Shown here one piece after another: positions 1 through 64,000 of a stretch of DNA of 64,000 nt; positions within the stretch are counted from its first letter, which is position 1, and the number at the start of each line of letters is the position of its first letter. The notes under the pieces were generated by a model that worked only from the letters and a program-made list of their open reading frames with translations, did no database searches and was not told the DNA's origin. The stretch spans positions 3,162,001 to 3,226,000 of the forward strand of contig NZ_LT605205.1 of assembly GCF_900095135.1 (NCBI RefSeq), given 5' to 3'. The translations under genes and the position numbers were made by a program. This DNA comes from Proteiniphilum saccharofermentans (GTDB taxonomy: Bacteria; Bacteroidota; Bacteroidia; Bacteroidales; Dysgonomonadaceae).

Positions 1-543
1 CTTCGTTCCTATGTGCAGCAGATTGATTCGCTCAACAGGCTCAATGAGCAACTGCGAGCGGAAAACCGGCAGATTACCGATCAATATCAGAAAACCACTC
101 AAACCCTCAGGCAGGTATCCCAGGAGCGGGAACAACTCTCGGAAAGAGTATCGTTGGCAGCGCAATTGGTAGCCACGAACATCAGCGCCAAGGCGGTAAA
201 TGACAGGGGCAGGGACCAGTCGCGCCTGAGCCGGAGCACGCAGTTTGTAGTTTCCTTCACCATTGCCCGCAATATCACCGCGGAGCCTGGAGAGCGCACC
301 GTATACGTCCGCATGATGACACCCGACGGATCGGTCCTCTCAAAAAGCCCGTCCAACACCTTCCCTTATGAGAACGGAAATATTCTTTATTCGATGAAAC
401 GCATCGTAGAATACGGCGGCGAGGAAATGCCGGTCACCATGTACTGGGATATTGAAGAATTTCTCATGCCCGGCACTTACAAAGCCGATATCTTTGCCGA
501 TGGACATCATATCGGTTCGTATAGTTTCGATATGAAAGATTAG
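1..543 (+). CDS. Coiled-coil protein of unknown function, 5' end outside the window
   Basis: The reading frame is open from the first base, so only the C-terminal 180 codons are present. A GTG at 13 is an internal valine, not a convincing start. Residues 1-55 or so are a charged, heptad-like coiled coil rich in Gln, Glu, Arg and Leu. A beta-rich domain of about 120 residues follows (TQFVVSFTIARNI, YVRMMTPDGSVL) and ends in GSYSFDMKD. It resembles conserved Bacteroidales proteins with a coiled coil followed by a small beta domain, but I cannot assign a function. The missing N-terminus may carry a membrane anchor. The next gene on the same strand follows after 117 bp. Confidence 0.75.
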   Translation, partial: LRSYVQQIDSLNRLNEQLRAENRQITDQYQKTTQTLRQVSQEREQLSERVSLAAQLVATNISAKAVNDRGRDQSRLSRSTQFVVSFTIARNITAEPGERTVYVRMMTPDGSVLSKSPSNTFPYENGNILYSMKRIVEYGGEEMPVTMYWDIEEFLMPGTYKADIFADGHHIGSYSFDMKD

Positions 544-660
544 CATTTTTCGTCGTTTTAACATTCCGATAAATTTCTTTAACGGAAAATCATGCAGCAT
601 TCCCGGAATGCAGGCATCTATAGGAGTAAACGCCCGCTTTCCGGTAATAACAATGAACAG

Positions 661-1146
661 ATGAAAAATGCCTCCTGTTTGATACCTTTGTGTATACTAT
701 TCGGATTAATCGTGACGGAATTAGATGCACAGGACTTGAATGATGAAATGAAAAAAAGGCTTCGTCAGTCACTCATTACGCCCGAAAAACAATCCGGAGA
801 GCAACAATATCAACATTCTCCCCAGATATTGCCAGAGCAAGACAAAGAAATCCTCAAAGTGTCTCCAACCACCAGGCTTCCCACAAGAGGAGACAAGATA
901 CAGTTACTCAATCCACCGGAAAAATACAAAACACACATAAATACGACAGTCACCAATGCTCCTCCCATCAATCAACGACCGGCAGGATCGGTTCGGTATG
1001 AGTTTGTGGGAAAGAATATGCAAATAATCCCCACCGGCGGCCAAATAGTGAAACCCTCCGGCCGGGATTTCGATCCAATCCGTGCCCGCAACAGGAAAAG
1101 GCACGAAAGAACCGACCGGCTGGTTAAAGCCTATAACAACGAGTAG
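661..1146 (+). CDS. Small secreted or periplasmic protein of unknown function
   Basis: 161 residues. The frame is open from an ATG at 592, but the start at 661 is preferred because it puts a signal peptide at the N-terminus (MKNASCLIPLCILFGLIV, likely cleavage after LDA). The mature part is polar and proline-rich with no membrane segment. It includes TTVTNAPPINQRPAGS and ends in a basic stretch after SGRDFDPIRARN. The layout is like small Bacteroidales exported proteins of the DUF4858 type, but that comparison is from memory and weak. It is convergent with ligA, 38 bp away, with no obvious terminator between them. Confidence 0.6.
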   Translation: MKNASCLIPLCILFGLIVTELDAQDLNDEMKKRLRQSLITPEKQSGEQQYQHSPQILPEQDKEILKVSPTTRLPTRGDKIQLLNPPEKYKTHINTTVTNAPPINQRPAGSVRYEFVGKNMQIIPTGGQIVKPSGRDFDPIRARNRKRHERTDRLVKAYNNE

Positions 1147-1184
1147 GGCAAAGCAAGATCATGGGACAGGGTGAACCGCCGGGT

Positions 1185-3292
<2,108 letters not shown>

Positions 3293-3349
3293 TCTTTACC
3301 ACTCTGTTATTTCCTTTTCCGTCAGTAAAGATAGTATAAATTCAGAAAT

Positions 3350-4672
3350 TTAAATCTTCCTTTCCTTCCATTTACCGCTACGCAGGTAAATAAACGAAAG
3401 CGTAAGCAAGAAGAACCAATACACATGTTCCGTTGTCCATGCCACAGCTACGGAAAAACGCATGTGAATAATGACAAACCACATATATGAAAGATAAAAA
3501 AACAATGTGATAATCTCAAATTTAAGGGCGGTACGGGTATTCCCTGTACCCGATACGGAATTAAACAGTACTGATCCCATACTATAGATAGGTAATGATG
3601 AGATAAGCACATAAAACGGCAAAACGGTATCATTGATAAGGGAGGGATCATCCGTATAGATACGGATCATCGTCCTCGGAAAGGCAGAGACAATACCTAT
3701 CACGCAGACCATTACTCCCAGACTTATAAAAGCTATTCGTTTTATCAGATTGATCACCTCATCTCTTTTGTCCGCTCCGATGGTATTGCTCACCAGCGTA
3801 CTCGCCACGGCCCCCAATGCTTGCGAAGGGATCGTAAGAATAGTATAAAAACTCCGCACGATATTGGTTACCGCCAGAGGTCTTTCTCCCATATAATTCT
3901 CAATAAACACAAAGAAAAGCATCCAGGTAACAATGGAAAAAAGATACTGCACCATCATGAAGACAGAAATATCCAGTACTTTTTTAATTACAGACCATTG
4001 AAACCTGATTTTCCTGAAACCGTATTTATCGGGATCAACCGTTTTGCGTGTATAAACAAGCAGAAAAACGGTAGAAGCAAATTCTGCAATTACCGATGCG
4101 ATAGCTGCCCCGGCAATTCCCAGTTCGGGCATTCCCAGATTACCGAAAATCAGACCATAGTCAAATATCACATTCGTCCCGGCCATCACCACAGCATTGA
4201 CAGTAAGCACTTTGGTACGTGCGGTGCCGATATAGAACGCCCGGAACATAAGATTGACAAAGGCGAAAATAATACCGAAAACGCGCCATTCAAGATATTC
4301 CGTTACGGCCCCGGCAACATCGGCCGACTCAAACATTGCCGGTATCCAGTGAACAGCTCCGTAGCGCAGCAGAGGTATCAGCAATATAGCCGGGATAAGC
4401 AGGAAAATAGCTCCCTGAATAACAATATCTCCTATCTTGTTGTAATTCTTCTCACCATTTCTCCGCCCGATAAGGATCTGGCTCCCCATACTGAACCCAA
4501 AACCCAGCGTGTATATAGCGATGTAAATAATACCGGCCAAAGCTGATGCACCCAGTTCCACTTCTCCTACACGACCGAGAAAAGCGGTGTCAATCACCTG
4601 AATGATGTTTTGCGCAAGCAAACTCAACAGGATGGGCGTACTGATTTTGATGATGTGCTTATTGGAATACAC
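3350..4672 (-). CDS. MATE-family multidrug/cation antiporter
   Basis: 440 residues with about 12 hydrophobic segments, typical of MATE exporters, which expel cationic drugs or metabolites across the inner membrane using a Na+ or H+ gradient. Family signatures include the N-terminal half (ISTPILLSLLAQNIIQVID, TAFLGRVGEVELGASAL) and the mid-protein repeat (GASTLVSNTIGADKRDEV-like, read as ASTLVSNTIGADKRDE). The substrate cannot be told from sequence. The start at 4672 lies just downstream of the panD terminator, so the gene probably has its own weak promoter overlapping that hairpin. Confidence 0.9.
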   Translation of the reverse strand: MYSNKHIIKISTPILLSLLAQNIIQVIDTAFLGRVGEVELGASALAGIIYIAIYTLGFGFSMGSQILIGRRNGEKNYNKIGDIVIQGAIFLLIPAILLIPLLRYGAVHWIPAMFESADVAGAVTEYLEWRVFGIIFAFVNLMFRAFYIGTARTKVLTVNAVVMAGTNVIFDYGLIFGNLGMPELGIAGAAIASVIAEFASTVFLLVYTRKTVDPDKYGFRKIRFQWSVIKKVLDISVFMMVQYLFSIVTWMLFFVFIENYMGERPLAVTNIVRSFYTILTIPSQALGAVASTLVSNTIGADKRDEVINLIKRIAFISLGVMVCVIGIVSAFPRTMIRIYTDDPSLINDTVLPFYVLISSLPIYSMGSVLFNSVSGTGNTRTALKFEIITLFFYLSYMWFVIIHMRFSVAVAWTTEHVYWFFLLTLSFIYLRSGKWKERKI

Positions 4673-4680
4673 CTATTTTA

Positions 4681-4716
4681 AACTAAAAAGCCGCCGATTG
4701 CTCTGGCAATCGGCGG
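4681..4716 (-). terminator. Rho-independent terminator after panD
   Basis: A perfect 10-bp stem (CCGCCGATTG at 4691-4700 with CAATCGGCGG at 4707-4716) has a 6-nt loop. On the minus strand it is followed by CTTTTTAGTT. It lies 22 bp past the panD stop and fits intrinsic termination of the panCD transcript. Confidence 0.88.
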
Positions 4717-4738
4717 ATCTGTATGATTATCGACAGGA

Positions 4739-5089
4739 TTATTTTTTTATCCGGTTGTTACCGTCAAGATTGATGACAGCAGGCTGGAACGTTTTTGCCT
4801 CTTCGGGCGACAGCAACGCGTAGCTCATGATGATGATCACATCACCTTTCTGTACTTTCCGTGCAGCTGCTCCGTTCAGGCAAATAATTCCTGATCCGCG
4901 TTCACCACGGATCACATAAGTCTCAAAACGTTCGCCGTTATTATTATTCACTACCGCCACTTTTTCATGTACGATCATGTTGGCCGCATCGATCAGATCT
5001 TCGTCGATCGTAATGCTTCCCTCATAATTCAAATTGGCATCGGTTACCGTTGCCCTATGTATTTTGGATTTCAATATTTCTAACCACAT
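4739..5089 (-). CDS. panD: Aspartate 1-decarboxylase PanD (pyruvoyl enzyme)
   Basis: Makes beta-alanine from L-aspartate for pantothenate synthesis. At 116 residues it is close to the usual length. The self-processing site is clear: YEGS with Gly24-Ser25, where cleavage would create the pyruvoyl group on Ser25. The N-terminal [16 protein letters not shown] and the later NGAAAR motif are characteristic. It starts 5 bp after the panC stop, so the two genes form one panC-panD transcription unit ended by the hairpin at 4681-4716. Confidence 0.97.
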
Positions 5090-5094
5090 ATATG

Positions 5095-5937
5095 TTATCT
5101 GTATCTTATATTATCAATCAGGCGCACATCACCGCAATAGACGGCAATTGCTCCCACAATATTTCCGGAATCCTGCCAGGTAGAGACCGGTTGTAATGAA
5201 TCCCCATCAACAATCCCGAAGTATTCAACACGTAAGTCAGGTACATTGTTTATTGACCCGGTTACGAAGTGAATGATCTGATCCGGCGATTGTTCTTCGG
5301 TTAACAGGGTACTCTCCCGCATGATACGGTGTATTTCCGAAGCATGCTCCCTCTGTTCTACCGACAGCCGCTGATTACGGCTACTCATAGCCAAACCGTT
5401 CTGTTCCCTGACAGTAGGGACTCCCACGATCTCCACGGGTAGCTCCTGCTGCTTAACCATCTCCCTGACAATAGCTAATTGCTGGAAGTCCTTTTCACCG
5501 AAGTAGGCTTTATGAGGCTCCACAAAAGCAAAAAGTTTACTTACTACCTGGGCCACACCATTGAAGTGACCGGGACGGAAGGCACCCTCCATCACTTTGT
5601 CGAGCAGGCCAAAATCAAAGATCCGGATATCCGGCCCGGGATATATCTCTTCCACCGAAGGGGCAAACACAACATCAGCTCCGGTACTTCTCAGCAGTTC
5701 ATAATCTTCTTCAGGAGTACGGGGATAAAGCCTCAGGTCTTCCTGGTTATTGAATTGCGTGGGATTGACAAAAATACTTACCACGCAGATATCATTTTCC
5801 GCCACACAACGTTCCACCAAGGTGATATGTCCCTTGTGAAGCGCACCCATGGTAGGCACAAAACCAATGGTTTTGCCCTCCTGCCGGTGCTGTTGAAGCA
5901 GTTCCTTCAGCCCTGCTATAGTATGAATAACTCTCAT
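5095..5937 (-). CDS. panC: Pantothenate synthetase PanC
   Basis: Condenses pantoate with beta-alanine using ATP. The start at 5937 gives 280 residues ([10 protein letters not shown]...), matching the family. An upstream in-frame ATG at 6000 would add 21 residues not expected in PanC. Motifs seen are the HIGH-like MGALHKGH at 30-37, the substrate loop FVNPTQF at 56-62, GEKDFQQ at 147-153 and the KMSKS-like MSSRNQRLS at 184-192. It is the first gene of the panCD unit and is divergent from the glycogen-synthase-like gene at 6135. Confidence 0.96.
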
Positions 5938-6074
5938 TGATCTGATTTTACAGTGCAAAGCAACAAAATATTTGCCACATACAGAAAAAAACCGTGCCAA
6001 TTCTCCATATAACAGAAAGCAAAAAGATGTTACACAGCTCTATATAAGCTGATTACAAAATAGATGCATTTTTA

Positions 6075-6109
6075 TTTTGTATTTATGTGGATTTTTTTTA
6101 TTATCTTTG
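6075..6109 (+). promoter_or_regulatory. Bacteroidetes-type promoter for the 6135 gene
   Basis: A TATCTTTG -7 box at 6102-6109 with TTTTG at 6075-6079, 22 bp upstream, in a very AT-rich region. Transcription would start near 6115, about 20 nt before the ATG at 6135. Confidence 0.65.
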
Positions 6110-6134
6110 TACTCAAATTTAGATAATTAGCTAC

Positions 6135-6953
6135 ATGTCCCAGAAAAAAGTTTTGTACGTTTCACAGGAAATTTATCCTTATCTCGAAGAGACTAATATT
6201 TCAAATACTTCACGTTATCTGCCCCAGGCCATACAGGAGAAGGGTAAAGAGATACGCGCTTTTATGCCTAAGTACGGGAACATCAACGAACGCCGTAATC
6301 AACTTCATGAGGTGATCCGCCTCTCTGGAATGAATCTCATCATTGATGACACCGACCATTCCCTCATTATAAAGGTAGCCTCCATCCAGTCGGCCCGGAT
6401 GCAGGTTTATTTCATTGATAACGATGATTATTTCCAGAATCGCGAAACACTCGTCAATGCGGAAGGACTGGAATATGACGACAACGACGAACGGAGCATT
6501 TTTTTTATCCGCGGGGTAATGGAAACCATCAAGAAGTTGCGTTGGGTTCCCGATATTATCCACTGTCACGGATGGTTCAGCGCATTGGCTCCTCTTTATA
6601 TCAAGAAAGGATATGCCGATGATCCTTGCTTCAAGGGTGCAAAAGTGATTTACTCCCTTTACGACGAATCTTTCAACAAATCTTTCCAGAATGGATTTGC
6701 AGAAAAACTCCGTTTTGACGGAATTGGAGATCCGGAGATCGAGAAAGTAAAAGAACGGGGCATGATCGATTATACAAATCTGATGAAACTGGCTATTGAT
6801 TTCTCTGATGGTGTTGTTCAGGGCAGTGAAAAGGCAAATCCCGAAATCATCCAATACATCCAGGAAAAGGGGGTGAAGTTCCTGCCTTACCATTCCGATT
6901 TTGACAAAAGAGTGGAAGAGATCGACGCATTCTACGAGGAAATTGACAGCTGA
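6135..6953 (+). CDS. Orphan N-terminal (GT5) half of a glycogen/starch synthase
   Basis: 272 residues match the ADP-glucose-binding N-terminal Rossmann half of GT5 glycogen synthases (KKVLYVSQEIYPYLEET, LPQAIQEKGKEIRAFMPKYG, then PDIIHCHGWFSALAPLY). The C-terminal GT-B half, which carries most nucleotide-sugar contacts, is absent. The gene has a normal stop and a clean promoter, so this is not a recent truncation. Bacteroidales commonly carry such a short gene beside panC, and its activity alone is doubtful. A role in glycan metabolism is inferred only from homology. The usual Lys of the KTGG motif is replaced: the loop reads YLEETNIS. Confidence 0.8.
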   Translation: MSQKKVLYVSQEIYPYLEETNISNTSRYLPQAIQEKGKEIRAFMPKYGNINERRNQLHEVIRLSGMNLIIDDTDHSLIIKVASIQSARMQVYFIDNDDYFQNRETLVNAEGLEYDDNDERSIFFIRGVMETIKKLRWVPDIIHCHGWFSALAPLYIKKGYADDPCFKGAKVIYSLYDESFNKSFQNGFAEKLRFDGIGDPEIEKVKERGMIDYTNLMKLAIDFSDGVVQGSEKANPEIIQYIQEKGVKFLPYHSDFDKRVEEIDAFYEEIDS

Positions 6954-7099
6954 TCCGGTTAAAATCCCTAATGAATTTATTTTTTTACCGCATCTATATA
7001 CAAATATCTTTAAAAATAAAAAGAAAGCGTTTCGACGGTTTTTATTTGCCACATTTTTTTCAGATATTTGCGTCATTGAAAACAAACTTGATTGAACGA

Positions 7100-8488
7100 A
7101 TGAAATTCAAATTCCTGTGCCGAGTACTTGTTATTGCCGTTATCGCCCTGTCCGCCGTTTCATGTAACGACAATCTTGATCCGATAGGATTTACCATACA
7201 ACCCGGACCAGACCGTCTCGCGGTAGGTGTCGATACACTGGAGTTACAGGCACGCACCGTTCAGATAGATTCTATATTTTCCAAAACACAATACCCTGTA
7301 TTGGGCGAATATACTGATCCTGTTTTCGGTACTATTAAGTCCGAATATATCGGAGAGTTCTATTTTCCCGAAGGTGCACAATTCCATGACGGCGCTTCCA
7401 TTGACTCGGTGAGAGTGCAGCTCGCTTACACCACGATGATGGGAGATTCATTGTCGCCGATGGGGTTGTCTGTATATGAAGTTACCAAATCGCTAAAGGG
7501 GATAAACAATTATTCCCATGTCGACCCCACGGAGTATGCCGATATGTCGGCGCCTCTGGGCACACAAACATTTACCGGAAAGAATTCAACCTACAGGACT
7601 GAAACCACCAGTTCAGGAAGTTCTATCAAGGTATATGAGATCAATGTGATGCTCCCGAACGCTTTGGGTGAAAAATTTCTTGCCGAATATAAAAAAGAGG
7701 GACACGGGCAACTGGTGAATGTGGATGAATTTAGAAAATTTTTCCCGGGATTGTATTTTACTACCAATTTCGGTAAGAGCACCATCCTCAATGTAAGCCT
7801 CACTTCACTTCTGGTACATTATCAGTACCTGGACAAAGGCGGTACATATGATGGCAAGGGGGATACTATCCGTACAAGCGCCATGCGCCTGAATATTACT
7901 CCGGAGGTCACCCAGATCAACCATATTCAAAACAAAAACGACCAGTTGCTGGAGGAAAATCCTGACTATGCGTATATCAAAAGCCCTGCCGGGGTAATGA
8001 CAGAGATTACCTTTCCTCTGTCGGAAATGGATGAGAAGTTGCAATCACAGGCCCTGAATCTGGCAAACTTTACTGTATATGCCATGCCTGAGCCGGACGA
8101 AGACACTATGGTGAAATTGAGTCCTCCGACCTATCTGCTATTGGTAAATAAAGATTCGCTGGCCGGATTCTTTGAAAACAGAAAGCTCGAAGACAAAATA
8201 ACCAGCTTCATTTCCGAGTTCGACGCTTCTACCTACTCTTATAGTTTCGGGAATATTTCCACAATGATCAACCACTATAATGAGAAGAGGGGGGGAAATT
8301 CAGACGAATTCGAACTGGTCTATTATCTTATTCCGGTAGACGCAACCTATGTCTCACAACAAACCAGTTACTACGGTTCTTCAACACCGGTTCTAACCGC
8401 AATACAACACCGTATGTGGCCGGCAGCAGCCAGATTGGATAAACGTAAAGGAAATCTGAAGCTGGATATGATTTTCAGTAATTTCTAG
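7100..8488 (+). CDS. DUF4270 lipoprotein
   Basis: 462 residues from the ATG at 7100. This start gives a lipoprotein signal (MKFKFLCRVLVIAVIALSAV, then SC at the lipobox), whereas the upstream frame to 6971 would bury it. The mature part (NLDPIGFTIQPGPDRLAVG, repeated beta-rich stretches, LLVHYQY) is typical of DUF4270 proteins, which are surface or periplasmic beta-sandwich lipoproteins of Bacteroidota with no defined function. It follows the GT5-like gene on the same strand after 146 bp, a neighbour pair often seen in Bacteroidales. It is convergent with ruvB. Confidence 0.85.
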   Translation: MKFKFLCRVLVIAVIALSAVSCNDNLDPIGFTIQPGPDRLAVGVDTLELQARTVQIDSIFSKTQYPVLGEYTDPVFGTIKSEYIGEFYFPEGAQFHDGASIDSVRVQLAYTTMMGDSLSPMGLSVYEVTKSLKGINNYSHVDPTEYADMSAPLGTQTFTGKNSTYRTETTSSGSSIKVYEINVMLPNALGEKFLAEYKKEGHGQLVNVDEFRKFFPGLYFTTNFGKSTILNVSLTSLLVHYQYLDKGGTYDGKGDTIRTSAMRLNITPEVTQINHIQNKNDQLLEENPDYAYIKSPAGVMTEITFPLSEMDEKLQSQALNLANFTVYAMPEPDEDTMVKLSPPTYLLLVNKDSLAGFFENRKLEDKITSFISEFDASTYSYSFGNISTMINHYNEKRGGNSDEFELVYYLIPVDATYVSQQTSYYGSSTPVLTAIQHRMWPAAARLDKRKGNLKLDMIFSNF

Positions 8489-8570
8489 CACACACCATTC
8501 TATTTACCGGCGCATCGGCTATTAATCTTACCCTGCCTTACGGGATATTTACCTCGTTGCGATCGGGACA

Positions 8571-9599
8571 TCAAAATAAAAGTCCCTGCCCTTCTCCTTT
8601 TTTTCGTCCCAGGTGGCGGTATGCCAGATCGGTCGCTTCCCTGCCTCGCGGGGTACGCTTGATAAATCCTTCTTTGATCAGGAAGGGCTCATACACCTCT
8701 TCGATGGTGCCGGCATCATCCCCCACAGCCGTAGCAATGGTAGTAATCCCTACCGGCCCTCCTTTGAACTTATCAATGATAGTCAGTAAGATTTTATTGT
8801 CTACTTCGTCCAGACCGTATTTATCGATATTGAGTGCTTCCAGTGCATAAGACGATATCTGCCTGTCTATTTTTCCGTTCCCTTTTATCTGGGCAAAATC
8901 ACGTACCCGCCGTAATAGCGCATTAGCCACACGGGGTGTCCCCCTGCTCCGGGAAGCGATCTCTAACGCTGCCTGGCCATCACAGCTAACCTGCAACAGG
9001 TCGGCCGATCGCAGGACGATCCCGGTAAGGGTTTCCAGATCGTAATACTCAAGGTGCATATTGATACCGAAACGTGCTCTTAACGGGCTGGTCAGCAAAC
9101 CGCTGCGGGTAGTAGCTCCCACAAGTGTAAAAGGATTCAGGTCAATTTGGATAGAACGCGCACTGGGGCCTTTATCAATCAGGATATCAATCCGGTAATC
9201 TTCCATGGCACTGTAAAGATACTCCTCCACTACGGGAGAAAGCCGATGAATTTCGTCTATAAAGAGCACATCATTCTGTTCCAGTGAGGTAAGCACTCCG
9301 GCCAGATCACCCGGCTTATCGAGCACCGGCCCCGACGTCACCCTGAATCCCACACCCAATTCATTGGCGATGATATTCGAAAGGGTTGTCTTGCCTAAGC
9401 CGGGAGGGCCGTGCAACAACACATGATCAAGCGACTCGCCACGCAAACGGGCCGCGCTGACAAATATTTTCAGGTTTTCCACGATCTTCCCCTGCCCCTT
9501 GAAATCTCCAAAGGTCAATGGACGCAAACTATTCTCAAACTCACGCTCGGTCTCCCTGAAATTGCGGTTACTATGTATATCGAAACTCTCTTCCATCAT
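8571..9599 (-). CDS. ruvB: Holliday junction branch-migration helicase RuvB
   Basis: Hexameric AAA+ motor that drives branch migration with RuvA. 342 residues, normal length. Walker A GPPGLGKT is at 64-71, Walker B DEIH at 115-118, sensor 1 is GATTRSGLL, the arginine finger is in SPLRARFG, and a C-terminal winged helix reads [15 protein letters not shown] at the start leaves 9596 as an alternative start. queG starts upstream on the same strand and ends 17 bp before it, so the two are probably co-transcribed. Confidence 0.98.
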
Positions 9600-9616
9600 T
9601 GTTGATGCAAAAATAA

Positions 9617-10537
9617 CTATTTATCGGGAGTTTTGGAAATTGCAGCCACATTCCGTTTTAATCCGGAGAATTTGGCCCTTTTCACGGCCGATTTACGAAA
9701 TATCCGCCGATAATCCTCTTCATCCATTTCGATCAGTTTTTTCAGGTCGAGTGACAAAAATTCATCCAACGGCATGAATTCGGGAGTACTATGCGGCCTG
9801 GAGTAACGATTCCAGGGACACACTTTCTGGCAAATATCACAACCGTACACATTATTGCTCAACAAAGGAGCTATGCCGGAAGATATCTCCCCCTTATTCT
9901 CAATGGTTTGATAGGAGATACACTTATTCGCATTGAGATAATGAGGTCTCTCTATGGCACCTGTAGGACAAGCATCGAGACAGCGGCGGCATTTTCCACA
10001 GTTTATGGAAATTGGAGAGTCATAATCCAACTCCATATCCACGATGAGTTCGCCCAGGAAAAAATAAGAACCTTTGCGGGGAATGATCAGCAATGTATTT
10101 TTCCCAACGAATCCCAATCCTGCCTGTGCCGCCCAGAAACGTTCCAGTACCGGAGCCGAATCAGAGAAATAGCGCCCTGTAACCTCCGGATACCGGGATT
10201 TTATAAATTCGAACAAACGGCTCAATTTCTCGCGTACCACATCATGATAGTCTTTGCCATAAGCGTAATAGGCAAACTGCGGTACCTCTTCGGCTAATCT
10301 CTCGTGCGGATAGTAGTTCAATGCTACCGAAATGATGGATTTGGCACCGTCCACCAACAATCTGGGATCAAGCCTTTTGTCGATATTACGGGACATGTAC
10401 TCCATACCCGCATTGCCGTTCTCAGCCAGCCACTGCATATACCGTTCCTCCTCCCCGCTATCGGTAGCGCGGCAGATACCACAGGCATCGAAGCCAAGCG
10501 ATAACGCATATTGTTTGATCTCTTCGGAAAATGTCAT
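9617..10537 (-). CDS. queG: Epoxyqueuosine reductase QueG
   Basis: Last step of queuosine tRNA modification: reduces epoxyqueuosine using cobalamin and two [4Fe-4S] clusters. 306 residues. Cysteines for the clusters lie at 180, 183, 186 and 190 ([12 protein letters not shown]) and at 233, 236 and 240 ([11 protein letters not shown]), with a further one at C206. The conserved acid lies in SDSAPVLER near 126. It lacks the C-terminal HEAT-like extension of longer QueG proteins, as many Bacteroidota versions do. It sits between rnr and ruvB on the minus strand. Confidence 0.95.
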
Positions 10538-10638
10538 AAAACGGCGTTTCCATTATTCTCCCCGCATAATTACAAAAACCTCCGTAGTTAAACCGAGTTC
10601 ACACACCTTATGCCAATACTTTGTAAGGGAGTTAAATT

Positions 10639-12783
10639 TTAGGCAAGCGTAAAATCAAGTTGTTTCCTGTCGAGATTGGCTCTTGCCACCTGAATGGAAA
10701 CAGGCTGGCCAAGACGATACTCTCTTCTGGTACGCCGGCCGACTAACCGGAAATTCTTTTCATCCAGTTCGTAGAAATCATCATCCAACTCGCGGATAGG
10801 GATCATACCTTCACACTTATTCTCATTGATCTCCACATAAATCCCCCATTCCGTCACACCGGAGACTACGCCATCATAGACTTTACCGATCTTATCGGCC
10901 ATGAATTCCACCTGCTTGTATTTGATAGAATCCCGTTCGGCGTTAGCAGCTACCTGCTCCATTTGGGAACAGTGCTTGCATTCCTCTTCCAGGGATCCCT
11001 GGTCTACACTTTGCCCTCCCTCCAGATAGCGTTCCAGCAGACGGTGCACCAGCATATCAGGATACCTCCGGATGGGAGAAGTAAAATGGGTATAATAATC
11101 GAACGCCAGACCGTAATGTCCTACATTCCTGGTGGAATAGACCGCTTTGGACATAGTACGGATTGCGATAGTCTCAATCAGGTTCTCCTCTGGGCGTCCC
11201 TGCACCTTATCCAACAGGGAGTTGATACTCTTCGCCACTTCCACTTTCGAGCCGTCGGGTTTTATCTTGTGCCCGAATCGCAGGATGAATGTATTGAATG
11301 TATCCAGTTTTTCCGGATCAGGGACATCGTGTATGCGATAGACAAAAGTTTTGGGTTTCTTCCCTTTGGGTACTATGCCGATAGATTCGGCCACGTTTTT
11401 ATTAGCCAGCAACATAAACTCTTCGATCAGATGGTTGGCTTCCTTTGACTCCTTGAAATAGACTCCCAACGGCTTTCCTTTCTCATCGAGATTGAATTTC
11501 ACCTCATACCGTTCAAAATTAATGGCACCATTGGCAAACCGCCTCTCTCGCAATTGCCTGGCAAGATGGTGCAATTGCAGTATCTCAGAGGAAAAGTCGC
11601 CCTTTCCGGTTTCGATCACCGCCTGTGCATCTTCGTAGGTCAGCCGGCTGTCCGACTTTATCACGGTTCTTACAATACGCGATTTTTTTATCTCTGCTTT
11701 ATCATTCAGCGTAAAGATCACCGAGAAACAGAGTTTCTCTTCATAAGGGCGTAACGAACATATCCCGTTGCTCAACCGTTCTGGCAGCATGGGGATGGTC
11801 CTGTCGACAAGGTAAATGGAGGTCGCCCTGTTTTCCGCCTCCCGGTCGATCAGGTCTCCCGGTTTCACATAGTGGGTCACATCGGCAATATGTACTCCCA
11901 CCTCCCATTGATTGGATGAGAGTTGACGCAGGGAAAGGGCATCGTCGAAATCTTTGGCATCTTTCGGGTCGATGGTAATAGTGAATACATCACGGAAGTC
12001 TTCCCGTTTGGCAATCTCTTCTTTATCGACTCCCTCAGGGATCAGGTCGGCAAATTTCTCCACTTTCTCCGGATAGCTGTAAGGCAGATCATATTGGGCA
12101 AGAATGGCATGCATCTCGGTATCATTGTGTCCCGGCTTGCCCAGCACATCAATCACTTTTCCTACGGGATTATTGGCTTTTGCAGGCCATTCGGTAATTT
12201 CCACCAACACTTTGTCTCCATTTTGGGCACCATTGAGTTCTTCTTTCGGAATAAAGATATCATTCGAAAGGAACTTACTATCCATCACCAGGAAGGCAAA
12301 GTGTTTCTGCACCTCCAGTATTCCCACGAAACGGCTTTGGGCACGTTCCAGTATATCTACAACCGTTCCTTCGGTATCAGCCCGTTTCCGCTTTGCCAAC
12401 AGTTGGACACGAACCCTGTCTCCGTTCATGGCATGCTTACTGTTCCGTTCGGGTATATAAATAATATTTCCGTCATCGTCAGGCACAAAAAAGTTTTTGC
12501 CATTGCTCCGTCGTTCAAAACGGCCTTCCAGCATCAATCCCCTGTTGTTGATACGGTATCTGCCGCGGGATGTCTCTAAAAGCACATCTTCATCGCGCAG
12601 CTTGTCGAGCACACTGATCAGTACACGTCGTCCCTCTTCTCCACGAATATCCAGCGCAGCTGCTATCTGCTTATAATTGAATTGCTTATCATTATTCCGG
12701 GAAAGAAAATTGGTTACTAAAGGGATCAACTCCTTTTTTTTGGGTTTATTTACGGAAGGTATAGGTGTTGTTTTTTTACTCAT
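10639..12783 (-). CDS. rnr: Ribonuclease R
   Basis: Processive 3'-5' exoribonuclease that degrades structured RNA. 714 residues, in order: an N-terminal winged-helix region (NKPKKKELIPLVTNFL), cold-shock domains (GRFERRSNGKNFFVPDDDG), the RNB catalytic domain with the acidic metal site DPKDAKDFDDALSL, the HYGLAFDYYTHFTSPIRRYP signature, and a C-terminal S1 domain (GKVYDGVVSGVTEWGIYVE). The upstream 250 bp hold a low-complexity tract and an imperfect minus-strand TTACTTTG box near 12840. Confidence 0.97.
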   Translation of the reverse strand: MSKKTTPIPSVNKPKKKELIPLVTNFLSRNNDKQFNYKQIAAALDIRGEEGRRVLISVLDKLRDEDVLLETSRGRYRINNRGLMLEGRFERRSNGKNFFVPDDDGNIIYIPERNSKHAMNGDRVRVQLLAKRKRADTEGTVVDILERAQSRFVGILEVQKHFAFLVMDSKFLSNDIFIPKEELNGAQNGDKVLVEITEWPAKANNPVGKVIDVLGKPGHNDTEMHAILAQYDLPYSYPEKVEKFADLIPEGVDKEEIAKREDFRDVFTITIDPKDAKDFDDALSLRQLSSNQWEVGVHIADVTHYVKPGDLIDREAENRATSIYLVDRTIPMLPERLSNGICSLRPYEEKLCFSVIFTLNDKAEIKKSRIVRTVIKSDSRLTYEDAQAVIETGKGDFSSEILQLHHLARQLRERRFANGAINFERYEVKFNLDEKGKPLGVYFKESKEANHLIEEFMLLANKNVAESIGIVPKGKKPKTFVYRIHDVPDPEKLDTFNTFILRFGHKIKPDGSKVEVAKSINSLLDKVQGRPEENLIETIAIRTMSKAVYSTRNVGHYGLAFDYYTHFTSPIRRYPDMLVHRLLERYLEGGQSVDQGSLEEECKHCSQMEQVAANAERDSIKYKQVEFMADKIGKVYDGVVSGVTEWGIYVEINENKCEGMIPIRELDDDFYELDEKNFRLVGRRTRREYRLGQPVSIQVARANLDRKQLDFTLA

Positions 12784-12867
12784 AATTTATTTACGTCAGT
12801 TTCTACTTAAACAATTCAATCGCATTTTAGTTAAATACAAAGTAATAAAATATTTCATAGAAAACAG

Positions 12868-12912
12868 ATCCAAGAGCCAAGAATCAAGACATAAGACACA
12901 AGATACTCTAAT
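12868..12912. repeat. Low-complexity 'CAAGA' word repeat
   Basis: A run of near-identical words (CCAAGAGCC, CAAGAATCAAGAC, AGACACAAGA) lies between rnr and the divergent epimerase gene. The same words recur at 19089-19110 after menB. It has no coding potential. Confidence 0.55.
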
Positions 12913-13006
12913 CATATCCTTGTGCATGTGAATTTATCTCATAAATATTACATGCAATAAAACAAAATTAAATCGTTTCTTCATTTTCAAATCCTGAAGT
13001 AATCGC

Positions 13007-13014
13007 TATTTTTG
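13007..13014 (+). promoter_or_regulatory. -7 box for the epimerase gene
   Basis: TATTTTTG matches the TAnnTTTG -7 consensus and lies 22 bp before the ATG at 13037. A purine-rich AAGGGAG stands where a ribosome binding site would be. The -33 element is not clear. Confidence 0.5.
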
Positions 13015-13036
13015 TATAAAAGATAAGGGAGATAGT

Positions 13037-14050
13037 ATGCGAAAAAGAAGGATCCTCATCACCGGTGCCAGCGGATTTATAGGAAGTACCGTTGTTGACA
13101 AGGCACTGGAACTGGGATATGAAACCTGGGCCGGAATACGGACGAGCAGTAGCCGGCAGTACCTGCAGGACGAACGCATTCGTTTTATCGACCTGCACTA
13201 TGGCGATAAAACGAAGTTGAAGGAACAACTCCGGAATTTTACAAATGAGTATGGACATTTCGATGACATCATACATATTGCGGGACTGACAAAGGCACGC
13301 CGCAAATCGGATTTCGATACAGTAAATTGGGAATATACCAAAAATTTCGTAGAGGCACTGATAGAGACGGATAATGTTCCCGATTCTTTTGTATTTATGA
13401 GCTCCCTCGGGGCTATGGGCCCCGGGGATGAAGTTGGGTATACTCCCATGTGTGCCGATAAGACTCCCACCCCTAATACAGCTTACGGAAGGAGCAAACT
13501 GAAAGCCGAAAACTGGCTGAAGGGTATCGACGGATTTCCTTATCTGATTTTACGTCCTACCGGTGTCTACGGCCCCCGCGACAGGGATTATCTTATCCTG
13601 ATGAGAGCAGTAAAAAATGGATTAGACGTGGGAGCAGGTTATAAAAAACAACTCCTCTCTTTTATCTATATCGAAGATCTGGTAAATATAGTTTTCTCCC
13701 TGATTGAAAAAGGGATTCGGAGAAAAGAGTATCTCGTCTCCGACGGAGATATGTATACCGACAGTGAATTCAACGCCATTGTACGGGATGTATTGCATAA
13801 AAAGAATGTATTGAGGTTAAAAATCCCACTCTTTCTGGTAAAGCCCGCAGCATTTATAAGTGAAAAAACCGCTGCTATTTTTGGTAAAGCTACTACCTTT
13901 AACAGCGATAAGTATAGGATTATGAAACAACGCAACTGGGCTTGTGAGATTGCTCCATTGAAAGAAGATATCGGTTTTCAGCCGGCATACAGATTGAAAG
14001 AGGGGGTTGAGAAAACGATTGAGTGGTATCGGAAAGAGGGATGGCTCTGA
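13037..14050 (+). CDS. NAD(P)-dependent epimerase/dehydratase (extended SDR)
   Basis: 337 residues of the extended short-chain dehydrogenase fold. The nucleotide-binding GxxGxxG is GASGFIG at 10-16. The catalytic set is Ser123 (MSSLGA) with Tyr150 and Lys154 (YGRSK), and LRPTGVYGP follows as in nucleotide-sugar epimerases. Substrate is not determinable: candidates are a UDP-sugar or another hydroxy/keto metabolite. It precedes the menaquinone operon by about 100 bp of low-complexity DNA and is probably separate from it. Confidence 0.85.
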   Translation: MRKRRILITGASGFIGSTVVDKALELGYETWAGIRTSSSRQYLQDERIRFIDLHYGDKTKLKEQLRNFTNEYGHFDDIIHIAGLTKARRKSDFDTVNWEYTKNFVEALIETDNVPDSFVFMSSLGAMGPGDEVGYTPMCADKTPTPNTAYGRSKLKAENWLKGIDGFPYLILRPTGVYGPRDRDYLILMRAVKNGLDVGAGYKKQLLSFIYIEDLVNIVFSLIEKGIRRKEYLVSDGDMYTDSEFNAIVRDVLHKKNVLRLKIPLFLVKPAAFISEKTAAIFGKATTFNSDKYRIMKQRNWACEIAPLKEDIGFQPAYRLKEGVEKTIEWYRKEGWL

Positions 14051-14052
14051 TT

Positions 14053-14150
14053 GATGTGATGATTTAACAATTTAATGATATGATGATTAAAAAAGAAGTC
14101 GGAAGTTGAGAAGTGAAAATTTCATAATCTTAAATTTTGAATTAAATAAA
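14053..14150. repeat. Low-complexity spacer before the menaquinone operon
   Basis: AT-rich DNA made of drifting words (GATGATTTAACAATTTAATG, GAAGTCGGAAGTTGAGAAG). An off-spaced TAnnnTTTG (near 14131-14139) could be a degenerate -7 box for the men operon, but I would not rely on it. Confidence 0.4.
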
Positions 14151-14151
14151 T

Positions 14152-15384
14152 ATGAAATACAAACTATTGGTTCTTGATGTGGACGGCACATTAGTGAACA
14201 GCAAAAAAGAATTATCCGTACAGACTTTGACCACCCTGTTGAAAATACAACATGCGGGGATCCGCATTGTATTGGCTTCGGGGCGATCTCCATACGGACT
14301 ACGACATCTGGTTGAAAAACTGGAAATGAAAAAATGGGGTGGCTATATCCTTCCTTACAACGGGACTCAAATTGTGGATGCAGGGAGCGGTGAGGTGCTA
14401 TTCGAAAAGCGGATAGATCCGGCAATGCTGCCCTATCTCGAGAAGAAGGCACAGAAGAATGGTTTCGCTATTTTCACCTATCACCAAAATCAACTTATCA
14501 CTACGGATCCGGAAAACAAACATATCCAGGATGAGGCGGCGCTCAACGGTATGGAGATCATAGCAGTAGAAAACCTTTCTGAAGCGGTGGATTTTTCGCC
14601 CTCTAAATGTGTACTGGTCAGCGATAACGAGACAGCATTGGTAGCTTTGAAAGATCAATGGAGGAAACGCCTGGCCGGCGTCCTGGACGTATACCGCTCT
14701 GAATCATTCTTCCTTGAAGTCGTGCCCAAATTTGTCGATAAGGGAAATACATTGGGTGTCCTGATTGAAAAGTTAAAGATTAGTACTGAAGAGGTAATGG
14801 CAATCGGTGATGGACGGAGGGATTTCTCGATGCTCCAACTCGCCGGTTTAGGTATTGCTATGGGAAATGCGCAGGACTCGATCAAGGCATGTGCCGATTA
14901 TATCACCGAAAGTAATGATAATGACGGAGTCGCTATTGCAGTCCAGAAATTTATCATTGCCGCAGTCCGTCCAGCAGATATTCCACCGGACAAATTGAAT
15001 GCCGGCAACCGTAATACACTGATGGGTAATCTGGGCATTCAATATACCTATGCTTCGTCAGGCCGGATTGAGGCGGTAATGCCCGTAGATGAACGTACCC
15101 GGCAACCCTTTGGAGTACTGCATGGCGGCGCCACATTAGCGCTCGCCGAAACAGTGGCCGGAATGGGATCGATGCTAATTTGCGAACCGGATGAGATTAT
15201 TGCCGGGATGCAGGTTAGCGGTAACCATATATCTTCGGCCCACGAAGGTGATACGGTACGTGCTGTGGGAACAATTATCCACAAAGGGCGTTCATCTCAT
15301 GTATGGAATGTAGATGTCTTCACTTCGACCGACAAACTAATCTCTTCCATCAGAGTGGTCAACAGTGTATTAAAAAAGAGATGA
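14152..15384 (+). CDS. HAD phosphatase fused to a MenI-like hotdog thioesterase
   Basis: 410 residues in two domains. Residues 1-270 are a Cof-type HAD-IIB phosphatase: DVDGT with Asp9/Asp11, the SGRSPYG motif II at 43-49, Lys197, and GDGRRDFSML with Asp220. Residues 285-410 are a PaaI/YdiI-type hotdog thioesterase (MPVDERTRQPFGVLHGG, then ALAET) with the catalytic Glu at 333. This half is very close to E. coli YdiI (MenI), which hydrolyses DHNA-CoA in menaquinone synthesis. Its stop overlaps the menF start (ATGA), so it is translationally coupled to the men operon. I infer that the thioesterase half is the pathway's DHNA-CoA hydrolase. The HAD substrate is unknown. Confidence 0.9.
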   Translation: MKYKLLVLDVDGTLVNSKKELSVQTLTTLLKIQHAGIRIVLASGRSPYGLRHLVEKLEMKKWGGYILPYNGTQIVDAGSGEVLFEKRIDPAMLPYLEKKAQKNGFAIFTYHQNQLITTDPENKHIQDEAALNGMEIIAVENLSEAVDFSPSKCVLVSDNETALVALKDQWRKRLAGVLDVYRSESFFLEVVPKFVDKGNTLGVLIEKLKISTEEVMAIGDGRRDFSMLQLAGLGIAMGNAQDSIKACADYITESNDNDGVAIAVQKFIIAAVRPADIPPDKLNAGNRNTLMGNLGIQYTYASSGRIEAVMPVDERTRQPFGVLHGGATLALAETVAGMGSMLICEPDEIIAGMQVSGNHISSAHEGDTVRAVGTIIHKGRSSHVWNVDVFTSTDKLISSIRVVNSVLKKR

Positions 15385-16454
15385 CAGAACAACATAGTTA
15401 CCGTATTTTAGATGTACTGATCGAACAGGACGCCTATTTCGCGATTTTCAGGCTGCCGCACGAAACAGCACCCCGGTTTGTGATGCAAACGTCCGGTACC
15501 CCCTCTATCCTCAGGGATATCGAGGAACTGAACGAGCAACAGGGATTTGTGATCGCTCCTTTCCGGACAAACGCAACATCTCCCCTCATAGTGATACGGC
15601 CGGATCGTACCACTTTTCCGGAAGTAAATATCTCTATCCGGAAAGATGGGCAGGAAAAAGCATATCTCCAAAAGCATATAAGCAAGAATAAAGTTGAGTA
15701 CAGCTACCTCTTCGACCGATTCCACAAACCATTGGCAAACGGGGAATTGAAAAAACTGGTACTGTCGAGAAGCAAGATCATCGATAGAAAAGACACATTT
15801 TCTCCGGGACGTTCTTTTTTCAATGCCGTGGAGAAATATCCCCATTCGTATGTTTACCTTTTCCATACACCTCAAAGCGGCACATGGCTGGGAAGCACAC
15901 CCGAAATACTGCTAAGAGGGGTAAGAGATGAATGGCATACAGTCGCCCTTGCCGGAACCCGCTATCCCAATTCGGGCACTGTAACGTGGGATGACAAGAA
16001 TCTAAGAGAACAGCATCTGGTCACGTCCTATCTTCTAAAACAACTTTCCTCCTTTCATATCACACCGGAAATAAACGGGCCTTACACAATAAAAGCCGGA
16101 AATCTGGCGCATCTGCGGACAGACTTCAGTTTCAACTTGCCGGAAACGCCAAAGCCTGGTACATTACTAAAAGCGCTCCACCCCACGCCGGCAGTATCGG
16201 GACTTCCGAAAGATGAAGCCTACCGGTTTATTCAGCATAACGAAGAGCAAGATCGTCTTTATTATTCCGGATTCCTCGGCATGCTCGACACAGAAGGAGA
16301 AACCGACATATATGTAAACCTCAGATGCATGCATATTGAGAAAAATTTGCTTACTTTGTTTGCCGGCAGTGGTTTACTCGTATCTTCATCTTTGGATGAC
16401 GAATGGGAAGAAACCGAACATAAGTTGGAGGTGATGTTGAATATACTTCAATAA
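15381..16454 (+). CDS. menF: Isochorismate synthase MenF
   Basis: Converts chorismate to isochorismate, the first committed step to menaquinone. The start at 15381 is chosen because it overlaps the upstream stop as ATGA and gives 357 residues beginning MTEQHSYRILD. An in-frame ATG at 15303 would lie inside the previous gene. The C-terminal chorismate-binding domain is clear: LVLSRSKII, GSTPEILL, LAGTRYP, LREQHLVTSYLL, then LHPTPAVSGLPKDEA and the C-terminal YYSGFLG. The N-terminal part is diverged, as usual in this family. menD follows after 4 bp. Confidence 0.94.
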   Translation: MTEQHSYRILDVLIEQDAYFAIFRLPHETAPRFVMQTSGTPSILRDIEELNEQQGFVIAPFRTNATSPLIVIRPDRTTFPEVNISIRKDGQEKAYLQKHISKNKVEYSYLFDRFHKPLANGELKKLVLSRSKIIDRKDTFSPGRSFFNAVEKYPHSYVYLFHTPQSGTWLGSTPEILLRGVRDEWHTVALAGTRYPNSGTVTWDDKNLREQHLVTSYLLKQLSSFHITPEINGPYTIKAGNLAHLRTDFSFNLPETPKPGTLLKALHPTPAVSGLPKDEAYRFIQHNEEQDRLYYSGFLGMLDTEGETDIYVNLRCMHIEKNLLTLFAGSGLLVSSSLDDEWEETEHKLEVMLNILQ

Positions 16455-16458
16455 AGGC

Positions 16459-18207
16459 ATGTATTCCGAAAAAAAAAATGTTTTACAATTGGTAGCGCTG
16501 CTCAAAGCGCATGATATTACCCATATCGTGCTGTCTCCCGGCTCACGGAATTCACCGCTTACCCATTCTTTTGCGACAGACAGGGATTTCACCTGTTACA
16601 GTGTTGTAGACGAAAGGAGCGCCGGTTTTTTTACCTTGGGCATCATACAGGCTATCGGGAAACCGGCAGCTGTCTGCTGTACATCGGGAACGGCAACACT
16701 GAACCTCGGCCCGGCTGTGGCTGAAGCCTTTTATCAGCAGTTACCCCTGTTAGTGATCACTGCGGATCGCCCTGCCGCATGGATCGGGCAGATGGACGGG
16801 CAAACCATTCCGCAGAGCGGCCTGTTCAGAGATCTCACCCGCCGGTCGGTTCAACTCCCCCAAATAGCAGATGAGGAGGAAGAATGGTATTGCAACCGGT
16901 TGATCAATGAGGCTATACTCAGCCTGGATAACGAGGTAAAAGGTCCCTCACATATAAATATCCCTTTAGGTGAACCTCTGTTTGGCTTCAATACACCAAC
17001 CCTCCCTCTTGTCCGTGTGATCCGGCAATCTGCACCCGGATACATGATCCATAAGGAAGATAGATATAGAGAACGATTCGGCAGTTATTCCAAACGGATG
17101 GTCATTGTCGGACAATTGCTGCCGGGCAATGGCTTAACCGAAATATTGGAAAAACTCCGTAAGGAATGGGACGTTGTAGTGCTGGCGGAGCAGTTATCCA
17201 ATATCCCCGTAAAAGAGACTTCAGTTTTTGACACGGTACTTTATGCGGCATCGGAAAAAGAATTAGAAGAGTTAACACCTGATCTGGTCATCACATTAGG
17301 TGGACATATCGTTTCCAAGCGGCTGAAACAGTTCATCCGCTCAGCCCGTATCCGCGAACATTGGCATATTTCTCCCTCCGGCGAGGTCACAGATACATTT
17401 CAGCGGGTTACTGATATTGTAAGGAGCGATAATGAAACATTTCTGCTCTATCTGACAGAGAGACTGCCCTGTTTGGAGGAAAAAGAATTTAGCAGGGTAA
17501 GAGAGTTCGATGAGACAAAAGATTTTAGGGAAATAAAAAATTCCAAAGAGGCAAGAGGTTTCCGGGACCTTTGGGAAAGAGCCTGTGCATCCGTATCGGA
17601 ACCGGACGTGGCCTTCTCCGATCTTTATGCAGCCGGTGCATTGATGCATGCGTTGCCGAAAAACTCTTCCTTACAGTTAGGAAACAGCAATAGTGTGCGT
17701 CTGGCACAGTTATTCGATATTCCCTCGTCGGTAAGAATGTTTTGTAATCGGGGAACCAACGGGATAGAAGGCTCACTTTCCACAGCGGTCGGATATGCTT
17801 CGTCGTCGGGTAAACTCACTTTTCTGTTGATTGGCGATTTAAGTTTCTTCTACGATATGAACGGACTTTGGAATAATTACAGCACCCGCAATTTACGCAT
17901 CCTGCTGAATAATAACGGCGGAGGAGAGATATTCGGTATGCTTCCAGGACTGAACAAGTCGGAAGTATTGCATGAGTATATTGCTGCCGCTCATACAACC
18001 GAAGCAAAGGCCTGGGCAGAACAACAGGGATTTCTCTATCTTTCTGCCCACAACGCCGGGGAATTGGAACAGCAATTGCCACTCTTTACAGATACTGACA
18101 GCGAAAAACCGGTTCTATTGGAAGTGTTTACTTCCATGGAAAAGAATGCAGAACAAATACGATTATATTATCATAAGCAAAAAAGACGTTTTAAGTTAGA
18201 TGACTAG
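16459..18207 (+). CDS. menD: SEPHCHC synthase MenD (thiamine diphosphate enzyme)
   Basis: Joins isochorismate and 2-oxoglutarate using thiamine diphosphate. 582 residues. N-terminal TPP-Pyr domain: LSPGSRNSPLTHSF and the TSGTATLNLGPAVAEAFY motif. The middle domain is less conserved and includes a charged stretch (EFDETKDFREIKNSKEA) that looks like an insertion. C-terminal TPP-PP domain: GDLSFFYDMNGLWN followed by LNNNGGGEIF, which bind Mg2+-diphosphate. It lies 4 bp after menF and 57 bp before menB. Confidence 0.96.
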   Translation: MYSEKKNVLQLVALLKAHDITHIVLSPGSRNSPLTHSFATDRDFTCYSVVDERSAGFFTLGIIQAIGKPAAVCCTSGTATLNLGPAVAEAFYQQLPLLVITADRPAAWIGQMDGQTIPQSGLFRDLTRRSVQLPQIADEEEEWYCNRLINEAILSLDNEVKGPSHINIPLGEPLFGFNTPTLPLVRVIRQSAPGYMIHKEDRYRERFGSYSKRMVIVGQLLPGNGLTEILEKLRKEWDVVVLAEQLSNIPVKETSVFDTVLYAASEKELEELTPDLVITLGGHIVSKRLKQFIRSARIREHWHISPSGEVTDTFQRVTDIVRSDNETFLLYLTERLPCLEEKEFSRVREFDETKDFREIKNSKEARGFRDLWERACASVSEPDVAFSDLYAAGALMHALPKNSSLQLGNSNSVRLAQLFDIPSSVRMFCNRGTNGIEGSLSTAVGYASSSGKLTFLLIGDLSFFYDMNGLWNNYSTRNLRILLNNNGGGEIFGMLPGLNKSEVLHEYIAAAHTTEAKAWAEQQGFLYLSAHNAGELEQQLPLFTDTDSEKPVLLEVFTSMEKNAEQIRLYYHKQKRRFKLDD

Positions 18208-18264
18208 AAGTCAAACCTGTGCAGTTTATACTAAAGTGACAAAACGACTAATTTTAATAGAACT

Positions 18265-19086
18265 ATGACAAATAGAGAATGGACAACCATCAGGGAATAC
18301 GAAGATATTCTTTTCGATTTTTATAATGGGATCGCGCGGATCACGATCAACCGTCCGCGCTACCGCAATGCTTTTACACCCACTACCACCGGTGAAATGA
18401 GCGATGCCCTGCGCATCTGCCGTGAAGAATCGGATATCAGCGTGGTGGTAATCACCGGGGCAGGTGATAAAGCCTTTTGTTCGGGAGGCGACCAGAATGT
18501 AAAGGGAAAAGGAGGATATATCGACAAAGATGGTATACCACGTCTAAGCGTGCTGGATGTGCAAAAGCAGATCCGGTCAATCCCCAAACCGGTAATCGCA
18601 ATGGTCAACGGATACGCCATCGGCGGAGGACATGTACTCCATGTAGTTTGCGATCTGTCTATTGCATCGGAGAATGCCATCTTCGGGCAGACCGGCCCAC
18701 GCGTGGGAAGTTTTGATGCCGGCTTCGGATCCTCTTACCTCGCCCGCATTGTGGGACAAAAGAAAGCCCGCGAGATATGGTTTCTTTGTCGCCAGTACAA
18801 CGCACAGGAAGCGCTCGAAATGGGGTTGGTGAACAAAGTCGTACCGTTCGGTCAATTAGAAAACGAAGTGGTGGAATGGGCAGAAACGATGATGCAGCAT
18901 AGCCCGTTAGCGCTCCGCATGATCAAAGCAGGGCTGAATGCTGAACTCGACGGACAGGCGGGCATACAGGAGTTAGCCGGAGACGCCACCATGCTCTACT
19001 ACCTGACCGACGAGGCTCAGGAAGGAAAACAGGCGTTCCTGGAAAAACGGAAACCGAACTTCAAACAATTCCCCAAATTGCCCTGA
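18265..19086 (+). CDS. menB: 1,4-dihydroxy-2-naphthoyl-CoA synthase MenB
   Basis: Crotonase-fold enzyme that closes the naphthoate ring of succinylbenzoyl-CoA. 273 residues, close to the usual 275-285. Motifs: [13 protein letters not shown] (oxyanion loop region), [39 protein letters not shown] and the C-terminal FLEKRKPNF. The [10 protein letters not shown] signature separates MenB from other crotonases. It is followed by a 199-bp repeat-containing spacer before menC. Confidence 0.97.
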
Positions 19087-19285
19087 ACAGGAACCAAGAC
19101 ACAAGACCTTTTAAGCATGTTCCAGGGTGTAATGATGTTCAGGCTCGTTTTATAAAACGAATATTTTCGTTAAGCAAGAGAAGAAACAAAGCTTGCTTTG
19201 GTTATGCCGAGCGCAGAATTGAAAATCGAGGAGCGAAGGCGACTCAATTAACAAAGAGAGGAACGAAGGCGGCTCAAAACACCTA
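19087..19285. repeat. menB-menC spacer with palindromes and a 20-bp repeat pair
   Basis: No gene. It holds a CAAGA-word tract (19089-19110), a perfect 14-bp palindrome CGTTTTATAAAACG (19146-19159), an inverted pair AAGCAAG / CTTGCTT about 13 bp apart, and two copies of GAGGARCGAAGGCGRCTCAA at 19228-19247 and 19258-19277, offset by exactly 30 bp. The second copy ends just before the menC start. It looks like a remnant of an interspersed repeat rather than a promoter. Confidence 0.65.
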
Positions 19286-20371
19286 ATGAAATTGAAGAGG
19301 ATTATGTTCAGGATAAAGATCAGACCGTACAACCTCCTGTTCAAACGACCGGCAGGTACATCGAGAGGTGTTTATACCGACCACAAGGTATGGTATGTCG
19401 TTTTTCAGGACGAAGAGGATAAATCTCATTTCGGGATAGGTGAATGTGCGCCGCTCCATGACCTCAGTTGTGATTATACTCCGGATTACGTTGAGACGCT
19501 GACCGCTCTCTGTAAAATAACGGAAGAAAAACAGCAGGTCGACACGGAATTATTGCGTAACTACCCATCAATTCTTTTCGGATTGGAGACGGCTATGCGG
19601 CACTATCAACAACGGACATGGCAGTTATGGGATGCACCGTTCAGTCGCGGAGAAGATGGTATCACCATTAACGGGCTTGTCTGGATGGGAGATCATGCCT
19701 CCATGATGGCACAGATAGAATCCTTATTGTCAACAGGGTTCCGTTGTATCAAACTCAAAATCGGGGCGATCGGTTTCGAGCGGGAGCTCGATCTGCTGCG
19801 TTTCATTCGAAGTCATTACACCTCAAAGGAAACGACTTTGCGCGTGGATGCCAACGGGAACTTTGAATATAACAGGGTATTGGACAAGCTCCATCAATTA
19901 GCCGAACTCGATATCCATTCCATCGAACAGCCTATTCCGGCAGGACAATGGCAGAAAATGGCAGGATTATGCGCCTCCACTCCCCTACCCATCGCACTGG
20001 ATGAAGAATTGATTGGAGTAAATGATCCTTCCCAAAAGAGAATATTGCTGGAAACAATCCGTCCTCAATATATTATACTAAAACCATCCCTGCATGGAGG
20101 TATAGCCGGATGCACCGAATGGATCGAACTGGCCGGCGAAATGAACATAGCATGGTGGATCACATCGGCGTTGGAATCGAATATAGGACTCAATAGTATC
20201 GCACAGTGGTGCTCTTTATTCAACAATCCGTTACCACAAGGACTAGGTACAGGCACTTTGTACACGAACAATATCCCCATGCCTTTGGAGATCAGGGGGG
20301 ATCAGTTGTGGTTCGGGAAGGGAACCGGGGAGACTGAGGGACTTGGAGAATTACTAATTACCAATTACTAA
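19286..20371 (+). CDS. menC: o-Succinylbenzoate synthase MenC
   Basis: Enolase-superfamily enzyme that dehydrates SHCHC to o-succinylbenzoate. From 19286 it has 361 residues; an ATG at 19304 (MFRIKIRPYNL) is equally likely because homologues begin about there. Catalytic residues by motif, numbering from 19286: KLK with Lys156 and Lys158, metal ligands Asp188 (RVDANG), Glu214 (SIEQP) and Asp239 (ALDEE), and Lys266 (LKPS). The N-terminal capping domain includes GIGECAPLHDLS. It belongs to the menF-D-B-C-E run. Confidence 0.94.
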   Translation: MKLKRIMFRIKIRPYNLLFKRPAGTSRGVYTDHKVWYVVFQDEEDKSHFGIGECAPLHDLSCDYTPDYVETLTALCKITEEKQQVDTELLRNYPSILFGLETAMRHYQQRTWQLWDAPFSRGEDGITINGLVWMGDHASMMAQIESLLSTGFRCIKLKIGAIGFERELDLLRFIRSHYTSKETTLRVDANGNFEYNRVLDKLHQLAELDIHSIEQPIPAGQWQKMAGLCASTPLPIALDEELIGVNDPSQKRILLETIRPQYIILKPSLHGGIAGCTEWIELAGEMNIAWWITSALESNIGLNSIAQWCSLFNNPLPQGLGTGTLYTNNIPMPLEIRGDQLWFGKGTGETEGLGELLITNY

Positions 20372-20460
20372 TTACCAATGAATTCTAAACTTCTTACTTT
20401 AGACTTCTCAACTTCAGACTTCTTCTAATTTCTAACTTCCAACTTCTTATTTCTAAAAAA
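20350..20460. repeat. Low-complexity tract between menC and menE
   Basis: Begins inside the last codons of menC with ATTACTAATTACCAATTACT and continues as drifting words (CTTCTTACTTTAGACTTCTC, then AACTTCAGACTTCTTC). Such tracts recur in other spacers of this window. The repeat forms the last residues of MenC (ELLITNY), so it has eaten into the gene end. Confidence 0.6.
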
Positions 20461-21558
20461 ATGTCACAAATAAGCATAGAAGGCATAATTTACACTCCGG
20501 CAGATTTTACAGGTGACCAAATAGACGATTTTGCCGATAAATCGACCTTTCGCCGGCAACTATATCTGTTCCTGAAAGAGTGGTTCTCTAATTCTCCCAC
20601 ACTCCGCTTGCATACTTCCGGATCAACAGGGAAACCCAAAAAAATCGTTGTACGGAAAGAACAGATGCTGCAAAGCGCTAAAAGCACCTGCGGTTTCTTC
20701 GGTTTGGGAAAAGGAGACAGGGCTCTACTATGCTTGCCTTTAGAGTATATCGCAGGGAAGATGATGGTTGTCCGTGCCCTGTATGCGGGGTTGGACATCT
20801 ACCCGGTTGAGCCGTGCGGACATCCTCTTGCAGGGACAGTTATTCCGTTCGACTTTGCAGCGATGATACCGCTACAGGCCTACAATTCCCTTCAAACCAC
20901 AGAAGAAAAACAACGGTTATCCCGGATCAAACATCTGATCATCGGCGGAGGGGCAATAGATCAAACTCTCGAAAGAGAGCTAAAAATGTTTCCAAACGCG
21001 ATCTACTCTACCTACGGCATGACCGAAACCCTTTCACATATCGCCCTGCGCAGGATCAGCGGGGCCGAAGCCAGCAGCTATTATTCTCCCTTTCCATCCG
21101 TCAGGCTGGCATTATCCGAAGACAACAGGTTGATAGTAGATGCTCCTTTGGTGGCAGATGAACCATTCACAACCAATGACATTGCCGAACTTCGCCCGGA
21201 CAGTAGCTTCCGCATTATAGGAAGAATCGATAACGTGATCAATTCCGGTGGCATCAAAATACAGATAGAGGAGGTTGAGCAGGTTTTACAGCCTCATATC
21301 ACCGGGAATTTCGCGATTACTTCCATCCCCCACCCTAAATTAGGCGAAGCGATTATTCTTATGATAGAACAATCGGATGATCCGGGTTACGTGGAAAAAG
21401 CCATCAGACAACTCCTTCCCCGTCATCAGCAGCCATTGCTTATCCATATTGTTGAAACCATTCCACAAACAGGGAACGGCAAAACAGACCGCTTGGCGAT
21501 GAAGCAACTCGCAAAAAAGATTAATCTATCGTCACCGACAACAGGATATATCCATTAA
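20461..21558 (+). CDS. menE: o-Succinylbenzoate-CoA ligase MenE, short form
   Basis: Adenylate-forming enzyme that activates o-succinylbenzoate with ATP and CoA. The P-loop TSGSTGKPKK is at 52-61, the A5 motif is YGMTET, the A7/A8 hinge is GRIDNVINSGGIKI, and the catalytic lysine region near the end is TGNGKTDRLAMKQL. At 365 residues it is about 90 shorter than proteobacterial or Bacillus MenE, mainly by loss of N-terminal sequence before the P-loop, as is usual in Bacteroidota. The menaquinone run ends here. menA and menH are not in the window. Confidence 0.92.
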   Translation: MSQISIEGIIYTPADFTGDQIDDFADKSTFRRQLYLFLKEWFSNSPTLRLHTSGSTGKPKKIVVRKEQMLQSAKSTCGFFGLGKGDRALLCLPLEYIAGKMMVVRALYAGLDIYPVEPCGHPLAGTVIPFDFAAMIPLQAYNSLQTTEEKQRLSRIKHLIIGGGAIDQTLERELKMFPNAIYSTYGMTETLSHIALRRISGAEASSYYSPFPSVRLALSEDNRLIVDAPLVADEPFTTNDIAELRPDSSFRIIGRIDNVINSGGIKIQIEEVEQVLQPHITGNFAITSIPHPKLGEAIILMIEQSDDPGYVEKAIRQLLPRHQQPLLIHIVETIPQTGNGKTDRLAMKQLAKKINLSSPTTGYIH

Positions 21559-21563
21559 TTTTG

Positions 21564-21571
21564 TATTTTTG
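21564..21571 (+). promoter_or_regulatory. -7 box for dapB
   Basis: TATTTTTG begins 6 bp after the menE stop and 29 bp before the dapB ATG, followed by AAAAGGA as a likely ribosome binding site. The -33 element would fall inside menE and is not clear. Confidence 0.5.
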
Positions 21572-21599
21572 CCTATGATTTAAATAATAAAAGGATAAA

Positions 21600-22325
21600 A
21601 TGAAGATAGCACTTATCGGTTACGGAAAAATGGGGCATGAGATCGAAAAAATCGCCCGTGAAAGAGGTCATGAGATAGTATGCATCATCGATATGGACGA
21701 GGAGGAAAAGTTCGATTCTTCCGAATTCAAGGGTGCAGAGGTAGCGATTGAATTCACCTCTCCCGAAAGTGCTTTACGCAATTATCGACAAGCATTTGCC
21801 GCCGGAATACCTGTGGTGTCGGGAACAACGGGATGGCTTGCACACCTCGATGAAATCAAAGAAGCATGTGGGAAAAACGGGAAAACATTTTTCTATGCTT
21901 CTAACTTCAGCTTGGGTGTTAATATCTTCTTCGCGTTGAACAAATATCTTGCGGGACTGATGAACCACTACCCCGGTTACGATGTACGTATGGAGGAAAC
22001 CCACCATATCCATAAGTTGGACGCGCCAAGTGGGACAGCTATTACCCTGGCAGAAGGTATCCTTGCCAATATCGACAGGAAAGAAGGATGGGCTTTGGAT
22101 AACGATGCACTGGACAAAGATACTTTGCGTATCGATGCTTTTAGGGAAGGAGAAGTACCGGGCATCCATTCGGTGATTTATGAATCCGACGCAGATCTTA
22201 TCCGTATCACACATGATGCAAAAAACCGGAAAGGTTTCGCCCTCGGAGCAGTACTCGCCGCGGAGTTTACCAAAGGGAAGAAAGGTTTCCTTACAATGGA
22301 AGACCTGTTGGATTTCACCCGTTAA
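21600..22325 (+). CDS. dapB: 4-Hydroxy-tetrahydrodipicolinate reductase DapB
   Basis: NAD(P)H-dependent step of lysine and diaminopimelate synthesis. 241 residues, slightly short, as in Bacteroidota. N-terminal nucleotide-binding GYGKMG at 8-13. Substrate and catalytic region ETHHIHKLDAPSGTA with the His-His pair and the Lys used as general acid. C-terminal GAVLAAEFTKGKKGFLTMED. It is followed by lepB on the same strand after 80 bp. Confidence 0.97.
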   Translation: MKIALIGYGKMGHEIEKIARERGHEIVCIIDMDEEEKFDSSEFKGAEVAIEFTSPESALRNYRQAFAAGIPVVSGTTGWLAHLDEIKEACGKNGKTFFYASNFSLGVNIFFALNKYLAGLMNHYPGYDVRMEETHHIHKLDAPSGTAITLAEGILANIDRKEGWALDNDALDKDTLRIDAFREGEVPGIHSVIYESDADLIRITHDAKNRKGFALGAVLAAEFTKGKKGFLTMEDLLDFTR

Positions 22326-22405
22326 AACATCAGACGTATCATAATTGCAAATGTGTTCGACACAAAACAGAATCCGGATAATATGATTAATGAAATTGAA
22401 ATAAA

Positions 22406-23929
22406 ATGAGCAATAAACCTTCTCAAAATCAACAGGCTAAAAATGCCACAACGCCCCATTCCAGTTTAGCCACGAGGTTTTCAAATGCCTCACGCCGGCA
22501 ATTGGTATGGTTTGCCATATGGGTAATAGCTACCATACTGTTCTCCCTATGGGCCGGTTCACCCTGGATATTGCTTTTTATCTTGCTATTCTTTGATATT
22601 TATATCACCAAATTCGTACCCTGGTCGTTCTGGAAACAGTCGAAGAACAGCGCCTTCAGAAAAACCATGGAATGGGTGGATGCTATCCTGTTTGCGTTGA
22701 TAGCCGTCTATTTCATCAATACCTTCTTTTTTCAGAATTACCAGATCCCCACTTCATCACTTGAGAAATCCCTGCTGGTGGGTGATTTCCTGGCTGTAAG
22801 CAAACTGAGTTACGGTCCCCGTGCACCCATCACCCCGTTGTCGTTCCCACTTGCCCAGCATACCATGCCGGTAGTCGGCGGAAAATCATATATTGAAAAG
22901 CCGCAGTGGAAATACAGGCGTTTAAAAGGATTTGGCAAAGTGAAAAGAAACGATATCGTGGTATTTAACTTCCCTACCGGCGATACAGTAGCACTGAACC
23001 GGCAGTCGGAAGATTTCTACTCGCTAGTAAAAAGGAATCCCAATGGTATCAACGGTGTCCGGGCTGATAAACGCACCTACGGAGATATTATTTACCGTCC
23101 GGTGGACCGACGGGAGAATTATGTAAAGAGATGTATAGGTCTTCCGGGGGAGACCATCCAGATGAAAAACGACTCTGTATTCATCGACGGTACTTTCCTC
23201 CCTAACCCCCGCCTCTCTCAACACTCTTACATGATACATACCGACGGGACTATCATTTCTCCCGATGTTTTCAAGGAGTTAGGTATCAACAAAGCCGATT
23301 ATTTAATATATGATGCTTACGGGCAGATAGTAATCCACTCGCAGGACCTGACCGGAGCAGATAGTCTGAGTATGGCCTGGAGCGGATTGCATCCACGCAA
23401 TGGCAATAATGGAAGAGTTTATTTTAATATAGCTCTTACTGATGAAATGGTGGTGCAACTAAAAGCCAAACCGTTTGTCTGGGATGTAATCAAAGAGAAG
23501 GAACAACGGGGAATGGGCTACTATTACCCAATCAACTATGAGACCGGATGGACGCGCGATACTTTCGGCCCGTTGTGGATTCCCCAAAAAGGTGCGACCA
23601 TCAATTTCGATACTGATACTGATTTCAAGGTAGCCGCATACGAACGGTGCATCAAGAATTATGAGGGCAACGACTTTGCCTATCGCGACGGTAAAGTATT
23701 TGTCAACGGGCAGGCAGTCGACTCTTATACTTTCAAGTTCGACTATTATTTTATGATGGGAGACAACCGCCATAACTCCGCCGATTCCCGCGTATGGGGA
23801 TTTGTCCCTGAAGACCATATCGTAGGTCAACCAATCCTTATCTGGCTATCTCTGGAAAAAGACAACAACTGGTTCAACGGAAAGATAAGATGGAAGAGGT
23901 TGTTCCGTAGCGCCAAGATACCGGCATAA
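22406..23929 (+). CDS. lepB: Signal peptidase I LepB, long Bacteroidales form
   Basis: Cleaves signal peptides of exported proteins at the outer face of the inner membrane. Two hydrophobic segments lie at about 33-70 and one at 91-109. The Ser/Lys dyad is Ser118 (IPTSSLEKSLLVGDF) and Lys241 (YVKRCIGLPGE). The C-terminal box is MGDNRHNSADSR near 446. At 507 residues it is much longer than the 324-residue E. coli enzyme. The extra length is an insertion between the Lys box and the MGDN box, plus about 40 residues between the Ser and Lys boxes. Confidence 0.95.
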   Translation: MSNKPSQNQQAKNATTPHSSLATRFSNASRRQLVWFAIWVIATILFSLWAGSPWILLFILLFFDIYITKFVPWSFWKQSKNSAFRKTMEWVDAILFALIAVYFINTFFFQNYQIPTSSLEKSLLVGDFLAVSKLSYGPRAPITPLSFPLAQHTMPVVGGKSYIEKPQWKYRRLKGFGKVKRNDIVVFNFPTGDTVALNRQSEDFYSLVKRNPNGINGVRADKRTYGDIIYRPVDRRENYVKRCIGLPGETIQMKNDSVFIDGTFLPNPRLSQHSYMIHTDGTIISPDVFKELGINKADYLIYDAYGQIVIHSQDLTGADSLSMAWSGLHPRNGNNGRVYFNIALTDEMVVQLKAKPFVWDVIKEKEQRGMGYYYPINYETGWTRDTFGPLWIPQKGATINFDTDTDFKVAAYERCIKNYEGNDFAYRDGKVFVNGQAVDSYTFKFDYYFMMGDNRHNSADSRVWGFVPEDHIVGQPILIWLSLEKDNNWFNGKIRWKRLFRSAKIPA

Positions 23930-23959
23930 AGGACGATTTATTGATCCCTGCAAGTCGGG

Positions 23960-23989
23960 ACTACTTGTCCCGATTCATCGGGAAGTAGT
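23960..23989. repeat. Strong palindromic hairpin after lepB
   Basis: ACTACT (23960-23965) pairs with AGTAGT (23984-23989), and TCCCGAT (23968-23974) pairs with ATCGGGA (23977-23983) around a 2-nt loop, leaving a 2-nt bulge. There is no T-run after it, so it is not a classical terminator. It lies 30 bp past the lepB stop and may stabilise the 3' end. Confidence 0.6.
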
Positions 23990-24003
23990 GATAATGTGTT
24001 GAT

Positions 24004-24654
24004 ATGATGATATTTCTTCCCTCTTTCTATCTGGCTCCGGTCGAATATTATGCAGCACTTTTTCATGCCGAAAATGCGATTATCGAGATTCAGGACAATT
24101 ACCGGAAGCAGTCATATCGTAACCGTTGCATCATCGGCGGGGCAAACGGTCCCTTGGCCCTGAGTATCCCGGTGGAGAAGCCGGAAAAAGGAAAAAGCCG
24201 GATGAAGGATATACGTATCGCGGAACATGGCGACTGGCGGCATTTGCATTGGAATGCCATTGTTTCGGCGTACAATTCTACTCCCTTTTTTCAATATTTC
24301 GAAGAGGATTTCCGATCTTTCTACGAAAAAAAATACCGATTCCTGCACGACTTTAACGAATCATTACGCCTGCTTGTCTGTGGTTTCATCGGTATTGAGA
24401 CACCTTGCAGTTATACTCCGGAATATGTGAAAGAGACTTCTCCAAATACGATCGATCTACGTGAAGCCATAGATCCTAAAAGACCTTCCTCCTATGAAAC
24501 ACAGGCATATTACCAGGTTTTTGCTGAAAAATGGGGATTTATTCCAAATCTGAGTATCATCGACATGCTTTTTAACCTTGGTAACGAAACAAGGCTTTAC
24601 TTGATCAAATATCCCTACATACCGGATAACTTGCCGAAAATAACGAATTCATGA
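24004..24654 (+). CDS. WbqC-family protein
   Basis: 216 residues with the WbqC layout: N-terminal FLPSFYLAPVEYYAALFHA, then NRCIIGGANGPLALSIPVE, DWRHLHWNAIVSAYNSTPFF and a C-terminal FIPNLSIIDMLFNLGNET. WbqC proteins occur in O-antigen and other sugar-modification loci and may be acyl- or amino-transferase-like, but no reaction is proven that I can name with confidence. It sits between lepB and gltX, just before a surface-glycan cluster. The start is taken at 24004, with 24001 too far for a different frame. Confidence 0.8.
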   Translation: MMIFLPSFYLAPVEYYAALFHAENAIIEIQDNYRKQSYRNRCIIGGANGPLALSIPVEKPEKGKSRMKDIRIAEHGDWRHLHWNAIVSAYNSTPFFQYFEEDFRSFYEKKYRFLHDFNESLRLLVCGFIGIETPCSYTPEYVKETSPNTIDLREAIDPKRPSSYETQAYYQVFAEKWGFIPNLSIIDMLFNLGNETRLYLIKYPYIPDNLPKITNS

Positions 24655-24693
24655 TAGATATCGGCTTTATTTCAATTCATCACCATTTTTTCC

Positions 24694-24701
24694 TACTTTT
24701 G
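24694..24701 (+). promoter_or_regulatory. -7 box for gltX
   Basis: TACTTTTG fits the TAnnTTTG consensus and lies about 80 bp before the gltX ATG. No clear -33 TTTG is visible upstream. Confidence 0.45.
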
Positions 24702-24780
24702 TAGGCTGAAGAAACAAGAGGTGTGCTCTTGACAGGATATATCAGTAAATGAACACTTTCTGAATTTGAATAAAACAATT

Positions 24781-26298
24781 ATGACGCATCACAAGACAAG
24801 GGTACGCTTTGCCCCCAGCCCCACAGGCCCGCTGCATATCGGCGGGGTGCGCACGGCACTATACAACTATCTCTTTGCCAAACAACAGGGAGGAGATTTT
24901 ATCCTGCGAATTGAAGATACTGACTCTTCCCGGTTTGTGCCGGGTGCGGAAGAGTATATCCAGGAAACATTCGACTGGTTGGGTCTTCCGTTTGACGAAA
25001 GCCCACTGAAAGGAGGAAGCTACGGGCCCTATAAACAGTCTCAACGAAAAGAGATCTACAAACAATATGTCAATGCTTTGCTTGATAAAGGGGCAGCCTA
25101 TATCGCGTTCGACACACCGGAAGAGCTGGAAGCTAAAAGGGCGGAAATCTCTAATTTCCAGTATGACGCTTCTACCAGGGGTAAGATGCGTAACTCGCTT
25201 ACGTTATCGGAAGAAGAGACTGTATCTTTGATAAAATCGGGTACACAATATGTTGTCCGCATTAAGATAGAGCCGAACCAGGAGATTATTGTCGACGATA
25301 TGATCCGGGGCAAGGTAGTTATCAACTCTTCGGTACTTGACGACAAGGTGATCTATAAATCAGCGGATGAACTACCTACCTATCACCTGGCCAATGTGGT
25401 GGATGACCACCTGATGGAAATAACCCATGTGATTCGTGGAGAGGAATGGCTTCCTTCGGCTCCCTTGCATGTATGGCTTTACCGAAGCTTAGGATGGGAA
25501 GACGATATGCCAAAATTTGCCCACCTGCCGCTCCTGCTTAAACCGGAAGGAAACGGCAAACTGAGTAAACGCGATGGAGACCGTCTTGGCTTCCCCGTCT
25601 TTCCGCTACAATGGAATGACCCGAAAAGCGGTGAGATCTCATCAGGCTACCGCGAAAGCGGCTATCTAGCGGAAGCGGTCATCAATTTCCTTGCTTTTCT
25701 GGGATGGAATCCGGGTACGGAGCAGGAGATATTTTCCCTCAATGAGCTGGTGCAGGCATTCTCTTTCGAGAGATGCAGTAAAAACGGCGCTAAGTTCGAT
25801 GTAGAAAAAGCCAAATGGTACAACCATCAGTATATCCTCAGAATGTCAGACAGCGATCTGGCAAAACTGTTTATGCCGGTCTTAGGAGAAAAGGGGATTT
25901 CAGTCTCCAATGACATGGTGGTAAAGGCGATTAGGCTGGTAAAAGAACGCATTCATTTTATCGGTGAACTATGGGACCAATCATACTTTTTCTTCGTGGC
26001 ACCCACCGGGTATGATGAAAAAACGGTGAAAAAACGCTGGAAAGAAGAGACTCCTGCGCAGATGAAGCAATTAGCAGCATTGCTTGAAGGAACAGACGAC
26101 TTTTCTGCAAAAAACCAGGAGAAAACTGTAATGGATTGGATCCAACAGAACCAATTACATACCGGAAACGTTATGAATGCATTCCGGTTGGCCATCGTAG
26201 GTGCAGGAAAAGGGCCGCATATGTTCGACATTACCGAAGTGATTGGTAAAGAGGAAACACTCCACCGTTTGGAACAGGCAATATCTACTCTGCCGTAA
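24781..26298 (+). CDS. gltX: Glutamyl-tRNA synthetase GltX
   Basis: Charges tRNA-Glu. Starting at the ATG at 24781 it has 505 residues; the frame extends upstream only to a TTG at 24766. Class I motifs: HIGH-equivalent HIGG at 19-22 within [12 protein letters not shown], and the KMSKS-equivalent KLSKR at 260-264. The C-terminal anticodon-binding region includes [18 protein letters not shown]. The Stealth-type gene follows after 27 bp on the same strand and may be read from the same promoter. Confidence 0.97.
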
Positions 26299-26325
26299 AG
26301 GTAAATTTAATTCTGTATAACAGCA

Positions 26326-27318
26326 ATGGATATCGATTTTGTGATTACCTGGGTTGATATGGACGACCCGCAATGGAAAGCCGATTTCACCAAATATTCG
26401 GGTAAAATCGACAACTCGAAGAATGAGGTTTCCGAAGCCCGTTTCCGTGACTATGGCTTTCTGAAATATTGGTTCAGAGGGGTAGAGAAATTTGCGCCAT
26501 GGGTGAGGAAAATACATTTCGTCACCTGTGGTCAAAAGCCGGAATGGCTCAATCCCGATCACCCCAAGCTTGCCCTGGTAAATCACAGTGACTATATCCC
26601 CACCAAGTTTTTACCCGTATTCAACTCTTCACTTATAGAGATATATCTTCATAAAATCCCTGACCTGGCTGATCGTTTTGTTTACTTCAACGATGATTTC
26701 TTTATCATCAACCATATAGGAGAGGATCGTTTTTATACCAATGGGTTACCCAATGATATTGCCGCATTCCGCTACAATTCAGGAATGGGATTATGGTCGA
26801 AATGCCTGAAGAACAATATCAGGATTATCAACGAAAGGTTTGATAAACATGAAGTGCTACAACGCGATCAGGATAAATGGTTTCATCCTTCCTACGGTAA
26901 AAAAGCTAATCTGACGCGATTACTGAGACCTTATGGAAAGTTTGTGACACTTATCACGCCGCATAATGCCCAACCCTACCTCAAGTCGACTTTTGAAGAG
27001 GTCTGGGACTATGCCGGGGACAAATTGACTGCGGTATCGACTAACCGCTTTCGGAGCCCGGAGGATTATACTCAGGAACTGTTCCGTACCTGGCAGATCT
27101 GCCGGTCTAACTTCGAACCCTACAATACCTACAAGAATACAAAAATGTTCCCGCTCGTACTACGATCCAAGCAGGCGATAAAAGCTATCTACGATCAGAG
27201 TTATAAATTGATCTGCCTCAACGACAACGCCCATATCAGGAATTATACCCGGGTGATGCAGGAGATAGAAAAGGCATTTGAAACTATCTTACCGGAAAAA
27301 TCCTGGTTTGAATTATAG
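26326..27318 (+). CDS. Stealth-family sugar-phosphate transferase
   Basis: 330 residues with the conserved blocks of Stealth proteins, which transfer hexose-1-phosphate to build phosphodiester-linked surface polysaccharides. CR1 is IDFVITWVDMDDPQW at 3-17. CR2 includes VRKIHFVTCGQKPEW, NSSLIEIYLHKIPDLAD and VYFNDDFF. CR3 includes LITPHNAQPYLKSTFEEVW. CR4 near the end includes CLNDN and FETILPEKSWFE. All four blocks appear present, so the enzyme should be active. The sugar is unknown. It lies 27 bp after gltX and 20 bp before a GT2 gene, and a paralogue is on the opposite strand at 28278-29219. Confidence 0.9.
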   Translation: MDIDFVITWVDMDDPQWKADFTKYSGKIDNSKNEVSEARFRDYGFLKYWFRGVEKFAPWVRKIHFVTCGQKPEWLNPDHPKLALVNHSDYIPTKFLPVFNSSLIEIYLHKIPDLADRFVYFNDDFFIINHIGEDRFYTNGLPNDIAAFRYNSGMGLWSKCLKNNIRIINERFDKHEVLQRDQDKWFHPSYGKKANLTRLLRPYGKFVTLITPHNAQPYLKSTFEEVWDYAGDKLTAVSTNRFRSPEDYTQELFRTWQICRSNFEPYNTYKNTKMFPLVLRSKQAIKAIYDQSYKLICLNDNAHIRNYTRVMQEIEKAFETILPEKSWFEL

Positions 27319-27338
27319 TCATATCCACACTCTATGCT

Positions 27339-28130
27339 ATGGAGAAAGAGCCATTAATTTCTGTTATCATCCCTGTCTATAACGGAGAGAAGTATATAAG
27401 GCCATGTATGGAAAACATGCTTAACCAATCGTATAAGAATCTGGAGATTATTGTCGTAAACGACGGTTCCACTGATCAGTCCGGAATTATCACACAAGAA
27501 TATCCGGTACAAGTGATCCATCTCGGGCAGAATCGGGGTTTGTCAGCAGCCAGAAATATCGGGATAGACACAGCCAAAGGTCAATATATTCATTTCATGG
27601 ACATAGATGATGCTGTTAATCCCGATTACTACAGGGAAATGGCGAAAGCTGTTAAGGAAACCGATGCTGACATAGCCTGCGGTGGTATGTGGAATGAAAG
27701 ATTCAATTATAAATCGCAACGCTTCAGGAAAACCAAAGTATATACCTCGACACACGATAAACTCAAAGCTACTTATGTCGGGAAATGGGGATATGTATGG
27801 CGATACCTTTTCAAAGTTGATTTTCTAAAAAAGCATAATTTGAGATTTGAGGAAGGACGTCTTGTGGAGGACCTTATATTCTCTTTTCATGCAGTATACT
27901 ATGCCGATAAATTAGTAGTCGTGCCCAATACTATCTATTTCTATTATAATTGGGAAAATTCCATATCAACAATCCGGGAGAAAGCACATCGTGAAAAATA
28001 TCGTCGGGATTGGCTTCATGCAAGATCCTATATTCTCAATTTTGCTGATGAACACAATTTTAAAATACCCGGAATTAACTCGGACAAGATCTCTTATATC
28101 TGGAGAAAATATATATCACGGCATTTTTGA
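27339..28130 (+). CDS. Family 2 glycosyltransferase
   Basis: 263 residues of the GT-A fold: VIIPVYNGEKYIRPC, IIVVNDGSTDQSG with the nucleotide-binding Asp, LGQNRGLSAARNIGIDTAKG, and the metal-binding MDIDDA. The acceptor-side motif near 187 is EGRLVEDLIFSF (ED pair). It is cytoplasmic with no membrane segment, and donor and acceptor sugars are unknown. It is the second gene of the plus-strand glycan pair and ends 147 bp before the tail of the opposing Stealth gene. The C-terminus is somewhat short for this subfamily. Confidence 0.9.
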   Translation: MEKEPLISVIIPVYNGEKYIRPCMENMLNQSYKNLEIIVVNDGSTDQSGIITQEYPVQVIHLGQNRGLSAARNIGIDTAKGQYIHFMDIDDAVNPDYYREMAKAVKETDADIACGGMWNERFNYKSQRFRKTKVYTSTHDKLKATYVGKWGYVWRYLFKVDFLKKHNLRFEEGRLVEDLIFSFHAVYYADKLVVVPNTIYFYYNWENSISTIREKAHREKYRRDWLHARSYILNFADEHNFKIPGINSDKISYIWRKYISRHF

Positions 28131-28277
28131 CAGGCTCTTTCCTGAAAAAGATTTACCCACCACCCTTACTCTTTTTACGCTCATCACGGGTAATGGGTTT
28201 CCATAAGTCATCTAAAATATCTCCGCTTTAGTTGCATACATATCGGATCAGGATGCAAAAGTTGAGGTGGGCAAGAA
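28131..28277. other. Convergent spacer with possible gene scars
   Basis: No complete gene. On the minus strand, about 28142-28205, a short frame reads DDLWKPITRDERKKSKGGG to a stop. On the plus strand, from about 28218, another protein-like frame reads ALVAYISDQDAKVEVGK and runs antisense into the Stealth gene. Neither has a start. They may be tails of genes lost when the cluster was rearranged. No terminator hairpin is evident. Confidence 0.3.
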
Positions 28278-29219
28278 CTACTTTTCGAAAGAGGATTTCT
28301 CCGGAAATAACGCCTCCAGAAAAGGTTTTATTCTTTCGCGGTCTATGTCTTTGGTGCGTTGACTATCATTTAAACAAAACAGATCCGGTTGGTATTTATT
28401 TATCCGGTCGGCATATTTGTGTTTATGAACAAGTATGCGGTTCGATTCTTTCCGTCCCACATATTTCATATCTCCTTTACCCACAGCCAATGAGTAATAC
28501 AAGAAAGCGGAACGGTGCATGTCTCCATACATCCTGGTATGACTTGATAATGACTTCTTTACCTGACTTTCAAAAACATGCTCTACAGCATATCTGTAAT
28601 CAAATTTCACGTAAGCATCCACATTGTGATGCGGAATACCGGAATAATACTTCCCAAAATTCTGTTCAACAAGTGAAGCACCTTCCACCACCATCGAGAT
28701 ATATTGCCCTAACCTTTTGCGAATAAGTTTTTTTAAACGGTAATGCCATTTCCCAAAAAACTTCTTCTTCAGCCGGACAATAGGAAAACCCTCTTTATTG
28801 AAGAAATAATCCGGAGAAAGTGCTTTGTTAAAGAACATGTCATCGTTTGCAAACAGGAAATGTTCAGCAAGATCGGGTATTTTATAGAGGAAATACTCGA
28901 TGACACTTGAATTGAAACAAGGCAATGCCTCTTCGGGAAGTATCTCGGTGTGATCAACGATACGAATTTTGGGATGATCTCCCTGTAACCACTCCGGGCA
29001 CTGATTATCTGTGACGATATAAATCCGCCGGATCCATGGAACATATTTTTCTACAGACCTCAATGAATATTTCAGTTCATCGTTATTGACATATCTCCCC
29101 TTATTATTCTCTTCCGAACGATCTGCCAATTTTCCTGTAAACTGTTCTTTTTTCTTTAACCACTTAGGATCATCCCCGTCTACCCAGAGATATACCAAGT
29201 CAATATCAAATGGTTGCAT
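28278..29219 (-). CDS. Second Stealth-family sugar-phosphate transferase
   Basis: 313 residues from the ATG at 29219 (MQPFDIDLVYLWVDGDDP), preferred because CR1 sits at the very N-terminus in this family; an ATG at 29240 would add 7 residues. CR1 is IDLVYLWVDGDDPKW. CR2 includes YSLRSVEKYVPWIRR, IYIVTDNQCPEW, NSSVIEYFLYKIPDLAEH and FANDDMFF. CR3 includes GIPHHNVDAYVK. The end is LEALFPEKSSFEK. It is a diverged paralogue of the 26326 gene, on the opposite strand, with its own promoter at 29263-29293. The two may make different linkages or different polymers. Confidence 0.9.
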   Translation of the reverse strand: MQPFDIDLVYLWVDGDDPKWLKKKEQFTGKLADRSEENNKGRYVNNDELKYSLRSVEKYVPWIRRIYIVTDNQCPEWLQGDHPKIRIVDHTEILPEEALPCFNSSVIEYFLYKIPDLAEHFLFANDDMFFNKALSPDYFFNKEGFPIVRLKKKFFGKWHYRLKKLIRKRLGQYISMVVEGASLVEQNFGKYYSGIPHHNVDAYVKFDYRYAVEHVFESQVKKSLSSHTRMYGDMHRSAFLYYSLAVGKGDMKYVGRKESNRILVHKHKYADRINKYQPDLFCLNDSQRTKDIDRERIKPFLEALFPEKSSFEK

Positions 29220-29262
29220 AACTTTATATTTACGGCACACTCATACCGACAGCACCAAATCA

Positions 29263-29293
29263 CAAATGTAGCTTTTTTTAATCCAACTACAAA
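29263..29293 (-). promoter_or_regulatory. Promoter of the second Stealth gene
   Basis: On the minus strand, TTTG (29293-29290) and TACATTTG (29270-29263) are 19 bp apart, an excellent match to the Bacteroidetes promoter. The spacer contains ATTAAAAAAAGC. The whole element is nearly the same as the one at 33300-33329. Confidence 0.75.
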
Positions 29294-29319
29294 TCTATAC
29301 TATTAACTTAAGCTACAAA

Positions 29320-30402
29320 TTAAAGAAAGGAATATAGTTTTTGATATTCCTTAAAATGTTTTTCATACGAAAAGGAATGGGCATATTCTTTTTGTCTCTG
29401 TGCCAGATCCTTGTCCTGATAAAACCCTTCCAGATTTTCATCGATTAACCGTTTCATTTCTTGCGGATCGAAGTTTTTCCAAAAATAGGCGAATTCCCCT
29501 CCTATCTCTTTCAGGCAGGTTTCCCGGGATGAAAAAACAGGTTTGCCAAATTGCATGGCCTCTATGACAGGAAGTCCGAAACCTTCGAATAACGAAGGGA
29601 ACAAAAAAGCTTCACAATTTGCATAAAGCCAAATCTTTTCTTCTTCAGGGATCGTTCCCAAAAGAGTAACATTATGAATCCCTTCTGTCTCAATTCGTTG
29701 TTTTATCATTTTGCCATATTCTTCCAGACTGCTATCGCCGGCTATATAAAGATGCCTGTCCGGCATTAGTTTCATCATGTTGAGCAATACGTGGAAGTTC
29801 TTTTTCTTCATGACCGTCCCTATGGTAAAGAAAAAATGTCCTTTTATTTCTCTATTGGGTTTCAAAGCAGGTTTCCGAACGATATTTTCAACACCATTAT
29901 AAATGACTTTGCATCTCTTGCCGTTCAAAACCAGATTTTTCCCCACTTCCTGTTTGGTAAATTCCGAGATGCAAACAATTTCATCAGCCCGGTTGATTTT
30001 GCGCTGCAATCGCCGGTGTTTCCTTTCCCGCTGCTCACCGGTGGCTTCATAGAGATAGTTCAGGTCATGAATCGTAAGTATGAATTTCGTCCGGGAATAA
30101 GCAGGTTTAAATCTGCTTAACTGATGGGTAGCATGCCATATATCGAATGAAGGGAACAGATAACGGCAATGTCTCAAGAACCAGCTTGAAGAACTGATAT
30201 AGCGTACTTCACGTCCAAACTTGCCGAACATCTTTCTGGGTATAAGAAGCGTCAATATATACCCGGTCTCATTTCTTTTATAATTCTCCTTGAAATAGTT
30301 CCCATAAGCTAATGCAACCTGCTTTAAACCACAGTAGGTGTTGCTCAACTCCGACAAATCGACCAAAACCTTCTTCTGTTTTCTCTTGTTTCTTCTCCAC
30401 AT
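29320..30402 (-). CDS. Family 4 glycosyltransferase
   Basis: 360 residues of the GT-B fold. N-terminal KKVLVDLSELSNTYCGLKQVA is typical of RfaB/mannosyltransferase-like proteins that begin with an acceptor-binding domain. Mid-protein: HDLNYLYEATGEQR and the VCISEFTKQEVGK linker. The donor-binding C-terminal domain has FFTIGTVMKKKNFHVLL, then FLFPSLFEGFGLPVIEAM with the EX7E-type signature (E...GLPVIEA). The N-terminus is strongly basic (MWRRNKRKQKK). It begins 3 bp after the stop of the upstream GT4 gene (30406), so these two are one operon. Confidence 0.9.
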   Translation of the reverse strand: MWRRNKRKQKKVLVDLSELSNTYCGLKQVALAYGNYFKENYKRNETGYILTLLIPRKMFGKFGREVRYISSSSWFLRHCRYLFPSFDIWHATHQLSRFKPAYSRTKFILTIHDLNYLYEATGEQRERKHRRLQRKINRADEIVCISEFTKQEVGKNLVLNGKRCKVIYNGVENIVRKPALKPNREIKGHFFFTIGTVMKKKNFHVLLNMMKLMPDRHLYIAGDSSLEEYGKMIKQRIETEGIHNVTLLGTIPEEEKIWLYANCEAFLFPSLFEGFGLPVIEAMQFGKPVFSSRETCLKEIGGEFAYFWKNFDPQEMKRLIDENLEGFYQDKDLAQRQKEYAHSFSYEKHFKEYQKLYSFL

Positions 30403-30405
30403 ATC

Positions 30406-31650
30406 TTACGCCCCCACATAGTCAATTGCAATATCAAACTTTTCAATGATACGTTCCCATCGATAATTTTTTTCGGCGTACTGCATGCCATTTCGTGCAA
30501 TAACCTGCTTGCCGTTATCGGAAAGATTCAGTATCTTATCAACCTGTACGCTAAAATCTTTCACGTCATAATAGAGGAACCCAGCCTGGCTCTTCTCTAT
30601 GTGTCGCTTCAACACATCGCAATAACCATTCGCCAAAACCGGTTTACCAAAGGACATTGCTTCCAGGGTAACCATCGACAGGCTTTCGTGTCGTGAAGAG
30701 ATAATTAAACCCGCACAATGCTGAAGGTATAACAGTTTTTCCTCCTCTCCGATAAATCCGGTAAAAATAATATTATCATCCTTCACAAAGGTTTTCAGAT
30801 GGTTCTTCCCAATCATTACCAGTTTTATATTTCTATGTTGCGATCTATTCATCATAGAAAAATAGTTCATCAATTCCAAACACCCTTTACCAACATCTAT
30901 ACGTCCGATATACACAAAATAAGGAAAACTGATTGGGGGTTCACTGTTTTCATCCAATACAGGCAGATCAAAACCGACACCTGCAAGGTCAGACCTGATT
31001 GTTCGCGTAACGGGATGAGCTGATTCAAGCAGGAGCCTCTCACTTTCTGTGTTATACATGATGAATCCCGGTAGAGAGAACATCTTTTCGAAGCCTGAAA
31101 GATAAAGCATCGGCTCATCATGTGCCAATGGGATAAGAATACTTTTGCCGGATGTGTGTTGCAACCCGAAATAAGTAGGATAGAACGGGTAATTAAAATA
31201 AATAAATGCCTTATACTGATTCTTCTCCTGTTCCAGATATGTTATCATTTCTTTACAAACAGGACCATGATTCACAATCCAACGATCAAAGACCCGGCCA
31301 TGATTTTTTTTTCTTCTGTACCATATACGCCTAATAGAAAGGGTAATGAAATTATTTATCGTATATCCTCTATGGTAATACTTCCAGTTTCCACGGAGAT
31401 AACGTCCTAACCGGCGGGTCTTTTTACGGTTTGCACCTTCATCTTTAAACCGCAATACCCGTACACCATTCATCATCTCCTCGCCTGCAGGATAATGATT
31501 ATCCCATGCAGGATAAGCCAAAGAGCAGGAGGTCAGGACATCCACGTCATACTTCTCTTTCAAACGTTCTGCCAGCAACCGTGCATGCACTTCTGCTCCT
31601 CCGTTGATCTCTCTACCATATCGCTGTACGATTATTGCTATTTTATCCAT
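30406..31650 (-). CDS. Family 4 glycosyltransferase
   Basis: 414 residues from the ATG at 31650 (MDKIAIIVQRYGREING). The in-frame ATG at 31677 would add nine residues in front of the first beta strand. N-terminal donor-independent half: GGAEVHARLLAERLKEKYD. C-terminal half: YFVYIGRIDVGKGCLELM and HESLSMVTLEAMSFGKPVL with the EX7E glutamates. A hydrophilic basic region at about 95-125 is unusual. It lies 73 bp after the DUF5672-GT2 fusion and 3 bp before the next GT4. Donor and acceptor are unknown. Confidence 0.9.
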   Translation of the reverse strand: MDKIAIIVQRYGREINGGAEVHARLLAERLKEKYDVDVLTSCSLAYPAWDNHYPAGEEMMNGVRVLRFKDEGANRKKTRRLGRYLRGNWKYYHRGYTINNFITLSIRRIWYRRKKNHGRVFDRWIVNHGPVCKEMITYLEQEKNQYKAFIYFNYPFYPTYFGLQHTSGKSILIPLAHDEPMLYLSGFEKMFSLPGFIMYNTESERLLLESAHPVTRTIRSDLAGVGFDLPVLDENSEPPISFPYFVYIGRIDVGKGCLELMNYFSMMNRSQHRNIKLVMIGKNHLKTFVKDDNIIFTGFIGEEEKLLYLQHCAGLIISSRHESLSMVTLEAMSFGKPVLANGYCDVLKRHIEKSQAGFLYYDVKDFSVQVDKILNLSDNGKQVIARNGMQYAEKNYRWERIIEKFDIAIDYVGA

Positions 31651-31723
31651 AATATGTTTGCGGCTCATATAATCCACCTGTCAGTTTCAATCACTTGATT
31701 ATCTGGATGAAATATTATCGAAC

Positions 31724-33238
31724 TTATTTTTTCCTCAATTTATGTTTTATAATCCTGAAATTATACCGGAAACGCACTACAATCCCAAAATTTTCCATGA
31801 TAAGTTTTCTTTTATCCCGCAGGAATGCTTTATCCTCACCATATGACGATACTCCCGTATCATTAAAGTAGGCTATAATGTAATCCCGATATTCAAACTC
31901 ATAAGATTTGTCGCGATGCAATTGCATATTAAGAGCATAATCTGCCGATACTTTATATTCGGTATTGTATCTATATTTTTTAAAAACACTTGCCGGATAA
32001 ATAATCGCCTGATGAAAAATACCTCCTTTAGCCTGTTCGTAATCCGAAACAAAACCTCTTGATTTAATTCCTTTCCATAAAACATTGGCATAATAAATCT
32101 TATGCTGGTCTTTTAATTCGTTCTCCACAAAGGAAGAGAAATCGGGCAAGAGTCTGTCGTCAGCACCAATGAAATAAATCCACTTACCACGAACGTGATC
32201 CAGCGCTTTATTCATAGCATCATATATTCCCTTATCGGGTTCACTTTTCCAGAATGTTATCCTGTCTCCATACTTTTCAAGTATATCCTGAGTTCCGTCG
32301 GTACTGTTTCCGTCAATTATGATCAGTTCGATGTCGTTTACACACCGTTGTTCGATAATACTATCGATACACCCAGATATGCAGGAAGAGGCATTGTATA
32401 CAACGCAAATAATACTGATAAACGGTTGTCTTTTCATACGGATCTGAACGAATGGGATATGATCTTTCCAGAATTCAGGCTCATAGACGAATGGCGCATG
32501 ACACCCAAACGGCAGCTGCTTATGCATTAGGTTATATGCAAACGAAGGGTGCAATTCTGTGGAAAAATACATAGCTTCGCGCCAGTCCGGCTTATTGAAC
32601 TTTTTATATAACCGGCGACCTTCAAAGCTCCAGAAAATATCTTCATTGTACAATGTGCCGGATACCTGTTTTTCCAAATAGGTATTCAAAATCATTTGCA
32701 CTTTGGCAGATTCAAGTATTTTTATGAAGGTACCGATTTTGCGCAACGACAGACCTCCGTTCCCGATATTATTATAAAGCTTCACCGATCTTCTTTTAGA
32801 GTCCGAGTATATCCAAGGGCATACGGCAAGCACAAATGCATAAAGTTCTGCTTTTTTAATTTTACGGGGTGCAAGCCACGGCGCCCCGATATAGTCATAG
32901 TTTTTACTGCACCAGTATTGAAGATCGGGTTTAAACAAAAACGCATCCGTCTGGTGTATCAACATATATTTGTAACCGCTGAACCGTCTATAAAAATCCA
33001 CATCAAGCATCAGTCGGTTATATCCCGAAATACTGGTAAAGAAATAATCCGGAAACCGTTCAACAGGTATATCGGCAAAACCGGAAAAACTCTCATCGAT
33101 CACAAAATTCTCAGGCATGACAAAAACCTTGTCTATGCCCTGTGTCATCTCTATTGCCTTACTTATTACTGTTCTATCATTAACCTCTAACGATTTATAA
33201 ATCGGGAAAAGGACTATACATTCTTTTTTAACGGGCAT
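31724..33238 (-). CDS. DUF5672-GT2 two-domain glycosyltransferase
   Basis: 504 residues in two parts. Residues 1-262 match DUF5672, a putative glycosyltransferase domain often found alone in glycan clusters (CIVLFPIYKSLEVND, MLIHQTDAFLF, YDYIGAPWLAP, NNIGNGGLSLRK, NEDIFWSF). Residues 270-504 are a GT-A GT2 domain (FISIICVVYNASSCISGC, IIIDGNSTDGTQDILEK, SEPDKGIYDAMNKAL, FIGADDRLLP), with the LSE-like SEPDKGIYDAMN signature of sugar transferases in capsule loci. It is the first gene of the minus-strand glycan operon. The two domains could add successive sugars, which is inference. Confidence 0.88.
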   Translation of the reverse strand: MPVKKECIVLFPIYKSLEVNDRTVISKAIEMTQGIDKVFVMPENFVIDESFSGFADIPVERFPDYFFTSISGYNRLMLDVDFYRRFSGYKYMLIHQTDAFLFKPDLQYWCSKNYDYIGAPWLAPRKIKKAELYAFVLAVCPWIYSDSKRRSVKLYNNIGNGGLSLRKIGTFIKILESAKVQMILNTYLEKQVSGTLYNEDIFWSFEGRRLYKKFNKPDWREAMYFSTELHPSFAYNLMHKQLPFGCHAPFVYEPEFWKDHIPFVQIRMKRQPFISIICVVYNASSCISGCIDSIIEQRCVNDIELIIIDGNSTDGTQDILEKYGDRITFWKSEPDKGIYDAMNKALDHVRGKWIYFIGADDRLLPDFSSFVENELKDQHKIYYANVLWKGIKSRGFVSDYEQAKGGIFHQAIIYPASVFKKYRYNTEYKVSADYALNMQLHRDKSYEFEYRDYIIAYFNDTGVSSYGEDKAFLRDKRKLIMENFGIVVRFRYNFRIIKHKLRKK

Positions 33239-33299
33239 AACTTCAACGTGAGGAAAGCCTCTTTTCTAGGGAATTATATTTAAACGTACTTTTTTGCTG

Positions 33300-33329
33300 C
33301 AAAAGTAGCTTTTTTAATTCATCTACAGA
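33300..33329 (-). promoter_or_regulatory. Promoter of the minus-strand glycan operon
   Basis: On the minus strand, TACTTTTG (33307-33300) lies 18 bp from CTGT-like -33 bases at 33328-33325. The spacer ATTAAAAAAGCTA and flanks repeat those of the promoter at 29263-29293, matching at most of about 30 positions. It would start transcription about 55 nt before the ATG at 33238. Confidence 0.6.
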
Positions 33330-33381
33330 AACATTTTATCTGACTCCATAGCGGACTATTTCAAAACAACTAAATTTACCT

Positions 33382-33389
33382 TAACTTTG
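33382..33389 (+). promoter_or_regulatory. -7 box for the PgpH-type gene
   Basis: TAACTTTG fits the TAnnTTTG consensus and gives a leader of about 117 nt before 33514. The -33 is only TTTC. The 275-bp spacer 33239-33513 holds this and the divergent glycan promoter and nothing else recognisable. Confidence 0.5.
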
Positions 33390-33513
33390 CTGCAGCGAAC
33401 AAAGATTAACTTCAATGAGTTCACTTTTTTCTTTTAATATATACTCTTCGTATAAAAACAATTCATTGAGGTCAGATGTTCTCTAAAAATAGAAATACCA
33501 TACATAAAAGACT

Positions 33514-35574
33514 ATGCAAACGAAAAAAAAGAGAATAAGAATCAAGACAAAAATATTCGTCCCGTTGGTCTTTATTATTGCCGTACTTTTCACTACCTAT
33601 TTTTTCCCCCGTCAGGGAAGTTTTAAATATAATTTCAACGAAGGCAGGCCATGGCAATACGGACTGCTCACTGCCCCGTTCGATTTTCCTGTATACAAAC
33701 CGGCAGCCCAACTGAAAGCAGAACAGGATAGTATCCTGGAATATTATGAGCCTTATTTTGTGGTTGATGAGGAGATCCAGAAGAGTGCTCTCGCCGAATT
33801 TGACGCGGATGCAAACCTGAAAGCCAGGCTAGCCGAACTTGCACCCGAATATAAACTCTATGTCCGAAACAAATTAAATGAGGTATTTGATAACGGCATT
33901 ATGCGTTCGGAAGATTATGATCGTATCTACCAATCACATACGCAGGCATTACGGTTAAAAAAGGGTAATGTGGCAGAGTCCAGAAAAGTGGAAACTTTTT
34001 TTACTATTCGTTCCGCTTATGAGAAGGTACTGAATGATGTCCCCTCCAGTATTGATGCCGATATCCTCAAAGCTGCCAATATCAATGAATATATCCACGA
34101 AAACGTATTATATGATGCAATTACATCAGAGAAGGCCCAGAATGAATTTATTCAACAGGTGGATATAAGCCACGGCATGGTACAAAGAGGGCAACGTATC
34201 ATTGATCAGGGTGAGATTGTCGGTCCACAGACATATAATATACTCTCGTCCCTGAAGCGGGTAACCGAGGAACAAAGCGGCGGCACTACCAGAAACAACT
34301 GGATGCTACTGGGGCAGTTCATGCTCATATTGTTCATGTTTGGTTCATTCTATACTTACCTGCTCTATTTCCGACCGGCAGAATACCGCAACCGGAAACA
34401 TGTGGTTTTTATGGTGTTGCTGATAGCTTTCTTTGTATTACTTACAGCTATTACCGTCAGGTTCGAACTTTTCAGCATTTACATCGTCCCTTACGCCATC
34501 GTCACCATCCTTATCCGTACTTTCATAGACTCACGTACGGCATTGTTTGCCAGTCTCACTACCATCATTATGAGTTCACTTATGGTACCGTTTCCTTTCG
34601 AATTCATCGTCATCCAGATCGCGGTAGCCATGGTATCCATATTTATGTTGAAAGAGTTGTCGGAACGTTCGCAACTAATCAAAAGTTCTTTCTTTATCCT
34701 GCTCACCTACATTGTGGTGTATACAGGTCTTGAACTGTATCAGGAAGGCAATGTGAATGAAATCAACTGGGTGGTACTGGTCTATTTCCTTATCAACTTT
34801 ATCTTTATCATGTTCTCCTATTCACTGGTTTATCTGGTGGAAAGATCCTTCGGATTTATTTCCGGTGTCTCATTAGTAGAACTTTCCAATATTAATAAAC
34901 CACTGCTGAAAGAACTTTCTGAAAAAGCGCCGGGCACGTTCCAGCACTCATTACAAGTATCCAACCTGGCCATGGCGGCAGCGGCAAAATTGGGAGCAAA
35001 TGCCTCCCTGATAAGGACAGGGGCGTTATATCACGACATTGGGAAAATGGCTAATCCTGCTTTTTTCACGGAAAATCAGGCACCGGGCATGAATCCGCAT
35101 GCAGGACTCCCCTACGAGGAAAGCGCACGTATTATAATCAATCATGTGAAAGACGGGCTGAAGATTGCACAGAAACATAATGTCCCTCAGCAGATCATCG
35201 ATTTCATCGAGACCCATCACGGGACAAGTATGCCTAAGTTTTTTTACATCTCCTGGAAAAATGCCAATCCCGGCAAAGAAACCAATGAGGCAGATTTCCG
35301 CTACCCGGGTCCCAATCCGTTCTCGAAAGAGACTGCCATTATGATGATGGCCGATGCGGTGGAAGCCTCGTCGCGCAGCCTTCCCGAATATACGGAAGAG
35401 TCACTTCGTAATCTGGTCGACAAAATTATCGACGCCCAAGTGGCTGAGGGTTATTTCAAATCTGCTCCTATCACTTTCAAGGATATACAGACAGTGAAAG
35501 ATGTTTTTGTAGAAAAACTAGCCACGATGTACCATTCACGTATTGCCTATCCTGAATTAAAACGGCCGCAATAA
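33514..35574 (+). CDS. PgpH/YqfF-type 7TM-HD phosphodiesterase (c-di-AMP)
   Basis: 686 residues. N-terminal membrane segment (TKIFVPLVFIIAVLFTTYF), then an extracytoplasmic 7TMR-HDED domain to about 250. Seven or so membrane segments follow between about 265 and 450. The C-terminal HD domain has His478 (QHSLQVSN), the HD pair at 507-508 (YHDIGK), ETHHGTS and DAVEASSR. This layout is that of PgpH enzymes, which hydrolyse c-di-AMP. Substrate is inferred from the family. It has its own promoter and ends 68 bp before the tail of the toxin gene. Confidence 0.93.
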   Translation: MQTKKKRIRIKTKIFVPLVFIIAVLFTTYFFPRQGSFKYNFNEGRPWQYGLLTAPFDFPVYKPAAQLKAEQDSILEYYEPYFVVDEEIQKSALAEFDADANLKARLAELAPEYKLYVRNKLNEVFDNGIMRSEDYDRIYQSHTQALRLKKGNVAESRKVETFFTIRSAYEKVLNDVPSSIDADILKAANINEYIHENVLYDAITSEKAQNEFIQQVDISHGMVQRGQRIIDQGEIVGPQTYNILSSLKRVTEEQSGGTTRNNWMLLGQFMLILFMFGSFYTYLLYFRPAEYRNRKHVVFMVLLIAFFVLLTAITVRFELFSIYIVPYAIVTILIRTFIDSRTALFASLTTIIMSSLMVPFPFEFIVIQIAVAMVSIFMLKELSERSQLIKSSFFILLTYIVVYTGLELYQEGNVNEINWVVLVYFLINFIFIMFSYSLVYLVERSFGFISGVSLVELSNINKPLLKELSEKAPGTFQHSLQVSNLAMAAAAKLGANASLIRTGALYHDIGKMANPAFFTENQAPGMNPHAGLPYEESARIIINHVKDGLKIAQKHNVPQQIIDFIETHHGTSMPKFFYISWKNANPGKETNEADFRYPGPNPFSKETAIMMMADAVEASSRSLPEYTEESLRNLVDKIIDAQVAEGYFKSAPITFKDIQTVKDVFVEKLATMYHSRIAYPELKRPQ

Positions 35575-35642
35575 TTAAGACATAACATTCATTGCAAATC
35601 AGAAAATAAATCTGCTTTGTTTACACATCATATACCGTGGAT

Positions 35643-35945
35643 TCAACGCATTTTTCTTTTTCTCGGATTTTGCCTGTTTGAGAAAAAAGAAAGTATTTCT
35701 ACGGTATCCTGTTTAATCCTGTAATAAAGTGTGTTATATTTCAAAACTACCGCCCTCCGAATATCTTTTTTTTCAGATTTAGGATATAATTTAGGATTAC
35801 GGGCAATTACTTCGGTAGTAGACTCGATTCTTTGTACAAGTCTTTTTATCTCTTTCTCAGAGAAATTTTTTTCGAGATACCGGATGGTTTGTCCCAGTTC
35901 ATTCAAAGCATGTTTCGTCCAACGGATCTTATAACCACTTTTCAT
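35643..35945 (-). CDS. ParE/RelE-type toxin
   Basis: 100 residues. N-terminal YKIRWTKHALNELGQTIRYLE has the ParE-fold start; the C-terminal strand reads YNTLYYRIKQDTVEILSFF and NRQNPRK, as in RelE/ParE-superfamily toxins. It begins 17 bp inside the end of the antitoxin frame, a usual coupled arrangement. ParE-type members poison gyrase and RelE-type members cut mRNA; I cannot tell which from this sequence. Confidence 0.85.
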   Translation of the reverse strand: MKSGYKIRWTKHALNELGQTIRYLEKNFSEKEIKRLVQRIESTTEVIARNPKLYPKSEKKDIRRAVVLKYNTLYYRIKQDTVEILSFFSNRQNPRKRKMR

Positions 35946-36171
35946 AGAGTTTTCGGACTTCCGAGTGCTGTACTACATTTCCATTGTCGGCATCAATTAT
36001 CCCCTTCTCAATAGATTCTTTCTCTTCCACAGAGATAGAATTCCACCAATCTTCTGTTTCTTCCTCTCTGATTTTTTTAATTCTTTCGATAACAGAAAAA
36101 TCATCAACGGTTGAGATCCATTGGATCAATGCAAGCTTCTCATCCAACATTTCGATATCAGTTGTCATCAT
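35929..36171 (-). CDS. Antitoxin of the ParE/RelE module
   Basis: 80 residues, acidic and helical, as expected of a type II antitoxin. The C-terminus ends VVQHSEVRKLYEKWL, a tail common in antitoxins paired with ParE-like toxins. No clear DNA-binding domain is visible in the first 40 residues. MM at the start leaves 36168 as an alternative. It precedes and overlaps the toxin by 17 bp, and the pair sits alone between the pgpH-like gene and guaA. Confidence 0.8.
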   Translation of the reverse strand: MMTTDIEMLDEKLALIQWISTVDDFSVIERIKKIREEETEDWWNSISVEEKESIEKGIIDADNGNVVQHSEVRKLYEKWL

Positions 36172-36243
36172 AACTCCTCGTTATTTGTATTATTATTCCC
36201 AAAAAATAGGGTTTTTATCCGAAATTCCCAAAAAGAAAAAGAA

Positions 36244-37764
36244 TTATTCCCACTCGATGGTGGCAGGAGGTTTCGATGAAATATCGTACACAACGCGGTT
36301 GACACCTTTCACCTTGTTAATGATCTCATTCGATACTTTCGCCAGAAATTCGTAAGGCAGATGTGCCCAATCGGCCGTCATAGCATCTGTCGATGTCACG
36401 GCTCGCAATGCGACCGTATTTTCATAGGTGCGCTCATCCCCCATCACACCGACCGACTGCACCGGCAACAAGATAGCCCCTGCCTGCCACACTTTATCAT
36501 ACAATCCGGCCGTACGGAGGTTCGAAATAAATATATCATCCGCATCCTGTGCAATCCGTACCTTTTCAGGGGTAATATCTCCCAGGATACGGATGCCCAA
36601 TCCCGGTCCGGGAAACGGATGGCGATGGATCAGGTGAGGCTGCATACCCAATTCTAACCCTATCTTGCGCACTTCATCCTTGAACAAAAGCTTCAATGGT
36701 TCACACAATTTCAGGTGCATCTTCTCAGGTAATCCCCCTACGTTATGGTGACTTTTAATGGTAACACCGGTAATAGAGAGCGACTCGATGATATCGGGAT
36801 AGATGGTACCCTGTGCCAACCATTTGATATCTTCCAGTTTATGGGCTTCCCTATCAAACACATCGATAAATCCTTTCCCTATAATCTTACGTTTACGCTC
36901 CGGGTCAGTCACGCCTTCCAGTTCTTTGTAGAAATAGGTTTTTGCATCTACTCCGATTACGTTCAGTCCCAGATGTTCGTAATTCTCCAATACGGTCTCG
37001 AACTCATTCTTACGTAACAGGCCGTGATCCACAAAAATACAGGTAAGATTCCTGCCAATGGCTTTGTTGAGCAACACTGCCGTGACCGACGAATCCACAC
37101 CTCCCGAAAGGGCTAGGATCACTTTGTCGTCACCCAACTGCTCTTTTAATTCCTGTACGGTGGTTTCAATGAATGAGGCAGGTGTCCAGTCCTTCTTCAC
37201 GCCGCAAACAGCGAGAAAATTATCCAATATTTCCGTTCCGCGTTCCGTGTGAAACACCTCGGGATGAAACTGCACTCCCCAGGTTTTTTCATTATCTACC
37301 CTGTAAGCGGCCAAAGCGACGTCATCGGTTGAGGCAATCACCCGGAAGCTGTCCGGTATACGAACAATTGTATCTCCGTGCGACATCCATACCTGATTCT
37401 CCTGAATAATGAATCCCAGCAAAGGATCATTTTTATCTGTAACGCGTAAACGGGCACGCCCGTACTCACGGCTATCACTCTTCTCCACAGCTCCTCCAGC
37501 CGATTGCGCCATTAATTGCGCACCGTAGCAAATACCCAATACAGGGTATTGGTCGCGAATCTCATTTAAATCGGTTTTGAAAGCTTCGGTGTCATTCACC
37601 GAGAAAGGACTCCCGGAAAGGATCACTCCCTTTACCGAGTCATCCCCGAAAGGGAATTTATTGTAAGGCACTATTTCGCAGTAGGTGTTCAATTCTCTCA
37701 CGCGGCGACCTATCAGCTGCGTAGTTTGCGAACCGAAATCGAGGATGATAATTTTTTCGTGCAT
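36244..37764 (-). CDS. guaA: GMP synthase GuaA
   Basis: Glutamine-hydrolysing amination of XMP to GMP. 506 residues. Class I glutamine amidotransferase triad: Cys79 (GICYGAQ), His167 and Glu169 (FHPE). ATP-pyrophosphatase domain with the P-loop SGGVDSS at 220-226. C-terminal dimerisation domain ends [17 protein letters not shown]. Promoter at 37830-37863. It is monocistronic as far as I can see. Confidence 0.98.
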
Positions 37765-37829
37765 ATCGTATAACCGGGTTGGAACGCCGACAGAGGGGCG
37801 TCAATTCAAAAATAGAAGTTTTCAGGATG

Positions 37830-37863
37830 CAAAGATAAGAAAAGAGCATGGAAAAACGGCAAA
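37830..37863 (-). promoter_or_regulatory. Promoter of guaA
   Basis: On the minus strand, TATCTTTG (37837-37830) with TTTTG (37863-37860 region) about 22 bp upstream. The leader to the ATG at 37764 would be about 60 nt. A second TATTTTTG lies at 37814-37807 without a -33. Confidence 0.6.
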
Positions 37864-37908
37864 ATAACACCTCACAAAAGTCCACAAGAACACATATCAC
37901 TAAATATT

Positions 37909-37945
37909 CAATAAAATATTATCGATAAAAGAAATATTTTTATTG
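37909..37945. promoter_or_regulatory. Imperfect inverted repeat upstream of the DUF2975 cassette
   Basis: CAATAAAATATT (37909-37920) and AATATTTTTATTG (37933-37945) are complementary except for one extra T, separated by 12 bp. They stand just upstream of the promoter at 37964-37993. An operator, perhaps for the XRE protein of the cassette, is possible, but AT-rich chance pairing is not excluded. Confidence 0.35.
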
Positions 37946-37963
37946 TTTTTCGATATTTTTTTA

Positions 37964-37993
37964 TTGTTATATTAAAACATTGCAGTATATTTG
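37964..37993 (+). promoter_or_regulatory. Promoter of the DUF2975-XRE-CPBP cassette
   Basis: TTG at 37964-37966 and TATATTTG at 37986-37993 are 19 bp apart, a close match to the Bacteroidetes promoter. The leader to the ATG at 38048 is about 50 nt. Confidence 0.7.
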
Positions 37994-38047
37994 CAGAATA
38001 AAACTTTCCTAACAGCACAAGGTAATGAACAGTAAAGGCAAAAAAAT

Positions 38048-38491
38048 ATGAAAACTAAATCTTTAATACACATCTGCTACGTCATCAGCGTCATCACCGC
38101 CATTATTGGAGTATGGGAGCTTACGAGCATATTTACATTATCCTACGAAATGGGAAAAGACAGTACTGACACATTTATATGGCATTTTCTCGTCCGGGGA
38201 ATACAGGCCTGGGGAATAATATGCAATTGTATTGTATTTTTTATCCTGGCCAATCGGGCTGCAAAAGCAATCGTTTTTACCAAAGCAAACGAATTACTTC
38301 TGATGATCTTCGGATGTATCATTATTGCGCTTGGCTGCATCTCTTCCCTTTTGATCAAATTTTTACCCATTAGTACGTTTTCAAACCCTACAAGTATTTT
38401 ATTGATTCTGGCAGGGTTCTCCTTTATATTTTTCTCGTTGATATTCAGCATTTCAAGAAAGTTAAAAGAAGAACAGGAACTCACTATTTAA
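38048..38491 (+). CDS. DUF2975 membrane protein
   Basis: 147 residues with four hydrophobic segments (about 9-29, 48-75, 84-110 and 115-137) and a basic C-terminal tail (SRKLKEEQELTI). DUF2975 proteins are small four-helix membrane proteins, often encoded beside a short XRE regulator of the YozG type, as here. No activity is known to me. The tail KEEQELTI is shared with the next gene (QEEQELTV), so the two are tandem paralogues 11 bp apart. Confidence 0.8.
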   Translation: MKTKSLIHICYVISVITAIIGVWELTSIFTLSYEMGKDSTDTFIWHFLVRGIQAWGIICNCIVFFILANRAAKAIVFTKANELLLMIFGCIIIALGCISSLLIKFLPISTFSNPTSILLILAGFSFIFFSLIFSISRKLKEEQELTI

Positions 38492-38502
38492 TCAAGACAG
38501 AT

Positions 38503-38928
38503 ATGGAAATAAAGCATTACAAAAGGATTAGCAACCTAATCGGATTTTTATTGGGAGTATTCATTCTCAAAGATATATTGGATTATCCTTTTTTACTCAC
38601 CAATGTATCTGAAAATTCTACAAACAATCTTATTCCCCAGAGTGTTTTTATACTTGGGTCGGTATTTCTTATTGCCTTTTATGTTACAATTTTACAAAAT
38701 ATAAAAAAGAAAGGCGTTTTTATTCGCAGAAATGAGATAACCTTCCGCTATTTTGGTTTTATCATCCTTTTACTGGGACTTTTATCTGACATACTTTTTA
38801 GTTACTTTACAGGTGATCGACCTTCAGGGGCACGCATTCTTGCTATTCTTGGCGGAACACTTGTTTTTGTGTCCTATATTTTTAAGATCGGTATAAAAAT
38901 GCAGGAAGAACAAGAATTAACTGTTTAG
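38503..38928 (+). CDS. DUF2975 membrane protein, tandem paralogue
   Basis: 141 residues with four hydrophobic segments (NLIGFLLGVFIL, FILGSVFLIAFYVTIL, FRYFGFIILLLGLLSDILF, ILAILGGTLVFVSYIFKIG). It shares with the preceding protein the C-terminal EEQELT motif and the pattern of segments, but overall identity is low. The motif RNEITFRYFG lies where DUF2975 proteins carry a short conserved loop. It is followed 10 bp later by the XRE gene. Confidence 0.78.
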   Translation: MEIKHYKRISNLIGFLLGVFILKDILDYPFLLTNVSENSTNNLIPQSVFILGSVFLIAFYVTILQNIKKKGVFIRRNEITFRYFGFIILLLGLLSDILFSYFTGDRPSGARILAILGGTLVFVSYIFKIGIKMQEEQELTV

Positions 38929-38938
38929 AAAAAGACTT

Positions 38939-39145
38939 ATGCCTATTATTATAAACTTAGATGTTGAAATGGCCAAAAAGAAAATCTCCCTGAACGAGTT
39001 ATCGGAACGGGTGGGAATCACTCCGGCCAATCTTTCGATACTGAAGACGGGGAAAGCCAAGGCAATCCGTTTCAGCACGCTGGAAGCCATATGCAAAGAG
39101 TTGAACTGCCAGCCGGGGGATATTATGGAGTGGAGAGATGAATAA
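38939..39145 (+). CDS. Small XRE/Cro-type regulator (YozG-like)
   Basis: 68 residues, almost entirely a helix-turn-helix: MAKKKISLNELSERVGITP, ANLSILKTGKAKAIRFSTL and the C-terminal ICKELNCQPGDIMEWRDE. The family commonly accompanies DUF2975 membrane proteins. It may repress the cassette promoter, perhaps with signal input from the membrane partners; this is inference. It starts 10 bp after the second DUF2975 gene and 36 bp before the CPBP protease. Confidence 0.9.
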   Translation: MPIIINLDVEMAKKKISLNELSERVGITPANLSILKTGKAKAIRFSTLEAICKELNCQPGDIMEWRDE

Positions 39146-39181
39146 TTTTAGCGAAAGAATAATCTTTTAAAACATACACAA

Positions 39182-40165
39182 ATGAAACACTTAGAACGTG
39201 CCTTACAAGGCAAGAATGGTATCGGCCGGTACATTTTAATGGCCGTAATTGTTATGGTGGCAGCACAAATGGCAGCTATACCTCTGCTCCTCCTGCTACT
39301 CCCTGTCATCCTATCCAACGGAGGAAATATCAGCGACTTCTCGGCTGCTATGCAAAACCCATCTGACTACGGCATTTCGTCTAATCTTTTCCTGTTGGTG
39401 ATGATGCTCACTTTCGTCATTATGTATTTTCTGTTTACAGTACTGGTGAAGCCGTTGCATGGGCGTACGGTCCGTGAGACCATCAACGGCCGGAAGCAGA
39501 TACGTTGGAACCGCGTCCGGATGGGAATTATCGTCTGGGGGATTATCATTCTGGCAGATACTGCCATCAGCTTGCTGACCTCTTCACCGGGCGAGTATGA
39601 GTTCCGGTTCAACGCCGGCACTTTTCTTCCGCTACTACTGATCATTCTTCTGGTACTGCCGTTCCAGACAAGTATAGAAGAACTGCTGTTCCGCGGTTAT
39701 CTGGCACAAGGTGTGGCACGATGGACTAAAAGCCGATGGTGGGCACTGATCATCCCATCCGTATTATTTGCCTTGATGCACATCGTTAATCCTGAAGTAA
39801 AAGAGTATGGCTTTTGGCTCTCTATGCCGCAATATCTCATTATGGGGCTGATGCTGGGACTTATTTCCATTCTCGATGACGGTATTGAACTGGCCCTCGG
39901 CATCCATTTCATCAATAATGCGCTCACCGCTGTACTTGTCACACACGAAGCATCGGCATTACAGACCGATGCACTGTTCCTGCTGCACGATCTCGATCCC
40001 GTTGCAAGCCTTATCTCCATTTCAATAGCAAGCATCTTGGCAGTTGTAATCCTGCAACGTATATACAAGTGGGATTTCAAAATTATGAACAGGAAAGTTG
40101 TAGCTGTGCCACCTCCTGCTCCATCTGTTACGGTTGAGACAGTTGAACAAAGCGTAGGACACTAA
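39182..40165 (+). CDS. CPBP-family intramembrane metalloprotease
   Basis: 327 residues with about eight membrane segments. The CPBP/Abi motifs are intact: EELLFRG with Glu166, Glu167 and Arg171, then LMH with His200, and HFINNAL with His near 254. Members are prenyl-endopeptidase-like proteases that can process membrane proteins or peptides. The long first extracytoplasmic segment (ILSNGGNISDFSAAMQN) is variable. Placement after DUF2975-XRE genes suggests co-regulation and perhaps a shared membrane task; no substrate can be named. It ends in a proline-rich tail (VPPPAPSV). Confidence 0.88.
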   Translation: MKHLERALQGKNGIGRYILMAVIVMVAAQMAAIPLLLLLLPVILSNGGNISDFSAAMQNPSDYGISSNLFLLVMMLTFVIMYFLFTVLVKPLHGRTVRETINGRKQIRWNRVRMGIIVWGIIILADTAISLLTSSPGEYEFRFNAGTFLPLLLIILLVLPFQTSIEELLFRGYLAQGVARWTKSRWWALIIPSVLFALMHIVNPEVKEYGFWLSMPQYLIMGLMLGLISILDDGIELALGIHFINNALTAVLVTHEASALQTDALFLLHDLDPVASLISISIASILAVVILQRIYKWDFKIMNRKVVAVPPPAPSVTVETVEQSVGH

Positions 40166-40179
40166 ATTCTTATCCTTAA

Positions 40180-40212
40180 TTGGGACAAAAACGAAACAAA
40201 TTATTATCTTTG
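40180..40212 (+). promoter_or_regulatory. Promoter of the TPR/PD40-NfeD-FloA operon
   Basis: TTG at 40180-40182 and TATCTTTG at 40205-40212, 22 bp apart. The leader to the ATG at 40234 is about 15 nt. Confidence 0.65.
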
Positions 40213-40233
40213 AGGATTAGTTTGTTACGCTGT

Positions 40234-41655
40234 ATGAAACGAAATCGCTTTTTTTCTATCTATATTCTACTATTTTTTTGTCTTTATGCAAAAGGGCAAA
40301 CGCTTGACGATGCCAAGAGCTGGTATCTGGAAGGCCGTTATGCCGAAGCGTTGCCCGTTTTTCAGGCAGAATATCTCAATAATCCCAATAACCCCTCTGT
40401 CAACCAATGGCTGGGTGCTAGTCTCTACGAAACCGGAAAAATAACAGAAGCACAGAAATATCTCGAATTCGCCTCAGGACGTAGAATTCCGGATGCTTAC
40501 CTCTATTTGGGCGAGCTCTACGCTAAATTGTACCGTTTCGAAGATGCCGAAAAAGAGTTCGACAAATACCAACAGGCCAAACGCAGAGATAACGAGGCAT
40601 TGGAGATACTGGATCAGAAGCGGGCAAACGCTGAAAGGCTGCAAAGAGCGGTAAATCGGACAGAAGACATTCAGATCATTGATAGCCTGGTGGTCTTGAA
40701 GTCCGATTTCCTGTCGGCTTATAACCTGAGCGCCTCATCAGGTTCATTAATGCCGGTGCAGGAATTCTTCTCCGGCCGTTCAATGACAGATGAAACACTC
40801 TACATGAACGAGCGACAGGACAAAGTATACTATTCCGAAGGTGATGCGGCAACCGGCACCAATCTCTATACTATGGACAAATTGCTTGATACCTTTGGAA
40901 ATGAGAAGAGATTGCCGGGAACCATCAATAAAGAGGGTAGCCAGGCATTTCCATTCGTATTGAGTGACGGGATGACTCTCTATTTTGCCTCTACAGATGA
41001 ATCTTCCTTCGGAGGATATGATCTGTTCGTCACCCGCTATAATCTTGCTTCGGACTCATATCTCAATCCCAACCAGTTGAATATGCCCTTCAATTCGCCT
41101 TTTAATGATTACATGTTAGCGATTGATGAAGAGAAAGGCATCGGGTGGTTCGCATCCGACCGGTTTCAACCGGCCGACTCGGTATGTATATATACCTTTA
41201 TCCCGAACCCACAGGTGCAACTGGTCGAAAGTGAGGATGCCGGTTATCTGGCACGAAGAGCACGGATCTCTTCCATTGCCGACACATGGAAGGAAGGCGC
41301 AGACTATGGACCGCTTCGTTCACTGGCACAGCAAAAGACAGTCTCAAGGCAAGAAACAGCAGGTGATTTTACATTTGTGATCAATGACCGGACGACTTAC
41401 CATACCCTGTCGGATTTCAGGAATGATCATGCAAGGTCGCTCTTTTCTCAGGCGTTGGGTTATGAAAAACAGTTACAGGCACTGAATGAAGAACTCTCAC
41501 AAAAAAGAGACCAGTATGCCGGTGGAGCAATAAGCGACGCTCTTGCAGCATCGATCCTCAGCCTGGAAAAAGAAAGCGAATCTATTTTCCGGGAAATGGA
41601 AAGACTCAAAATGCAAGCAAGAAATGAAGAAATACGCACTCAGTTTAATCAATAG
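40234..41655 (+). CDS. TPR and PD40 beta-propeller periplasmic protein
   Basis: 473 residues from the ATG at 40234, which gives a signal peptide (MKRNRFFSIYILLFFCLYA, cleavage near KGQ). The frame open from 40180 would destroy it and lies upstream of the promoter. Residues 25-130 are TPR repeats (AKSWYLEGRYAEALPVFQ, WLGASLYETGKITEAQKYL). Residues 220-330 carry WD40-like PD40 blades (AFPFVLSDGMTLYFAST, GYDLFVTRYN). A C-terminal coiled coil follows. Such OmpA-lacking PD40 proteins in Bacteroidota may act in cell-envelope assembly, but the role is unknown. nfeD follows 9 bp later. Confidence 0.8.
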   Translation: MKRNRFFSIYILLFFCLYAKGQTLDDAKSWYLEGRYAEALPVFQAEYLNNPNNPSVNQWLGASLYETGKITEAQKYLEFASGRRIPDAYLYLGELYAKLYRFEDAEKEFDKYQQAKRRDNEALEILDQKRANAERLQRAVNRTEDIQIIDSLVVLKSDFLSAYNLSASSGSLMPVQEFFSGRSMTDETLYMNERQDKVYYSEGDAATGTNLYTMDKLLDTFGNEKRLPGTINKEGSQAFPFVLSDGMTLYFASTDESSFGGYDLFVTRYNLASDSYLNPNQLNMPFNSPFNDYMLAIDEEKGIGWFASDRFQPADSVCIYTFIPNPQVQLVESEDAGYLARRARISSIADTWKEGADYGPLRSLAQQKTVSRQETAGDFTFVINDRTTYHTLSDFRNDHARSLFSQALGYEKQLQALNEELSQKRDQYAGGAISDALAASILSLEKESESIFREMERLKMQARNEEIRTQFNQ

Positions 41656-41664
41656 TAACCGTAT

Positions 41665-42180
41665 ATGACATTCGATCTGATCATCATCATCGCCGTGATC
41701 CTGTTGGGAGTAGTGTTCATGCTCATTGAGATCTTCCTGCTCCCCGGGATCAGTATTGCAGGTATTGCCGGTGCTATTTTCCTGATAGGAGGAATAATAT
41801 ATGCCTATATCTTTCAGGGTAGTACCGTAGGGAATATTACACTCGCAGGAACAGCCGTACTGCTTGGCGGAAGTTTTTTCTGGCTGCTGAAATCAAAGTC
41901 ATTACGAAAAATCTCTTTAGATACAAACATCGAAGGGAAAGTGGATACCTCCTATTTGCAGAAAATTGGCATTGGCGACAGTGGCGTAACGCTTTCCCGG
42001 TTGAATCCCATCGGGCAGGTATTGATCAACGATGTGGAAGTAGAAGGTAAATCATTCGACGGGGAGTTTCTTGACGAAGACACTGAAATAGAAGTGGTAA
42101 AGGTGGAAACCTACAATGTACTGGTAAAGAAAAAAGAAACTGTTTTACCCGGAGAGGAGACAAAAAATAATTTAATATAA
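41665..42180 (+). CDS. NfeD-family membrane protein
   Basis: 171 residues: three or so hydrophobic segments in the first 75 ([50 protein letters not shown]) and a C-terminal OB-fold beta domain ([19 protein letters not shown]). This is the short NfeD form (no protease domain) that partners flotillins/FloA. It lies 9 bp after the TPR/PD40 gene and 20 bp before floA, matching the usual nfeD-floA pairing in membrane microdomain formation. Confidence 0.9.
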
Positions 42181-42200
42181 AACATCAAAACAAATTTATT

Positions 42201-43187
42201 ATGACAGTTTTATCATTCCCACTGATTATTACGATTGCCGTAATCATCATCTTTTTATTGATATTCTTTCATTACGTTCCCTTTTTCCTGTGGATAAATG
42301 CATTATCGGCAGGAGTACGCATCTCGCTCGTGCAACTCTTCCTGATGCGCCTGCGCCGCGTACCGCCCCACACCATCGTTTACGCGATGATTGAGGCCCA
42401 CAAGGCCGGACTGAAGATGGTTACCCGCGATAACCTGGAAGCGCACTATCTTGCCGGGGGACACGTAGAAAAGGTAGTGCATGCATTGGTATCCGCTTCC
42501 AAAGCAAATATCGACCTTACTTTTCAGATGGCCACGGCCATTGACCTGGCCGGTCGCGATGTACTGGAAGCCGTCAGGATGTCTGTGAACCCGAAAGTGA
42601 TCGATACACCTCCCGTTTCTGCCGTAGCTATTGATGGTATCCAGTTGATCGCCAAGGCCCGGGTGACGGTACGTGCCAATATCAAACGATTAGTGGGTGG
42701 TGCCGGTGAAGAAACTATTCTTGCCCGTGTAGGGGAAGGGATCGTCTCCTCCATCGGTTCGGCAGTATCGCACAAATCGGTACTCGAAAACCCTGATTCA
42801 ATCTCCAAGCTGGTATTGAAAAAGGGATTGGATGCAGGAACAGCATTTGAAATTCTCTCTATCGATATCGCCGACATCGATATAGGTAAAAATATCGGTG
42901 CTGTATTACAGATGGATCAGGCACAGGCCGACAAGAATATTGCACAGGCACGCGCTGAGGAACGGCGGGCCATGGCTATCGCCTTAGAGCAGGAGATGAA
43001 GGCCAAAGCCCAGGAAGCACGCGCCAAAGTGATTGAAGCTGAAGCAGAAGTTCCGATCGCCATGGCCGAAGCATTCCGTAACGGAAATCTCGGTATTATG
43101 GACTATTACCGGATGGAAAATATCAAGGCTGATACGGATATGAGGGATTCTATTGCCAAACCGCAGGGCGGCGGAAATAAAAAATAA
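42201..43187 (+). CDS. floA: Flotillin-like protein FloA
   Basis: 328 residues, UPF0365/YqfA family, the bacterial flotillin-like scaffold of membrane microdomains. One N-terminal hydrophobic hairpin ([21 protein letters not shown]) anchors it. The PHB-like core includes [22 protein letters not shown] and [20 protein letters not shown]-terminal Ala/Glu-rich coiled coil ([18 protein letters not shown]) mediates assembly. Start at 42201 fits AAAACATCAAAAC then ATG. It forms an operon with nfeD, and the nucleoside phosphorylase follows after 25 bp. Confidence 0.95.
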
Positions 43188-43212
43188 ATAATTATCACAG
43201 ACAATACATATT

Positions 43213-44079
43213 ATGAGAATCATACCTGAATCGGAATTGATCATCAACTCCGACGGAAGTGCCTTTCATCTTCATATCCGACCGGAGCACCTTTCGGACA
43301 AGATTGTAATGATGGGAGATCCTGATCGTGTAACGATGACAGCCTCATTTTTTGACAGCATTGAATGCGATGTACGCAGCCGCGAATTCCATACCGTCAC
43401 CGGAACGTATAAAGGGAAACGGATTACTGCGCTCTCGCACGGCATCGGCACGGACAATATTGATATAGTACTTACGGAGCTGGATGCATTGGCAAATATC
43501 GATTTCAACACACGATTGGTCAAAGAGGAACTCAAACAACTAACAATGGTGCGGGTAGGCACATCAGGAGGTATGCAGCCGCATTGCCCTGTAGGTTCAT
43601 ACGTGGTATCGGAAAAATCAATCGGATTCGATGGCCTTATCCATTATTATGCCGGTTCCGAATCGATCCGCGAAAAGGATTTCGAAGAGGCTTTCCAAAG
43701 AGAGGTGGGATGGTCACCGTACCACTGTTCTCCCTACGTGGTGAGTGCCGACGAAGAACTTGTCGACCGTATAGGTCACGATATGATCCGTGGGGTTACC
43801 ATCTCCGCCATCGGTTTTTACGGCCCCCAGGGAAGGCATGTACGACTGCCGTTGGCCGATCCCAACCTGAATGCTAAAATTGAGTCGTTCCGTTTCGGGG
43901 AGCATTCTATCACCAATTACGAAATGGAAAGTTCTGCTGTCGCGGGATTAGGGAAGTTGATGGGACATAAGGCAATGACTGTCTGCACTATAATTGCTAA
44001 CCGTGTGGCCCTGAAGTCGAATGCCGACTATAAAGGCTCCATAGAAGATCTTTTGCAAATAGTACTGGACAGGATTTAG
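43213..44079 (+). CDS. Nucleoside phosphorylase (uridine phosphorylase-like)
   Basis: 288 residues of the PNP_UDP_1 family, which splits nucleosides with phosphate to free bases and ribose-1-phosphate. Motifs: MGDPDRV (phosphate and ribose site), ITALSHGIGTDNIDIVLTE, VRVGTSGGMQP and NYEMESSAVAGLGKLMG, which contacts ribose. The family runs about 250-290 residues. Uridine is the best guess for substrate. It is likely the last gene of the 40.2-44.1 kb transcription unit. A NupG-like transporter lies at 51974-53254. Confidence 0.9.
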   Translation: MRIIPESELIINSDGSAFHLHIRPEHLSDKIVMMGDPDRVTMTASFFDSIECDVRSREFHTVTGTYKGKRITALSHGIGTDNIDIVLTELDALANIDFNTRLVKEELKQLTMVRVGTSGGMQPHCPVGSYVVSEKSIGFDGLIHYYAGSESIREKDFEEAFQREVGWSPYHCSPYVVSADEELVDRIGHDMIRGVTISAIGFYGPQGRHVRLPLADPNLNAKIESFRFGEHSITNYEMESSAVAGLGKLMGHKAMTVCTIIANRVALKSNADYKGSIEDLLQIVLDRI

Positions 44080-44084
44080 ATTCA

Positions 44085-44192
44085 AAATTCAAGATTCAAA
44101 AATTTGGCTTACGCCGATTGTTAATTGACTACATCGATTTGCAATTCAGGATTTGCTTCTCATCCTTCATAATTCATAACTTATAACTTATA
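44085..44192. repeat. Low-complexity spacer before the M16 protease
   Basis: Begins TTCAAAATTCAAGATTCAAA and ends CATAACTTATAACTTATAA, with drifting words between. It is the same style of tract seen in other spacers. No promoter matching the consensus is evident, although the last AT-rich words run up to the ATG at 44195. Confidence 0.5.
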
Positions 44193-44194
44193 AT

Positions 44195-46999
44195 ATGAGA
44201 AAACTATTCACATTATTGCTTCTTGCAGCTACTTTGGTTGCCTATGCACAGCAAAACCCTCCTCTCCCTGTAGATCCGAAGGTGAGGACCGGAAAACTTG
44301 AAAACGGACTCACCTATTATATCCGGCAAAATAACCTTCCCGAAAACAGGGCCGATTTCTACATTGCACAGAAAGTGGGATCCATGCAGGAGGAAGATAA
44401 TCAGGCCGGTCTGGCTCACTTCCTGGAGCATATGGCATTTAACGGGACGACCAATTTCCCCGGAAAAAGTATGCTGAACTATCTGCAGGACAATGGAATT
44501 AAGTTCGGCACTAACATCAACGCCTATACCTCTTTCGATGAAACGGTTTATTATATATCCAATATCCCGACAACCAATAAAAACCTGGTAGACTCGGCTC
44601 TTCTTGTGCTTCATGACTGGTCGAACGCCATTGCCCTTGAAGAGGAAGAGCTCGAAAACGAACGGGGTGTGATCCGGGAAGAGTGGCGCACCCGTGGCGG
44701 AGCACAGCAAAGGTTGTGGGATCAGTTACTCCCGAAAATGTATCCCGACAGCAAATATGCCAACCGCATGCCTATCGGAAGCATCGATGTGATCAATAAT
44801 TTTAAACCGGAAGAGATCAGAGCCTACTACCATAAATGGTATCGTCCCGACTTGCAGGGGATCATCGTTGTGGGTGATATCGATGTGGATGAGATGGAGC
44901 AAAAGATAAAGGAACTGTTCTCGCCCATCCGACTCGATGAAGAAAGGGCAGAACGGGAATACTATCCTGTTCCTGATAATAAGGATCCCATCGTAGCCAT
45001 TGCTACCGACAAGGAAGCCCGTAATACACAGATAATGCTGTTTTACAAGCACGATACGATGCCTGACGAGTTTAGGAATACCCAGATGGGGTATATCACA
45101 GAATATATATTAAATGCCGCTGCTGCTATGATGAACCAGCGGTTTGCCGAAATCATACAGAAACCCGATGCACCTTTCACTTCCGCATTTGCGTATGACG
45201 ATGATTATTTTGTGGCCAAGACAAAAGCTGCCTGGACCGTGGTGGCAGGAAGTGCGGAAGACAAAATAGAGAGTGCACTGGCAGCCATGGTACGTGAGAC
45301 GGAAAGAGTAAAACAGCACGGATTCACCGCATCGGAATATGAGGTAGCACGCACCAACATCCTCAAAGGATATGAAGATGCGTATAACAACCGAGATAAG
45401 CAGAGGAACTCTTCCTATTCACAGGAATATGTACGTGCGTTTACCGACGGAGAACCTATTCCGGGTATTGAATTCGAATATCAATTTCTGCAGGCGGTAG
45501 CACCCAATATTCCGGTAGAAGCAATCAACCAAACCATTCAACAGTTGATTGGTGATGAAAACATAGTTATTGCTGTTACCGGTCCTGACAAAGAAGGATT
45601 GGTATATCCTGGTGAAGACGCATTGCTTAACGTACTGGCGTCGGTACAGGCTGAAACTATCGAGCCTTATGCAGAAGAGGTGATTGATGAGCCGTTGGTG
45701 GCTACGCCTCCCACTCCCGGTAAGATCATAAAAGCAGAAAAGGATGAGGCGATGGATGCTACGGTGTGGACATTGGAAAACGGGATGAAGGTGATCCTGA
45801 AAAATACCGATTTCAAGGACGACCAGATCGTAATGACCGGTACAAGTGCCGGCGGATACTCCCATTATGGGGCACAGGATCCGGTTAACAGCAGGCTGAT
45901 GAGTAATGTGGCTACACTGGGAGGAGTGGGTAATTTCAGCGCAACCGATCTACCCAAAGTACTGGCTGGAAAGACAGCATCCGCGCATCCGGGTATCAGC
46001 CTCACCACACAGGATTTCAACGGTTCTTCTTCCATCAGGGATTTCGAAACTATGCTACAATTGGTTTACCTCTATTTCACTGCTCCACGACAGGATAACG
46101 ATGCCTTCCAATCATTTATCCAACGCATGGAGACCCAGTTGAAAAACCAGGAAGCCGAACCGATGGTAGCTTTCAGCGACTCTGTGTCGAGCGCTTTATA
46201 TGGCGATAATCCATTGACAAAAAGAATAAAGGCCGATGATTTGAAAAAGGTCAATTACAACCGTATCATGGAGATGTATGCTGAACGGTTCTCCAATCCC
46301 GGCAGTTTTGTGTTCACATTCGTGGGTAACATCGATGAGGAGAAGGTTCGTCCCGTAGTAGAACAGTATCTGGCTTCATTACCGGGCAAGGCCGAGAAAG
46401 GTGAATTTGCAAAAATACCCATGAATTTCCGGGAAGGAAGCTTCGAAAATATTTTCCAACGGGAGATGCAAAATCCCAAAGCTTCGGTATTCAACACAAT
46501 AACGGGAAAAACAACCCGGGACATGAAGAACCGGATACTGATGAGTATGTTCGATCAGATCCTCGATATCATCTACACTGAGAAAGTGCGTGAAGAGGAA
46601 GGAGGTACTTACGGCGTATACGCAGGAGGTTCTATCTCCCGTTATCCGGAGGGGCAAACCATCTTACAGATCATGTTCGACACTGATCCGGAGAGAATGA
46701 AACATCTCAATCAAATTGTCTTAAACGTACTGAAGGAATTTGCGGCAGATGGCCCGCGTGATAGCGATTTTGCCAAGGTAAAAGAGTATATGAACAAGAG
46801 TTACAACGAAAATCTGAAAGAGAACAGTTACTGGCTGAATATCCTCGACAACAAATATTTTTACGGCGAAGATAATCACACTCAATATATTGAAACTGTA
46901 AATGCCATCACAAAGGATGATCTTCGGAGTTTCGCCAAAGCACTGCTCGATCAGGGTAACCTGAAAACAATAGTGATGATGCCGAAAATAACGGAATGA
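44195..46999 (+). CDS. M16-family zinc metalloprotease (pitrilysin-like)
   Basis: 934 residues with an N-terminal signal peptide (MRKLFTLLLLAATLVAYAQ), so periplasmic or outer-membrane associated. The inverted zinc motif HFLEH is at 75-79, with the third ligand in ENERGVIREE at 154-163. Two M16 core halves are joined: the active half ends about 470 and the second half (GMKVILKNTDFKDDQI) lacks the HxxEH, as usual. Members degrade peptides in a clamshell chamber. It is convergent with susD and shares the terminator at 47027-47068. Confidence 0.93.
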   Translation: MRKLFTLLLLAATLVAYAQQNPPLPVDPKVRTGKLENGLTYYIRQNNLPENRADFYIAQKVGSMQEEDNQAGLAHFLEHMAFNGTTNFPGKSMLNYLQDNGIKFGTNINAYTSFDETVYYISNIPTTNKNLVDSALLVLHDWSNAIALEEEELENERGVIREEWRTRGGAQQRLWDQLLPKMYPDSKYANRMPIGSIDVINNFKPEEIRAYYHKWYRPDLQGIIVVGDIDVDEMEQKIKELFSPIRLDEERAEREYYPVPDNKDPIVAIATDKEARNTQIMLFYKHDTMPDEFRNTQMGYITEYILNAAAAMMNQRFAEIIQKPDAPFTSAFAYDDDYFVAKTKAAWTVVAGSAEDKIESALAAMVRETERVKQHGFTASEYEVARTNILKGYEDAYNNRDKQRNSSYSQEYVRAFTDGEPIPGIEFEYQFLQAVAPNIPVEAINQTIQQLIGDENIVIAVTGPDKEGLVYPGEDALLNVLASVQAETIEPYAEEVIDEPLVATPPTPGKIIKAEKDEAMDATVWTLENGMKVILKNTDFKDDQIVMTGTSAGGYSHYGAQDPVNSRLMSNVATLGGVGNFSATDLPKVLAGKTASAHPGISLTTQDFNGSSSIRDFETMLQLVYLYFTAPRQDNDAFQSFIQRMETQLKNQEAEPMVAFSDSVSSALYGDNPLTKRIKADDLKKVNYNRIMEMYAERFSNPGSFVFTFVGNIDEEKVRPVVEQYLASLPGKAEKGEFAKIPMNFREGSFENIFQREMQNPKASVFNTITGKTTRDMKNRILMSMFDQILDIIYTEKVREEEGGTYGVYAGGSISRYPEGQTILQIMFDTDPERMKHLNQIVLNVLKEFAADGPRDSDFAKVKEYMNKSYNENLKENSYWLNILDNKYFYGEDNHTQYIETVNAITKDDLRSFAKALLDQGNLKTIVMMPKITE

Positions 47000-47026
47000 T
47001 CATATATCCATAGGATTATCATACTA

Positions 47027-47068
47027 AAAAAACAGGAGGAAAGCCGATGAGACTTCCTCCTGTTTTTT
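47027..47068. terminator. Bidirectional terminator between the M16 gene and susD
   Basis: A 15-bp perfect stem (AAAAAACAGGAGGAA at 47027-47041 with TTCCTCCTGTTTTTT at 47054-47068) around a 12-nt loop, giving T-runs on both strands. It ends the M16 transcript and the SusCD transcript. The stem core is shared with 51910-51945. Confidence 0.88.
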
Positions 47069-47119
47069 ATATTATTACTCCGCGATTCTCTTTCGTGTCA
47101 AAAAACGCTTTCGTATTTG

Positions 47120-48673
47120 TCAGAACGGCGGATAACCGGGGTTCTGCACCAATTTGTTATTCGTCTGCCATGCCGATTCGGGTATGGGGAAAAGCAGAAG
47201 ATGCTCGGAGGATCTTCCGGGACGCAGATAACCCGGTTCGAGGAAATTACCGAAACGGATCATATCCTGCCGGTTACAATTTTCCCATGCCAATTCCAGG
47301 CGACGTTCCAGATACAAGTCGTCCAGTGTAACAGATTCATAATTATGATCGGCATTCCCAAATCCTCTTTCACGGATGACATTGATCAGGCGGGTAGCTT
47401 CGGCATTGTCCCGGTTGAGACGGAGCAACGCTTCCGCCTTCATCAGGTAGACATCGGCAAGGCGGAAGATGGCAAAATCATTTTCCTGATCGGAATTGGA
47501 AAGACCTTTTTCAAACACCCATTTATTCACGCGGGCTCCTTCTTCCTGATTCACCTCGCCCCACATGCCTTCCCTTATCGTACCGGGGATGATATTGAAA
47601 TCGATAGTATGGATAAGGTCACGGCTGTGGGCAGTAACTAATACCTTCCCGGTTGCCGGGTCAATCATCGGACCGATGAGGAATGAACCCAGTTTTCGCT
47701 GGTCGGCATCATCGAACTGTTTCACATAATCGGGCTGTGCACTCACTCCGTTCCAGGTACCTATATTCATACCCAAAGCAATCGGATCGAGGTAGTGGAG
47801 CGTACGATAGTGCATGTGATTACCACCGTCGGCTTTACCGAAAGCAATCGGAAGAATGATTTCATTCGACACCTGGTTGTTCACCTCAAAATTGGTCTTC
47901 CAGTTCGGTTCAATGATATAATCGAGGGACATCACCTTGTCGCACGCGTCTATCACACCCTGCCAGTTAGGCGTTCCGGTCCAGACTTCCGCATTGAGAT
48001 ACATCTTGGCCAGCAACGTGTAGGCAACGCCCTGTGTAAATTTACCATAGCTTTCACTGGTCACGTCGTCACGCAATACATCCTTTATCTCATTCAGTTC
48101 GTCGATGACGAAATCGTAGAGTACCTGACGCGAAGAGAGTCCCGGCAGTTCGGTACTTTCATAATCCGCCACCAGGGGAGCATTGCCAAAATAGTCAATC
48201 AATATGTAGTACCAGAAAGCGCGAATGCCCCGGATCTCTGCCAGCGTACGCTCCTTCAGATCCTCGTCCATTTCAGAATCCTCAATGGTGGCAAATATCT
48301 GGTTACAGGTAGTAATTCCTGAGGTACAGTTATTCCAGGCGGTTGAGATCTGCCCGTTACGGGCCTGCCACGTATGCAGTTTCATCTCCATGTGGACGCC
48401 GCCGTCCCACCAGTCACCGCCCACGCGGGTAGGTGTGATGGCCATGTCCCCGGTTTGTTCCGAGAGCAGGAAGATTTCGCCCGGCCAGACACCTTTCAGT
48501 GTCTTATAGATAGGGGCAATGATCGCGTTGATTTCCGCCGGTTTCTTTCCGAATTGATCCGCGGGAATCGTGTCATATACTGTTTCATCGAGATTGGTAC
48601 AGGAAGATATACCTCCTGTAAGAACCAATACTACCGATATGATTGACAATTGTATTTTTCTTATTCGTTTCAT
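47120..48673 (-). CDS. SusD/RagB-family surface lipoprotein
   Basis: 517 residues. Lipoprotein signal peptide with the lipobox at SSC (residues 1-25 of MKRIRKIQLSIISVV...). The SusD layout is clear: N-terminal TPR helices (NLDETVYDTIPADQ, IRGIRAFWYYILIDYFGN), mid-region SYGKFTQGVAYTLLAKMYLN, and a C-terminal FRLADVYLMKAEALLRLN and ERRLELAWEN. SusD proteins cap the SusC channel and bind the nutrient. It is 18 bp after susC in the same unit. Ligand unknown. Confidence 0.95.
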   Translation of the reverse strand: MKRIRKIQLSIISVVLVLTGGISSCTNLDETVYDTIPADQFGKKPAEINAIIAPIYKTLKGVWPGEIFLLSEQTGDMAITPTRVGGDWWDGGVHMEMKLHTWQARNGQISTAWNNCTSGITTCNQIFATIEDSEMDEDLKERTLAEIRGIRAFWYYILIDYFGNAPLVADYESTELPGLSSRQVLYDFVIDELNEIKDVLRDDVTSESYGKFTQGVAYTLLAKMYLNAEVWTGTPNWQGVIDACDKVMSLDYIIEPNWKTNFEVNNQVSNEIILPIAFGKADGGNHMHYRTLHYLDPIALGMNIGTWNGVSAQPDYVKQFDDADQRKLGSFLIGPMIDPATGKVLVTAHSRDLIHTIDFNIIPGTIREGMWGEVNQEEGARVNKWVFEKGLSNSDQENDFAIFRLADVYLMKAEALLRLNRDNAEATRLINVIRERGFGNADHNYESVTLDDLYLERRLELAWENCNRQDMIRFGNFLEPGYLRPGRSSEHLLLFPIPESAWQTNNKLVQNPGYPPF

Positions 48674-48691
48674 ATTCGTCTGATTTTAATA

Positions 48692-51634
48692 TTAGAAAGT
48701 GAGGCTGATTCCAACTGAAAATGTCCGTGCTTTGGGATAGTATTCACGGTCTTCCACACCCGGGGCCAGACCGTTATTCCTGTTTTCATCCACTTCGGGA
48801 TCCAGACCTTTATAATTGGTGAGAACAAAGAGATTCTGCCCCGTCACATACACCCTGGCCCGATCCAACCAATTCACGCCGTTGGTATTGAAAGTATATC
48901 CCAGAGCAAAATTGTCGAGACGCAAATGAGAAGCATCCTCAACATATAATGAGGAGTACTCGGGAACCACCTTCAATTGATAGATCAGGGGATCATTCAG
49001 CGCGTTTGCGCCGATAAGATATCCCGGATGGCCATATGTCATTCGTCCCATATTCAAAACCTTGTTTCCGAGTGTTCCCCTAAAGAAAAAGGAGAGGTCC
49101 CATGACTTAAAATTAAACTGGTTGTTCCATCCATACGTCAGGTCCGGCTGTGCAGAGCCGATATAAGTGTAGTCTTCCGCCGTAACGGAATTCACCTCTT
49201 GCCCTTCCTTGTTCAGGAAAATATATTTTCCATCATCGGATATTCCCACATATTTCGGGCCGTAGAACTGTCCTACCGGATATCCTTCTTCAATCACATG
49301 GGTAGTCCTTCCGGAACCGCCGCGTACCCACGCATCGCCTACCATAATACGGCTGGTAGTATACACATCATTAGACATTCTGGTGATCTCATTCCTGTTA
49401 TGGGCCAAAGTGAGCGATGTATTCCAATTGAAGTCCCGGGTACGGATGGCCTCAATATTCAGGGCCAGTTCCACACCTGTGTTCTTCATATCACCCACAT
49501 TCGCCATCATATCCGAATGCAGATAAGGCGGAGTCGGCACACGATAGGTATACAGCATATCTTTGGTACGCTTGTCATACCATTCAATCGTACCGTTTAT
49601 CCGCTCATTGAAGATAAAGAAGTCCAGCCCGATATTGAACATGGCTGTTTCCTCCCATTTCAGATTGGGATTGGCGTTCTGGCTGATCTTATAGGCGGTC
49701 AGCCAGGCTCCGTTATCGTAATAGGTACCACTGGTTCCGTACAACTGTAATGTTTTATAAGGATCAAGTCCTGCCTGATTACCGGTAACACCATACCCTA
49801 CCCGGAATTTCAGGTCGTTGAGCCAATTCACATTTTCCATGAATGACTCCTGGGAGATACCCCATGCTGCCGATACGGAAGGGAATATACCCCATTTATG
49901 GTTTGCACCAAACTTCGACGAACCGTCACGGCGCAAGGTGGCTGTTATCATATAACGTTCATCATAAGCATAGTGAGCACGGGCAAAGAAAGAGATAAGC
50001 CGGCTCATATTCTTCGCCGATCCCACATCGTTGGGTCTCAATCCTTGTCCCGATTCGAGATTATTTGCACCTAACAGGTCAGTGGTGAAGTTTCTGTTCG
50101 CAGCTTTCAGGAACGAATATTCATTCTCTTCCCAGGAATAACCGGCAAGGGCATTAAGCCTATGCCTGTCGGAAGCACCGAAAGTAGTAGTATAATCCAG
50201 GGTCCACTCCATCAAGGTCTTATCCCATATTTTATTTTCGCGGAGCGCATACCCCCCGTCATTACGGCCGGCCTGGGTCTCGGAATGAAGATACTGGCTT
50301 CTCTCTTCCGTGTGACGATCTTTATATAAAGTAGTTTTGATATCTAATCCATCAAAAATAGTAAAAGAGAGATCCCCTGCACCGTAAAAATGTATATTTT
50401 TCCTTACATCCTGGTTATATGTCTGGTTACGAACCGGATTTCCCTGGTCATAATCACGACTGTCGAACCATTCCCCGTTGTCCAGTTTCACCGGATACAC
50501 CGGTAACATATTGTAGGCCAATACAAAATTATACTTATTCGCTTCATTCCATTCACCCATGGTCGCGGAACCGGTCAACCCGATCCGAAGCCGGTCGTTA
50601 ATGGCTCTTTGTTGTAACTGGAAACGGAAATTGAAACGTTCCAGATCATTGTCCCGCACAACTCCTTCCCTGTTCAGATAGTTGAAAGAAGCACGGTAGT
50701 TATTGGTTGAACCACCACCCGACAATGACACTCCATGGTTCTGTGTAATGCCCGCATGGGTAATTTCATCGAACCAATCGGTATTGGCATTATACCTGTC
50801 AAATTCAGAAGCATCTCTTTCTGTTTCTCTGGCATACGCCCGCCACTGGTCAGCAGTCAACAGATCCGGTTTGTTCGCTAACGTGGATACAGCCATATAA
50901 CCATCATATGACACCATGGTACGAACACCCGATCCTCTTTTTGTAGTGATCAGAATAACTCCGCCGGCAGAACGGGAACCATAAATCGCTGCCGAAGAAG
51001 CATCTTTCAATACAGAAATCGACTCAATATCCTGAGGCGCTACCGTCTGCAGGTCACCACCCGGGATACCGTCGATCACCACGAAAGGCCCCTGGTCATT
51101 CTGCAGCGTGGAAACTCCGCGCAGACGGATACGCGAACCAACCGTCACATCTCCTGAAGGTGTAGTGATATTTAAGCCTGCCACCTTTCCCTGCAACAAG
51201 TCGGCAGCATCGCGGGCAACTCCTTTATTGAAGTTCTCAGCAGAGACATTCGTTACCGAACCGGTAATTTCACGACGACGTTGTGTGCCATACCCGATAA
51301 CTACCAGTTCATCCAGTATTTCAGTATCTTCCCTTAAAACAATATCAAGGTTTGTGCGGCCGTCAACCGGCATAACTACCGTTTGCATACCGACATAAGA
51401 TATTTCCAATGAAGACGAAGATGGGACATTCTGTAGTACAAAGCGTCCATCAGCATCAGTCACAGTACCAATGGAAGTACCCTGTACCTGCACGGTCACA
51501 CCGATAAGCAAGTCTCCTGCAGTATCTTTCACCGTACCACTTACCGTAAGATTCTGTGCAAACAGATGTAGAGACAATGTCCATATAGCAATCAACATTG
51601 CCCCTTTCAATAGATAAAGCATTCTTTTTTTCAT
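48692..51634 (-). CDS. SusC/RagA-family TonB-dependent receptor
   Basis: 980 residues, outer-membrane importer of the SusCD system. Signal peptide at 1-27. Then a CarboxypepD_reg-like domain (VSGTVKDTAGDLLIGVTVQ), the TonB-interacting plug (DEVVVIGYG-like ELVVIGYGTQRRREITGS, then IRLRGVSTLQNDQGPFVVI and SSAAIYGSRSAGGVILITT), and a 22-strand barrel ending KARTFSVGISLTF with the C-terminal aromatic. The partner susD is directly downstream. Promoter at 51801-51831. Confidence 0.96.
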   Translation of the reverse strand: MKKRMLYLLKGAMLIAIWTLSLHLFAQNLTVSGTVKDTAGDLLIGVTVQVQGTSIGTVTDADGRFVLQNVPSSSSLEISYVGMQTVVMPVDGRTNLDIVLREDTEILDELVVIGYGTQRRREITGSVTNVSAENFNKGVARDAADLLQGKVAGLNITTPSGDVTVGSRIRLRGVSTLQNDQGPFVVIDGIPGGDLQTVAPQDIESISVLKDASSAAIYGSRSAGGVILITTKRGSGVRTMVSYDGYMAVSTLANKPDLLTADQWRAYARETERDASEFDRYNANTDWFDEITHAGITQNHGVSLSGGGSTNNYRASFNYLNREGVVRDNDLERFNFRFQLQQRAINDRLRIGLTGSATMGEWNEANKYNFVLAYNMLPVYPVKLDNGEWFDSRDYDQGNPVRNQTYNQDVRKNIHFYGAGDLSFTIFDGLDIKTTLYKDRHTEERSQYLHSETQAGRNDGGYALRENKIWDKTLMEWTLDYTTTFGASDRHRLNALAGYSWEENEYSFLKAANRNFTTDLLGANNLESGQGLRPNDVGSAKNMSRLISFFARAHYAYDERYMITATLRRDGSSKFGANHKWGIFPSVSAAWGISQESFMENVNWLNDLKFRVGYGVTGNQAGLDPYKTLQLYGTSGTYYDNGAWLTAYKISQNANPNLKWEETAMFNIGLDFFIFNERINGTIEWYDKRTKDMLYTYRVPTPPYLHSDMMANVGDMKNTGVELALNIEAIRTRDFNWNTSLTLAHNRNEITRMSNDVYTTSRIMVGDAWVRGGSGRTTHVIEEGYPVGQFYGPKYVGISDDGKYIFLNKEGQEVNSVTAEDYTYIGSAQPDLTYGWNNQFNFKSWDLSFFFRGTLGNKVLNMGRMTYGHPGYLIGANALNDPLIYQLKVVPEYSSLYVEDASHLRLDNFALGYTFNTNGVNWLDRARVYVTGQNLFVLTNYKGLDPEVDENRNNGLAPGVEDREYYPKARTFSVGISLTF

Positions 51635-51800
51635 ACAATTGGTTTAGTTTATTAGTTAGATTAAAGCGTATCAATTCATCATAGCAATTCCGGAAAAGTA
51701 ACCGGAAAAAGGCATCATTAGACTATATTATAAAAGTCCATTTCATGTTATCACATTACTACACAAATGAAAGAAAAAACTTTCACACATTTAACAAAAG

Positions 51801-51831
51801 CAAATATAAGGGAATTTAAATAATAAAACAA
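51801..51831 (-). promoter_or_regulatory. Promoter of the SusCD operon
   Basis: On the minus strand TATATTTG (51808-51801) and TTG (51831-51829) are 20 bp apart. The leader to the ATG at 51634 is about 160 nt, long enough for regulation. A perfect 12-bp palindrome TACTTTAAAGTA lies upstream at 51888-51899. Confidence 0.6.
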
Positions 51832-51909
51832 TGAAAATAGAATAAAATTTACAGAAATAACATATATTTAACAATTAAAACTGATGATACTTTAAAGTAG
51901 CCCTATATA

Positions 51910-51945
51910 AAAACAGGAAGAAACTCTGGTGTTTCCTCCTGTTTT
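51910..51945 (-). terminator. Terminator of the nucleoside transporter gene
   Basis: AAAACAGGAAGAAAC (51910-51924) pairs with GTTTCCTCCTGTTTT (51931-51945) with one mismatch around a 6-nt loop. It lies 28 bp past the transporter stop on the minus strand and has the same CAGGAGGAA core as the terminator at 47027-47068. Confidence 0.85.
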
Positions 51946-51973
51946 ATATATCTTCAGTTGTTTAGTTTCTCAT

Positions 51974-53254
51974 TTATTTATCCGGCACATGCTTATATCT
52001 AAAGAGGATGGCAAACAGAATGGTAACTACAAGGGCATAACCGGCAAAGATAAACCAGACGCTCTGCCAATCGCCCACCAAAAGCGATTTGGTGGCAGTT
52101 CCTACCGTTACGTCAGTCCAGGAACAGAAGCGGTTTACCACCGATTGTGCCCACAACGTACCGATTGTGGCACCAATCCCATTGGTCATCAACATAAACA
52201 TTCCCTGTGCACTGGCACGGATGTTATGCGGCGTCTCCTTATCCACAAACAGCGATCCTGAAACATTGAAGAAGTCGAAAGCCACGCCGTATACCAACAT
52301 GGAGAATACCAGCAACCATACACCGCTGCCGGGATTTCCCAAACCGAAAAAACCAAAGCGTAATACCCAAGCAAACATGGCCATTAACATCACATTCTTG
52401 ATGCCATAACGTTTCAAAAAGAAAGGGATCAACAGGATACAAAGCGCTTCCGATATCTGGGAAAGGGATATCAGTATATTTGAATGCTTTACGCCAAAAG
52501 TACCGGCATACTCCGGATAAGCTTCAAAACTGGCGATGAATGGGTTGGCAAATCCGTTAGTAATTTGCAAGGCGACACCCAACAGCATCGAAAAAATAAA
52601 AAAGATCGCCATCTTTCTTATTTTAAAGAGTTTGAAGGCATCCAACCCAAGCGCCTGAAACAGGGTCTTACTACCTGTCGCCGTTGACACAGGGCAATTG
52701 GGCAATGTGAACGCATAAATCCCAAGCATAAAGCCCAATACGGCACTCACCACAAACTGCATCGAAGAAGTCTGGTATCCCAGTATATCCACAAGCCACA
52801 TAGTACAGATAAAACCTATCGTACCAAATACACGTATAGGCGGGAAAGCCTTTACCGTATCCATTCCACCCTTTTCAAGAATAGTATAAGCTACCGAATT
52901 GGACAGGGCCAATGTGGGCATATAAAAAGCTACACTCAATGCATAAAGGCCAAAAATAGTGGAGAATGAGACTTCCGTTCCACTATATAATCCATATAGG
53001 CCGGCAGACAGCATGAAGGAAGCAGCAACCAGATGGCTTATTCCCAGCAATTTTTGCGCAGGCACCCACCTGTCGGCCACAATCCCCATAATGGCAGGCA
53101 TAAAAATGGATACTATCCCTTGTACGGAGTAAAAAATACCGATGTGCGATCCCAGTCCGGCAGGTCCCAAATAACGGGACATGGAAGTAAGATAGGCCCC
53201 CCATATTGCGAACTGGAGGAAATTCATGATAATTAGTCTGATTCTCAGCGACAT
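51974..53254 (-). CDS. NupG-like nucleoside:H+ symporter (MFS)
   Basis: 426 residues with 12 membrane segments. It matches E. coli NupG block by block: FLQFAIWGAYLTS, FMPAIMGIVADRW, DTVKAFPPIRVFGTIGFI, LGLDAFKLFKIRKMAIFFI, YGIKNVMLMAMFAWVLRFG and AFDFFNVSGSLFVDKE. It probably imports nucleosides into the cytoplasm. It lies upstream of a SusC/SusD pair on the same strand, separated by a terminator and the susC promoter, and in the same region as a nucleoside phosphorylase at 43213-44079. Confidence 0.9.
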   Translation of the reverse strand: MSLRIRLIIMNFLQFAIWGAYLTSMSRYLGPAGLGSHIGIFYSVQGIVSIFMPAIMGIVADRWVPAQKLLGISHLVAASFMLSAGLYGLYSGTEVSFSTIFGLYALSVAFYMPTLALSNSVAYTILEKGGMDTVKAFPPIRVFGTIGFICTMWLVDILGYQTSSMQFVVSAVLGFMLGIYAFTLPNCPVSTATGSKTLFQALGLDAFKLFKIRKMAIFFIFSMLLGVALQITNGFANPFIASFEAYPEYAGTFGVKHSNILISLSQISEALCILLIPFFLKRYGIKNVMLMAMFAWVLRFGFFGLGNPGSGVWLLVFSMLVYGVAFDFFNVSGSLFVDKETPHNIRASAQGMFMLMTNGIGATIGTLWAQSVVNRFCSWTDVTVGTATKSLLVGDWQSVWFIFAGYALVVTILFAILFRYKHVPDK

Positions 53255-53315
53255 ATGTTTTATTTCAATTATTATTTATTGATATTAGGCTATTACCAAT
53301 CTGACGTTCAATTGA

Positions 53316-54671
53316 TTACCTGCTAAGCCACGGTGCCGGATTGAGCTTGTTTGTCTTTTGCCACAACTGGAAATGCATCGTGGAGACACCTGTATCCGGA
53401 TCAGTAAAGATCCGCCCTAATGACTGTCCGGTTTTCACTTTGTCTCCCTGCTTTACAAACAAGTCGTATATATTGGCATAGAATGTATAGTAATCACCAT
53501 GACGTACAATCACACAGGTATTGGAACCGGGGAAGGAGAATACTTTCGAAACTTCCCCATCGAATACGCTACGGATATTAGCACCTCTTTCAGCCTGAAT
53601 ATCAACCCCATTACTATTGGTAGTAACATTCCATTCATTATGTTTTTTGGCACCGAAATTACCCACAATGGCTGCTGTACCGGTAACCGGCATAGGCAGT
53701 TTACCCCTGTTGGCAGCAAAATCTTTCGAGAGATTAAAGGTCTCGGCCGATGCTGTACTCCTGCCGGCCTCAATTCTGGGTCCCGGCGCAGCACCGGAGG
53801 CACGCTCTTCTGTTTTCTCGGGGGTCTCACGCCCGGTCTCCTCACGGCTCTCACCCCTTCGCCGATCTTCAGCCAGCTTCTCTTCCGCTTTTCTCCGCCG
53901 TTCAGCCTCTTCCGCTTTTCTCCTGGCCTCCGCCTCACGTTCCAGCCGTGCCACCTCTTCAGCGATAAGTCTCTCAATCTGGGCATTTAACTGGTCAGCC
54001 CGTTGCTGTTTTTCCCGAAGTGTCCTCTGCAATTCCCGCTCCTGTCCCTTGACAGTCGCCATCTCCGACTGACGTGTTTTCTCTTCTCCCTGTAACCGTT
54101 TCTGTTCCTCCTGTAACGAGGCCAATGCTTTTTCTCTATCAGCCTTGGCTTTAGCCAGTAATCCCTGTTTTTCCTTTATTTCAGCATGCTGCTTCTTTAT
54201 TTCTTCAGCCTGTGTTTTCTGCCATTTGGAATATTCACGCAAATATTGCATTCTCCGTAACGATTCCCCTACCGATTTACCTGATAAGATAAAAAGCAGT
54301 TTATTCTGGCTGAACTTATGGTTCAGCATCCCTTTCATCGCATCGGCGTAATATTCCTGCTTCTTTTTCAGCTCTTTATTTAGTCGGGATATCTCACTTT
54401 CGAGACGCACCTCCTCCTTCCGCAACGCTTCTATCTCCCGGCTCTGTACATCTATCAATTTTTTGCGGGCCGATATCTGGTTGTTGATAAGGTTAATCCT
54501 GTCCAAGATTGTTGTAGTCTGCTTTTTAACATCAAGATAAAGTTTATTCGTACTTCTTATCTCTTCCATCAATGCCTGCTGTTGCCGCTGCAAATTCTCG
54601 ATCTGCTGTGTTTGCGACAACAGAAGGAGAGCGACGGCGTGGAAAAGTAGTAAGAATACAAATTTCTTCAT
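53316..54671 (-). CDS. EnvC-like murein hydrolase activator
   Basis: 451 residues. Signal peptide at 1-19, a long coiled coil at about 20-255 (heptads from QQIENLQRQQQALMEEI), an Ala/Arg/Glu linker, and a C-terminal LytM domain. The LytM zinc site is degenerate: NGVDI instead of HxxxD and YANI instead of the HxH region, as in E. coli EnvC, and the end NPAPWLSR matches EnvC's NPQPWLGR. So it likely activates amidases at the division site rather than cutting peptidoglycan itself. The start is 108 bp after the DUF4292 stop. Confidence 0.93.
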   Translation of the reverse strand: MKKFVFLLLFHAVALLLLSQTQQIENLQRQQQALMEEIRSTNKLYLDVKKQTTTILDRINLINNQISARKKLIDVQSREIEALRKEEVRLESEISRLNKELKKKQEYYADAMKGMLNHKFSQNKLLFILSGKSVGESLRRMQYLREYSKWQKTQAEEIKKQHAEIKEKQGLLAKAKADREKALASLQEEQKRLQGEEKTRQSEMATVKGQERELQRTLREKQQRADQLNAQIERLIAEEVARLEREAEARRKAEEAERRRKAEEKLAEDRRRGESREETGRETPEKTEERASGAAPGPRIEAGRSTASAETFNLSKDFAANRGKLPMPVTGTAAIVGNFGAKKHNEWNVTTNSNGVDIQAERGANIRSVFDGEVSKVFSFPGSNTCVIVRHGDYYTFYANIYDLFVKQGDKVKTGQSLGRIFTDPDTGVSTMHFQLWQKTNKLNPAPWLSR

Positions 54672-54684
54672 ACGATTAATCGTT

Positions 54685-54779
54685 TAAACTAAAAGTGAAA
54701 AACTAAAAATGAAAAGTCGACTATTTAAGATATTCGGGATTTCAAATCATCCATTTAATTTTTCACTATTCACTTTTTA
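54685..54779. repeat. Low-complexity tract between the DUF4292 and EnvC-like genes
   Basis: Words AACTAAAAGTGAAAAACTAAA and ATTTTTCACTATTCACTTTTT run through the spacer, and the AAAAGTGAA / TTCACTTTT pair could fold back on itself. Same style as other spacers of this window. Confidence 0.45.
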
Positions 54780-55628
54780 TCACTTCTTCGGAGAGAGAAC
54801 TTTCAGTACCTCATCGATAGACGTTTTCGTATAGTTCGACGGTACATTCAGTTCCAACTCTAACGGGGTATCGGTAACTACATCGGAAAAGATCAACTCC
54901 GCATTGGTTTTCCGTGATGCAGAAGAGAGCGTCACATTCATCTTATGTGGAAATGGCACATTGTTTAACATCATAAAATTATGATATTCCCACTGCATGT
55001 AATGTTTTTTCTCCGACTGCATCAGATGGGCAAAGGTGATCCGGTCATCTCCATTGACAGTAAACGAATAGTCGATACCGGAATTGCCGTCTTGGGCAGT
55101 AATATGATAATTCTGATCGGAGGCACGATTATAAGTGAAAAGAGTGTAATCATCGGCATCAACTTTCCCTTTTCCGGATACAAAAAGCGCATTGGTAAAC
55201 AACGACTGCATCGTATAATAGTCGAATCCAACAGGATAGAGTTCCTTTAACGTGGAGAACGATTCCAACACATACCGTTTATTCATCCTGTCGAGTAAAA
55301 ACAACGTATCCGGGTTAATGTAGATCCGGAACATCTCCACACCGAAAAGCGGCTGTATAGAGATCTGAAGGGCTTCGTCCTTCACAATCCGCAGATTAGC
55401 CCTGGAGCTATATGATTTTGTACCGGAAGTCATTCCCATATTGAGCCTGGCTAAAAGAGTACGATAAGGAAATTCACTCGCTATAATATCACTGAAAAGT
55501 TCATGGTGAGCTTTGCTCACCACGGGAGAAGTAGAATAAACTATCCTCTGTTTCGGTTTACAAGCGGTGAATGCCACAGCAGATAATAAACAAATGACTA
55601 AAATTTGTCGATAACGAGAAATATCCAT
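54780..55628 (-). CDS. DUF4292 lipoprotein
   Basis: 282 residues. Lipoprotein signal ending SAVAFTAC, then KPKQRIVYSTSPV. The body (SRANLRIVKDEALQISI, NPDTLFLLDRMNKRYVLE, YHITAQDGNSGIDYSF, MNVTLSSASRKTNAELIF) has the LolA/LolB-like half-barrel pattern I associate with DUF4292, so a role in lipoprotein or hydrophobic-molecule handling is possible but not shown. It starts 2 bp after the TPR gene's stop. The dut-TPR-DUF4292-EnvC order is common in Bacteroidales. Confidence 0.85.
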   Translation of the reverse strand: MDISRYRQILVICLLSAVAFTACKPKQRIVYSTSPVVSKAHHELFSDIIASEFPYRTLLARLNMGMTSGTKSYSSRANLRIVKDEALQISIQPLFGVEMFRIYINPDTLFLLDRMNKRYVLESFSTLKELYPVGFDYYTMQSLFTNALFVSGKGKVDADDYTLFTYNRASDQNYHITAQDGNSGIDYSFTVNGDDRITFAHLMQSEKKHYMQWEYHNFMMLNNVPFPHKMNVTLSSASRKTNAELIFSDVVTDTPLELELNVPSNYTKTSIDEVLKVLSPKK

Positions 55629-55630
55629 AA

Positions 55631-57388
55631 TTACAATTCGCCGGTTTTTATTTTTTTATCCAATTCAGGGGAATCTCCCCCTAACTCTTTGGCTTTTTTC
55701 CATTGTTCCAATGCTTTCTCTTTCTCTCCGGTCTGGAACAGCACGTCTCCGTAATGCTCCACCACCTCTGCCGAAAGATCATCCTCTTCACTGTTCTCAA
55801 TAGCCCGTTCTATATAGATCTTAGCCAATGTATAAGAGCCTTGCTCATATAGCACCCACCCATATGTATCGAGATAAGTAGGATTCGCCGGCTCCGCCTT
55901 CACCGTGATGCCGCTCATTTGTTCCGCTTTATCGAGATCTTTCTTCTCCAATGACAGATAATAGCTGTAATTGTTTAAAACAGGCAGATTCTGCGGATTC
56001 AACTGCAATGCCTTTTCATAACTCTCGAAAGCCTTTTCTTTATTATCGAGAAAATAATTCAGATCGCCAATCTGTCCATGAAAATCGGACTCCACAATTG
56101 GGTTTCGCATAGTGGCATTGGCCAATCCATCCTCGAAAACTCTCAATGCTTCCTGATGATTATTCTGTTGATAGTGAACTGCACCTAAATAGAAATAGAA
56201 CTGGGCTTCCTGCGGCAAATGTCTCAATGCTTCAGTGGTCACCTCTTTTATTTTTTCCAGATCCTGGTCGGGCAAAGCAATACGAAGTAATTGTTCATAT
56301 CCCGCAGGATCCTCCGGACTGGCTTCGATGTATTTCTCGAACTGCTTTGAGGCTCCCTCTTTGTCTCCTTGCAATAAAAGTACATTCCCATAGATCATAT
56401 TTAATTGGGAATTATTGGGATGCTGCTCAAAAAGGGTTTCAAAAAGAGAGTTCACCTGCTTCATATCCTGTTGGCTCTGTTGCAGAATACCAAGATAGCG
56501 GGTAAGCAATTGTAATTTCACCTCTACATCCATCGACGAGTTTGCAACAGCCTTTTGTAACTCTGCCTGTGCCGCCTGCTTATCGTTGGTTCTCTCATAA
56601 TAATTTACCATGGAAAGGATAAGCGCAGGATAATCGGGATCAACCGCTTTGGCCTTTTCGTAATACCTCAACGCCTCTTCATCCTGATTATCTTCAAGAT
56701 ACAGATCTCCCATCAGAATAAGGTATCTCGGTTCAGAGGGATTTTTTTCAATGATCTGCTTAATCTCGTCGAAAGCTTGTTCTTTCTCATCCATCATTGA
56801 ATAGAGACGGAACTTATTCAGGGCGATCATCTCGTTGATACCGGTATTCTTTTCCAATTCGACGAGCGTATCGATTGCTTCCTGAAATTCCCCGGCTTCT
56901 GCAAAAGCATTGGCCAGCTCAAACCGGACATCGAGTTTTTCCGGATACAATTGCGACAAATGGCTATAGACATCGATTACTTCCTGCTTCAGGCCAAGTT
57001 CCTTGCTTAAACCGGCCAGCATCATGTTGTAATAATAATTATCGGGATCATAGGTAACCGACCGCCGAAAAAAATCAAGGGCTTTATTTTTCTCCTGCAA
57101 CACGTTATAAAATGTTCCCAGTTCTACCAATACATTGGCATTGGTAGAATCAAGTGCATAGCAATGTTGAAACAAATCGATCGCCTGGTCGTAATTCCCC
57201 AGGGCTTTTGCATTCAATGCCCCGTAAAAGTAATAGTCGAATTTGCGTCTTGTCTCCTCGTCGAGTTGGATTCCCTGTCCCTTTTTCTCCTGCTGCGCCA
57301 CTATCTCTAGCGGCCATATTAAAGATATAGACAACAACAGCAGGAATGCGAGAGGTATTTTTTTTATAACAGTTATCAGATATAACAT
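55631..57388 (-). CDS. Long TPR-repeat protein, exported
   Basis: 585 residues with an N-terminal hydrophobic signal segment (KKIPLAFLLLLSISLIW) and about 13-15 TPR units throughout (ALGNYDQAIDLFQHCYAL, ALDFFRRSVTYDPDN, ALRYYEKAKAVDPDYPAL, AFESYEKALQLNPQNLPVL, and others). It is probably a periplasmic or outer-membrane-associated scaffold. It follows dut after 73 bp and precedes the DUF4292 gene by 2 bp. It resembles tetratricopeptide proteins found with DUF4292, but the task is unknown. Confidence 0.9.
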   Translation of the reverse strand: MLYLITVIKKIPLAFLLLLSISLIWPLEIVAQQEKKGQGIQLDEETRRKFDYYFYGALNAKALGNYDQAIDLFQHCYALDSTNANVLVELGTFYNVLQEKNKALDFFRRSVTYDPDNYYYNMMLAGLSKELGLKQEVIDVYSHLSQLYPEKLDVRFELANAFAEAGEFQEAIDTLVELEKNTGINEMIALNKFRLYSMMDEKEQAFDEIKQIIEKNPSEPRYLILMGDLYLEDNQDEEALRYYEKAKAVDPDYPALILSMVNYYERTNDKQAAQAELQKAVANSSMDVEVKLQLLTRYLGILQQSQQDMKQVNSLFETLFEQHPNNSQLNMIYGNVLLLQGDKEGASKQFEKYIEASPEDPAGYEQLLRIALPDQDLEKIKEVTTEALRHLPQEAQFYFYLGAVHYQQNNHQEALRVFEDGLANATMRNPIVESDFHGQIGDLNYFLDNKEKAFESYEKALQLNPQNLPVLNNYSYYLSLEKKDLDKAEQMSGITVKAEPANPTYLDTYGWVLYEQGSYTLAKIYIERAIENSEEDDLSAEVVEHYGDVLFQTGEKEKALEQWKKAKELGGDSPELDKKIKTGEL

Positions 57389-57461
57389 TCTTGTTCTTAT
57401 AAAGTTACATTATAGCAAGTGAGTAAAGTGCGCGCTCCTTTCTAAGGTGGCATTGAAATAA

Positions 57462-57896
57462 CTACTGCCTGCCGGTATGGCCGAATCCTCCGGCACCACG
57501 CTCCGTTTCGTCGAGTGAATCCACAGGCTTCCACTCCACACGGGCATGTTGTGCTATCACCATCTGGCAGATGCGCTCTCCGTCTTGTATGGTGAAGTCC
57601 TCGTTCGAAAGATTCACCAGGATCACTCTTATTTCACCACGATAATCGGCGTCTATAGTCCCGGGAGCATTCACAATTCCAATACCATGCTTGATGGCTA
57701 ATCCGCTACGGGGACGGATCTGGGCTTCGTAACCTTCCGGGAGTTGAATATAAATACCGGTGGGCACTAATGTCCGTTCAAGCGGTTTCAATACTATAGA
57801 TTCCTCTAAATTTGCACGCAAATCCATACCTGCAGCAAATGCCGTAGCATATTCGGGTAAGGAATGCCGTGACTTATTGACTATTTTAATTTCCAT
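57462..57896 (-). CDS. dut: dUTP diphosphatase Dut
   Basis: Trimeric dUTPase that keeps uracil out of DNA and makes dUMP. 144 residues. All five motifs are present: AGMDLRA at 22-28, RPRSGLA at 61-67, [11 protein letters not shown] at 79-89, the [10 protein letters not shown] region and the C-terminal [10 protein letters not shown] at 133-142. It is the first gene of the dut-TPR-DUF4292-EnvC run on the minus strand. Confidence 0.98.
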
Positions 57897-57985
57897 CAGA
57901 AACGTCTATTCTGTTTAATCATGCGAATTTATACAATTCCGAGGAATTAGGAGCCTATTTGATGAAATTTAATGAAATAAATATA

Positions 57986-58084
57986 GTTCTGCTCTCACTT
58001 AACGAAAAAGTTCACTGAAGTTAGACTTTTTCATCGTTCGGCAAAACAAATATATTTGTTCTGCTCTCACTTAACGAAAAAGTT
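57986..58084 (+). repeat. 27-bp perfect direct repeat before the 58098 gene
   Basis: The same 27 bp, beginning GTTCTGCTCTCACTTAACG, occur at 57986-58012 and 58058-58084, exactly 72 bp apart. The second copy ends where the -7 box of the next gene begins. Between them is an inverted element (AAAAAGT at 58005-58011 with ACTTTTT at 58025-58031). No other copies are seen in the window. Confidence 0.85.
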
Positions 58085-58085
58085 T

Positions 58086-58093
58086 TATCTTTG
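58086..58093 (+). promoter_or_regulatory. -7 box directly before the 58098 gene
   Basis: TATCTTTG ends 4 bp before the ATG at 58098, so a transcript started from it would be leaderless or nearly so. The upstream 27-bp repeat stands where the -33 element would be. Confidence 0.5.
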
Positions 58094-58097
58094 TAAT

Positions 58098-58823
58098 ATG
58101 AGTGATCACAATGATCTTTTGGCAAAATTGCGCCAGACACTAAATGAACAAGGTATAGACTCATTCCATATTCTCGAAGACCTGGTACCGATTGAGGAGC
58201 AAATGGAATTTTTCAGGTACTTCGACCGCTTACGGAGGGAGAACAGCCTTTTTGTGCGCGATGATGAGGTGAGCATATTATTTTCCCCCGATGAGCCTAT
58301 CGAGCGAAAGAAGAGAAGTTTGACCTTGTTGGCATCTATCCCCGACGTAGGTGCTTACCGTTCCATTGAGACCTATCACAGCAGCCCACTGGAACCGGAA
58401 CTACTGCACTGGTCGTCCATGGCATTGGTGAGCAGTCGCATCGTATTAAGTTCTGACCTTTCCGGACACCAACAGGTCTATATCTCCTCCGGGTTGGGCG
58501 GACAGGACAAGAAACTGCGTTTCTTTGCACTTTTCACAACCAATGACAGGCAACACTTTACCGATTTGCAGAAAGAGATGGTTGAGCGTGAGTTTACCTT
58601 TCAACTGCAAAAAGCAGATGTCGTGATTGAAAAATTTGAGATCAGGGAAAATTACTTTACCATTCTGATGCTCTTCCCATTCAGCAAGGATGTAAAATCG
58701 AGTCTCAATGACGCTATCACCGAATGTAACCAATACGGTAATTTTCTCGATACCAAATTCCTTTTCACCAATGTAAAAGTGCTGAGCGAAAAAGAGATTG
58801 AAAATATACTGGAGAAAAAATAA
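58098..58823 (+). CDS. Protein of unknown function
   Basis: 241 residues from the ATG at 58098 (MSDHNDLLAKL); an in-frame ATG at 58056 lies inside the repeat and is rejected. The sequence is hydrophilic with no signal peptide or membrane segment, so cytoplasmic. Recognisable stretches: LEDLVPIEEQMEFFRYFDR, SVRYSIETYHSSP-like IETYHSSPLEPELLHW, QVYISSGLGGQDKKLRFF and ENYFTILMLFPFSKDVKSS. I do not recognise the family. It is followed after 27 bp by the sensor gene and may belong to the same unit. Confidence 0.75.
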   Translation: MSDHNDLLAKLRQTLNEQGIDSFHILEDLVPIEEQMEFFRYFDRLRRENSLFVRDDEVSILFSPDEPIERKKRSLTLLASIPDVGAYRSIETYHSSPLEPELLHWSSMALVSSRIVLSSDLSGHQQVYISSGLGGQDKKLRFFALFTTNDRQHFTDLQKEMVEREFTFQLQKADVVIEKFEIRENYFTILMLFPFSKDVKSSLNDAITECNQYGNFLDTKFLFTNVKVLSEKEIENILEKK

Positions 58824-58850
58824 GCTCCTGTAATTGCGCTGATATCAGAT

Positions 58851-61733
58851 ATGACGATACAACCGGCCTGTAGAAAACAGTTTTACACGGCAATTTTCAC
58901 CGTGGTATTCATCACTTTTGCCGTGTCGCCAGCCGCACAGGAGATTCCCTTTATCCCTCCCGTCTACAACTACACAACTGACCTTTACAACGCTGGTAAC
59001 CAAAACTGGGCCATTGCCCAGGGGAGCAATGGGGTGATTTATTTCGGTAATGATAACGGAATGCTCAGTTATGACGGCGTCAACTGGAACTTACATAACC
59101 TGCCTAATAACCTCTCCGTTAAATCTATCTATATCGACTCCCACAACAGTAACGAACGTATCTACGTAGGCTCTTTCGAGGAGTTCGGTTATTTCGAGTC
59201 CAACGAAACCAATCAACTTATCTATCACTCGCTCAGGCATAATGTGGAGGATCATCAGTTCCATAATGATGAGATATGGGGCATCTACCCGTTTAACGGA
59301 AAACTCTATTTTCAGTCATTTTCGACAATTTTCATCTACGACGGTAAGGAAGTAAGGAGTCGAAAACCTTATCCCGCAGTCTTATACTTTTTCCCGGCGG
59401 GAGAAAAGATGTTCGCACAATTGATCGGCAACGGTCTCTGCCTCTTCGACGGTGAGCATTTTCATCCGGTATTTACACGTGAGCGGTGGAATAACGATAA
59501 TGTAATAGCCCTGCTCCCCTATGAGGAGGATTGGCTGTTGGTCACTTCCAAAAACGGATTATATCGGTTTTCCGAAGAAGAACGCACATTAACACGATGG
59601 CATATTTCCGGCAGCAATGAATTGCTTCAGAGCACTATTAACCGTGCTATCGTTTCAGGCGATTCATACATCTTCGGAACACTCAACAGCGGCATTTTTG
59701 CGATTGATAAAAACGGTGAACAGTTATGGCATATCGATCGGAACAATGGACTCAATAACAATACCGTACTTGCACTTTTCAGAGATCGTGACCAGACAGT
59801 CTGGGCTGCTCTCGACAACGGCATCTCCAACATCAGGACACACTCCTCCTTGTCTTTTTTTGAACCGGTAGATAGCCAGATCGGGCCGGTAGAAGACATC
59901 CTGTTTCACGACAACCGCCTATACCTGGCAACTAATCAGGGAATTTTCAGTTTTTCCGACACCGATGGAAAACTTTTCCCTGTTCCCGGATTCGATATCC
60001 AGTCGTGGTTCATCAAAAGTTTCGGTAATCAGGTCTTCGTGGGGCATAATCTGGGCACTTCACTCCTGCAGGATTTCCATGAGATACCTGTTCAGGGAGC
60101 CCGCACAGGAGGTATGGATATGAAACAGGCGACGATCAACGGCAGGGATATTCTGCTGGAATCCTCCTATACTTCCCTATTTGTCTATATACAGGACTCT
60201 TCGGGCAACTGGACTTTCAGTCACGCCGTGGAAGGCTTTTCGGACCTGATCAAAAACCTTGAAATAGATCACGCTGGCAATATCTGGGCAGGACATATGT
60301 ACAAAGGCGTATACCGCTTAAAACTGGATAGCGATCTTCGGAAGGTGATTGAGATAGAGAATTATTTGTCGTTCGACAGTACGCAGGTCTCTACATACCG
60401 GCCCATCAAGGTGATGAAATTGAGGGGAAGAATTGTTTTTGCAGATGGTGACCGTTTTTTCACATATGACGATATTGAACACAAGGTCATCCCCTTCGAT
60501 CTGCTGAACAACGACCTGCCCGGCCTTGCCGACACCCATCGCATTATTCCCGTGAACGATGAGCTCTTTTGGTTCATACGCCATAAAGAGTATGTTCTGG
60601 TGGAATACAGTGAAAACAAATACGTCATCAAAGACCGTATACCATACAGTATCCTGAATAACCCGCCCAATGCGGGAAGAGCCAACCTGCTGGTAACCGA
60701 CGACAACGTCTCTTACTTCTGCATGAACGGGGGAATAGGAAAATATTCGTTCTCTGATGGACAACCGGAAGTAAAGACAGACCTGCAAATCGCATCTATA
60801 ACCTTTCACAACCGGAATAACGATCAGCTCTTTTATCTCGATCCATCCCAAAAGGGTATACTCGCTTACCAGAGTAACAATATTACATTCCAGTTCCTGT
60901 ACCCCGAATTCTCTAAAAAGATATTCCAGATAGAAAGTTATTTGCAGGGATACGATAGCCGTTGGGTAAATACTGACGGAAGCAGATCTGCCTATTACCA
61001 TAACCTTCCTGCGGGTGACTACACCCTCTACGCGCATATAAAGGACAGTTCGGGAAAAGTATTGTCTACCGCAAGCTACTCATTCCGTATAAAAAACCCA
61101 TGGTACAAAACCTGGTGGGCATATCTGGTATATTCCCTCATTATCGGGTCCCTGGCAGGATTTCTGATAAAAAAACATATACAGAGAATTGTCCGTAAAA
61201 AACACAAACTTTTCGAAGAACAGGAGAACAGGCGCATAGCCCAGATAGAACGGCAGGAAAAAGAGATCACTACATTACAGAACGAAAAACTGGAAGCAGA
61301 ACTCACCTATAAAGGAAAAGAGCTGGCCAGTGCCGCCATGATGCTGATCAATCACTCCGAATTTTTAAAAAATTTGCGGGAAAGTATCCAATCACTCATT
61401 CTTGCGGGAAAAATCAATCGCACCGAGGGCAACGAACTACTCACCATGATCGGGAAAAACCTCCCGGAAGAGGATGAATGGAATCTCTTTCAAAGCAATT
61501 TTGACCTGATCCATGAGAATTTCTTCCGGAAACTCAAAGAACGGTATCCGTCGCTCACCCCTACCGACCTGAAGTTATGCTCGCTGCTCAGATTAAACTA
61601 TTCATCGAAAGAAATTGCAGAAATGCTTAACATCTCCATCCGCGGCGTAGAAGCAGCCCGATATCGTTTACGTAAGAAACTGAATCTTTCGGAAACTGAT
61701 AATCTGGTTGATTTTATGATTAAATTCCAATAA
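58851..61733 (+). CDS. Membrane-anchored propeller sensor with LuxR-type DNA-binding tail
   Basis: 960 residues. Signal peptide or anchor at about 10-30. Periplasmic beta-propeller with two-component-regulator repeats from 35 to about 650 (SNGVIYFGNDNGMLSYDG, DQTVWAALDNGISNI), then a Y_Y_Y domain (LQGYDSRWVNTDG). A single membrane helix lies near 754-775 (WWAYLVYSLIIGSLAGFL). The cytoplasmic part is a coiled coil (about 785-830) and a LuxR-type helix-turn-helix at 900-960 (LTPTDLKLCSLLRLNYSSK, EIAEMLNISIRGVEAARY). No histidine kinase is present, so it resembles a one-component hybrid. It likely controls the susC just downstream. Confidence 0.9.
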   Translation: MTIQPACRKQFYTAIFTVVFITFAVSPAAQEIPFIPPVYNYTTDLYNAGNQNWAIAQGSNGVIYFGNDNGMLSYDGVNWNLHNLPNNLSVKSIYIDSHNSNERIYVGSFEEFGYFESNETNQLIYHSLRHNVEDHQFHNDEIWGIYPFNGKLYFQSFSTIFIYDGKEVRSRKPYPAVLYFFPAGEKMFAQLIGNGLCLFDGEHFHPVFTRERWNNDNVIALLPYEEDWLLVTSKNGLYRFSEEERTLTRWHISGSNELLQSTINRAIVSGDSYIFGTLNSGIFAIDKNGEQLWHIDRNNGLNNNTVLALFRDRDQTVWAALDNGISNIRTHSSLSFFEPVDSQIGPVEDILFHDNRLYLATNQGIFSFSDTDGKLFPVPGFDIQSWFIKSFGNQVFVGHNLGTSLLQDFHEIPVQGARTGGMDMKQATINGRDILLESSYTSLFVYIQDSSGNWTFSHAVEGFSDLIKNLEIDHAGNIWAGHMYKGVYRLKLDSDLRKVIEIENYLSFDSTQVSTYRPIKVMKLRGRIVFADGDRFFTYDDIEHKVIPFDLLNNDLPGLADTHRIIPVNDELFWFIRHKEYVLVEYSENKYVIKDRIPYSILNNPPNAGRANLLVTDDNVSYFCMNGGIGKYSFSDGQPEVKTDLQIASITFHNRNNDQLFYLDPSQKGILAYQSNNITFQFLYPEFSKKIFQIESYLQGYDSRWVNTDGSRSAYYHNLPAGDYTLYAHIKDSSGKVLSTASYSFRIKNPWYKTWWAYLVYSLIIGSLAGFLIKKHIQRIVRKKHKLFEEQENRRIAQIERQEKEITTLQNEKLEAELTYKGKELASAAMMLINHSEFLKNLRESIQSLILAGKINRTEGNELLTMIGKNLPEEDEWNLFQSNFDLIHENFFRKLKERYPSLTPTDLKLCSLLRLNYSSKEIAEMLNISIRGVEAARYRLRKKLNLSETDNLVDFMIKFQ

Positions 61734-61811
61734 TAAAGTACTACAAAGACAATGAATTAAATCTTTTCACACAACTGAAAAACAAATAATTAACTCCCAA
61801 AGAAGTAGTAA

Positions 61812-61855
61812 AAAAGTACCCTTTAAAAATATGTTATATAACATAGCGTACTTTT
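61812..61855. promoter_or_regulatory. Nested palindromes upstream of susC
   Basis: Perfect 14-bp palindrome ATGTTATATAACAT at 61831-61844, enclosed by AAAAGTAC (61812-61819) and GTACTTTT (61848-61855). The two centres differ by 4 bp. They lie between the sensor stop (61733) and the susC ATG (62058), a natural place for a regulator site. Confidence 0.5.
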
Positions 61856-61894
61856 AACGAGGTTCTTTATTTTTCCACAGCACAATACCCGCCT

Positions 61895-61902
61895 TACTTT
61901 TG
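61895..61902 (+). promoter_or_regulatory. Possible -7 box of the last susC
   Basis: TACTTTTG fits TAnnTTTG and would give a leader of about 150 nt before 62058. No clear -33 is seen. The palindromes at 61812-61855 sit just upstream. Confidence 0.4.
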
Positions 61903-62057
61903 TTCAAAATAATATATCTATTGTGAGTGCTTTAGATTAATTAAATGGGATAGTGTAAGTAAACTTATTCTATGCCATAGAGGGAAGAATGATTTACTTG
62001 ACCTTGTCGAGTATAGAAAACAACTGAAATTTTATTGAACAAATTAAAAAAGGATCC

Positions 62058-64000
62058 ATGAAACTGAAAATTGCAACATTACTAAGTTCTATTTTCTGTA
62101 CCCTTCTTTTATCTGCACAACAGGTAACCGTTTCGGGAACAGTTATGGAAGGAGCCACAGGAGAGCCCGCCATAGGGGTCACCGTGCTAGTGAAAGGTAC
62201 TTCTAATGGTACCGTAACCGATATGGACGGGAATTACTCCCTACCTAATGTATCAAATGACGCAACCCTGGTCTTTAGCTACATAGGGATGCAGACCCTC
62301 GAGGAGCCCGTCAATGGGCGTACCACTATAAATGTTACTCTCAGCGAAGATGTACAGGCGCTGGATGAAGTGGTAGTGATAGGGTATGGTGCCGCAAGGA
62401 AACGTGATCTTACAGGATCGATCGTTACGGTCTCAGCCAGTGATATAGCTGACCGTCCCTCCACCAACCCGCTGGCTGCTATTCAAGGGAAAGTATCGGG
62501 TGTGCAGGTAGTGAATACGGGCCGGGCAGGACAAGATCCTGAAATCCGCATCAGGGGAACGAACTCTATCACAGGACATCTTCCGCTGTATGTAGTGGAC
62601 GGATTGTTTGTGGATAACATCAATTATCTGAATCCGTCCGATATAGAATCGATGGAGATATTGAAAGATGCCTCTTCTCTGGCTATTTTCGGTGTCCGTG
62701 GTGCCAACGGCGTCATTATTATTAACACGAAGCGTGCCAGAGCAGGGCAAACGATCGTGAATATCAATTCATCGGCCGGGTTTAAATATGTAAACGACCG
62801 AATATCCGTGACAAATGCCGATCAATTCAAACTGCTTTATAATGAACAGTTAGTCAATCAGGGAGCAAACCCGTTTGACTATACGAACTGGCAGGCAGAT
62901 ACCGATTGGCAGGATCAAATATTCCAAACCGCATTTTTCACAACCAACAATGCCAGTATCACAGGCTCTACGGATAAAAGCCGGTTTTACCTGAGTTTGG
63001 GCTATACCAAAGAAGAAGGATCGATCAAACATGAAGAACTGACCAAATACACCGTCAATCTGAGTAGTGATTACAATGTTACGGATTTCCTGCGTTTCGG
63101 TTATCAGGTAAACGGAGCACGCACATTACCTCCTGACGCCAAACAAGTAGCTTCTGCCGTAAGAGCCGCTCCAATTGCACCGGTTTACGGCACTTATACT
63201 AATCCAAATACCGAAGAGTCGGAGCGATTATACCATGTGCTCCCCGACTTCCAGTCGGCACAGGTGAATAATCCGATGCTCAGTGTGGAAGGCCAGGCAG
63301 CTCATACCATCGCTACAAATAACCGGGTAGCCGGAAATATATACGGAGAAGTGGATTTTCTGCGTAATTTCACCTTTAAAACAACCCTTTCGCTGGATTA
63401 TATATCGAACGAATTGAGGCAGCACAACCCGATCAATTACGTATATAATCCGGTTGGAGGGACAAAGGATCACCTGAATAGTACCGAGTCTGTAGTACAG
63501 GAAAAAACAAACAGGACAACAGCCCAGGCAGACATGATCTTAACTTATATCAACCAATGGGGGGATCATAGTTTAACCGGAACTCTCGGATTCACATCCA
63601 ACTATATAGAATCGTCAATGATTAGGGCAGGTCGAAGTCAGGGATTAGACGCTGACTATCCGATCATTAATGATCCGGATAAATGGTGGCTGAGCATTAT
63701 CTCTGACGGGAGTTCCGCAACGAATAGTGGTGTTCAATGGAGGAGAAGCACGCTTTCTTATTTAGCTAGGGGATTGTATCAATTCAAAGACCGCTACCTG
63801 CTTAATGCGTCATTCAGACGGGACGGAGCATCGGTGTTTCAAAATACCGGCAACTCATGGAATAATTTCTATTCGTTAGGAGCAGGATGGATCATGTCGG
63901 AAGAAGGTTTCATGGCAGACCAACAATTGATCGATTATTTAAAAATTAAAGGTTCTTACGGTGTTTTGGGGAATCAGAATATCGGCGAAACGTACAGGTA
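62058..64000 (+). CDS. SusC/RagA TonB-dependent receptor, 3' end outside the window
   Basis: 647 codons are visible and the frame is open at the window end. Signal peptide MKLKIATLLSSIFCTLLLSA; CarboxypepD_reg-like domain (VSGTVMEGATGEPAIGVTV); TonB box region DEVVVIGYGAARKRDLTGS; plug (IRIRGTNSITGHLPLYVVD and ASSLAIFGVRGANGVIIIN); then the beta-barrel (SRFYLSLGYTKEEGS, RYLLNASFRRDGASVF). It follows the sensor gene, with about 320 bp of regulatory spacer. A susD partner is expected downstream. Confidence 0.95.
   Translation, partial: MKLKIATLLSSIFCTLLLSAQQVTVSGTVMEGATGEPAIGVTVLVKGTSNGTVTDMDGNYSLPNVSNDATLVFSYIGMQTLEEPVNGRTTINVTLSEDVQALDEVVVIGYGAARKRDLTGSIVTVSASDIADRPSTNPLAAIQGKVSGVQVVNTGRAGQDPEIRIRGTNSITGHLPLYVVDGLFVDNINYLNPSDIESMEILKDASSLAIFGVRGANGVIIINTKRARAGQTIVNINSSAGFKYVNDRISVTNADQFKLLYNEQLVNQGANPFDYTNWQADTDWQDQIFQTAFFTTNNASITGSTDKSRFYLSLGYTKEEGSIKHEELTKYTVNLSSDYNVTDFLRFGYQVNGARTLPPDAKQVASAVRAAPIAPVYGTYTNPNTEESERLYHVLPDFQSAQVNNPMLSVEGQAAHTIATNNRVAGNIYGEVDFLRNFTFKTTLSLDYISNELRQHNPINYVYNPVGGTKDHLNSTESVVQEKTNRTTAQADMILTYINQWGDHSLTGTLGFTSNYIESSMIRAGRSQGLDADYPIINDPDKWWLSIISDGSSATNSGVQWRRSTLSYLARGLYQFKDRYLLNASFRRDGASVFQNTGNSWNNFYSLGAGWIMSEEGFMADQQLIDYLKIKGSYGVLGNQNIGETYR

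Follow-up and report, generated by a model that had tools for sequence, protein, structure and literature searches.

In the genome of Proteiniphilum saccharofermentans (one contig of 4,414,963 bases), the place directly after gltX that is held by waaA in some other members of the genus is taken by ST1, a gene for a predicted Stealth sugar-1-phosphate transferase. This gene replacement was observed at the junction between gltX and an HDIG/7TM (pgpH-type) gene. The sugar that characteristically joins lipid A to the LPS core is Kdo. We propose, with a little more confidence than doubt, that the region is a Kdo-independent locus for LPS core assembly, in which ST1 has displaced WaaA and would attach a sugar-1-phosphate to lipid A or close to it.

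The locus was analyzed within a window of 64,000 nucleotides (the whole stretch of DNA under study), the ORFs of which confirmed all gene positions given by an earlier reading of the sequence alone (the sequence-only reading). The left flank is gltX (24766..26298, plus strand; NCBIfam TIGR00464 above cut-off), which adjoins waaA in waaA-bearing relatives. The right flank is the HDIG/7TM gene (33514..35574, plus strand; Pfam PF07698 and PF01966), the same as in waaA-bearing genus members. Between them lie two convergent gene groups. The plus-strand group consists of ST1 (26326..27318; 330 aa), directly 3' of gltX, and a GT2 glycosyltransferase gene (27339..28130; PF00535), an accessory gene that is not in minimal loci. 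The minus-strand group comprises ST2 (28278..29219, start codon ATG 29219 or GTG 29240), encoding a second Stealth protein, and three accessory genes: the glycosyltransferase genes GT4a (29320..30402; PF00534), recurrent beside ST2, and GT4b (30406..31677; PF00534), also present in the loci of G051, G060, G063 and G088, and a DUF5672-GT2 fusion (31724..33238; PF18922 and PF00535). These Pfam matches bear out the GT2, two GT4 and DUF5672-GT2 proteins named by the sequence-only reading, as well as its two Stealth paralogues on opposite strands.

The same reading took the cluster to be AT-rich and suggested that it was acquired. The five accessory genes are AT-rich (GC 0.383-0.410, GC3 0.390-0.446) compared with the 33 other window ORFs (GC 0.463 ± 0.026, GC3 0.504 ± 0.037), but ST1, with GC 0.433 and GC3 0.520, has a GC3 that is ordinary for the window. 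Recent acquisition of the whole cluster was rejected for ST1 by its ordinary GC3 and its conserved site, and acquisition is still possible for the accessory glycosyltransferases. In line with the earlier reading, neither a Pfam scan of 28 window proteins nor hydrophobicity revealed a Wzx, Wzy or ABC exporter, of the kinds that accompany a capsule locus. A crude count gave at least eight hydrophobic segments in three window ORFs among those of 120 aa or more, namely a MATE protein, a nucleoside/MFS symporter, and a CAAX-protease-like protein. The LPS core is assembled on lipid A and leaves by way of the LPS export machinery; a capsule exporter is therefore expected to be absent if the product is an LPS core.

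Both Stealth proteins scored above the Pfam cut-offs for CR1 and CR2. ST1 matched CR2 with E = 1.4e-41 and CR1 with E = 6.3e-11; its scores for CR3 (23.0, cut-off 24.2) and CR4 (23.3, cut-off 27.4) were both below the cut-off. ST2 matched CR2 with E = 1.2e-45, and CR1 and CR4 above cut-off (CR4 score 30.6), with no Pfam match to CR3 at E ≤ 0.001; at the same threshold, ST1 matched Stealth families only. The two proteins share 34% identity, and the whole genome has no further match to the ST1 sequence or to PF11380. In an alignment of 52 of 60 non-redundant Stealth sequences with the two window proteins, R39, E105, D124, H213 and R243 (ST1 numbering) were invariant across all 54 diverse sequences, including ST2, and N299 was present in at least 90% of this set. 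By manual count in a profile alignment to solved structures, these six ST1 residues match R322, E389, D408, H956, R986 and N1151 of human GNPT, named as catalytic in excerpts of PMC11418123. The alignment check proposed with the sequence-only reading found the catalytic residues in both Stealth proteins.

The AF2 model of ST1 had a mean pLDDT of 93.4 and a pTM of 0.92, and the structures closest to it were mycobacterial CpsY (E = 1.1e-22) and GNPT. An earlier model from a narrow alignment (pLDDT 39.9) was set aside. ST1 shares its motifs, catalytic residues and predicted fold with the Stealth hexose-1-phosphate transferases (PF11380/PF17101-17103), among them GNPT, CpsY, WfgC, and 20D of O-antigen loci. 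Judging from these features, ST1 and ST2 should both be active sugar-1-phosphate transferases. Since both have intact catalytic residues, a phosphodiester-containing surface glycan is likely here. To this extent, the phosphate-containing surface polymer of the sequence-only reading stands, whereas a stand-alone polymer is not supported. ST2 was also considered as the essential part of the system and was ruled out, as the single Stealth gene in G071, G036 and G037 is ST1.

A profile search of this genome gave no match to waaA (PF04413), and neither kdsA nor kdsB was found above cut-off; lpxC and lpxK were found, i.e., genes for lipid A are present and those for Kdo are absent. Among 39 genomes of the genus, 30 had ST1 without waaA, eight had waaA without any Stealth gene, and one had neither; in the 24 genomes of good quality, the corresponding numbers were 19, five and zero. 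The set for the family (Dysgonomonadaceae) comprised 101 genomes, scored for Stealth (found in 50), waaA (47), lpxC (96), kdsB (49), lpxK (96) and kdsA (51), with kdsB and kdsA counted above cut-off. A protein from the fetched loci was counted as an ST1 orthologue if its identity to the ST1 of the window reached 68%. On this definition, waaA occurred in 0 of 40 ST1 genomes against 47 of 61 others (p = 2e-16 in a Fisher test that ignores relatedness), kdsB in 0/40 against 49/61, and kdsA in 1/40 against 50/61. Both lpxC and lpxK were present in 39 of the 40 ST1 genomes, the exception being G073 (73% complete), which had neither. As judged by gene content, lipid A synthesis is retained in ST1 genomes and the Kdo branch is not. 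The effect is specific: ten family genomes encode no Stealth proteins but more distant ones (30-43% identical), and waaA is retained in eight of them.

Fourteen family genomes had neither ST1 nor waaA. Five of them have kdsB and one more has kdsA, which makes an assembly gap likely in these six; all but one of the 14 were less than 90% complete, and that one, G047 (97%), is without Stealth, waaA and lpxK. In the waaA genomes, kdsB above cut-off was missing from G019, G096 and G100, and kdsA from G027 and G100; the last was counted as waaA-positive on a divergent PF04413 match. The kdsA of G055 is a 250-aa ORF; a 318-aa ORF, KpsF/GutQ-like as judged by eye, comes after it, and their neighbourhood is unlike that of kdsA in G053, so we read the two ORFs as a foreign pair. 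One TGA had been flagged in the kdsA match, but the idea of a kdsA relic was dropped, as the matched stretch ends at the ORF's own stop. We must also note that G083 has two waaA loci, the second of which encodes exactly the same GltX and WaaA as G053 and is probably contamination.

The order gltX-waaA-HDIG was found in all eight waaA members of the genus (in G056, the contig end truncates gltX). Among the 30 ST1 genomes, 26 had ST1 immediately after gltX; in the remaining four, the contig ends before gltX, and HDIG is on the far side. ST1 holds the position of waaA here, and the two genes are mutually exclusive. The measured junctions spanned 1267-1509 bp in seven waaA members and 2159-10970 bp in 18 ST1 members, and the smallest of the latter contain ST1 and ST2 only, with no glycosyltransferase. 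Locus ORFs were called with a simple program that can place N-termini too far upstream and misses truncated genes. The comparison of gene content at this junction among relatives, also suggested with the sequence-only reading, gave a divided answer: the accessory genes vary, but the site of ST1 in the genus is conserved. In g9 and g5, ST1 lies outside the junction, where gltX directly adjoins HDIG; in g12, too, ST1 is at another place, and the two flanks are separated by other genes. Among 20 hand-picked waaA loci from other Bacteroidales families, gltX was beside waaA in eight and one gene away in two, and was not seen in ten.

The exchange was also followed on a species tree built from LpxD, LpxC and LpxA, which are unlinked to the locus (~140 kb away in this genome); G073, with no LpxC match, was left out. 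gltX had been tried as the species marker (nine changes of the ST1 label, six forced) and was dropped, being linked to the site. On the Lpx tree, the ST1 label needs eight changes, seven of them forced by well-supported branches, and waaA needs seven (six forced). The ST1 label was barely more clustered than expected by shuffling, as 51 of 500 shuffles gave a count as low. In six independent pairs differing in waaA, from which G066 (neither state) was left out, ST1 was opposite in 6/6 (p = 0.031, the minimum for six pairs), kdsB followed waaA in 6/6, and kdsA in five to six. The WaaA tree repeats the Lpx tree groupings G054/G056/G059 and G052/G082/G083. This agreement fits vertical inheritance of waaA with repeated loss, the putative direction of change.

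Functional replacement of WaaA by ST1 is the simplest reading of these data; the gene replacement is observed directly, and the chemistry of ST1 is predicted from its family. In the proposed mechanism, ST1 would take a UDP-sugar as the donor and, with His213 acting as the base, transfer sugar-1-phosphate to lipid A, releasing UMP. The most likely acceptor would be the 6'-hydroxyl of lipid A, where Kdo would sit. The first core residue would then be phosphodiester-linked, and a negative charge would be kept near the membrane, like that of the Kdo carboxylate. By starting the core on lipid A, ST1 would remove the need for Kdo. The variable GT2, GT4 and DUF5672-GT2 enzymes, together with ST2 in the loci that have it, would extend the core, and the finished core would exit by the normal LPS export path. 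The donor, the acceptor position, and the roles of ST2 and of the glycosyltransferases are all putative. The variable glycosyltransferase content resembles that of variable LPS cores.

A different account would be that Kdo and the core were simply lost, leaving lipid A bare or nearly so, with ST1 and ST2 making an unrelated surface phosphoglycan and the gltX-HDIG junction acting as a recombination landing site. We consider this rather unlikely. The variable gene content of the junction and the location of ST1 elsewhere in g9, g12 and g5 would suit it, and so would the wider order. Of 393 sampled genomes of the order Bacteroidales, four carried ST1 at 68% identity or more (G000, G092, G291 and G387), and none of the four had waaA; since waaA was also absent from 33 of the 389 genomes without ST1, such as G118, G129 and G137 (Fisher p = 7e-5 for 33 of 389 versus ST1 genomes), Kdo loss is possible without ST1. 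Nevertheless, bare lipid A does not sit well with the strict one-for-one exchange in six independent pairs, the minimal loci with only ST1 and ST2, the adjacency of lpxL and ST1 described below, or the retention of waaA alongside other Stealth proteins in the family. In the order sample, four of 11 genomes with only weaker Stealth matches (34-43%) were without waaA (G212, G233, G339 and G369), and since this exceeds the base rate, other Stealth lineages might also be involved.

The minimal loci also bear on the idea that ST1 acts in LPS synthesis but is not the first core transferase, i.e., that it decorates lipid A (e.g., on a phosphate) or adds a later phosphodiester, while another glycosyltransferase starts the Kdo-less core. 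A precedent exists in a Stealth protein credited with a phosphate linkage inside an LPS O-antigen in excerpts of PMC3989065, and several glycosyltransferase genes stand beside ST1 here. However, minimal loci hold no glycosyltransferase between gltX and HDIG besides ST1 and ST2, and ST1 sits in the place of waaA; a starter enzyme encoded elsewhere would still be compatible with this, and we regard a later step for ST1 as improbable. Less probable by far is an acquired cluster for a stand-alone, capsule-like phosphate-containing polymer, unconnected with the loss of Kdo. The conservation of the site in the genus, the ordinary GC3 of ST1, the mutual exclusion of ST1 and waaA, and the lack of export genes among the scanned window proteins all argue against it, while the AT-rich accessory genes and the polymerization of capsules through phosphodiester bonds by Stealth enzymes elsewhere, as described in parts of PMC5974469, speak for it.

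Known bacterial Stealth members are tied to capsules and O-antigens in excerpts of PMC5974469 and PMC3989065, in contrast to ST1, which lies in the place of waaA and excludes it. ST1 resembles the Kdo transferase WaaA/KdtA in its position after gltX and in its presumed step after lipid A, but it is non-homologous, has no PF04413 match, and its predicted chemistry differs and does not involve Kdo. The Kdo-less LPS of cyanobacteria, as described in portions of PMC3087551, is similar in that lipid A genes occur without a Kdo transferase. There, however, only lpxA, C, D and B are reported and the LPS is described as free of phosphate, whereas here lpxK is kept and a predicted phosphotransferase is in the waaA position. 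For Bacteroides, excerpts of PMC5850320 report that each Raetz-pathway gene has a homologue and that there is a single secondary acyltransferase. We found no description of a Stealth protein replacing waaA in the open-licence PMC literature, and excerpts of PMC7689251, PMC8065654 and PMC3342949 contain nothing on waaA replacement. If our reading is correct, a Kdo transferase has been exchanged naturally and repeatedly for a sugar-phosphate transferase, so the Kdo linker would be swappable. Part of Bacteroidota would be independent of Kdo synthesis, and the extraction, assay, and perhaps host sensing of LPS would be altered in these bacteria. Since waaA-bearing and ST1-bearing members exist in one genus, a direct comparison is possible.

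ST1 also occurs in other lineages. In G291, ST1 follows HDIG, gltX and a lipid A acyltransferase gene (PF03279), in that order, and G377, of the same family, has gltX-waaA. We extend the proposal, tentatively and with slightly more doubt than belief, to a widespread Bacteroidota LPS in which a phosphodiester inner core made by ST1 replaces Kdo, arising by repeated one-site swaps, in some lineages with an acyltransferase of its own (gltX-lpxL-ST1), and including gut Bacteroides relatives. A scan of named genomes covered the best 80 of at least 510 relatives and gave 77 loci with a clean ST1 ORF (L257, L267 and L271, with no such ORF, were left out). Directly upstream of ST1 on the same strand was an LpxL homologue, i.e., a BLAST match to the G291 protein, in 25 loci, gltX in 13, and another gene in 17; in 19, the upstream gene was on the other strand, and in three it was missing at the contig edge. 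Four of the family were confirmed with Pfam as lipid A acyltransferases (PF03279) upstream of ST1. gltX directly preceded lpxL in 14 of the 25 LpxL-ST1 loci, as in Bacteroides caecigallinarum ET12 (L263) and Mediterranea sp. An20 (L289). In 39 of the 77 loci, the three at contig ends included, the same-strand position immediately before ST1 held neither gltX nor lpxL, so ST1 relatives may have roles in other glycans. The only waaA-like match in the named ST1 loci was a weak one (25% identity) at the locus edge in Hylemonella (L229).

Relatives of ST1, the Stealth sugar-1-phosphate transferase gene that follows gltX in place of waaA, were also recorded in named genomes outside Bacteroidota. Among the best 80 of at least 510 relatives in named genomes, those outside the phylum shared 68-78% identity and were located in Hylemonella gracilis (locus L229, 9941-10999) and in Chitinispirillales MAGs (loci L274, L291 and L296), which suggests inter-phylum transfer or contamination. 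Genes of the type of ST2, the second Stealth gene, were found in runs of two or three, oriented toward ST1, at loci L231 (11013-14298), L275 (11908-13814), L266 (11896-15563) and L134, which suggests that the gene for this second enzyme has been duplicated more than once.

In the genomes of group g4 (loci L139-L142), a Stealth protein (38-41%) was encoded ~ 5-15 kb or less from gltX-waaA, with waaA retained; its gene perhaps represents an intermediate arrangement, or else an unrelated glycan gene. Some Bacteroidales genomes of the order sample, for example G118, G129, G137, G225 and G287 (completeness of 98-100%), had no waaA match, and the ST1 search of them gave no hit with E ≤ 1e-30. In G055, an ST1 genome, we observed a kdsA-like gene paired with a KpsF/GutQ-like gene (locus L212, 7141-8853), and the search of that genome returned neither waaA nor kdsB above the cut-off.

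Beside the Stealth locus, a ParE-type toxin gene (Pfam PF05016) and a small upstream ORF (together 35643-36171, minus strand) were situated between the HDIG gene of the right flank and guaA. The small ORF (35929-36171, minus strand) had no match in the Pfam scan and may encode the antitoxin of this toxin.
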